DNA of 29,423 nt from a virus, in the IMG/VR virus record IMGVR_UViG_3300034072_000794, positions 1 to 29,423 of that record; one strand, given 5' to 3'. Under the pieces are notes generated by a model. It made no database searches, was not told where the DNA came from, and saw only the letters and a program-made list of their open reading frames with translations. The translations under genes were made by a program, and so were the position numbers. Shown one piece after another: positions 1-29,423 of this stretch; position 1 is the first letter of the stretch, and the number at the start of each line of letters is the position of its first letter.

Positions 1-199
1 AGGCGCGGAGCGCCGTGTCCTCGTTTGTACTCGCCCCGCCACCCCCGCCGAGCGTGATCGCGACGACCTGGCCGGCGGCGTTCTTCGTGAAAGCCTTGCC
101 GTCGGCCCAGTTGATCGCCAGCTCGTTCACGTCGAGGTCGGCGGCCGTTGGGACGGAGTTGGCGGTGTAGCTCCGCTTCGGCGTGATTTTGTTTGGCAT
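1..199 (-). CDS. Tail-fibre-type protein, N-terminal part (runs off the window)
   Basis: An ATG at 197-199 opens a frame that stays open to the window edge, giving 66 residues (MPNKITPKRSYTANSVP...). The pattern KRS-x-T-A-x-S-V-P-T-A-A-D-L...N-E-L-A-I-N-W-A-D-G-K-A-F-T-K is the usual start of many phage tail-fibre or neck-appendage proteins, where it forms a small attachment domain. A Gly-run follows. The start lies 8 nt after the stop of the RCC1 fibre gene, so the two are probably co-transcribed. The C-terminal part, which would define the receptor-binding module, is outside the window. Family assignment is by pattern only. Confidence 0.6.
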   Translation of the reverse strand, partial: MPNKITPKRSYTANSVPTAADLDVNELAINWADGKAFTKNAAGQVVAITLGGGGGASTNEDTALRA

Positions 200-207
200 G
201 GTTCAGC

Positions 208-2046
208 CTATTGATTGATTCCGAGTGCGCCGGACGTGCCCGCAGAAACAGACAGCCAGTTAGCCTGACCGATTTGCAAAAACGTGTTACGGGGTTGCGT
301 TGTACCATCGGCCAGCTGATACAGGCCGTTTTCGCCTGTTCCAATTAGTTTTCCTGTAGTGCGAATGGCCAGCGTAAAACGCTCGCCGGCACTGGCAGAG
401 ACAACTCCCGCTGCAACAGGGTTGCCAGGAATAAATCGTGGCGCGTATGTTCCGTCGCCCAGCTCGCCGTTCGCGTTGTCTCCAAAGGCGTACAGGTTTC
501 CATTTGCGTCTATTGCACAGGAATGATCGTAGGCAGCGCTAACGCTGGCCCAGTTAGACGACGACCCCACCTGAGTTGGCGTGACAGTAGAAATTGTTGA
601 GTCCAGGCCCATCGCTCCATAGGCTGATCGCCCCCACGCAAGCATCGTGTTTTCGTTGGTTATGGCGATGGCATAGGTTCCGCCAGCCGAAACAGCCTGG
701 CAGTTGCCGACAGGTACTTCGGTTAGTCCGATTTGGGAGGTACTGCTGCCAAGGCCAAGCTGCCCGTCGTCGTTTTGGCCCCATGCAAACAGTTTTCCGT
801 CACTCCTGATAGCAAAACTAAACAGCCCATTTTTGCCGGCAGATACAGCGGTAAATTGGCTGTTGGACAGCATGTACGGAGTAAAAACAGTTGACCCTGT
901 CGCGTTTCCTAACAGACCGCCAGTATTTCGTCCCCACGCAAACAACGCGCCGTCGTCGCGAATTGCAAGACTGTGGTGAAGCCCCGCGCTGACGGCCAGC
1001 CATTTGTATAAAGTGATCGGAACGGGTGTCGTTGCGTTTGTATTCGTTCCATTGCCGACCTGGCCGTAGTTGTTCAGCCCCCATGCAAACAGCATCCCGT
1101 CCGATCTGATTGCCAGCGAATGATAATTCCACGTTGACACAGCAGACCAGCTTTCCGGTGTTCCAATGGCTGTCGGCTGTGAGCGCACAGCAAGACTTCC
1201 GTTGCCGATGACCCCATAGGAGCCGGTTCCCCAGCTAAACATGGGGCCAGATGACGCCACGCCAACCGGGACAGTAAGCGTGGCCTCACCGGTGGTTAAA
1301 CCGGCAGTTCCCGTTGCCGAAAGATTGCAGCGAAATTTGTCGCCGTTGTCTGCGGCATTTGTCAGTCCCGAGAGAGACAATGTTGCCGACGTTGCTGCGC
1401 TGACGTTTTGCCACGTAGTGCCGTCGTCGCTCTTTTGCCACTGGTACGAAATGGCCGCCCCGGTTGAGTGAATGGCCGCAACATAAAACGTGGCAGCCCC
1501 GCCCGCGGCCGTCTGATTGGTGGGCTGCGCCGTGATGGTGATCGCAGGCGTTTCGGGGACGACTATCACGCCTGTGTAGTCCCCACCGTCAATGATCGAG
1601 TTTTGGTCCAGCGCCCCCACGTCGGCCGCCGTTGGCATTTGGTGAACGTGGTCAGACCTGGCCGCCTGCGACGATATGCCTGCTGTATGAATGCCTAGCG
1701 GCTCTGGCAGATCGCTGGACAGGGTGGCACCGCCGGCCCCGGCTTCGATCACGACGTCGCCAGTAAAACCGTTGACGCTGGTCACTGGGTAGGCGTGGCC
1801 GTGGCCGGAGGCGGCTTTGCCGTCGAGCGCCGTTTGGAGCCCCGTTACGTCGCTGATCGGGTGCTGGTGGGCCGCCGGCGGAAACGTGGCCGGCACCCCC
1901 TCGAGGTCGGCCCACTGCACGTCGACGCCGGGAACCGACACGCTCACCGCTCCGCCGCTGCTCACGGTGGCGGTCGTGGGCGTGGCCCCGTCAACAGTGA
2001 CGGAGTAGGCCCCCGGATTCGTGACGGTGACGGCGATCTCGCTCAC
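208..2046 (-). CDS. Tail fibre with Ig-like domain and seven-bladed RCC1 beta-propeller
   Basis: 612 residues. Residues 1-45 resemble the start of the small protein at 3072-3350 (both begin MSEI-x-V and are Thr/Val/Ser rich). Residues 55-140 carry phage-fibre signatures (PPAAHQHPISDVTGLQ, GHGHAYPVTSVNG, SDHVHQ-PTAADVGAL). Residues about 168-261 form an Ig-like domain (ITAQPTNQTAAGG...YQWQKSDDG...TLSLSGLT). From residue 269 to the end come seven repeats of about 49 residues. Most have the RCC1 core pattern LFAWG-x-N-x-x-G-x-L/V-G...V-S-A-G...S-x-A-I, which is enough for a closed seven-bladed propeller. It is presumably a virion surface protein for receptor or glycan binding. The DNA for the Ig/RCC1 half (about 208-1700) is visibly lower in GC than the N-terminal part, suggesting recent domain capture. 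The RCC1 call is strong; ligand and exact virion position are inference. Confidence 0.85.
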   Translation of the reverse strand: MSEIAVTVTNPGAYSVTVDGATPTTATVSSGGAVSVSVPGVDVQWADLEGVPATFPPAAHQHPISDVTGLQTALDGKAASGHGHAYPVTSVNGFTGDVVIEAGAGGATLSSDLPEPLGIHTAGISSQAARSDHVHQMPTAADVGALDQNSIIDGGDYTGVIVVPETPAITITAQPTNQTAAGGAATFYVAAIHSTGAAISYQWQKSDDGTTWQNVSAATSATLSLSGLTNAADNGDKFRCNLSATGTAGLTTGEATLTVPVGVASSGPMFSWGTGSYGVIGNGSLAVRSQPTAIGTPESWSAVSTWNYHSLAIRSDGMLFAWGLNNYGQVGNGTNTNATTPVPITLYKWLAVSAGLHHSLAIRDDGALFAWGRNTGGLLGNATGSTVFTPYMLSNSQFTAVSAGKNGLFSFAIRSDGKLFAWGQNDDGQLGLGSSTSQIGLTEVPVGNCQAVSAGGTYAIAITNENTMLAWGRSAYGAMGLDSTISTVTPTQVGSSSNWASVSAAYDHSCAIDANGNLYAFGDNANGELGDGTYAPRFIPGNPVAAGVVSASAGERFTLAIRTTGKLIGTGENGLYQLADGTTQPRNTFLQIGQANWLSVSAGTSGALGINQ

Positions 2047-2408
2047 GGTCGGCGGGCCTCGCAGCGTCCGGAGAGGATCGTCCGCGTCTCGCCCGATGCG
2101 GTTCGGCGGAGATACCAGCGGTAGGAGACGTTCGGGTCGAGCGTGGCGGTCTGTATCTCCGTCATTGAAACGGTGAGCGTACCCGCCGCGGCGTCCACGA
2201 CCGTGACGGTCGGCGTGACGACGGTCTCGCCCGGCGTGCTTTCGCTCTCCTCGCTCGGGATGGCGAAGACGCTGGTCCCGCTCACGTAGACGACGGCCTC
2301 GAGCGTGGATGACGTGAGGTCGAACGGCAGGTCGATCGCGATCGGCAGATCGTCGCCTATGACGAATACGAGGTCGAGCTGGCCTGGTGTACGGTCAAAT
2401 GTCGGCAT
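2043..2408 (-). CDS. Baseplate/fibre-associated beta-sandwich protein (copy 2)
   Basis: 121 residues, MPTFDRTPGQLDLVFVIGDDLPIAIDLPFDL... It shares layout and key positions with the protein at 3347-3667: an MPT start, F-x-x-G-D-D, I-D-F/L-x-x-D-x-T, A-V-V-Y, a central Thr/Val stretch (TVTVVDAAAGTLTVSMT), then Y-x-W-x-L and G-x-T-R-T-x-L-x-G-x-C-E at the end. This resembles N-terminal domains of upper-baseplate or fibre-anchor proteins of siphoviruses, but the similarity is too weak to name it. Its stop overlaps the start of the RCC1 fibre by 4 nt (ATGA), so it is probably made with, and may anchor or chaperone, that fibre. Confidence 0.55.
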   Translation of the reverse strand: MPTFDRTPGQLDLVFVIGDDLPIAIDLPFDLTSSTLEAVVYVSGTSVFAIPSEESESTPGETVVTPTVTVVDAAAGTLTVSMTEIQTATLDPNVSYRWYLRRTASGETRTILSGRCEARRP

Positions 2409-2409
2409 A

Positions 2410-3075
2410 TCAGAACGTCCCCCCGTCCAGCGTAACGCCGTCGATCGTCCCGCCGGTGATCGCGACGGCGTTCGCCGCCTGCGTTGCCATCGAGCCGAGG
2501 CCGAGGTTCGTCCTTGCGACCGCGTTGTCGGTCAGGTCCGACAGGTTCGCGGACTTGACGAGCTTCTCTCCCAGGCTGGTCGCGATCGTCGTCGAGAAGC
2601 TGGCGTCGTTCCCCAGGGCCGCGGCCAACTCTTGAAGCGTGTCAAGGGCGGCCCCGGCCCCGTTGACCAGGTTCGAGATCGCGGTCGAAACGTAAGCCGT
2701 TGTGGCGATCTGCGTCGTGTTCGTGCCGGCCGTGGCCGTGGGGGCCGTTGGCGTGCCGGTGAGGGCCGGGGAGGCGAGCGGGGCGTAGGTGGCCGAGACG
2801 GTGGACGAAGTGGCGTACGTTGAGGAGGCCGAGGCCTGCGTGAGGTAGGTCGACGACGCGGTCGCGCTGGTCAGGTACGTCGAGGCGGCCGTCGCGCTCG
2901 TCAGGTAGGCCCCAGGCCCGCCGATGGCGACGACGGTCGCCGTCCCGCCGCTGCCCTGGCCGACGTAGAGGATCTGGTCGACTTCGCTGTATGCCAGCTC
3001 GGACTGGAGCAGGCTCGAAGGAGCCCCGGTCGCTCCACCAGCTGCACGGCGTCGGATTCGGTACGGTGTCGTCAC
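2410..3075 (-). CDS. Phage tail fibre protein with decapeptide repeats
   Basis: 221 residues. The N terminus (MTTPYRIRRRAAGGATG...SELAYSEVDQILYVGQG) is the common phage-fibre pattern in which a short particle-attachment segment precedes the shaft. Residues 57-96 are four ten-residue repeats of the type YLTSATAxST. They are followed by SPALTGTPTAPTATAGTNTT and QIATTAYVSTAI, a block very widespread in tail fibres, and by LVKSANLSDLTDNAVARTNLGLGS, another classic fibre motif. The start overlaps the end of the upstream collagen-like gene by 4 nt. Role: shaft or side-fibre component of the tail tip. No receptor-binding head domain is visible at the C terminus, so binding may rely on partners such as the RCC1 fibre. 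Confidence 0.8.
   Translation of the reverse strand: MTTPYRIRRRAAGGATGAPSSLLQSELAYSEVDQILYVGQGSGGTATVVAIGGPGAYLTSATAASTYLTSATASSTYLTQASASSTYATSSTVSATYAPLASPALTGTPTAPTATAGTNTTQIATTAYVSTAISNLVNGAGAALDTLQELAAALGNDASFSTTIATSLGEKLVKSANLSDLTDNAVARTNLGLGSMATQAANAVAITGGTIDGVTLDGGTF
2788..2907 (-). repeat. Four 30-bp coding repeats in the fibre shaft
   Basis: Four in-frame 30-bp units encode YLTSATAAST, YLTSATASST, YLTQASASST and YATSSTVSAT. The array can change length by slippage or recombination, which would change shaft length. Confidence 0.75.
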
Positions 3076-3350
3076 CAGTTGCCTCCGTCGATTGCTTCCG
3101 CGTTGATCCAGGCCCCAACGTCGGCCGAGTAGGTCAAGACGTCGCCGTCATTCACCCCGACGAGCTGGACGTCTTCAGCGGCCCCGAGAGCGTCACCGGG
3201 CGGCCCTTGGATCCCTTGCGGGCCTTGCGGGCCGACGCCGCCAGTGGTGGTCGTCGAGACGCTGGAGGCGGCCACGGTGGCCGACACGGTGCCGGCGGTG
3301 GCCGAGACGGTGATCGGGCTCGACGAGGCCTGGACGGTGATCTCGCTCAT
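3072..3350 (-). CDS. Small collagen-like virion protein
   Basis: 92 residues from an ATG at 3348-3350, which overlaps the upstream stop (ATGA). The frame stays open further upstream, but that part overlaps the whole preceding gene and is not the real start. Residues 1-38 are a Ser/Thr/Val-rich beta-type segment starting MSEITVQASSSPITV. Residues 39-53 form a short collagen-like run of Gly-x-x triplets (GPQGPQGIQGPPGD). The C terminus (QLVGVNDGDVLTYSADVGAW) is a pattern seen in phage head-fibre and tail-fibre proteins. It is likely a trimerising decoration or fibre-linker protein. The N terminus resembles that of the RCC1 fibre. Confidence 0.65.
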   Translation of the reverse strand: MSEITVQASSSPITVSATAGTVSATVAASSVSTTTTGGVGPQGPQGIQGPPGDALGAAEDVQLVGVNDGDVLTYSADVGAWINAEAIDGGNW

Positions 3351-3667
3351 GCGATCACCTCGCAGACGCCCTGGAGGTAGGTCCGCCGCGTGTCGCCGGG
3401 GGCGATCGACTCCAGCCGCCACCCGTACGTCCCGACGGCCAGGCCGGCGGTCTGCTCGCTCGTCAGGCTGACGTTTACGGTGCCGTTCGCGGCGCTCACG
3501 ACGGAGATCGTCGGCTCGACGATCGTCGAGCCGGTCGTGAGCGAGTAGACCACCGCGTCCCATTCGTGGCCGGTTACGTCGATCGAAAAGTCGATCACGG
3601 TCCCGTAGTCGTCCCCCTTGCGGAAGGTGAGGCCGAGGTATCCCGGGAGGTTGGCGGCGGTTGGCAT
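3347..3667 (-). CDS. Baseplate/fibre-associated beta-sandwich protein (copy 1)
   Basis: 106 residues, MPTAANLPGYLGLTFRKGDDYGTVIDFSIDVTGHEWDAVVYSL... It is a shorter relative of the protein at 2043-2408. Shared features are the GDD motif, an IDF-x-x-D-x-T segment, AVVY, a Thr/Val-rich middle (TISVVSAANGTVNVSLTSEQTAGL) and the ending Y-x-W-R-L-x-S...GDTRRTYLQGVCEV. Each copy sits immediately before a gene starting MSEI, so the pair looks like a duplicated two-gene unit. It is the first gene of the fibre cassette, 9 nt after the stop of the HTH-like gene at 3677. Confidence 0.55.
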   Translation of the reverse strand: MPTAANLPGYLGLTFRKGDDYGTVIDFSIDVTGHEWDAVVYSLTTGSTIVEPTISVVSAANGTVNVSLTSEQTAGLAVGTYGWRLESIAPGDTRRTYLQGVCEVIA

Positions 3668-3676
3668 GAAAACACC

Positions 3677-4033
3677 CTACGAATCGACGGCCGAACGGTT
3701 GAAGTCGACTCCACGCCACGCGGCCTCGCGTTGCTCGTCCGTCCAGCCGGCTTGGATCTCGAGCGTGAGCCGGCCGTAGATCTCCTCCGGCGTCGGGTCC
3801 TGCTTCGCCGGCCGGCGGCCCCCACCTTTGCCGCGGCCTCGCCTGGGGAGGCTCGCGAGCTGGTCGGCCATCCGCGAGACGAGCCGGGCGACCGTGATCC
3901 CGGCGGCCCTCGCCACTTCGTCCCGCCTGAGCCCCTTGGCCCAGGCCTCGCGGACCGCGATCAGCTGCCGGAGGGAGAGCAGCTGCTTCCGCGAGCCTGC
4001 CATCTTGCCGTCCGGCCCGCGGATGTGGCTCAC
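3677..4033 (-). CDS. Helix-turn-helix phage protein of unknown role
   Basis: 118 residues. The GTG start at 4031-4033 overlaps the stop of the RusA gene (GTGA); an internal ATG (MAGSRKQL) is an alternative. Residues about 20-60 (LSLRQLIAVREAWAKGLRRDEVARAAGITVARLVSRMADQ, described in parts) have the spacing of a DNA-binding HTH. A basic Gly/Arg linker follows. The C terminus has a TPEEI...W-T/A-D motif that recurs in the 59-residue protein at 7770-7949. It is the last gene before the fibre cassette and could be a late-gene regulator, but that is inference. Confidence 0.6.
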   Translation of the reverse strand: MSHIRGPDGKMAGSRKQLLSLRQLIAVREAWAKGLRRDEVARAAGITVARLVSRMADQLASLPRRGRGKGGGRRPAKQDPTPEEIYGRLTLEIQAGWTDEQREAAWRGVDFNRSAVDS

Positions 4034-4479
4034 GGCGGCAGCCTCCGGACGGTGACGATCGTCCGGCCCTCGGCCCCCGGCAGAGCGTAGGCCTTGCGGA
4101 CGATAAGCTCGGCGACCTGGTCGTCGTCCTGCCAGAAGGCCCCGGAGTCGGTGATCGCGTCCAGGATCCCTTTGGCCAGGTTGTCGACATCGCTCTTCGG
4201 CGGGACCTTGGGAGCCGCCGGCCGCACTTGGACGGACTTGGTCAAATGGCTGGGCGGCCGCTGGAAGTAGCAGTCGACCTCGACGCCGATCGGGGCTTCC
4301 GTAGGCCCGCTGGCCCAGCCCCTGGAATGAGCCACCAGGCGAATCGACTCCCGGTACGCATGGATCGCGTGGCCCTTCGGCGTGTAGGCCCGGCCGAACC
4401 CGCCGCGGGTGCTGACGCGTGGCCGGGGCTGCGGGACAGGCTGGCCCGGAACCTCGAACGTGATCTCGCGGTCTTCCAT
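4030..4479 (-). CDS. rusA: RusA-family Holliday junction endonuclease
   Basis: 149 residues, close to the usual 120-150 of RusA. The N terminus (ITFEVPGQPVPQPRPRVS) is the typical RusA first strand with the PxPRPR motif. The active-site region is present: PPKSDVDNLAKGILDAI followed by FWQDDDQVAEL, giving the Asp residues of the DxDN and DDDQ motifs that bind Mg2+. The enzyme cuts branched recombination or replication intermediates before packaging. It fits with the Sak4-like annealing ATPase and SSB encoded upstream. Confidence 0.9.
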   Translation of the reverse strand: MEDREITFEVPGQPVPQPRPRVSTRGGFGRAYTPKGHAIHAYRESIRLVAHSRGWASGPTEAPIGVEVDCYFQRPPSHLTKSVQVRPAAPKVPPKSDVDNLAKGILDAITDSGAFWQDDDQVAELIVRKAYALPGAEGRTIVTVRRLPP

Positions 4480-4518
4480 GCCACCAGCGTCCGGAAGACG
4501 CGGGGCGAAACTATGGGT

Positions 4519-4737
4519 CTAGACCAGCAGTTCGATCAACTCATGCGGCAGTTCTTCCCGAAGCTCCTCCAGCACCCGCCGCGTCTCGTCGCTGATCTCC
4601 CCGTATTTCAGTTTGCTGCGGATCGCCTCGCGGATGCCCTCCAACGCGATCAACGCATCACGCCCCGCCAAGGCGTAGCGATGTTCGCGTTCATCGTCGG
4701 CGTCGGCCAGATCGTATTTCAGAATCGCGGTAGCCAT
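4519..4737 (-). CDS. Conserved small phage protein (function unknown)
   Basis: 72 residues, MATAILKYDLADADDEREHRYALAGRDALIALEGIREAIRSKLKYG... This acidic, helical type is widespread in phages: the opening K-Y-D-L-x-D-x-D-D followed by ALxGRDAL and RSKLKYG is recognisable, but no activity is known to me. It is the first gene behind the best promoter-like sequence of the window (4774-4802), about 37 nt from the -10 box. Confidence 0.75.
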   Translation of the reverse strand: MATAILKYDLADADDEREHRYALAGRDALIALEGIREAIRSKLKYGEISDETRRVLEELREELPHELIELLV

Positions 4738-4773
4738 TGGTTGTCACTTTTCGGCAGTTTGTGTGCAGACCGA

Positions 4774-4802
4774 ATTATATCGAAAAAACGATCATTTGTG
4801 AT
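4774..4802 (-). promoter_or_regulatory. Sigma70-type promoter for the 4737-1 gene block
   Basis: On the minus strand a perfect TATAAT (4774-4779) lies 17 bp after ATCACA (4797-4802, 4 of 6 matches to TTGACA). The surrounding 60 bp are AT-rich in an otherwise GC-rich region. It would start a transcript about 30 nt before the ATG at 4737. Confidence 0.6.
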
Positions 4803-4822
4803 GCTTTTCGCGTATGAGTTGG

Positions 4823-4877
4823 GCCGGTGCCGCCGCGCGTGGCGGGTTATCAGTCCGCTGCAATCGACGGCACCGGC
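4823..4877. other. 10-bp inverted repeat enclosing a 35-nt loop (intergenic)
   Basis: GCCGGTGCCG at 4823-4832 pairs perfectly with CGGCACCGGC at 4868-4877. The element lies between the stop of the gene at 4940 and the promoter at 4774, so it may end the upstream transcript. No U-run follows, so a plain intrinsic terminator is not supported. The loop itself can form a second stem around CTGATAA. The rest of the 4738-4939 gap has no credible coding frame. Confidence 0.45.
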
Positions 4878-4939
4878 TGCTCCACCTCAGTGGAACTATT
4901 AGGTTTTGCCGAATGGTTGCCCACCTTCGCTCTGTACGG

Positions 4940-5140
4940 TCACTTGGAGCGAAATTCTTTTCCGTTTACGCCGCACAGGTAGGTCGCATTACCACACCGA
5001 AAGAAAGACAGCACTATCGAATCGGGTTTGTTTTGGTCGCTCGCACTTTCAACGGGATGCGTTTCCCCGCAAATCCAACATTGAACATGCTCCGCAACGG
5101 GCGGTGCCGCCTTCAGTTCAGCATTTGAAATAACTAGCAT
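4940..5140 (-). CDS. Small Cys-containing (zinc-ribbon-like) phage protein
   Basis: 66 residues, MLVISNAELKAAPPVAEHVQCWICGETHPVE... A CxxC knuckle (CWICGE) is followed by two more Cys in FFRCGNATYLCGVNGKE, giving a 2+1+1 arrangement that could bind Zn. Proteins with this layout (V-x-C-W-x-C-G-x-x-H-P-V-E, then F-x-x-C-G...Y-L-x-G-x-x-G-K) occur as small orphan genes in many phages; no function is known to me. Local GC is lower than in the neighbouring genes. Confidence 0.65.
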   Translation of the reverse strand: MLVISNAELKAAPPVAEHVQCWICGETHPVESASDQNKPDSIVLSFFRCGNATYLCGVNGKEFRSK

Positions 5141-5165
5141 TTGTCACTCTCTGATTTCACTAGCG

Positions 5166-5516
5166 TCACTTCGTTCGTTCCAGCAGCCCCCGCAGAGTGG
5201 ATACCTGCCGTCGCAGCCGTGTATAAACAGGCGCGGGAATAAACTCCTGCATGATTCCGTCCATCTCCAGGATCGCCCCCTCAATCGCCTCGCGCTCCGC
5301 GTCAGTGAGCGTGAACGGCGTCAGCGTGCAGTATCGCGTCACGTTGCCGGTGACGTAGGGGCAGTCAGGCGAGCGGTAGAGCGGTGCAATCCCGTGATTC
5401 CCGGCGACCGACGACGAGATCGCGGCGGCCTCCTCTTCGATGGCATAGACATCGTAGATGCGGTCGCCGTCCGCGAGCATCACCGCCCACGCTACCGGCT
5501 GCTGACTCTGCATCAT
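5166..5516 (-). CDS. Hypothetical phage protein
   Basis: 116 residues. The N terminus (QPVAWAVMLADGDRIYDVYAIEEEAAAI...GIAPLYRSP) is of a type common in phages, where a W-x-V segment and a P-L-Y-x-x-P segment bracket an accessory fold. The C-terminal half is predicted helical (LTDAEREAIEGAILEMDGIM). Two ATGs are adjacent (5514-5516 and 5511-5513). GGAAGG lies 7 nt before the first, so that one is chosen. The gene is preceded by a 114-nt gap with two palindromes and a TACAAT box, so it probably begins a transcription unit. Confidence 0.6.
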   Translation of the reverse strand: MMQSQQPVAWAVMLADGDRIYDVYAIEEEAAAISSSVAGNHGIAPLYRSPDCPYVTGNVTRYCTLTPFTLTDAEREAIEGAILEMDGIMQEFIPAPVYTRLRRQVSTLRGLLERTK

Positions 5517-5542
5517 GTCATCACCTTCCGCCTGTAGTGTCG

Positions 5543-5559
5543 GGGCGTATTGTACGCCC
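5543..5559 (-). promoter_or_regulatory. 17-bp palindrome over a -10-like box (candidate operator)
   Basis: GGGCGTA-TTG-TACGCCC is a perfect 7-bp inverted repeat with a 3-nt centre. On the minus strand its centre reads TACAAT (5549-5554), one mismatch from a -10 box and about 33 nt before the ATG at 5516. A repressor bound here would block the promoter. No good -35 box is visible. Confidence 0.5.
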
Positions 5560-5590
5560 GATCACCATCGCGAGCCACCGACATTCCACA

Positions 5591-5605
5591 TTCCAGAAAC
5601 TGGAA
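5591..5605. promoter_or_regulatory. 15-bp palindrome (second candidate operator)
   Basis: TTCCAG-AAA-CTGGAA is a perfect 6-bp inverted repeat with a 3-nt centre, 31 bp from the palindrome at 5543-5559. It is flanked by two overlapping ACATTCCA copies (from 5581). Confidence 0.45.
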
Positions 5606-5630
5606 AGTGCCGTAGGTCGCTGGTATAGCG

Positions 5631-6008
5631 TCACTGGACCCGATTCAACTCCCGGGACCGCTCCTCGATCTCGTCCCAGGTGTAGTCATGCGGGTACGCG
5701 ATCGTCGTGATCTCGGTCCCGTACGCTTCGTCGAGGCTCACCGCCAGGGCCGCCAGCCGGACCTTCGTGATCGCCTTCACGCCGGCGTCGAACGTCGCCC
5801 GCAAGTACAGCTGCGACCCGGCCACGTAGTAGTCCAGCCAGAGCTTCGAGGGGATGTCCTCGATCCGCGCGTGGGCGAACCACTGGCCAGCGTGGGCCGC
5901 GAGCTGCTCCTGGGAGATCGGGATCTCGTCTTTCATGCGACCATCGTCGCCAGCCCCCCCCGGCGGCGCGAAGAAACTCGACAGGTACGGATCGAGATCG
6001 TCGATCAT
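5631..6008 (-). CDS. Hypothetical phage protein
   Basis: 125 residues, MIDDLDPYLSSFFAPPGGAGDDGRM..., not recognised. The middle (EQLAAHAGQWFAHARIEDIPSKLW, shown in part) is predicted helical. A basic/aliphatic strand-helix region follows, and the C terminus is rich in acidic residues and Arg (WDEIEERSRELNR). The ATG at 6006-6008 overlaps the stop of the upstream 58-residue protein (ATGA), so the two are translationally coupled. It sits between the replication gene at 6178 and the control region at 5517-5630. Confidence 0.6.
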   Translation of the reverse strand: MIDDLDPYLSSFFAPPGGAGDDGRMKDEIPISQEQLAAHAGQWFAHARIEDIPSKLWLDYYVAGSQLYLRATFDAGVKAITKVRLAALAVSLDEAYGTEITTIAYPHDYTWDEIEERSRELNRVQ

Positions 6009-6181
6009 TCGCTCACCTCTTCGCTGAGACGTTCGTACAGGTGCCGCAGGTGCCGAGCCGTCGGTGAGTCGCCCAGCTCGCTGATTGCCGCGATCTTCGT
6101 CTGCCGCTCATGCGGCGTCAGCGTGGCGGCGGCCTTCCAGAGGACCAGCTCGCCGCGGAGGCGGGTGAGTTCGTCGGTCAT
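6005..6181 (-). CDS. Small hypothetical protein (58 aa)
   Basis: An ATG at 6179-6181 overlaps the stop of the DUF1376-type gene (ATGA), and its own stop overlaps the next ATG. The product begins MTDELTRLRGELVLWKAAATL and ends ...LYERLSEEVSE. It is mostly helical with a regular Leu spacing that could form a short coiled coil. Coupling on both sides makes it a likely real gene despite its size. No family is recognised. Confidence 0.6.
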   Translation of the reverse strand: MTDELTRLRGELVLWKAAATLTPHERQTKIAAISELGDSPTARHLRHLYERLSEEVSE

Positions 6182-6957
6182 ACTGCGCCCTCCTGGAGAG
6201 CCCGTCTTGGCGTCGGTCGGACCTTGTCGACAAACTCGCCCCCAAGCATCCTGGCGACGAATGTCCCCCGCTCGTCCCGCTTACAGAACTGGCGGAGCGT
6301 CGGCGGGCTCGCGAAACCAGAGCAGGCACCCTTCTTGATCTCGGGGATCGCCGCCAGGGCCTCGTCCAGCCAACCAGGCTCCGCAAGGCGGTCGATCGCC
6401 TCCTGGGGGGGCTCGGCGGATCGCCACTGTCGCTTCTCTCCCCAGACGGCGTTCCATGCCGTCCGTAGCTGCTCCCATCCATCCCGAAACTCCGGAGGAG
6501 CAGGGGGAGGTGGAGGAGGAGAATAAGACATGGACATGGAAGCATCGGCCGAGCATGTGCGATCGCATATGCGGTCGCATTGCTCCGAGCATTGCTCCGA
6601 GCATCCGGCCGCCTCCTCCGGCTGGCCTTCCTCGGCCTGATCCTGCCCCTTGGACCACCTGGCGGAGGCGGACTGACGAGCCCGCTCGCTCCGTTGGTGG
6701 GATAGGTGCCGCTCATGCTCGAGGCGTGTGTTCCGGCGCTGCCCGCCGGTGCTTTTGGGGAACTTCTTTTCGATCGTCTTCCAGCACTTGGAAACGCCAG
6801 GCGAGACCAGCTCCAGCCTCTTGAGATCGTCCGGCAATCCTCCCTGCTCCCACTGGGCGATCAGGAGCGTGATGTAGTGGCCGCGTTCGTCCGCCGACCA
6901 CCCGAGGGTGGCGGCCAGGAAGTCACGGCCAAAGAATGGGAACCAACTACTGGCCAT
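6178..6957 (-). CDS. DUF1376/YdaU-type replication initiator protein
   Basis: 259 residues. The N terminus (SSWFPFFGRDFLAATLGWSADERGHYITLLIAQWEQGGLPDD) matches the DUF1376 pattern, a winged-helix domain found at the start of many phage replication proteins. The pieces W-F-P-F...D-F-L-A-A-T, G-x-Y-I-x-L-L and W-E-Q-G-G-L-P-D are diagnostic. A basic linker follows, then a four-residue Cys repeat (about residues 117-136) and a Pro-rich stretch. The C-terminal domain (W-x-x-L-R-x-A-W...PTLRQFCKRDERGTF) is the usual tail of these proteins. It probably binds the origin or recruits host replication proteins. The DNA under the Cys repeat is a 12-bp phased array. Confidence 0.75.
   Translation of the reverse strand: MASSWFPFFGRDFLAATLGWSADERGHYITLLIAQWEQGGLPDDLKRLELVSPGVSKCWKTIEKKFPKSTGGQRRNTRLEHERHLSHQRSERARQSASARWSKGQDQAEEGQPEEAAGCSEQCSEQCDRICDRTCSADASMSMSYSPPPPPPAPPEFRDGWEQLRTAWNAVWGEKRQWRSAEPPQEAIDRLAEPGWLDEALAAIPEIKKGACSGFASPPTLRQFCKRDERGTFVARMLGGEFVDKVRPTPRRALQEGAV
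6548..6607 (-). repeat. Five 12-bp phased repeats inside the replication gene (candidate iterons)
   Basis: GCAT occurs at 6553, 6565, 6577, 6589 and 6601, exactly 12 bp apart, inside units such as TCCGAGCATTGC and CGGTCGCATTGC. The units encode the repeat CSEQ-CSEQ-CDRI-CDRT. In lambda-type phages the origin iterons lie inside the initiator gene, so this is a candidate origin. It could equally be only a protein repeat. Confidence 0.45.
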
Positions 6958-7316
6958 CAGTTGCCCTCCATACGTTCTACTTCGCCTTCTTTTGTTATCC
7001 GGAGCATCCCAGGCCCTCCGTCGACCAAGTGAAAAAGAGACTTCAGGAGCCGATTAGCCTGGACGGGTGATATGCGGTTCTCGTCCATGCAGTCGAGTAT
7101 CCGGCTGTTGATATCAAACTCGTCGGCTGCCGATGATGCTTGAATAAGATCGCGGAAGTCGCTCTCGATCCTTGCCGCCGCCGCAGCGTCTACTGGCTTG
7201 GTCATCGACGCGCCTTTGAGGTGGGACGGTATCGGCGGAACTGGACGGCCTACCGGCTTTTGCTTCGGCGAAACTTTTTCAGCGATCATCCACTCCGGGG
7301 CCGCGTCCTCTGCCAT
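6957..7316 (-). CDS. Hypothetical early phage protein
   Basis: 119 residues from an ATG at 7314-7316 (MAEDAAPEWMIAEKVSPKQ...). It overlaps the stop of the winged-helix gene by one base (TGATG); the frame extends upstream but only inside that gene. The first third is Pro-rich and looks disordered (KPVGRPVPPIPSHLKG). The rest (MTKPVDAAAAARIESDFRDL, DINSRILDCMDENRISPVQANRLL) is predicted helical. Its stop touches the ATG of the DUF1376-type gene (both use base 6957), so it probably works with or before it. No family is recognised. Confidence 0.55.
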   Translation of the reverse strand: MAEDAAPEWMIAEKVSPKQKPVGRPVPPIPSHLKGASMTKPVDAAAAARIESDFRDLIQASSAADEFDINSRILDCMDENRISPVQANRLLKSLFHLVDGGPGMLRITKEGEVERMEGN

Positions 7317-7624
7317 CAAACCCTCCCATATCGCATTTCCCGGTTCCCGCTCGGCGAGACCGCCAAGCCCAGCTCCACCACCAGGCCCGCCTGCCGCAGC
7401 TCGTGCATACGCCGGGCGACCTGTTGCTCGTCCAGCCCGCACCGGGCCGCGATCTCGTCCTTCGTCCCCGGCCCGATCGCCAGGGCCTCGAGGATCCGCC
7501 GGCAATGCCCGCCGGCGAACCGTCGCGAGTTGGCCCCGGCCGCCTTCGAGGTCGGCGGGTCATTGCGTCTGGCGGCTCGCCAGAGCGGCAGATCGTCGAT
7601 TGCGTTCACCACTTGAAGCTCCAT
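7316..7624 (-). CDS. Winged-helix DNA-binding protein
   Basis: 102 residues from ATG 7622-7624, with AAGGGG about 6 nt upstream. The pattern RNDPPTSKAAG...H-x-x-R-I-L-E-A-L then GPGTKDEIAARCGLDEQQVARR followed by M-H-E-L-R-Q-A-G-L-V is a recognisable phage winged helix (MarR/HTH-like). The recognition helix is LDEQQVARRMHEL and the wing is at VVELG...GNREMRYG. An upstream in-frame GTG (about 7757) could add some 44 residues covering the 145-bp spacer before 7770; I prefer the ATG. It is probably a transcription or replication accessory factor. Confidence 0.7.
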   Translation of the reverse strand: MELQVVNAIDDLPLWRAARRNDPPTSKAAGANSRRFAGGHCRRILEALAIGPGTKDEIAARCGLDEQQVARRMHELRQAGLVVELGLAVSPSGNREMRYGRV

Positions 7625-7769
7625 GTGTTGGCCCCTTGCGGGCGGGGCGGCCCGGCTGGCGTCCGTGGGAGTTGCGTCGCTGGCTGCTCCGTTACAACGC
7701 CACTGCGAGCTGGGCGACCGATTCCGCTGGAAAGTGTGAAACAGCGGACCCACGGTGGGGCGGCGAAAC

Positions 7770-7949
7770 TCAGTCCTCCGGTTTGTCTGGCGGGAGGCCC
7801 ATCTCCAGGCGGAGCCGGGGATCGGCCCAGCTAGCGCGGATCCTGGCGGTCTCCTCGCGGATCTCTTCAGGCGTCGGTGTCGGGATCTGGACCGTCCAGC
7901 CCCCGCGCTTGCCTCGGTTGCACTTGACCAGCTCTTCGACGGCGTCCAT
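7770..7949 (-). CDS. Small hypothetical protein (59 aa) with TPEEI...W motif
   Basis: The ATG at 7947-7949 is preceded by a good GGAGG 7-9 nt upstream. The product begins MDAVEELVKCNRGKRGGW and its second half (TPTPEEIREETARIRASW, then DPRLRLEMGLP) resembles the C-terminal motif of the HTH protein at 3677-4033 (TPEEIYGRLTLEIQAGW). Such a tail may be a protein-protein docking helix, but no function is known. It lies 12 nt after the SSB-like gene. Confidence 0.65.
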   Translation of the reverse strand: MDAVEELVKCNRGKRGGWTVQIPTPTPEEIREETARIRASWADPRLRLEMGLPPDKPED

Positions 7950-7961
7950 GTCGATGGCCTC

Positions 7962-8468
7962 CTAGAAGGGGATGTCGTCCGGGGCCTCGTCGACTGGCGG
8001 GGCGGGCTTGGCCTTCGGCTTCGCTCGCGTCTCGGCTTTCGCCGCTGGCAAAGCGGCCGGGACTCCAGCCAGCCACTTGAGCCGGACATATTCCCGGCCG
8101 CTCTTCGCGACCGATAGCGCCGACTCGATCGGGGCCGTCTGGCCTTTGAGCCGGCCGCAGAAGGCCTCGAACGACTCGCCCTTTGACGGGGCGTCGATCC
8201 CGGCCGATCGGCAGATCCCGCCGATCACGCCCCGCAGCGTAACGGGGACGATGTCCTCTACGACCTGGTAGCCGTTCACCCGCAGCGTCACGACCAGGCT
8301 CTTTCCGGCTGGGTTTTTTTCGCTCCGCTTGAACTCAAACTCCTTGACGCCGGCCCAAGTGATGGTGCCAACGTGCTTGCCGTCTGGCAGCATGGGCTCG
8401 TCGGTCGCGGCGGTCGCCGTGCCTTGCTCAAGGTCGTCTGGCCAAAAATCTCCGAACGTGTCGCTCAT
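7962..8468 (-). CDS. Phage single-stranded DNA-binding protein (SSB-like)
   Basis: 168 residues from ATG 8466-8468 (MSDTFGDFWPDDLEQG...), preceded by GAAGGAG. The frame extends further upstream, but that part lies over the Lys-rich gene. The body (GTITWAGVKEFEFKRSEKN, LVVTLRVNGYQVVEDIVPV) has strand-rich spacing expected of an OB-fold. The C terminus is a disordered Ala/Lys/Pro linker ending in the acidic tip DEAPDDIPF, the hallmark of SSB proteins that dock replication and recombination partners. The Sak4-like ATPase two genes upstream is a common neighbour of phage SSBs. Confidence 0.75.
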   Translation of the reverse strand: MSDTFGDFWPDDLEQGTATAATDEPMLPDGKHVGTITWAGVKEFEFKRSEKNPAGKSLVVTLRVNGYQVVEDIVPVTLRGVIGGICRSAGIDAPSKGESFEAFCGRLKGQTAPIESALSVAKSGREYVRLKWLAGVPAALPAAKAETRAKPKAKPAPPVDEAPDDIPF

Positions 8469-8581
8469 CGCGTTTTTCGCTCCTTCGTCTTCGCGTCCTT
8501 CTTCACTGGCCCGGGCTTCGGCTCGGGCTTTGGCTCTCGCTTTTGCTTGAGCCCCTTCCATCCGCAGTCATGCCACGCCAT
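8465..8581 (-). CDS. Lys/Pro-rich microprotein (38 aa)
   Basis: The ATG at 8579-8581 shares a base with the stop of the preceding gene, and its stop (8465-8467) overlaps the SSB start, so it is coupled on both sides. The product is MAWHDCGWKGLKQKREPKPE followed by a KPG-rich basic tail: a short aromatic/Cys head and a strongly cationic tail that could touch nucleic acid. No family is recognised. Confidence 0.5.
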   Translation of the reverse strand: MAWHDCGWKGLKQKREPKPEPKPGPVKKDAKTKERKTR

Positions 8582-8850
8582 CAGTCGCTCGCCTCCGGCG
8601 GTGGTGTCGGGTCGTGGATCTTCTCCCGCTTGTTCAGCCCGAGCCGCTCGCGCAGTTCGTGAATCTCTTCCATGAGCCGACGCTTCTCGCGCCAGCCTGC
8701 GGCGTTCTCTTGGCCCTGCCGCTCGACCCATGCGGCCATACTCGGTCGATGGAGACGCCGCAGCTCGGCGACGATGTCATCGGTACACCGAAACGTGTCG
8801 TCGGCAGTGGCCGGCGGAGCCGTGGCGGTTTGCTTGCCGTAGCGGCTCAT
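8581..8850 (-). CDS. Hypothetical phage protein with coiled-coil-like C terminus
   Basis: 89 residues from ATG 8848-8850, which overlaps the stop of the Sak4-like gene (ATGA). It starts MSRYGKQTATAPPATADDTF and continues with a helical segment (DDIVAELRRLHRPSMAAW). Residues about 45-75 (REKRRLMEEIHELRERLG) have a heptad-like Leu/Ile spacing. The end is Pro-rich. Its place between the annealing ATPase and SSB suggests a DNA-metabolism accessory role, which is inference only. Confidence 0.55.
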   Translation of the reverse strand: MSRYGKQTATAPPATADDTFRCTDDIVAELRRLHRPSMAAWVERQGQENAAGWREKRRLMEEIHELRERLGLNKREKIHDPTPPPEASD

Positions 8851-9791
8851 GCCATCACCTCGCCTTCGATGGAGGCCGAGCGGGCGTCGATCTGATCGGT
8901 CAGGGCCTCCCACTGGGCCGTTGTCAGCGTCCCGTCGGTCAGGTACTCGTCCACGCGTCGCCGGCAGGCCGCAATCGACTGCGTCGAGTCGGCGGCGGCG
9001 ATCGCCTTCGAGGCCTTCGCCATGAGGGCCGGGACCCCGGCCGTGGTCTTCACCTCCGGCTTCACCGGCTTCACCGGCTCACCGTCGGCCAGCCAGGCGG
9101 CCAGCTGCTTGCCGAAGTCCTCGCCGGGCTTCTCCAGGAGCTTGTCCTGGAACTTGCCCGTCCGGTCCTTGATGACGTTCGCGATATGCTCGGTCGAGAT
9201 CTCGACCAGGAGGTCGAACTCATACTCCACGCCTTTGCCTTGCTCGGGAGCGAGGCCGACGCGTTGCGGGCTCTTCTTCCCGTTGTTGTCGACGGTCGTC
9301 CATTCGGTCTTTGACCGCATGGTCGCCAGGATGTGGCCGGGGAAGGCCAGGATCGCCTGGACCAGCTTCCGCTGGAGCGGTGTCCCCTCGGACCAGGCCG
9401 ACCAGGTGTTGCCGCGGTACTTGGCCTTTGCGAGCTTCTCCACCTCCTCGAGCAGCGTTTGCCACGCGTGGCTGAGGCTGTCGATTATCAGGACGTTGTA
9501 GCCCTCCTCGCCGGCCAGCCGAATGGCCTCGACGTAGCCCTCGATACTCTTGTCTTCGAGGTTCAAAACGTCGAACTCGAACCGGTCCGCATACTTTGCC
9601 GCCGAAGACATTTCCTCGATCGTGCCGTCCTGGTGCTTGTGAAATGCCCCCTCGGTGTCGATCACCGCAATCCGGCCACCGAGCCCAGTCGCGATCCGGA
9701 GCGAGGTAAACGTCTTGCCGGCCCCGCTCGGCCCAAACACTGCGGCCCTCAGCTTCGCCTGGGCCTTCGTTGCTCTCTTGAATCCTGCCAT
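8847..9791 (-). CDS. Sak4-like RecA-fold ATPase (AAA_24), DNA annealing/recombination
   Basis: 314 residues. A Walker A motif GPSGAGKT sits at residues 20-27, and IAVIDTEGAF at about 41-50 gives the acidic residue typical of RecA-fold phage ATPases. Walker B is NVLIIDSLSHAW around D104. The segment GKGVEYEFDLLVEIS belongs to the phage nucleotide-binding (AAA_24/Sak4) family. The C-terminal third is an added region with a Lys/Pro linker (PVKPVKPEVK) and a helical tail. Sak4 proteins stimulate single-strand annealing together with the phage SSB, which is encoded downstream. The ATG at 9789-9791 shares a base with the upstream stop. Confidence 0.85.
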   Translation of the reverse strand: MAGFKRATKAQAKLRAAVFGPSGAGKTFTSLRIATGLGGRIAVIDTEGAFHKHQDGTIEEMSSAAKYADRFEFDVLNLEDKSIEGYVEAIRLAGEEGYNVLIIDSLSHAWQTLLEEVEKLAKAKYRGNTWSAWSEGTPLQRKLVQAILAFPGHILATMRSKTEWTTVDNNGKKSPQRVGLAPEQGKGVEYEFDLLVEISTEHIANVIKDRTGKFQDKLLEKPGEDFGKQLAAWLADGEPVKPVKPEVKTTAGVPALMAKASKAIAAADSTQSIAACRRRVDEYLTDGTLTTAQWEALTDQIDARSASIEGEVMA

Positions 9792-9982
9792 CAGTCAAAC
9801 CTCCTAAGAAAATCGCCGCTCGCCGGTCCTTCGGTCTGCGGCAGGGTGCGTCCTTGCCGGCGGCTCCGCCGGTCTCCTGATCCGCCGAGTCCTGTCCGGC
9901 GGTATCCATCCATGAGCGTCAGTCCGTACATCGCGGCCCCGGCCAGCCAGAGGACCGCGAACCAGTTGCAAAAGTTGTTCAC
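9791..9982 (-). CDS. Small membrane-anchored protein (63 aa)
   Basis: A GTG at 9980-9982 overlaps the preceding stop (GTGA), and the stop touches the start of the Sak4-like gene. Residues 2-24 (NNFCNWFAVLWLAGAAMYGL) are hydrophobic enough for one membrane segment. The rest is basic and polar (GYRRTGLGGSGDRRSRRQGR). The longer frame upstream lies over the neighbouring gene in another phase. Not recognised. Confidence 0.5.
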   Translation of the reverse strand: MNNFCNWFAVLWLAGAAMYGLTLMDGYRRTGLGGSGDRRSRRQGRTLPQTEGPASGDFLRRFD

Positions 9983-10221
9983 AGCCGGATCCTCCCTTCG
10001 TCGTCGTCGAGGTAGGGAAGAACGTCGTCGAGGCTGTCCCGCCAGCGGAGCGTGAGCCCGGCCGGGATGTGCCACAGCTCGCGGCCCATCGGCCGCATGT
10101 GGCGGCACAGCTCGCGGCTGGCGGCGATCTGCGACCACAACTTCGCGAGGTGGTATTGCCGGCTCGCGTCGTCGCGGCCGCCGTACTGGCCTCGGTGGCG
10201 GTGAGGGTGGCGGTACGTCAC
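9979..10221 (-). CDS. Hypothetical small protein (80 aa)
   Basis: A GTG at 10219-10221 overlaps the upstream stop (GTGA). The product starts TYRHPHRHRGQYGGRDDASR and is rich in His and Arg early on. It then has a helical part (YHLAKLWSQIAASRELCRHM) and ends with an acidic stretch LDDVLPYLDDDEGR. No family or motif is recognised. It belongs to the early operon of small overlapping genes before the Sak4-like ATPase. Confidence 0.5.
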   Translation of the reverse strand: MTYRHPHRHRGQYGGRDDASRQYHLAKLWSQIAASRELCRHMRPMGRELWHIPAGLTLRWRDSLDDVLPYLDDDEGRIRL

Positions 10222-10445
10222 AGCTCGACCACCTCCTCCGGCCAGACGATCCGGACATCGCGGCCTTCGAGTTGCACGCGGTAGGCCCCCAGCGGCACCA
10301 GCTCGACGATCCTGCCGCTGGTCGGGTAGGTCATGTCTGGCTGTTTGAACCAGACCAGGTCGCCGACCGCGTGGCCGTGCTGGCGGGAGGGATCGCCGGC
10401 GACGGCCTCCGCGGCGGCGAGGTATTCGTTTTCGTGGGCGTCCAT
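10218..10445 (-). CDS. Hypothetical small protein with SH3/KOW-like strand pattern
   Basis: 75 residues from ATG 10443-10445, preceded by AAGGAA. After a helical N terminus (MDAHENEYLAAAEAV), the segment HAVGDLVWFKQPD...TSGRIVELVPLGAYRVQLEG then DVRIVWPEEVVEL alternates short strands. The GDLVW...GRIVEL pattern is that of small SH3-like barrels. This is a fold guess from pattern only. It is the first well-supported gene of the 10445-6178 early operon. Confidence 0.5.
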   Translation of the reverse strand: MDAHENEYLAAAEAVAGDPSRQHGHAVGDLVWFKQPDMTYPTSGRIVELVPLGAYRVQLEGRDVRIVWPEEVVEL

Positions 10446-10483
10446 GCCGTGTATTTCCTTTACCGTAAGTTTGAGGGCAAAAA

Positions 10484-10555
10484 CTAAGAAGCCAGACCGG
10501 CAGAGAGCAGGCGAACCAAAACGATCAGGAACTCGATCCAGAGGTCAGCGTTCAT
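10484..10555 (-). CDS. Possible hydrophobic microprotein (23 aa)
   Basis: ATG at 10553-10555 with AGGAG 7 nt upstream, encoding MNADLWIEFLIVLVRLLSAG plus LAS. It would be a single short membrane helix. The ribosome site is good, but the frame is too short to be sure. It sits in the 260-bp gap 10446-10705, which also holds the inverted repeat at 10620-10642. Confidence 0.35.
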   Translation of the reverse strand: MNADLWIEFLIVLVRLLSAGLAS

Positions 10556-10619
10556 CGGAAAACTCCTGGCGTTGCCTCACTGCCGACGCTCCATCCATGA
10601 AGCGTGGGCGAGAGGGTAG

Positions 10620-10642
10620 TTGACTTATCGTAACTTCGTCAA
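10620..10642. promoter_or_regulatory. TTGAC...GTCAA inverted repeat (possible early operator)
   Basis: TTGAC at 10620-10624 and GTCAA at 10638-10642 form a 5-bp inverted repeat with a 13-bp centre containing TTATCGTAA. It lies about 65-85 bp upstream of the microprotein start in the leader of the early operon. Short and therefore uncertain; a promoter is expected somewhere here. Confidence 0.3.
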
Positions 10643-10705
10643 GAGGAGTTGAGCCGCTTTTTTTCTGCGGAGAAACAGCGTGAAACTGGGGAAGATGGCG
10701 GGTGG

Positions 10706-10999
10706 CTAGCGGCCCGTCACTGCCGTGATCATCGCGGAGACTTCGCCCTTCGTCGCTCCTGGCGGGACGGTGATCCCCAGGTTGGCAGCGTAAGAGAGCT
10801 GCTTCTCAGTCGGCGGATCAGACCGCCACGCGTTCGGCCTGCGTGGCCAGACGAGCCGAGTCGCCACCAGCACGATCCCGCCAAAGATCACTCCGAGCGT
10901 GTTGAAGTTGCCCGCGACACTCGACACGAGCACAAGAAGCCCGAAGCATCCCATAAGAAACGCGCCCGACAACTTCACGAGATAGCCAACGTATTCCAC
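10706..10999 (-). CDS. Two-TM membrane protein with C-terminal PTxKQ...YAxxLGI domain
   Basis: 97 residues. Residues about 5-28 (GYLVKLSGAFLMGCFGLLVL) and 32-50 (FNTLGVIFGGIVLVATRL) are two membrane segments. After a short basic linker the C terminus is PPTEKQLSYAANLGITVPPG followed by ATKGEVSAMI. This small helical motif (PTEKQ..YA..LGI.VP.GAT..E.S..I) is common at the ends of unrelated bacterial and phage proteins. It lies next to the excisionase-like gene, in the lysogeny region. A role in lysogenic conversion or superinfection exclusion is possible but unproven. Confidence 0.6.
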   Translation of the reverse strand: MEYVGYLVKLSGAFLMGCFGLLVLVSSVAGNFNTLGVIFGGIVLVATRLVWPRRPNAWRSDPPTEKQLSYAANLGITVPPGATKGEVSAMITAVTGR

Positions 11000-11021
11000 G
11001 ACAACGTCTCCTCAAGGAGTG

Positions 11022-11276
11022 TCACGCGGCGCGGAATCCGTTTGGCGGTCTCCCGCCGAGTTTCCGTTGTGCTCGTTTGGCCCGGCGTTCCTTGGCCAGC
11101 CGCTTTACCTGGTCGAGATCGTAGAAGATCGACCGGGGGGATTCCACCTTCTGCCAGAGGATTCCTTCCTTTGCGAGCCCGCGGATGTGGTGGGTGCTGC
11201 AACCGAACTCTTTCGCCGCCTGGGCGGTCGTGCAGAGGGTCCGTCCTGAGTCTTTGTCGACGATTGCCATTCTCAT
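11022..11276 (-). CDS. Excisionase-like helix-turn-helix protein
   Basis: 84 residues, MRMAIVDKDSGRTLCTTAQAAKEFG... An HTH_17/MerR-type domain is clear: LCTTAQAAKEFGCSTHHIRGL (helix-turn-helix), followed by a wing-like strand ILWQKVESPRSIFYDLDQVKRL. The basic tail is KERRAKRAQRKLGGRP. Proteins of this size and fold next to an integrase and attP are usually recombination directionality factors or small repressors. The attP core is only 90 bp upstream, which favours excisionase. Confidence 0.65.
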   Translation of the reverse strand: MRMAIVDKDSGRTLCTTAQAAKEFGCSTHHIRGLAKEGILWQKVESPRSIFYDLDQVKRLAKERRAKRAQRKLGGRPPNGFRAA

Positions 11277-11365
11277 GGCCTCCTAGTTTCGCCGCGGGCC
11301 GGACGAATCCATGCCCATTCCTTGCTTTCTGTCCCGTCCCGGCCATAGGGTGGCTATGAGCCGAA

Positions 11366-11412
11366 TACACCCCGCTGGGCTCGAACCAGCAACCTTCGGT
11401 TCCGTAGACCGA
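11366..11412 (-). other. attP core: 3' part of a tRNA-Arg(ACG) gene (positions 27-73)
   Basis: On the minus strand, TCGGT-CTACGGA-ACCGA makes a perfect anticodon arm with T33 and anticodon ACG. AGGTT is the variable loop. GCTGG-TTCGAGC-CCAGC is a perfect T-arm, and GGGGTGT plus discriminator A is the 3' acceptor strand. Upstream there is no D-arm and no matching 5' acceptor strand, so the tRNA is only the 3' half. This is the usual form of attP for tRNA-targeting integrases, and the integrase gene starts 132 bp away. Integration with this half would rebuild the host gene. Confidence 0.8.
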
Positions 11413-11438
11413 TGCAATAGCCCGCAAGGGGGGCAGCC

Positions 11439-11498
11439 GGTTGTAGGGGTTGTGTTGGGGGGTTGCAGTTGCCAGTAGTGGGGGCATGATGCCCCACT
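11439..11498. promoter_or_regulatory. attP arm: GGTTGT repeats and an inverted repeat
   Basis: Three direct repeats, GGTTGTAG (11439), GGTTGTGT (11448) and GGTTGCAG (11461), are followed by an inverted repeat AGTGGGG(G)CAT-G-ATGCCCCACT (11477-11498). They lie between the attP core and the integrase and are candidates for integrase arm sites or autoregulation. The rest of 11277-11543 has no credible gene. Confidence 0.4.
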
Positions 11499-11543
11499 CA
11501 ACAAAGTTGACACGCCGGGAAATGACGCCCGACGGGTCACGGG

Positions 11544-12464
11544 ATGATCATCATGTTCCGCAGATCGACACCGACAACATTAGGGGCATTCGCCCGCCAG
11601 ACCTACTCGGTCACGAAGCCAATCCGGCCAGAGACGGCCCGCCAATATGAGATCGCCGCCGATCTGCTCGAACGCTGGGCCGGTCGCCCCGTGCGACTCG
11701 ACGAGCTGGACGAGCGAAGCGTCTCGGAGTGGCTCCGGGACTACTCCGCAACCGTGGCACCGTCGACTGTGCGGGCAAAGAAGCAGGCCGTAATGACGCT
11801 GTGGAGGGCGGCAGCCGACGAAGGGCTCGCCGCGGAGCCCGTGGCCCGACGCGTGCGGCGGACAACGGTCCCAGAGCGGCCCGTCGAGGCCTGGACGAAG
11901 GAGGAGATCGAGCGGCTCCTGGAAGCAGCGGCGACACTGCCAAGGGCTCACGCCTGTGGGCTGCGGCGGAGTGTCTGGTTCGATCTTGCCATCCGCGTTG
12001 CGTGGGACTCCGGTCTCCGCTGGGGCGACCAGATCAGCCTCCCAGTAGCGGCGGTCCATCCCGACGGCTGGGTCTCGGTCACGCAGTCGAAGACGCAAAA
12101 GGTCGCCACGTTCCGACTGTCACAGTCGACCATGATCGCACTCCATCGGTCGCTCGAGCAGGCCCCCCGCTCGCTCGTCATGCCGTGGCCTGGATCGCAC
12201 GAGACCTTCAACGCCCAGGTGCGACGGCTCGTAAGGCGGGCCGGGATCAGGCCAGGGACCTGGAAGTGGATCCGACGGGCCTCCGGGACCGATGTCGAAC
12301 TCCAGGAGGAGGGGGCCGGGCACAAACACCTCGGGAATACCAGGAAGATCTTCGAGGCCCACTACGCCGACGCGTCGCAGTTGCACCGCCGGCCGCCGGC
12401 CCCGCGGGAGCTGCTGGTCGGGATCCAGCGCGTCGCTCCTCAGTCCAACTCGACCGGCGGCTGA
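11544..12464 (+). CDS. int: Tyrosine site-specific recombinase (phage integrase)
   Basis: 306 residues, the only plus-strand gene. The N-terminal SAM-like DNA-binding domain (TLGAFARQTYSV...SVSEWLRDYSATVAPSTVRAKKQ, in parts) precedes the catalytic domain. Catalytic residues visible are Arg159 (DSGLRWGDQISL), Arg244 in KWIRRASGTD (box II, where the usual first His is Lys), His260/262 in GAGHKHLGN, and the nucleophile Tyr274 in IFEAHYAD. A second ATG nine bases on may be the true start. The adjacent tRNA 3' half shows the target. The gene ends overlapping the convergent gene at 12440 by 25 bp. Confidence 0.9.
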   Translation: MIIMFRRSTPTTLGAFARQTYSVTKPIRPETARQYEIAADLLERWAGRPVRLDELDERSVSEWLRDYSATVAPSTVRAKKQAVMTLWRAAADEGLAAEPVARRVRRTTVPERPVEAWTKEEIERLLEAAATLPRAHACGLRRSVWFDLAIRVAWDSGLRWGDQISLPVAAVHPDGWVSVTQSKTQKVATFRLSQSTMIALHRSLEQAPRSLVMPWPGSHETFNAQVRRLVRRAGIRPGTWKWIRRASGTDVELQEEGAGHKHLGNTRKIFEAHYADASQLHRRPPAPRELLVGIQRVAPQSNSTGG

Positions 12465-12805
12465 CAGCCAGGCCCGCGGAGCTTGTCGTTCAAGTGGGGC
12501 CACATCGCCTCACTGTGAATTGCACCGAGCAAACCCCACGCAGCATGGCCGAGGTGGTCTTCGGAGCGATCGCCGGAGAGGTACTGGTAGACATGCCTGA
12601 GGGCGTGGTTTAGCAGGTCGGAAACGGGCATCCCCCGCTCCCAGTTGTAGTCCGAATACTTCGCGGCCCCCTCGGCGCAGGCCCTGGCGACAGCCTCCAA
12701 GCCGATCGGTGAAATCAGATCGTAACGCGTCGCCTCGGCGTCACTGCTGCGAATCGCGCCGGTCGCATACTGCACATTGCCGGCAGTCACCGTCTTGGTT
12801 GTCAC
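12440..12805 (-). CDS. dATP/dGTP diphosphohydrolase-like protein (DUF5664)
   Basis: 121 residues. After a short N terminus, RYDLISPIGLEAVARACAEG, AAKYSDYNWERGMPVSDLLN and HALRHVYQYLSGDRSEDHLG form the all-alpha NTP-pyrophosphatase-like helix set (K-Y...NWE-G, H...R-H, SGD-x-x-E-DH-x-x-HA-W). Phage members with this pattern are annotated as dATP/dGTP diphosphohydrolase N-terminal domain. It would adjust nucleotide pools during replication. An internal GTG (VQYATGAIRSS) could be the start and would shorten the 65-bp overlap with the upstream gene. Confidence 0.75.
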   Translation of the reverse strand: MTTKTVTAGNVQYATGAIRSSDAEATRYDLISPIGLEAVARACAEGAAKYSDYNWERGMPVSDLLNHALRHVYQYLSGDRSEDHLGHAAWGLLGAIHSEAMWPHLNDKLRGPGCQPPVELD

Positions 12806-12944
12806 CGTTCGCCCTCCGCAGTTCTTGTACGTAGTGGATCAGCCGGATCACGTCGGCCGCCAGCGTGCCCGAGGTGCCGGTCCAGGCACCTTGAAACACC
12901 CTGGCCCGGCGTTCCGCCTCGCGAAGGTACTCGTCGTCCAGCAT
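12741..12944 (-). CDS. Small hypothetical protein (67 aa)
   Basis: The ATG at 12942-12944 is the first start after the stop of the metallophosphoesterase gene. The product MLDDEYLREAERRARVFQGA ... ends with a Cys-containing tail DCRQCAVCDRRDSQQ that has a CxxC knuckle. The helical part ADVIRLIHYVQELRRANG may mediate dimerisation. The 3' end overlaps the DUF5664 gene by 65 bp. Function unknown. Confidence 0.45.
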   Translation of the reverse strand: MLDDEYLREAERRARVFQGAWTGTSGTLAADVIRLIHYVQELRRANGDNQDGDCRQCAVCDRRDSQQ

Positions 12945-12958
12945 TTCCCAAATGGCCC

Positions 12959-13960
12959 CTAGCTCGTACGGATCCGGTCGCCGACGATCCGCAGGTTTTC
13001 TACGTCGAACTCGCCGCCGTCGTGGACCGCGACGATCGCGAATCCGTGGTTCCACTTGTTGAGGCGTGCATATTCTGGCGTCAGATCGCACAGGCATCCC
13101 GTGGACCAGCAAGTCGTCTCAGAATGGAACATGTCGGGCTCACAGTGAACGCTGGTCCGGTGCCCGTGCCCTTCCAGGACCGTATGGTGAAGCCGCAGGA
13201 ACGACCCGCGGGCCTGGTTGACCGGCGCGGAAATGCCCTGGCCTTTCTCGTGCCCATGCAAGACCGGCAGCCTGCCAAGCATGATGGGACGCTTGTCCTC
13301 CACGAGCGTGATGTCGTGCTGGTCTAGGTGCATCCAGACACCGAGCGACATCATGCGCTCTTCGCTGATCTCGGGGGCGTGCTGCCATAGCCACGCGGAC
13401 CACCTCTCTTCATGGTTGCCGACCTTGAGGGCGATCGGGATCCCGGGGAACTCCTGGCGGATCCAGGCGAAAAACTGCCGCACAGCGGCCAGCTCGCCGC
13501 GGAAGTCTCGGAGAGCGGGGTCCTTTTGGTAGCGACTGATCGCGTAGAAGTCTGCTATATCGCCGTTCAGTAGAAGGCCGTCGACCTGTTGCTCCGTTAG
13601 GTAGTCGACCGCCGTCCGAAGGGCCACTTCGTCGTGGTACGGGACGTGGATGTCCGAGATAATCCCCACTCGTCCGGTCACGCCGAAGACATGCGGCACC
13701 CACGGCTCGGCCTGGCTCGATGGCATTTCTACGCGTTGGCCAGGATGGCGAGGGGGCCGCGACTGGGGTCGCCGCCGGCGGTGCCGCTCGCCTAGCTGCC
13801 CGAGGCGGTAGCGGATCGCGGAGCGGGCCTGCTCCAGCGTGATCGCTTTGTTGCTCTTCTCAACCAGAAGCCGGGCCAGACCACGGGCCGGATGGTCGGG
13901 GTTCTTGGCGATGATCTCTTCGGCGAGCTTGCCGATCGGCTCCTGTCTAATTGCCGGCAT
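12959..13960 (-). CDS. Calcineurin-like metallophosphoesterase with N-terminal HTH-like region
   Basis: 333 residues from ATG 13958-13960, with GGAGG upstream. Residues 1-80 are basic and helical (PIGKLAEEIIAKNPDHPARG...) and could bind DNA. The phosphoesterase domain carries the full metal-ligand series: D103-x-H105 (SDIHVPYHD), G133-D134 (LNGDIADF), G181-N-H-E (VGNHEERW), H235-G-H237 (LHGHEKG) and G264-H-G-H267 (EGHGHRTS). Such enzymes hydrolyse phosphodiester or phosphomonoester bonds; in phages the substrate is usually unknown. It lies between the structural genes and the nucleotide-pool gene. Confidence 0.85.
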   Translation of the reverse strand: MPAIRQEPIGKLAEEIIAKNPDHPARGLARLLVEKSNKAITLEQARSAIRYRLGQLGERHRRRRPQSRPPRHPGQRVEMPSSQAEPWVPHVFGVTGRVGIISDIHVPYHDEVALRTAVDYLTEQQVDGLLLNGDIADFYAISRYQKDPALRDFRGELAAVRQFFAWIRQEFPGIPIALKVGNHEERWSAWLWQHAPEISEERMMSLGVWMHLDQHDITLVEDKRPIMLGRLPVLHGHEKGQGISAPVNQARGSFLRLHHTVLEGHGHRTSVHCEPDMFHSETTCWSTGCLCDLTPEYARLNKWNHGFAIVAVHDGGEFDVENLRIVGDRIRTS

Positions 13961-14008
13961 GGTGCCTCCGTGCTCGAGGTCCGCGGATCCGTCCGCGTCA
14001 TTTATTGT

Positions 14009-14332
14009 TTACTGCTGCGGGGGCGATCCAATGCCCAGCCTATGGCCAATACGGTTCAAGGCCTCTTGCCGTTGCTTGCATCCGCAGTCGCCGCCGACGA
14101 GGGCCGAGACGCGCTCCTTCGTGATCCCGACGGCCGACAGGCCGGCGGCGACCATGTCGCCCAGGCCGGGGCGGGGCCGCGGGTAGGCCGGGTGGTCCGT
14201 GTCGACCGTGATCGTTCCGTCTTCGTGTTCGGCCACGATGCACGGCCGGACCTGGTCGAGCGTGTAGCCACGCTCGCGGCAGCGGGCCTCGAGGTAAAAT
14301 GGCTGACAGGTAATCAGGGCAGTGGATTGCAT
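14009..14332 (-). CDS. Conserved small phage protein with C-terminal GDxVAxxLxxxGI...CGCxxRxxxLN motif
   Basis: 107 residues from ATG 14330-14332 (MQSTALITCQPFYLEARCRE); an upstream GTG would add five residues (V-Q-R-K-Y). The middle has an acidic strand hairpin (AEHEDGTITVDTDHPAYP). The C terminus GLGDMVAAGLSAVGITKERV followed by DCGCKQRQEALNRIG is a motif found alone or fused in many phage proteins near tail genes; its role is unknown to me. The start overlaps the Cys-rich gene by 19 bp. Confidence 0.65.
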   Translation of the reverse strand: MQSTALITCQPFYLEARCRERGYTLDQVRPCIVAEHEDGTITVDTDHPAYPRPRPGLGDMVAAGLSAVGITKERVSALVGGDCGCKQRQEALNRIGHRLGIGSPPQQ

Positions 14333-14535
14333 GTATTTTCGCTGCACGTAGTTCCCACCCCGAGAAAGACTCCACTGCACTGGCACTGCGGCTTGACGGT
14401 GCAAGTCGTGCCGTTACAGCACGCGCCCTCCTTGCAGGCCTCCAAGCAGTCGGCCTGCGAAGTAAACGGCCCTGACCGCGTTGATAGCGGCGGGTTTTGC
14501 GTGGCGGAGGTGTCGGTGATTTGTTGGCAGGGCAT
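14314..14535 (-). CDS. Cys-rich protein with planctomycete GACC...GTTC motif
   Basis: 73 residues containing nine Cys. The block CKEGACCNGTTCTVKPQCQC followed by SGVFLGVGTTCSENTCNP matches the Cys-rich repeat GACC-x-x-x-x-C...C-x-x-x-G-V/T-F/W-x-G-x-G-T-T-C-x-x-x-x-C common in secreted planctomycete proteins. It is likely stabilised by disulfides and exposed on the virion or cell surface. No signal peptide is seen (start MPCQQITDTSATQN), so export in the usual way is not supported; a virion part is more likely. The low-GC DNA matches that of the next gene upstream. Confidence 0.65.
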   Translation of the reverse strand: MPCQQITDTSATQNPPLSTRSGPFTSQADCLEACKEGACCNGTTCTVKPQCQCSGVFLGVGTTCSENTCNPLP

Positions 14536-14537
14536 GT

Positions 14538-15230
14538 TTAAGAAAGCTGGACGGCAACAGTAATTGCGAGCGATCCAGACGATGTATCTACGTCAAAGGG
14601 CGTTGGTGGAGACCCCCCTAGGTCGACCAAAATCGGCGGCTGCGGAAGCTGTGCAAGCTGCTGGCCGCTAAACAAAGCCTGATCCGGCTTGGGCTCGCAA
14701 TCGAAATGACGTGGCCCGAATAACGCAGTTTGGGGCTCATGTGCGTATTGCTCGTATTCGGCCTCGTATCGCGAGCAAGCCGTGCCGGAATACGCTGGAG
14801 TCGTAACGCACTGCATTTGCGCTGCCGTCTTAAACGGCAAAGAGCCGTTCATTGTTGCCCTGTACCAATAATAAGCCGGAAATGTAACGGAAAGTCTCCA
14901 GTATCCGGATGTCGAAAGTGCCTGAGACAAATACAAGGATACCGCCGGCTGAGCGCATCCAATGGGATCGGCCGGCAGCGTTACAGACCAGAGCGTCGGC
15001 GATTGTTTCGCAAGTTGGAATGTTCCGTTGATTGACTGAACCGGTATTGCGTGCGTGTATTGATCAAATGCACCAGACAAGCATGGGGCCGCCTTTCTAT
15101 AGTTGCGAACCCACCACGTATTGCTGGTCGTGATGGCGACCGTGATCGCGTTTACGGTGTCCAGAGCGCACTGGGGATCAGGGCAGCAGTACCACCCACT
15201 GCAACACGGCGAACAATCTCCTCCCAGCAT
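14538..15230 (-). CDS. Cys-rich virion-type protein of unknown function
   Basis: 230 residues from ATG 15228-15230, which shares a base with the upstream stop. The N terminus MLGGDCSPCCSGWYCCPDPQ has seven Cys in 24 residues and could form a metal or disulfide knot. The rest alternates strands and aromatic residues (NTWWVRNYRK, YWRLSVTFPAYYWYR) with paired Cys (QCVTTPAYSGTACSR). It looks like an extracellular beta protein. Position after the distal-tail genes suggests a tail-tip or receptor-interaction role. Its DNA is lower in GC than the tail genes, pointing to acquired sequence. Confidence 0.6.
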   Translation of the reverse strand: MLGGDCSPCCSGWYCCPDPQCALDTVNAITVAITTSNTWWVRNYRKAAPCLSGAFDQYTHAIPVQSINGTFQLAKQSPTLWSVTLPADPIGCAQPAVSLYLSQALSTSGYWRLSVTFPAYYWYRATMNGSLPFKTAAQMQCVTTPAYSGTACSRYEAEYEQYAHEPQTALFGPRHFDCEPKPDQALFSGQQLAQLPQPPILVDLGGSPPTPFDVDTSSGSLAITVAVQLS

Positions 15231-15574
15231 CACGCGCACTCCGCCGCGATGAGGATCCACCCGGGGCCGAGGCTCGCGCAGGCCACCTTTTTCGTCCCGC
15301 TCGACACGGTCACAGTCGCGAACCAGTTCTTCGCGGTGAACGTCCGGGCCGGGCTAAACGCGGAGCCGTCGGGCTTGAGCTGCGTCACGGTGGCCGTGTT
15401 GCCTTTCGTCCAGGTGGCCGAGATCGAGCCGAGGCGGATTTCCGTCCCGTCGTCGCCGGCCGTCCGCAGCGTCACCGGCGCGAGGTCGCGGTCGCCACGC
15501 TCGGCGTCCCGGACGACGCGGGAGATCCGCTTCACGTCGCGGCGGCCGAACGTGATCTTCTCACGGCGGGCCAT
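15230..15574 (-). CDS. Minor tail-type protein
   Basis: 114 residues, MARREKITFGRRDVKRISRV... The N terminus is basic and helical (VRDAERGDRDLAPVTLR). The remainder is strand-rich with Thr/Ala/Lys (TWTKGNTATVTQL, ARTFTAKNWFATVTVSSGTK), a composition seen in small beta-sandwich tail parts. Both ends overlap neighbours by one base. Its place between the 301-residue tail protein and the Cys-rich proteins suggests a baseplate or tip component; no family is recognised. Confidence 0.55.
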   Translation of the reverse strand: MARREKITFGRRDVKRISRVVRDAERGDRDLAPVTLRTAGDDGTEIRLGSISATWTKGNTATVTQLKPDGSAFSPARTFTAKNWFATVTVSSGTKKVACASLGPGWILIAAECA

Positions 15575-16479
15575 CAGGAGGGGCTCCCGAACGCCGAGCC
15601 AAAGTCCGTCTCTTCGTAGATGTCGAATGTGAGGGCGTCGGGCTTCTCGCCGGCCGCCTTAGCCGTGCCGCCGGCGGTCAAGGCGACGGGCTGCTTCACG
15701 GCCTTTCCGTCAGCCCCGACGATCGCCTGGCGGCTGCCGCTTGCCAGTTCGTTAAATCCGACATTCCACGGCTTGAGCGCCCAGCCGTTGCGGCGGTATC
15801 TGAACTCCCAGGTCGTTTCCCAGTACGTCACAGTCCCTTCCGCGCCGTCGTTGGGCGCATTGCTGCCGTCGGCCGGGGCCTGGCCGGCGGAGCCCGTCGA
15901 CGTGGTCGCGATCGTCTTTTTCGTGGCCCCGCGGAAATTGACTTTCCACGTGCCGGCCCCGCCGCCGTTCCAGGTCGAATCGTTGACGGTGTTCGAGGCG
16001 GCTAGCCGCAATGAGTTCCAGGAGAGATCCTCGAAGCATGTCGTCAGCGTCCAGGAAATGTCGTCGTTCTCCTGCTCGAGGCCCTCGAGCGGATCGCCGG
16101 CCGTGTTGGTGATCGTGTCGCCTTCGATGTCCTCAAACGCTGGCCCGGTGCTGGTGCCGCCAGATGCCGCCCACGCGTCTTCCGGTATGCCTTGCTCGTC
16201 CGGAATCTGCGTCGGCTCGGGGGCGTAATACGTGACGCTGACGGTCCACCAGAGCCCGACGTCGTCGCTCATGGAGCAGTCAAACTCCATTGCCTTGCAG
16301 TCGGCCTGGTCCGGGTGCGGAGCCCCGTAGACGACGCCGGGAGCCCGGCAGATCTTAACCTTCGACGTGGCGGGGTGATCGACGCGGACAAGGAATGCCC
16401 GCTTGTAGGTGTTCGACTCGCCGTAGCGTCCCGAGACGCCGGAGCCCTTTACGGTTTCACGCCAGCCGACGACTGCCAT
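15574..16479 (-). CDS. Distal tail structural protein (unnamed family)
   Basis: 301 residues from ATG 16477-16479, sharing a base with the tape-measure stop. It starts MAVVGWRETVKGSGVSGRYG and is strand-rich throughout, with several Trp (WWTVSVTYYAP, ISWTLTTCFEDLSWNS, WKVNFRGATKK, YWETTWEFRYRRNGW). The gene directly downstream of a siphovirus tape measure is normally the distal tail protein or a baseplate hub part, and length and composition fit. No diagnostic motif was found, so the name rests on position. Confidence 0.6.
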   Translation of the reverse strand: MAVVGWRETVKGSGVSGRYGESNTYKRAFLVRVDHPATSKVKICRAPGVVYGAPHPDQADCKAMEFDCSMSDDVGLWWTVSVTYYAPEPTQIPDEQGIPEDAWAASGGTSTGPAFEDIEGDTITNTAGDPLEGLEQENDDISWTLTTCFEDLSWNSLRLAASNTVNDSTWNGGGAGTWKVNFRGATKKTIATTSTGSAGQAPADGSNAPNDGAEGTVTYWETTWEFRYRRNGWALKPWNVGFNELASGSRQAIVGADGKAVKQPVALTAGGTAKAAGEKPDALTFDIYEETDFGSAFGSPS

Positions 16480-18035
16480 CAGGTTCCGGCGAATGCCGCC
16501 TCCGTCCATTCGTCGCCCGGCTGCTCGCGGAGCGTGTCGCGGATCTCCTCGAGGACGCCGAGCTGCTCCTCCTGGACGTTGCCAGCCGTTCCACGCATGA
16601 GGCGGAACATCTCCGCGATCCCCTCCTTCGACGTCGAGTCGGTGGCCCGCAGGGCCTCCGTCGACGGGCCGAGGGAGGCCGGGGCCACCGCTTGCGGGCC
16701 GACGGTCTGGCGTGCTGCCGTGTCGCGCTGGGCTGCGGCCTGCTCGGCTCGTCGCCTGGCGTCCTCGATCATTTGCGAGACCGGGCCGACGGCCGCCGGG
16801 GCGGCGGCGGCGGCCGACTCGCCGAACGCGTTACCGAACGCCGTCGACGCCGCGTTCAGGTTCGAGTTCATCGAGGCGGCGAACTGGTCGCCCTGGGCGG
16901 CCCAGCCATCGGCGGACGCGTTGAGCGAGTCGGCCGTCGCTTGGAAACCGGGGATCGCGTCGGCGATCGCCGCCCCGGATCGCAACAGGCCGGCGATGAT
17001 GTCCGAGAACAGGCCGCCGATGATGTTGCCGACGGCCTCAAACGTCTTGAAGGCACCGTAGAGGAGGTTGCCGACCCGCGTCCCGAGTTCCCAGCCGACG
17101 GCCCACGACTCGCCCACGGCCGACGCATACTCGAACACGCCACCGATCCCGGCGATCACCCAGTCGGCGATCCCGGCGAAGAACTGGGCACCTTCCAGCA
17201 ACGCCGCTCCGATCGCTTGGCCGATGTTCGCACCGCCGACGGAGCCGATAAAGTCAGAAAACGCCGTCGTGACCGACTCCACGGCCGGCGAGAGGTAGGC
17301 CACGATCTGCCCGACGACGCCCTGAATGGCTTGCTGGGCTCGCGTGAACGCGTCGTTCATCGCCTCGACGTTTTGCCCCTGCTCGTTTGTCAGCGTCAGA
17401 CCAAACGCCTCGGCCTCGGCCCTAGCGGCCGCGATCCCGGCCGCCCCTTGGGAAAACAGCGGCAGCAGCTCGGCACCAGCCCTTCCAAAGATCTGGACGG
17501 CTGCGGCGGCCCGCTCGGCCTCGGTCGGCAACGCGGCAATGGCAGCCGCGATCGCGTCGAACCGCTCGCTCGCCGACATGCCGTTCAGCGTCTCCATCGA
17601 CAGGCCCAGCCGGTCGAATGTGGCCCGGGCCGTCTTTGATCCGTTGGCGGCCTTCACGAAGGCCACGTCGGCCTTCGTGGCTGCGGCTGCAATCTGATCC
17701 ATCGAGACGCCGGACAGATCGGCTGCCAGGGCAAGTCCGGCCATCTCGCCATACGTAAACCCGAGCCGGGCGGCGAGCTTTGAGGTCGAGTCGATCACGT
17801 CGGCCTGGGCTCCGGCCATGTTCATAAACGAGGAGACCGCCTGCGAGACGCCGGCCGTGATCTGGCCGAAGAGCTGGGCACCTTGGATGGCCGTCAGGAG
17901 ATTGAGCCCCGACCGCAGCCCGCGGACGTCGCCCTCGAGCTTCTTCATCGAGCGGCCCGCCTGGTTGACGCCGGCCGTGAGGCCGCTCGTCGATGCGGTG
18001 AAGACTGCCGCTACTTTGCCGATTGCCGTCGCCAT
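16479..18035 (-). CDS. Tail tape measure protein
   Basis: 518 residues, short for this class. The N terminus (VAAVFTASTSGLTAGVNQAGRSMKKLEG) is the classic start of phage tape measures. The first third is Ala/Gly-rich helix with MNMAGAQADVIDSTSKLAARLGF and LPTEAERAAAAVQIFGRAGA, both typical TMP motifs. Residues about 280-360 hold hydrophobic stretches (IADWVIAGIGGVFEYA, VGNIIGGLFSDIIAGLL) that may cross the host membrane during DNA entry. The C terminus is coiled-coil-like (IEDARRRAEQAAAQRD). At about 1.5 Angstrom per residue it predicts a tail near 75-80 nm. It is preceded by the chaperone pair. Confidence 0.9.
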   Translation of the reverse strand: MATAIGKVAAVFTASTSGLTAGVNQAGRSMKKLEGDVRGLRSGLNLLTAIQGAQLFGQITAGVSQAVSSFMNMAGAQADVIDSTSKLAARLGFTYGEMAGLALAADLSGVSMDQIAAAATKADVAFVKAANGSKTARATFDRLGLSMETLNGMSASERFDAIAAAIAALPTEAERAAAAVQIFGRAGAELLPLFSQGAAGIAAARAEAEAFGLTLTNEQGQNVEAMNDAFTRAQQAIQGVVGQIVAYLSPAVESVTTAFSDFIGSVGGANIGQAIGAALLEGAQFFAGIADWVIAGIGGVFEYASAVGESWAVGWELGTRVGNLLYGAFKTFEAVGNIIGGLFSDIIAGLLRSGAAIADAIPGFQATADSLNASADGWAAQGDQFAASMNSNLNAASTAFGNAFGESAAAAAPAAVGPVSQMIEDARRRAEQAAAQRDTAARQTVGPQAVAPASLGPSTEALRATDSTSKEGIAEMFRLMRGTAGNVQEEQLGVLEEIRDTLREQPGDEWTEAAFAGT

Positions 18036-18358
18036 CAGGTCGCCTCGTGCCGTTTGCGGAGGGCGGGGATTTTCATCAGCTCGCGCATGATCTCGTCATC
18101 TGTTTGGGGAACCGATCGGTACGTCGGCAGGAACTTGCCTTCAGCCTCTTCGTCGAGCTTCGCTCCCATCACCGACGCGAACCACACCGCCAGCCTCGCC
18201 GTCCGTTGCCAGTCCGTGCCGAACGGCTCGAGCAGGTAGTACCCGCACCACCGCCGGAACTGCGTCAGCGTCAGCCGCCCGGCCAGGGCGTCGACGTCTG
18301 GTTCCTTTAGTTCGAGGGCGAGCCGGTGGAGGAACAGGACCGCCGGCTCGCTCTTTAG
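18035..18358 (-). CDS. Tail chaperone frameshift extension (GT-type)
   Basis: This frame has no good start of its own. It is reached by -1 slippage at A-AAA-AAC (18358-18364), giving 107 extra residues (LKSEPAVLFLHRLALEL...) on the 118-residue upstream protein, 225 in total. The extension holds LTQFRRWCGYYLLEPFG and WQRTARLAVWFASVMGAKL. This matches the lambda G/GT strategy, where GT recruits tail-tube subunits to the tape measure. Its stop overlaps the tape-measure ATG. Confidence 0.8.
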   Translation of the reverse strand, partial: LKSEPAVLFLHRLALELKEPDVDALAGRLTLTQFRRWCGYYLLEPFGTDWQRTARLAVWFASVMGAKLDEEAEGKFLPTYRSVPQTDDEIMRELMKIPALRKRHEAT

Positions 18359-18711
18359 TTTTTTGCTTCCTCCTGAATCGCTGCGTCGTCGTTGCGGAGA
18401 ACCGTCTCCCAGCACTTCGTATAGAGGTCCATCACCTGCCGCGGGCTCGCCTCGAGCAGGGCGGCGGCCTCGGCGTCGGTGAGCTTCCGCTTCCCGTGCG
18501 AGTCGGCCACGCAAACGGCGATCGTCCGGGCAATCAGCTCGGCCGGCGGGTCGAGCTTCTCGGCCCCGCACTTCCGGTGAGCGATCGTGATCTCGTGCCA
18601 TTCCTTGAACGTGGGCACGCGAAGCCGGACGGGCTTCGTGGCCCCGGCGGGCATCACTTCGACGGTCTCGGGAGCGGACGCCCCGAAGATGTCCTCGGCT
18701 GTGGTTGGCAT
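18355..18711 (-). CDS. Tail assembly chaperone (G-type)
   Basis: 118 residues, MPTTAEDIFGASAPETVEVM... The pattern VRLRVPTFKEWHEITIAH then a helical domain with LIARTIAVCVADSHGKRKLT and TDAEAAALLEASPRQVMDLY is typical of phage tail chaperones (a substrate-like strand domain followed by helices). It ends EEAKN* directly on the slippery heptamer, so most ribosomes make this short form and a few the longer GT form. Start overlaps the end of the second tail-tube gene by one base. Confidence 0.8.
   Translation of the reverse strand: MPTTAEDIFGASAPETVEVMPAGATKPVRLRVPTFKEWHEITIAHRKCGAEKLDPPAELIARTIAVCVADSHGKRKLTDAEAAALLEASPRQVMDLYTKCWETVLRNDDAAIQEEAKN
18358..18364 (-). other. Programmed -1 ribosomal frameshift site (A-AAA-AAC)
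   Basis: On the minus strand the zero-frame codons GCA-AAA-AAC-TAA contain the X-XXY-YYZ heptamer A-AAA-AAC immediately before the stop. Slipping one base back gives AAA-CTA-AAG-AGC and opens the 107-codon extension. GGAGG lies just upstream (about 18369-18373), a known stimulator of -1 slippage when close to the slip site. Confidence 0.8.
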
Positions 18712-19100
18712 CAGATGAAAAACCCTGTGAACACGAAAGTCGCGGACCCGCGGAGCTTCTCTCCGACGGCGGCCTCCAGTTCCAGACTCTCCAGGTAGGC
18801 CAGACCAAGCAATGAGCCTCCCGACGGCAGAGCGAAGGCCAGTTGGCCGATCCGGCCGATGTCGGCCCGGCTGAAAACGGTCGGCCCGACGAACTGGATC
18901 GCCAGCGCGCCGGGATCGACGCTCGTCGGGTTCACCTGGAGGAGAACGCGTGAGTTCGCGCCCTCGCCGATCACGGGCGAGAGGAGGTTCGTGCAGTCGA
19001 ACTTCCCGCCGACGGCCTGGGAGGCTTGGACGTTGGTCAGGCTGCCCAGCAGCTGGCCCGCGAAGTAGACCGTCGCGCCCTGGGCGTCGGCGAATGGCAT
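18711..19100 (-). CDS. Second tail-tube-like protein (paralogue)
   Basis: 129 residues, MPFADAQGATVYFAGQLLGS... Start (MP-x-AD-x-QG-T/A-T-x-x-F) and end (LELEAAVGEK-L/I-R/K-G-S/T-ATFVF) match those of the protein at 19120-19488, while the middle differs. The shared ends fit a tail-tube beta-barrel. One copy may build the tube and the other a terminal or decoration ring, or the two may alternate. It lies 19 bp from the first copy and directly before the chaperone genes. Confidence 0.7.
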   Translation of the reverse strand: MPFADAQGATVYFAGQLLGSLTNVQASQAVGGKFDCTNLLSPVIGEGANSRVLLQVNPTSVDPGALAIQFVGPTVFSRADIGRIGQLAFALPSGGSLLGLAYLESLELEAAVGEKLRGSATFVFTGFFI

Positions 19101-19119
19101 CCCATCACCTCGCCCTCGG

Positions 19120-19488
19120 TCAGCCCTTGATGACGAACGTCGCCGTTCCCTTGATCTTCTCTCCGACCGCCGCTTCGAGTTCGAACTCGGTGCAGCGGGC
19201 GTCGTCGTTCAGGCCGAACTTCGCACAGACGAGCGTCAGCTCGTCTTCGGTGTTCGGCTCGTCGTCGCCCAGGTAGGAAAGCGAGATCTCGATCGAGCGG
19301 CCGGCCGGGCCGTAGTCGTACAGGGCCGGGGCTTCGTAGACCTTGTCGGCCCCGCTGGCGAGGTCGAGCGTCGACACGTCGACGTCCTGGTCGTAGCCTT
19401 TGCCGGTCTTCTTCACCTTGATGTTCGTCGCCGAGAAGGTCACGGTCCCGAACTGGAAGGTCGTCCCCTGCGAGTCGGCTACTGGCAT
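19120..19488 (-). CDS. Major tail (tube) protein
   Basis: 122 residues, MPVADSQGTTFQFGTVTFSA... The strand-rich sequence with TNIKVKKTGKGYDQDVDVST, YEAPALYDYGPAGRSIEISL and the end EFELEAAVGEKIKGTATFVI fits the small siphovirus tube proteins. Position after the tail terminator and before the chaperone and tape measure is the canonical one. Its C-terminal strand is shared with the next gene. No Ig-like C-terminal domain is present. Confidence 0.8.
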   Translation of the reverse strand: MPVADSQGTTFQFGTVTFSATNIKVKKTGKGYDQDVDVSTLDLASGADKVYEAPALYDYGPAGRSIEISLSYLGDDEPNTEDELTLVCAKFGLNDDARCTEFELEAAVGEKIKGTATFVIKG

Positions 19489-19492
19489 TGTG

Positions 19493-19882
19493 TTACTCCA
19501 CCCAGCGGATCGTGTAGGCGTGTTCGACGACGTAGGTCGGCATGTCGCGGCCCTCGAGGTACTCGGGGTCGCCGTCCCGCTCGTCGGTGAGTTGGACGGA
19601 TAGAATCTGGCTGCCGGAGGCCGAGCCGTTGAAGTTGTCCACGGCCGCCCGCACCGCGTCGGCGGTCGTCTTTACGGCGAGGTAGCCGTCGTCATAGATC
19701 TGCACCTGGAACGTGCCGACGGGGGCGTCGAACGTGCCGTCGAGCTGCTGCTGCCGGTCGGTCGCCGTCCGGCCGTAAATTACAAACGGCGGCAGCCGGC
19801 CCTCGGGGGCCGCCATCGGGTAGGCCGGGCAGCCGGCCACGGTCTCGATCGTCGATGAGAGCCAGGCCTCGGGGCTTGCCAT
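19493..19882 (-). CDS. Tail terminator / tail completion protein (DUF3168-like)
   Basis: 129 residues. The pattern A-W-L-x-S-x-I...VAGCPAYPM-A-x-P-E-G-x-x-P-P-F-V-I-Y then FQVQIYDDGYLAVKTTADAV and a C-terminal strand (PTYVVEHAYTIRWVE) is that of the small tail-terminator proteins that cap the tube at the neck. Length (about 120-140) and position between the gp10-like protein and the tube protein agree. Start ATG 19880-19882 shares a base with the upstream stop. Confidence 0.75.
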   Translation of the reverse strand: MASPEAWLSSTIETVAGCPAYPMAAPEGRLPPFVIYGRTATDRQQQLDGTFDAPVGTFQVQIYDDGYLAVKTTADAVRAAVDNFNGSASGSQILSVQLTDERDGDPEYLEGRDMPTYVVEHAYTIRWVE

Positions 19883-20403
19883 TAGTTCCTCCCCGGGTTC
19901 TTGCCGCTGGCGATTTCCTTCGCGGCCTTTTCGAGGCCGGTCGCCATTTCCTGGGCGAGCAGGTTCGCCGCAGGGTTTCCGAACTCCTTCATTGCCTTCC
20001 CGACCATGTCGTATCGTGGGCCGCCGCGGCTGGTTCCGAACTCGAGCCAGATTGCCTTCCGGCTTTCAGGACCGGCCCGATAGCCGAGAACTCCATAGAC
20101 GAAGGCGTCGAAGTCGCTATTGCGCCCAGTTTGGCCGGCGCGAGTCGTGACGGCACGGCGAAGGCTTCCTGTCGACTGTGCCTTCTCGCCGGCCTTCCGG
20201 CGGCCTCGTCGCGTCCCGAGCGGCGGGGTGTGTCGACGCAGGATCGGGACGCCAGGCTTGAGAACTCGCCGCATAGCGGCTTTGAGGTGCTTCTTTGCAA
20301 TGTGCCGCGGGAGGTTCCGGTAGGCCTTCATGAGCGCGCCGATGTGATCGTTCGCGTCGTAGCTGTTCGGTGCGAAGTTGCTATCCCACGAGAGGGCGAT
20401 CAT
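19882..20403 (-). CDS. HK97 gp10-like neck/tail-completion protein
   Basis: 173 residues from ATG 20401-20403, overlapping the upstream stop (ATGA). The frame runs on upstream only over the preceding gene. The basic helical core (LMKAYRNLPRHIAKKHLKAAM, shown in part), the loop with LRRAVTTRAG and the segment AIWLEFGTSRGGPRYDMVGK are the features of the HK97 gp10-like family: the E-F-G-T motif is characteristic. These proteins complete the head-tail joint and allow tail attachment. Confidence 0.8.
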   Translation of the reverse strand: MIALSWDSNFAPNSYDANDHIGALMKAYRNLPRHIAKKHLKAAMRRVLKPGVPILRRHTPPLGTRRGRRKAGEKAQSTGSLRRAVTTRAGQTGRNSDFDAFVYGVLGYRAGPESRKAIWLEFGTSRGGPRYDMVGKAMKEFGNPAANLLAQEMATGLEKAAKEIASGKNPGRN

Positions 20404-20732
20404 GTGATCTGCTCCTCGACCGCCAGTTCGTGTTCCTCGCGGAACCCGCGCTCGATCACGCTCGAGATGTAGAGGACGCGGCCGTCGCGGCTGATCCACC
20501 GGAGCCGGTGCTTCCCCGTCAGTCCCGGGAAGTAGCGGATCCGGACGGTGGCCGAGGACGAGCCGCCGATCTGGCCGCGGCGTGTCTGCTCCGAGTAGCT
20601 GACGGCTTCGTAGGATCCGAAGCGGCGGCCTTCCTCCTGCCAGACCTGGACGCTCTCGCCGAGGGCGTTCCTGGTCTCGCTCGGAGACTCGATCGCGAAC
20701 ACTTCGCGGAGGATCCCGGCCGGGATGGGCAT
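20400..20732 (-). CDS. Head closure / head-tail joining protein (gp16-like)
   Basis: 110 residues from ATG 20730-20732, sharing a base with the upstream stop (a GTG one codon earlier is possible). It begins MPIPAGILREVFAIESPSET and has R-N-A-L-G-E-S-V-Q-V-W, the standard head-tail-joining pattern (x-D/N-x-x-G-x-x-x-x-x-W). RIRYFPGLTGKHRLRWISRD and VLYISSVIERGFREEHEL follow. This small barrel closes the portal after packaging. Confidence 0.8.
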   Translation of the reverse strand: MPIPAGILREVFAIESPSETRNALGESVQVWQEEGRRFGSYEAVSYSEQTRRGQIGGSSSATVRIRYFPGLTGKHRLRWISRDGRVLYISSVIERGFREEHELAVEEQIT

Positions 20733-21280
20733 CACCAGCCTCCGTTCACGCTCTCGCTGGCGAGCAGGGTTTCGAAGGCCATCGGCACCTCTGCCGGGGC
20801 GTCGAGGCTGGCGGCCTCACGGTTCGCGTACAGGTGGGCCACGTAGAGGAGCAGGGCGGCCCGCAGCTGCGGGGCGATCGGCTGGCCGGGGAGGACGCCG
20901 GACCAGTATGTGACGACCACCTCGTCGGCGGCCGGCGTGTCGAGTTCGATCTCGGACGTATCGTCGTCGAGTTCGTAGTCGGCCGGATCTAACTCGACGC
21001 CGCCGACCGTGATCGACAGCGGGTAGCCCATCGTGACCAGGACCGGCGCGACGAGCGGCAGGACGACGGCCCCGGCCTCCCATTTCGCCCGGTACTGCGT
21101 GGCGACGAGCGAGATCCCGAGCCGCCGCTCGATCAGCCGGCGGGCTGCGGCCACTTGGCCCATGAGGTACAGATCGTCGTCCGTCTGGTCGGGCATCAGC
21201 CGGAGGTGCTGCTTCACCTCGGACAGGAGGACCGGCTCGACGGTCGGCGGAGCGAGTAGCTTGACGCTGTAGGGCTTCAC
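20732..21280 (-). CDS. Head-tail connector protein (gp6-like)
   Basis: 182 residues. VEPVLLSEVKQHLRL followed by DDDLYLMGQVAAARRLIERR is the signature of phage connector proteins of the gp6/YqbG type, which form a ring under the portal. A strand-rich middle (GYPLSITVGGVELD, ADEVVVTYWSGVLP) and a helical C terminus (PQLRAALLLYVAHLYANREA) complete the fold. It is the first gene after the hairpin that follows the capsid gene. Confidence 0.85.
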   Translation of the reverse strand: MKPYSVKLLAPPTVEPVLLSEVKQHLRLMPDQTDDDLYLMGQVAAARRLIERRLGISLVATQYRAKWEAGAVVLPLVAPVLVTMGYPLSITVGGVELDPADYELDDDTSEIELDTPAADEVVVTYWSGVLPGQPIAPQLRAALLLYVAHLYANREAASLDAPAEVPMAFETLLASESVNGGW

Positions 21281-21301
21281 GGTGGGTCCTTATGCGAAGA
21301 C

Positions 21302-21334
21302 GGCCGGGGGCGGCATCCTTGCCGGCCCCCGGCC
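21302..21334. terminator. Strong GC hairpin after the capsid gene
   Basis: GGCCGGGGG (21302-21310) pairs with CCCCCGGCC (21326-21334), and CGGCA pairs with TGCCG inside, leaving a TCCT loop and one bulged base. In the direction of transcription no U-run follows, so it may be a partial terminator or an RNA-stabilising 3' end that raises capsid mRNA over downstream genes. It lies in the 80-bp gap 21281-21360. Confidence 0.6.
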
Positions 21335-21360
21335 TTGTTTCACTGCGACCGGGTCAGCGA

Positions 21361-22551
21361 TCAGCTGGCGACAACCAGCTTCGACACGTACTCGGGGGCA
21401 TGGTTGGCAATGCCGGCCCGCTGCTTCGCGACGAAGAGGACCTGATCGTTCACGGCCCGGACTTCGCGAAGAGCCTCGACCCGGAGGCCGCTGGCCTTCA
21501 CCGCCACCGCGGTTGCCATGCCGAAGTCGCCATACAGGGCGAGCGTCCCGGCGGGCAGACCGTTGGTGACGTAGACCGGGCGACCGAACACCGTCGGGGC
21601 CATCGCGTCGGAGAGCATGACCGAGCCCGTGTTCGCGTGAGCCGCGAGCAGAGCCGAGAAGCCGACCGGGCTCACGACCCAGCTGGTGTTGGTGGCGAGC
21701 GGGTCGATCTTGCCGACCATGTCGGCCAGCTCGGTCGCGGTCGTCGACGGAGCGTCGGCGACCTCGATCGTATTGCCAACCGAAACTTCGCCGACCAGGC
21801 CGTCGATCCCGGCGGTCACGTCACCTTGGAGCCACGCGTAGTCGATCTTCGACGCGAAGGCGTTCGACACGCTGGAGGCGAACAGGGCGGCGACGTCGAT
21901 CACCGAGTCCTCGAGGAGGTCGTTCGAGACCGCCGTCAGGCTCCGGAGACCGAAGAGCGTCACGTCCACCGCGGAGGTCGCGATGTCCGTCAGGCTGCCT
22001 TCGGCGGCCTCCGAGTAGAACGCAGCGGTCGCGTCGCCAGCCTTCGGAAGGCTGATCTTGTTGCTGATCGTCGAGAAGACGCTCGCCACGCGGAGACCGA
22101 CCGAGGTCCGGGTCATCGCGTTGATGATCGAGCCATACAGTTCGACTGGCACGTATTCCTTGCCGGCACCCACGCCGCCGGTCGACATCGCCCGCAGTTC
22201 GCCACGGGCCAGACCGCGGAGGTACTCGCCGGAGGTGACGGCCTGGGCCACGTCGTCGAAGCCCTTCGCGGACTTGGCGACATGGATCGCCGGAGCCTTG
22301 CGGGGCTCGGCAGGAGTCGTCGACACGGCGGCCTGGAGGGCAGCCAGGTCGGCGGCCCGCTTCTGCTCCACGGCGTCGGCGGCCTCGAGCAGGGCCGGCA
22401 GTTCAGCAGCCCGAGCGGACGCGGCTTCGAGCTGCGTTTCAAACTCCGACCGCTCTTCGGCGGTCGCGGCGGCGTCCCGCTTCGCGGTGAGCTCTTCGAT
22501 CTTGGCAATGACCTGGGCGGACTCGTCGCGGAGAAGGCGGGACTGGCTCAT
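21361..22551 (-). CDS. Major capsid protein, HK97 fold, with N-terminal delta domain
   Basis: 396 residues from ATG 22549-22551, preceded by AAGGAAG; the frame continues 15 codons upstream without a better start. Residues 1-90 are a charged coiled coil (QVIAKIEELTAKRDAAATAE, LEAASARAAELPALLEAADA), the scaffold-like delta domain removed by the prohead protease. The shell domain shows GVGAGKEYVPVELYGSIINAM, GLRVASVFSTISNKISLPKA, SEAAEGSLTDI, TAVSNDLLEDS and the C-terminal LYGDFGMATAVAVKASGLRV, all typical of HK97-type capsids. It has its own leader (22552-22635) and a 3' hairpin, consistent with high expression. Confidence 0.92.
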   Translation of the reverse strand: MSQSRLLRDESAQVIAKIEELTAKRDAAATAEERSEFETQLEAASARAAELPALLEAADAVEQKRAADLAALQAAVSTTPAEPRKAPAIHVAKSAKGFDDVAQAVTSGEYLRGLARGELRAMSTGGVGAGKEYVPVELYGSIINAMTRTSVGLRVASVFSTISNKISLPKAGDATAAFYSEAAEGSLTDIATSAVDVTLFGLRSLTAVSNDLLEDSVIDVAALFASSVSNAFASKIDYAWLQGDVTAGIDGLVGEVSVGNTIEVADAPSTTATELADMVGKIDPLATNTSWVVSPVGFSALLAAHANTGSVMLSDAMAPTVFGRPVYVTNGLPAGTLALYGDFGMATAVAVKASGLRVEALREVRAVNDQVLFVAKQRAGIANHAPEYVSKLVVAS

Positions 22552-22635
22552 GTGTCTTCCTTGATTCGTGAGGGTGTTCCGAAAACTCCCCCGCACGATA
22601 GGAACGCCGGCGCGAGCCGTTGAAGTTGCTGCGTA

Positions 22636-22938
22636 CTACCGTAGGACGGTTTTCGCTGGCAGCGGGCACTTGCCGTCAGGGCAGGGGAGCCGCTCGAGCG
22701 TCTCGCACTGCGGGCAGTCGGTGCGATGGCCGTCGCCATGCACGATGTACCCACGTCCGTTACAACTCCTGCACTTGCCGTCAGGCGTGGGCTTCGGGTC
22801 GGGTTGCGGGGCGGCCGTGCCGGTCGCAAAGGTCGCGTAGGCCGCGGCGACTGCGGCCGTGGCCTTTGGGGCTTCGCGGTCGATCGCCACGGGGTCGGCA
22901 GTCAGGCTTGCCAGCCAGGCCAGGAGTGAACGCCACAT
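22636..22938 (-). CDS. Membrane-anchored protein with DnaJ-type CxxC zinc motif
   Basis: 100 residues from ATG 22936-22938 with GGGAGGGG 6 nt upstream (a GTG one codon before is possible). Residues 1-17 (MWRSLLAWLASLTADPV) form a short hydrophobic helix, and residues about 25-45 are Ala-rich. The C-terminal half has CRSCNGRGYIVHGDGHRTDC then PQCE and a further Cys pair in PCPDGKC. The first block is a DnaJ-like CxxCxGxG zinc knuckle. Last gene of the membrane cassette before the capsid leader. Function unknown. Confidence 0.6.
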   Translation of the reverse strand: MWRSLLAWLASLTADPVAIDREAPKATAAVAAAYATFATGTAAPQPDPKPTPDGKCRSCNGRGYIVHGDGHRTDCPQCETLERLPCPDGKCPLPAKTVLR

Positions 22939-23192
22939 CACCAGCCCCTCCCGAAGTCGAGGTGATCGTCACCGCGGCCGGCGACGTGTTGCGGCTTCGG
23001 CTGGGGCTTCGGCGGCTCCTCGGCCACAAGCGAGACCCAGAGCAGCGTCTTCGCCGCCCGGGCGATCCACTTCAGGACCGGACGCTGGTCGAGTGGCTTC
23101 GGCCGCACGTCGGGGGCCGAGCTGCTCGAGGACCATGAGCCGAGCCAGAGACAGACGATACAGATCAGCACGGTGTTACGGTCGAACTTCAT
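22938..23192 (-). CDS. Small membrane protein (84 aa)
   Basis: ATG 23190-23192. The N terminus (NTVLICIVCLWLGSWSSSSS) is a single membrane segment or an uncleaved signal, followed by a polar Ser/Pro part. A second hydrophobic patch lies at WIARAAKTLLWVSLVAEE, then a Pro/Lys linker and a charged tail (HVAGRGDDHLDF). It overlaps the protease gene by 17 bp and the next gene by 1-4 bp. Could be a holin or spanin partner by size and layout; nothing specific proves this. Confidence 0.5.
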   Translation of the reverse strand: MKFDRNTVLICIVCLWLGSWSSSSSAPDVRPKPLDQRPVLKWIARAAKTLLWVSLVAEEPPKPQPKPQHVAGRGDDHLDFGRGW

Positions 23193-24243
23193 CGGCGACA
23201 GTCTCCGGGCGAAGGCGTGGCGGTGGCTGGAACCATTGTCCGTGGTTGAGATCGCGGAAGCCGAAGCCGTCGATCGAGCCGACGGCGAAGGAGTCGCCGC
23301 CCGACAACATGCGATCGGCGACGGCCTTCTCGACCCAGAAGGATCCCTCGGGCTGATCGTCGGGCCAACGTGGTCCGCCCACGTAGGACGGTCCCCAGCT
23401 ATTCAAACAGAGCAGGCCCGGGCGGCTGCCGTAGCGGACCGCGATGAAGCACATACAGTGAGCCCAATGGCCAGAGGCTTTGCAGAAGCCGTCGGCGTCG
23501 CGGAGCGAGTTGAAGCCCTGCATGGAGCAGACGACAACCGGATACCCGCTCTCGATCGCGGCGGCCGCCTCGGCCCAGGTCTTCACGAGGCTGACGTACT
23601 TCGCGGGGTGCCGCTTCGCTTCGGCGTCGAGCTTGCCGCCGTCGCCCTGGCCGCCGTTGCCGTAGTTGCCCCAGTCCTTCGCCCGCTTCGCACTGTAGGC
23701 CGTGAGGTCGTGGCCGCCGATCGGCTCGCGGTAGATCACGCCCCAGTCCCGGCACCAGCGAGCAGCGGCTCCGCCGTACGATCCATCGGACCACCCGCCG
23801 CCGCCTTCGGGCTTGTTACGGGCCTCGACGCGGCTGCCGCCGTAGATGCTCTCGGTTGCTGGAGCCATCGGAGGTTCCGGCAGCCGGCCGAGGTCCCAGT
23901 CGATCGCCTGGGAGATCCAGACCCCATGAGCCCAGCCCCAGGAAACACAGTCCCCGATCCCTTGCTCGCCGACGACAAACGGCTTGCTATAGCGGGCCTG
24001 GTGGGCTTTGTAGAGAGCCCGATAGAGGAACGTGTCTTCCCCCTTCGCCTGGCGGATCGCGTCGGCTCCGGCTTGGGAGAAGAGCGGCTGGTCGAGTTCC
24101 TTCAGAAACTCCGCGACGCCTTCAGGGTTGGGCGTGTACCCAAAGTTTTCCTGACGGGGCGGAACCGGCACGTAGTAGGCCGCCAGGACCAGGGCGGCGA
24201 TCAGAAGAACCGCCGCGGCCAGGACGCGTTCACTTCGTTGCAT
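23176..24243 (-). CDS. Membrane-anchored papain-like (C1-type) cysteine protease
   Basis: 355 residues. Residues 7-24 (VLAAAVLLIAALVLAAYY) are one N-terminal membrane segment. The peptidase region shows the papain-like triad: Cys99 in GEQGIGDCVSWGWAHG (compare bacterial xQGxxGSCVA), His262 in ASGHWAHCMCFIAVR and Asn281 in LLCLNSWGPSYVGG, the NSWG motif being diagnostic. Gln94 is the likely oxyanion residue. The catalytic domain would face outside the cytoplasm if the helix is a signal anchor. Possible roles: attack on the host envelope at lysis or entry, or processing of virion proteins. No standard endolysin was found elsewhere, which favours lysis, but this is inference. Confidence 0.75.
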   Translation of the reverse strand: MQRSERVLAAAVLLIAALVLAAYYVPVPPRQENFGYTPNPEGVAEFLKELDQPLFSQAGADAIRQAKGEDTFLYRALYKAHQARYSKPFVVGEQGIGDCVSWGWAHGVWISQAIDWDLGRLPEPPMAPATESIYGGSRVEARNKPEGGGGWSDGSYGGAAARWCRDWGVIYREPIGGHDLTAYSAKRAKDWGNYGNGGQGDGGKLDAEAKRHPAKYVSLVKTWAEAAAAIESGYPVVVCSMQGFNSLRDADGFCKASGHWAHCMCFIAVRYGSRPGLLCLNSWGPSYVGGPRWPDDQPEGSFWVEKAVADRMLSGGDSFAVGSIDGFGFRDLNHGQWFQPPPRLRPETVADEVRP

Positions 24244-24679
24244 CGGAGCAGGCCCTCGCGATGTCGCGGAACGCGGCGACCCACGCCCGGCGGGCCTCGA
24301 CGCTGACCGGGCCGCCCGACGTGCCGAGCTTGCCTTCCAGGTAGTCCTGGATCGCTTGCCGGACCTTTGGCTGCCGGGCTCCGATCGAGACGCCCTTCAT
24401 CCGGTAGTCGGCGGCGGCGATCCGCAGGTCGTCCAGGGCGACGCCGGTCTTCAGTCGCGGGGCGGCGGTCGTGCCGTCGTACTCGATCGCTTCGGCGAGC
24501 GAGTCGCACAGCGCCCCGAACGCGACCGCGTCGTCGGCTGCCGTCGGGCCGATAAAGAGCCCGCGAAGGTCGAGGCCGGCGGGGGCCGGGGCCGGGCCTG
24601 GGGGCGTCTTGTCACCACTGGCCAGCCACATTCCGGCAGCCAGGACAACGAAGCCGGCGGCGATCGCGAGGCGGCTCAT
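24230..24679 (-). CDS. Exported/membrane-anchored protein of the protease cassette
   Basis: 149 residues, ATG 24677-24679 overlapping the upstream stop (ATGA). MSRLAIAAGFVVLAAGMWLA is a signal-anchor helix with no lipobox Cys. A Pro-rich linker (PPGPAPAPAG) leads to a helical domain (LDLRGLFIGPTAADDAVAFG, LCDSLAEAIEYDG, VRQAIQDYLEGKLG) that would lie outside the membrane. It overlaps the protease gene by 14 bp. Not recognised. Confidence 0.5.
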   Translation of the reverse strand: MSRLAIAAGFVVLAAGMWLASGDKTPPGPAPAPAGLDLRGLFIGPTAADDAVAFGALCDSLAEAIEYDGTTAAPRLKTGVALDDLRIAAADYRMKGVSIGARQPKVRQAIQDYLEGKLGTSGGPVSVEARRAWVAAFRDIARACSDATK

Positions 24680-24921
24680 TTGTCGCTCCCTGCCGTCAGG
24701 GCCAGCTGGAGCGTGTCGATCGCCGTCCGCTCGGCGTCGCCAAGCAGCTCGCCGGCGACCAGCCGGTGACGGACGGCGGCCAGGGCGGCCGTCGCCTCCA
24801 GGAAGGTCGCGACCTTCGGGTCGGCCGGCTTTGGACGCGGCGACGGGAGCGTCGGAAGTTTCGCCTTCGATGGCCAGAGGAGGACAGCGGCGGCGGCAGC
24901 CAAAAGCATGACGTATGTCAA
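24676..24921 (-). CDS. Small single-TM protein (81 aa)
   Basis: Start assigned to TTG 24919-24921, which overlaps the upstream stop (TTGA) and has GAGGG 6 nt upstream; the internal ATG at 24907-24909 is an alternative that leaves out four residues. The N terminus (VMLLAAAAAVLLWPSKA) is one hydrophobic helix, followed by a Pro/Lys linker and a helical tail (ATAALAAVRHRLVAGELLGD). Layout equals that of its downstream neighbour. Function unknown. Confidence 0.5.
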   Translation of the reverse strand: MTYVMLLAAAAAVLLWPSKAKLPTLPSPRPKPADPKVATFLEATAALAAVRHRLVAGELLGDAERTAIDTLQLALTAGSDK

Positions 24922-25259
24922 GTTGCAGCCCTCACGATCGGGAGAAGGCCTTCAATCAGCCCGCCGGCGGCCAGGATCACCAGCTGACGGGCGGCCGGGC
25001 GGACGATCATCCAGACCGGCCACACGACAACCGGGACGCACTTGTCGGCGAGCTCGTCGAACAACATCGCGATGGCCGCGACGGCCCACGCCTTCTTTTC
25101 GGAGTTCGTGGCCGGGATGGTGTCGAGGGTCGCGATCACGAGCCGGAGCAGGTCGACCGCGATCTCGGCGAAGTCGGCGATCGTGATCCCGTCGGCGGCC
25201 CGCTCCTGGGCGTCCAGGATGAAGCCCTTCACCTTGTCCGACAGTTCGTAGAGCGTCAT
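24918..25259 (-). CDS. Membrane protein, holin candidate
   Basis: 113 residues from ATG 25257-25259, overlapping the upstream stop (ATGA). The first half is amphipathic helices (LYELSDKVKGFILDAQERAA, IADFAEIAVDLLRLVIATLD). The second half has two hydrophobic stretches (AWAVAAIAMLFDELA and CVPVVVWPVWMIVRPAARQLVILAAGG, the latter given in two parts: VVVWPVWMIV and LVILAAGGLI). Size and hydrophobicity would suit a holin, but no holin family is recognised. Confidence 0.45.
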   Translation of the reverse strand: MTLYELSDKVKGFILDAQERAADGITIADFAEIAVDLLRLVIATLDTIPATNSEKKAWAVAAIAMLFDELADKCVPVVVWPVWMIVRPAARQLVILAAGGLIEGLLPIVRAAT

Positions 25260-25408
25260 CGCTTCCGCCTCCAGACTTGGTCCGCGTCCACCACTTCCCG
25301 CCGGCGGGCCTTGCACTGCGTGCACTCCAGATACCGGACCTGGAGCCCGCCAGCCCGACGGCTTGAGTCCACCTTCATTCGTTCGCCGCAGCGGCACCTA
25401 GCTGGCAT
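25256..25408 (-). CDS. Zinc-ribbon microprotein (Com-like, 50 aa)
   Basis: ATG 25406-25408 overlaps the end of the prohead protease by 11 bp; its stop overlaps the next start (ATGA). The product begins MPARCRCGERMKVDSSRRAG and has a second pair in YLECTQCKARRREVV. The four Cys (CxC...CxxC) and basic surroundings resemble the Mu Com/zinc-ribbon type of small phage RNA- or DNA-binding proteins. It heads the cassette 25408-22636 and could regulate its translation; that is inference. Confidence 0.55.
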   Translation of the reverse strand: MPARCRCGERMKVDSSRRAGGLQVRYLECTQCKARRREVVDADQVWRRKR

Positions 25409-26072
25409 AAGAGCGAAGCCTCGCGATCCGGAGGTCGGAGATCAGTCGCCGCCGGCGATCGGCCTCTTCGTCCAGCCGTCGCTGCTCGGCCTGGGCCGCC
25501 TCGGCCGCCATCAGGTTCTCGCGTCGCCACTGCTCGAGCGACCGCAGGCCGACGGACGACGACGGGTAAGCCGGACGCGTCACGACGGACACGTCGAAGA
25601 GGTTCGCGTCGGTGATCGTCCGGATCGCGTTCCCCTTGTCGTCCTGGCTCCAGTGTTCGCCCTTGTCAGCGACCGTGAAAGCGAAACTCGCGCCGGTCAG
25701 TAGGCCCGCCCGCACCAGGGCCAGGACATCCCGGGCCGCCTGCGTGTCGGGCAGGTTCGACATCTCCCAGCCGAGGCCGCGAGCTTCCTTGGACAGCCGG
25801 AGCGTTCCTGCCGTCGTCCTGGCTAGGAGGAGCGAGTCGTCATGGTTGAACAGGCCCACGACATCGGGCTTCGGCCGCGGGTCGTTCTTCGAGCGGTCGA
25901 GGATCCGGTCGAAGGCCGACGGGGCGAACTGCTCTTGGAAGCCGCCGAGGTCGACGCTCAGGCTGTTCCAGGGCGGGGCGATCCCGCGGAGCTTGGACGG
26001 TTCGCCGTCCCGCTCCTCGAGGCCGAAGCCCTCCACTGCTGCAAGGTCGAGATACCTACGCTCCGCTTCCAT
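25398..26072 (-). CDS. HK97-family prohead maturation protease
   Basis: 224 residues from ATG 26070-26072 with GGAGG upstream; the frame runs further upstream only over the portal gene. Core motifs of peptidase family U35 are present: LRGIAPPWNSLSVDLGGFQE, VVGLFNHDDSLLLART with catalytic His77, LLTGASFAFTV with Ser129, and LFDVSVVTRPAYPSSSVGLR. The C terminus is a charged coiled coil (AEAAQAEQRRLDEEADRRRR) that may hold it inside the procapsid. It removes the capsid delta domain. The usual gene order has the capsid next, but here seven genes intervene. Confidence 0.9.
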   Translation of the reverse strand: MEAERRYLDLAAVEGFGLEERDGEPSKLRGIAPPWNSLSVDLGGFQEQFAPSAFDRILDRSKNDPRPKPDVVGLFNHDDSLLLARTTAGTLRLSKEARGLGWEMSNLPDTQAARDVLALVRAGLLTGASFAFTVADKGEHWSQDDKGNAIRTITDANLFDVSVVTRPAYPSSSVGLRSLEQWRRENLMAAEAAQAEQRRLDEEADRRRRLISDLRIARLRSYAS

Positions 26073-27303
26073 CGGTGCCTCCCTGCATGTTCGTTCCGAG
26101 CGGCGCAAAGCCGAGCTGCATATACGTTTCATCGGCCGCCACGTTGCCGAGCCGGTCGAAGTCCTCCAGCCCGCGGATCTCGTTGGGCGTGATCGCTCCC
26201 AGGTTGAAGAGCGTCTGATACATGGCCGCCCGGGCGGCTCCGTCGCCCCGGAGGAGCCCGCGGTTGTCGAGCTTGCAGTACACGTCGTCTCCGTAGGTGC
26301 TCAGGAGCGAGCGGTCGATCGTCTGCTCGAACCGCCGCAGCCAGGGCAGGATCGTGAACACCTGGACCGACAGGAACTCCTGCTCCACGCTGGCCCAACG
26401 GCCGGCGGCTTCGTGGCCGATGATCGAGGACGGGATACCGAAGGCCCGGGCGATCTCGCCGACGATCGCGTTCCGGAGTTCCATGTACTGCGAGGCTTCG
26501 CGGCTGGAGCCTTCGACGACGCGGGCCGTCACCTTCTTCGGGAGGACGGCCGTCGACCCGGCCCGCTTTGGGCCGCCGTACATTTCCCGCCACTGTTGCC
26601 GGAGCTTCTCGATGGCCTCCGGCGGGATCGTCTCCTGGGTCTCCAGGATCACGTCCGGCCTGGCTGAGTTTTCCCAGTAGCTCGAGGCCGCGGCGTCGAG
26701 CTTGCGGGCCAGGCCGACGGCCGTCCCGCACAGTTCGCTCGGCACCAGGCCTTTGACGCCGTCGTCACTGAGCCAGCGGAAGTGGAGGATCTCGTCCCGC
26801 GAGTAGGTCCGGCCGCCCTCGGGGCCGACGTAGTCGTACACGATGTCGATCGGCTGGCCGTTGCGGTCGGCGACCAGCTTCGGAGTCACTCGCGAAGGAT
26901 GGAGCGGCAGCAGCTGCTCGGCGAAGCCGCCACGCGGGCCGGGGACGATCCGCGAGTAGGCCGAGCCCCACAGGGCGCAGTGATGGCCCATGAGTTCAAT
27001 GTACTCGTAGGACGACATCCAGAAGTTTGGGGCCTTCGAGAGCGTCCTGTAGATCGGCAGGTCGCGGGCTGGCTCGCGGCGGCCCTGGCCGATGTTCCGC
27101 ATGATGTGAATCGGGCAGCTGGCCAGGCTTTGAGCCACAAACCGGACGCAGGCCAGGATCGCCGTTACGCGGATCGCAGTCTGGGCCGTCACCGAGTCGG
27201 GACGCTCCAGGAAGAAGGGCTCGATCGCCCGCAGCTCGAACGGCTTCGCCCGGCTGCGGCGTGGGGCGGCTGGCTTCTTCGTCGCGGCGGGCTTGCGGCT
27301 CAT
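26056..27303 (-). CDS. Portal protein (HK97 family)
   Basis: 415 residues, the typical size. After a basic start, the sequence shows AIRVTAILACVRFVAQSLAS, a P-x-x-I-M-R...R-x-L-S-K-A-P-N pattern, LMGHHCALWGSAYSRIVPGP, YSRDEILHFRWLSDDGVKGL and the C-terminal IARAFGIPSSIIGHEAAGRW and LRGDGAARAAMYQTLFNLGA. These are the usual portal core, wing and stem/crown helices. Forms the dodecameric ring for DNA entry and exit. Start and end overlap the terminase and protease genes by 4 and 17 bp. Confidence 0.92.
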   Translation of the reverse strand: MSRKPAATKKPAAPRRSRAKPFELRAIEPFFLERPDSVTAQTAIRVTAILACVRFVAQSLASCPIHIMRNIGQGRREPARDLPIYRTLSKAPNFWMSSYEYIELMGHHCALWGSAYSRIVPGPRGGFAEQLLPLHPSRVTPKLVADRNGQPIDIVYDYVGPEGGRTYSRDEILHFRWLSDDGVKGLVPSELCGTAVGLARKLDAAASSYWENSARPDVILETQETIPPEAIEKLRQQWREMYGGPKRAGSTAVLPKKVTARVVEGSSREASQYMELRNAIVGEIARAFGIPSSIIGHEAAGRWASVEQEFLSVQVFTILPWLRRFEQTIDRSLLSTYGDDVYCKLDNRGLLRGDGAARAAMYQTLFNLGAITPNEIRGLEDFDRLGNVAADETYMQLGFAPLGTNMQGGTDGSGA

Positions 27304-28934
27304 AACTGAATCAGGCTCCAGTCGGTCGGCTCTTCGCTGCTCGTGCTGGCGACCGCCAGGGCGTTCACCGCGGCGACGATCGGGTCGATCTTCTCGGTTG
27401 ACTTTTGCTTGTCCGGTTTGATGGAGCCCGTCGTGTCCTCATACACGGCGACATGGTTCGCAGCCCACGCCGCGACCGGGTCGCCCGAATGACGAAGCCG
27501 ACGCTCCACGACCAGGCCCTCGAGCAGCTTCGAGGGGGCGTTGAGCGAGCCGGTTCGTTGCGTAATAGCCTGAACCTCGATCCCGGCCGATTGAAGTAGG
27601 CTTGCGATCAGGCCAGCGTTCCACGGGTCGATACCGACCATCGCGACCTGATGGTTTTCGGCGAACTCGATCAGGTCGGCGGCGATCCGCTGATGGTCCA
27701 GCCGGGCTCCTTCGGTGACGGTGATCCAGCCGCCGCGGATCCAAGTCGAGTACGGGATGTTGTCCCGTTTCTCCCGCTCCGGCACGGTCTGCTCGGGAAC
27801 GTAGTGCTTCCAGCGGAGGTAGTACGAGCCGTCTGGCTCCTTCCAGGCGAAGCAGACCGAAGTCAGGTCCAGGTTCGACGCCAGGTCGACGCCGATCCAG
27901 CACGGCCGCGACTCCAGCGGCTCGGACGGCTCGCGGGCGCAGGCGGCCCAGTCGTCGGGGTTGGAAAACCAACGGTTGTCCGCCTGCTCCCAGACATTGA
28001 GCGAATAGCGGAGCCACCGGGAGAACTTCCGCGGGTCGGTTTTCGCGTCCAGGTAGTCGGCCTCGAACTCGTCCTCTGGGAACGCGACGCCCATCGACGG
28101 GTTTGCCTTCCGCCAGACCTTCGGGTCGGAAAAGTCGTCGCCGGCGTCGGCCGCGTAGATCAGGCCATAGAACGTCGGGTTCGCTTTCGGGTCGGCGATC
28201 GAGAGTTGGCAGTCGGACCACCATCGCCAGCCGACGCCGTTCCGGCTGTCGCCGGCCGTGGAGATGGAGATCACCAGGCCGTTGGCCGTGCCGCGGGTCG
28301 CGTAGATCAATGCGTCGACCAGGTCGGAAGTCTTAAAGCTATGGATCTCGTCCAGGATCACCGAGCCGTTCAGCCCTTCGTTCCGCCAGCTGTCAGACGA
28401 CAGGCAGCGGATCTCTTTCCCGGTCTCACGGTTGCGGATGATCGACCGCGAGTCGACGACCTCGAGCAGCTTCGACAGGGTCGGGCTAGCCTCGACCGAC
28501 TGCCGCACCATCCGGTACATGGTGCGGGCCTGGAGGCGATCGTTGGCGGCGAGGAAAACGTCCTGGGCTGGGGCGTGGCAGGTGGCGAGGTACTGGGCCA
28601 GCTGCGACATCAGCGAACTCTTCCGGTTCTTCTTCGGAACGAAGACGCCAGCCCGCCGGTAGCGGAGTCGACCGTCCGGCCGTCGCCACCCGAAAAGCGT
28701 CCGCAGAAGTTCACGCTGCCACTCGATCAGTTCGATCTTCGTCGGCGATCCGCCGAGCTCGTCAGGGTGGCGGCAGAGTTGCTCGATGAACTTGATCGGC
28801 CGATCCGCCGAGTCGGCGTCCCATTCGTAGCCGGCCACGTACTCGGGGCGTTTCTTCGGGTCCGTCGGCTTACGCCTGCCGCTTGACGGTGAACGAGCGG
28901 AGGAGGGCGGCTTCGTCGTCTTCTTCTTGGCCAT
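27300..28934 (-). CDS. terL: Terminase large subunit
   Basis: 544 residues. ATPase: the variant Walker A V-P-K-K-N-R-K-S-S at 99-107 is the form used by the Terminase_1 family, and Walker B is SVILDEIHSF with Glu196. Coupling motif region VISISTAGDS follows. Nuclease: CWIGVDLASNLDLTS (Asp350), VGIDPWNAG (Asp436) and KIDPIVAAVNALAVA (third Asp) give the RNase-H-like metal site. It cuts concatemers and pumps DNA into the procapsid. Overlaps the small subunit by 65 bp. Confidence 0.95.
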   Translation of the reverse strand: MAKKKTTKPPSSARSPSSGRRKPTDPKKRPEYVAGYEWDADSADRPIKFIEQLCRHPDELGGSPTKIELIEWQRELLRTLFGWRRPDGRLRYRRAGVFVPKKNRKSSLMSQLAQYLATCHAPAQDVFLAANDRLQARTMYRMVRQSVEASPTLSKLLEVVDSRSIIRNRETGKEIRCLSSDSWRNEGLNGSVILDEIHSFKTSDLVDALIYATRGTANGLVISISTAGDSRNGVGWRWWSDCQLSIADPKANPTFYGLIYAADAGDDFSDPKVWRKANPSMGVAFPEDEFEADYLDAKTDPRKFSRWLRYSLNVWEQADNRWFSNPDDWAACAREPSEPLESRPCWIGVDLASNLDLTSVCFAWKEPDGSYYLRWKHYVPEQTVPEREKRDNIPYSTWIRGGWITVTEGARLDHQRIAADLIEFAENHQVAMVGIDPWNAGLIASLLQSAGIEVQAITQRTGSLNAPSKLLEGLVVERRLRHSGDPVAAWAANHVAVYEDTTGSIKPDKQKSTEKIDPIVAAVNALAVASTSSEEPTDWSLIQL

Positions 28935-29376
28935 CGTTTGGATCCGCGGGGAGTCGGGCTTCGGAGGCTGCGGTCAGGCCGAAGTCACGGGCCAGGGCGA
29001 TAAAGTCGCGGCGAGCGTCGCGGAGCAGCTTGGCGACCGGGCTGGCGGCCTGGCCTTTGGCGGTGGCCGTGATCCAGCCTTCGGCGGCGACCTGCTTCGC
29101 CAGGAGCACGCCGTCGGCGTGCAGCTGGCAGAGGATGGCGAACGTCTCGGCCTGCTCTGGACGGAGGCGTCCGGCGGCGGCGAGCTGCGGGGCGTGGCGG
29201 TGCCAGAAGGAGAGGGCCTGCGGGTCGTGGTCGATGGAGCCAGGCGGCTCCGGTGCGTCGGAATACTGCGGCTTTGTCTTCGACCGTGCCGACATGCCGG
29301 CCAGGTGGCGGGCCTTTTCCATCGCGGCCCGCGAACTCTTCGAGTTTGGGTCAGGCAGTCGCCCGCGGCGTCCCAT
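28870..29376 (-). CDS. terS: Terminase small subunit (P27-like)
   Basis: 168 residues from ATG 29374-29376 with GGAGG upstream. The N terminus MGRRGRLPDPNSKSSRA and the core with DHDPQALSFWHRHAPQLAAA, LRPEQAETFAILCQLHADG and SPVAKLLRDARRDFIALARD followed by FGLTAASEARL match the P27-type small subunits, which recognise packaging sites. The last 21 codons overlap the large subunit start. The 47 nt beyond it are AT-rich (29377-29423) and probably hold part of the late promoter. Confidence 0.9.
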   Translation of the reverse strand: MGRRGRLPDPNSKSSRAAMEKARHLAGMSARSKTKPQYSDAPEPPGSIDHDPQALSFWHRHAPQLAAAGRLRPEQAETFAILCQLHADGVLLAKQVAAEGWITATAKGQAASPVAKLLRDARRDFIALARDFGLTAASEARLPADPNDGQEEDDEAALLRSFTVKRQA

Positions 29377-29423
29377 CAGTGGCCTCCGGATTTTTCAAAA
29401 TTTGGGAAATATTCGCTCGGGAC

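Follow-up and report, generated by a model that had tools for sequence, protein, structure and literature searches.

The sequence analysed here, referred to below as the window, is a 29,423-base IMG/VR virus record. It is probably a fragment, so that the lack of any gene from it proves little. Its minus strand encodes the small and large terminase subunits, the portal, an S78 protease, seven small proteins, the capsid and tail proteins. The seven small open reading frames, g1 to g7 (Table 1), are flanked by the genes for an S78 prohead protease and for the capsid, and each overlaps the gene preceding it, by 11, 4, 4, 4, 14, 17 and 4 bp from g1 to g7. These coordinates, together with the Pfam matches of the flanking genes, confirmed the arrangement given in a preliminary description of the window, namely seven overlapping genes between prohead protease and capsid. 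A planctomycete host was inferred from the relatives described below, on sequence grounds alone.

Table 1. Genes of the cassette region and its flanks in the window.
Feature	Coordinates	Strand	Family match
g1, 50 aa, CxC/CxxC zinc-ribbon-like motif	25256..25408	-	weak phrog_10675 match, E 8e-4
g2, 113 aa, hydrophobic stretches 25-43 and 93-111, holin candidate (inferred)	24918..25259	-	
g3, 81 aa, N-terminal membrane helix, variable member	24676..24921	-	
g4, 149 aa, N-terminal membrane helix	24230..24679	-	
g5, 355 aa, membrane-anchored papain-like cysteine protease, N-terminal helix 7-25	23176..24243	-	
g6, 84 aa, N-terminal membrane helix, second holin-like candidate (inferred)	22938..23192	-	
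g7, 101 aa, weak N-terminal hydrophobic helix, CxxCxGxG-type cysteine-rich segment	22636..22941	-	
S78 prohead protease, flanking, outside cassette	25398..26132	-	PF04586, E 6e-35
HK97-type major capsid protein, flanking, outside cassette	21361..22596	-	PF05065, E 3e-31

Clear N-terminal hydrophobic helices were found in g3, g4, g5 and g6, with Kyte-Doolittle values of 1.5 to 2.65. The preliminary description had counted five such helices; that of g7 is only weak in the window protein (1.02), though g7 homologs read LWRWLISLLVWLS. It had also reported two hydrophobic stretches late in g2, which is half right, since the stretch at residues 93-111 is late in the protein and the one at 25-43 is not. 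Sequence searches of the cassette proteins against Pfam, PHROG and PDB gave no assignments.

The g5 protein carries a single strong N-terminal helix (residues 7-25, Kyte-Doolittle 2.65). Among 21 diverse homologs, with identities down to 54%, Q94, C99, H262 and N281 were invariant, and Q94 is a candidate for the oxyanion hole. An AlphaFold2 model of g5 built from the 21 homologs had a mean pLDDT of 80.9, and its best structural matches in the PDB were xylellain (3ois; Z 18.1 over 224 residues) and cathepsins, with lower-ranked matches that were likewise papain-like. No Pfam match was obtained for the g5 family (21 members searched), and its membership among the papains therefore rests on fold and active site. 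A papain-like protease with C99/H262/N281 had been read from the sequence beforehand, and structure prediction had been named as the check on its fold; both the residues and the fold proved correct, and the motif reading was thus right where sequence profiles miss the relation. Taken together, model and alignment show an N-terminal membrane helix followed by a papain fold whose active site is complete and invariant, whereas the protease activity of g5 is inferred.

A scan of viral contigs for g5 returned 60 loci, in nearly all of which the order g2-(g3)-g4-g5-g6 was kept. Across all loci compared, g5 was present in 97, of which 94 also contained g4, 91 contained g2 and 84 contained g6. Judged by this co-occurrence, the gene block, hereafter type I, is not a product of chance. 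The g1 gene is a conserved companion in the HK97 lineage and is missing in most other contexts, and so it probably does not belong to the core cassette, to the extent that gene content can tell. Most g5 loci sit between the S78 and capsid genes; this block among head genes in the window lineage is an unusual place for lysis genes and speaks against such a function. Ten g5 loci longer than 10 kb showed no match to the terminase, portal, S78 protease or capsid of the window, and one of them, the 45-kb contig G004, encodes an S49 peptidase together with a gpA terminase and a capsid protein from another family. A prophage of Blastopirellula marina DSM 3645 contains a type I cassette immediately before its terminase. 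The cassette was found directly before the terminase in other Planctomycetota prophages too, and also beside integrase genes. A search for the same gene order in other planctomycete phages, proposed in the preliminary description, thus found the block again, including in prophages of this phylum. Lambdoid phages place their lysis genes directly before the terminase.

The comparison of loci showed a cassette whose genes are passed on, relocated and exchanged together. Such mobility across head modules would not be expected of a virion component that belongs to a single head module but would be expected of a lysis cassette, and the independence of the cassette from the head module lowers two readings of the locus. 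The first, that g5 is an extra head-processing protease acting in capsid maturation, draws on one lineage in which its block adjoins the genes for S78 and capsid, but it is very improbable: g5 has an N-terminal membrane anchor, an S78 protease with a good family match is already present, and in other phages the cassette shows no linkage to head genes. The second is an internal virion or DNA-entry complex, in which g5 and its partners would be packaged or ejected and would cross the envelope during infection. The location of the genes between head protease and capsid in the window lineage is compatible with such a complex, but this set of genes is also found alongside non-homologous head modules and beside integrase or terminase genes, and an unrelated block takes its place in phages that keep the head genes. 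A virion role is therefore disfavoured, although it is not excluded.

The exchange of blocks was evaluated using portal relatives of the window, which were gathered regardless of cassette and counted only if S78 and capsid were both in view (n = 20). Type I was found in 17 and an alternative block, type II, in the remaining 3, and no relative lacked both, so that the function of the cassette looks to be required, as far as its distribution can tell. This distribution also bears on a role in host-surface remodelling or superinfection exclusion, an accessory function in which the anchored protease would strip receptors or block other phages. Swapped, small membrane-anchored modules are, as general knowledge, typical of such genes, but accessory genes are usually patchy, and one or the other cassette type is carried by 20/20 of the portal-selected relatives; we regard this role as unlikely. 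In a larger set of 68 loci with S78 and capsid (54 distinct), which was partly selected by the cassettes themselves, 49 loci contained type I and 19 contained type II, with none containing both and none neither. At the level of whole records, g5 was missing from 21 of 22 type II contigs, and altC, a gene of the type II block, was missing from every one of the 21 type I contigs. The single exception, the 77-kb contig G411, contains both cassettes and was considered as a counter-example but rejected; two tape-measure-like genes are separated on it by about 36 kb, so that it probably comprises two phages.

In type II, g2 is kept and is the sole gene common to both cassettes. The rest is replaced by small proteins (88, 80 and 124 aa), altC, a trypsin-like protease and two further small proteins bearing membrane helices. 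The altC product has 290 aa and no signal sequence, a feature that counts against lysis. Of the 80 loci found in a scan for altC, 78 were new, and the gene order across the loci was nearly constant. Its invariant residues C82, H235 and D253 align with the SCASHS, GHAI and ANSWG motifs of prophage homologs (E 4e-13 and 5e-11). Because these homologs have a plain papain-type signature, altC is assigned as papain-like, by motif and homology and not by structure; its structure model was unusable (pLDDT 34.8). Treatment of g5 and altC as recognisable orthologs was rejected, as profile comparison showed no sequence similarity between them. No relative of either protein was found in a collection of isolate phages. 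In the two genomes with the prophage homologs, the altC-like gene precedes a terminase that is 54-55% identical to the terminase of the B. marina prophage. A second exchange therefore seems, from these gene neighbourhoods, to have taken place in another phage lineage, before related terminases. The type II trypsin (Trypsin_2, E 3e-22) has a signal-like N-terminus and an N-terminal DnaJ-like cysteine motif and is predicted to be secreted, and its nearest solved relatives are DegQ and DegS.

Regarding the smaller type I proteins, g4 nearly always immediately precedes g5 and is its probable partner or regulator, and in the distant relatives L225 and L230 its N-terminus is lipoprotein-like. Conserved features of g6 are an RP(V/I)L..I.(R/K)AAK.LLW second helix and a GRGW-type C-terminal end. 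Suitable helices are present in g2, in g6 and in the neighbours of distant papains, yet no known holin family was matched; the holin-like neighbours of distant papains also had no relative among annotated phages and no convincing family match. A holin role of g2 and g6 is inferred, having been judged by eye. In the window, g7 finishes in its cysteine-rich segment, and in several prophages its slot is filled by a thioredoxin that is exported. In the B. marina prophage, g6 is followed by a gene for such a thioredoxin (Thioredoxin_7; E 6e-7 in the scan of this prophage). A weaker thioredoxin match, just under the Pfam cut-off, was found in L063 (E 1e-5), a thioredoxin follows the papain gene in L066 (phrog_22, E 5e-9), and a protein of L225 combines a thioredoxin-like CGPC stretch with a segment rich in cysteine (read by eye; no Pfam match). 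The content of this slot suggests disulfide chemistry, the target of which may be either the host wall or the cysteine protease.

Relatives of g5 were detected in 12 of 392 Planctomycetota genomes, and all 12 fall among the 42 genomes positive for the YTV domain (nominal p = 5e-13). Prophage content was controlled for with the gpA terminase, which is not confined to YTV-positive hosts: 39 of the 363 genomes examined for it contain this gene, and just 7 of these 39 are YTV-positive. Within these 39 genomes, g5 was present in 3 of the 7 YTV-positive and 0 of the 32 YTV-negative ones (p = 0.004). Furthermore, the peptidoglycan glycosyltransferase GT51 was missing from all eight g5-positive genomes tested (8/8) and present in 10 of 14 control genomes. 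Since YTV marks a clade, these host-association figures are not independent events. Published work places cysteine-rich YTV proteins in the cell walls of Rhodopirellula and of Gemmataceae, and it reports that most Planctomycetales lack peptidoglycan genes (PMC8567305). Planctomycetes have also been shown biochemically to contain peptidoglycan, and lysozyme disrupts them (PMC4432640), which is an observation against a protease-based lysis.

These data are relevant to the possibility that the block is still a lysis cassette in which g5, as a papain-like peptidoglycan endopeptidase, cuts the peptides of a thin peptidoglycan and not a wall protein. Besides the peptidoglycan shown in planctomycetes, this possibility is favoured by the papain-family domains present in mycobacteriophage lysins (PMC3314691) and by a weak match of the g5 model to mycobacteriophage Lysin A. 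However, no wall-binding domain was recognised in g5, type II adds a DegQ-like trypsin, which is a protein-cutting enzyme, the tested hosts lack GT51, and most Planctomycetales are reported to be without peptidoglycan genes. An endopeptidase of this kind is on the whole unlikely, though not excluded.

The presence of a standard endolysin would have spoken against the lysis proposal of the preliminary description. Pfam scans of the predicted proteins detected no canonical endolysin in any of six genomes or fragments (the B. marina prophage, the window, a 33-kb relative, G004 and two type II genomes), and no Pfam lysin or peptidoglycan hydrolase domain among the cassette proteins. Canonical endolysins had been expected in YTV-negative prophages as a contrast, but none of the 84 proteins sampled near terminases in YTV-negative planctomycete prophages was a known lysin either. 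The lack of a lysin is therefore weak evidence, which fits the hypothesis without carrying it. A separate observation against lysis is that no cassette gene matches a lysis family. The cassette is unnamed in Pfam, PHROGs and the literature searched, and that literature contained nothing relevant on the lysis of planctomycete phages.

We propose, with a rough probability of 0.6 and in the absence of experimental data, that g2-g7 form an exchangeable phage lysis cassette that uses proteases, perhaps with disulfide reduction. This reading is supported by a cassette that crosses head modules, often precedes the terminase, is swapped wholesale and resides in prophages of YTV hosts. The preliminary suggestion that a planctomycete phage lyses its host, or attacks its envelope, by unconventional means is accordingly the interpretation best supported by comparison, although it remains an inference. 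In the proposed mechanism, the N-terminus of g5 would stay cytoplasmic and its catalytic domain would face the periplasm. One or both of g2 and g6 may be the holin-like, membrane-disrupting part that triggers or permits membrane attack, g3 and g4 may support or regulate g5, and the g7 slot, whether cysteine-rich or thioredoxin, may handle disulfides. At the end of infection, g5 would cut a wall or periplasmic protein of the host, with the cysteine-rich proteins of the planctomycete wall as plausible targets, and the cell would open. The substrate of g5 is the least certain step, and peptidoglycan peptides are not excluded.

A more specific version, which we put forward only tentatively and hold to be possible rather than probable, is a distinct form of phage lysis. 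An anchored papain-like protease, or a pair of papain-like and trypsin-like proteases, would dismantle a cysteine-rich protein wall while an exported thioredoxin or a cysteine-rich factor opens disulfides, with at least two non-homologous cassettes swapped at one locus. Such a protein-wall mechanism, if shown, would be categorically new. Whether peptidoglycan or cysteine-rich protein is the load-bearing part of the planctomycete wall is disputed, and a protease cassette that evolution has kept and swapped points to protein as the target. The cassette offers enzymes to probe this question and, possibly, tools for opening or engineering planctomycete cells.

Among known systems, xylellain and the cathepsin-type papain-like proteases share fold and catalytic residues with g5. 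In contrast to them, g5 is phage-encoded and membrane-anchored, matches no Pfam family and shares only about 15% sequence identity. In SAR endolysins, of which P1 Lyz is an example, the catalytic domain lies outside and is preceded by a helix that is often rich in Ala and Gly. The g5 protein resembles them in this layout, as inferred from its sequence, and in a possible redox control, here of its catalytic cysteine, but it is a protease and not a muramidase, and its helix in the window is strongly hydrophobic (2.65). The N5 domains of mycobacteriophage Lysin A (PMC3314691) likewise place a papain-type peptidase in a phage enzyme that cuts the envelope, whereas g5 is single-domain and membrane-anchored, without wall-binding domains and with no detectable sequence relation. 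The type II trypsin has the Trypsin_2 domain and signal-like N-terminus in common with DegQ/HtrA-like trypsins; it differs in its fusion to a DnaJ-like cysteine motif and its location in a phage cassette, with no PDZ domain reported. Finally, the lambdoid holin-endolysin-spanin cassettes are, like the cassette described here, compact exchangeable blocks of small membrane proteins and one envelope-cutting enzyme, often situated before the terminase. In contrast to the lambdoid cassettes, holin and spanin identities are not established here, no peptidoglycan hydrolase family is represented in the window cassette, and the envelope-cutting enzyme is a protease.

In the window, each of the adjacent proteins d5 and d6 was about 28–30% identical to homologs of the other, and the pair probably represents a duplicated tail-tube-type gene, as judged from sequence. 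Scanning of the genes of the window and of G007 (set A3) gave strong matches to RCC1 repeats (PF00415, E 1e-50) in one protein, an unusual content for a phage tail-region gene.

Coordinates of the features discussed
Feature	Locus	Position	Strand	Sequence
S78 prohead protease with C-terminal extension (identical situation in L114)	L112	4105-5088		
Cysteine-rich tail-region protein, function unknown	window	14538-15260	(-)	CSPCCSGWYCCPDPQC
d5	window	18711-19100	(-)	
d6	window	19120-19488	(-)	
Distant papain and downstream genes	L227	1499-3173	reverse complement	

In the compared loci L112 and L114, what looks like a HAD-type phosphatase domain, a putative assignment from sequence, is fused to the head protease, whose C-terminal extension contains LDFDGTF...DDSPEK.

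At L065, a homolog of the papain-like protease g5 sits on a contig assigned to an Alphaproteobacteria MAG; this contig most likely belongs to a planctomycete phage and was binned wrongly. The 77-kb record G411 (L243-L246) holds both type I and type II cassettes, plus two tape-measure-like genes, and is probably two phages in one.

At L227, a distant papain is followed by two coiled-coil membrane proteins that are near-duplicates of each other, a small protein judged by eye to be Rz-like, and a holin-like protein of 83 aa, all a short distance before the terminase.
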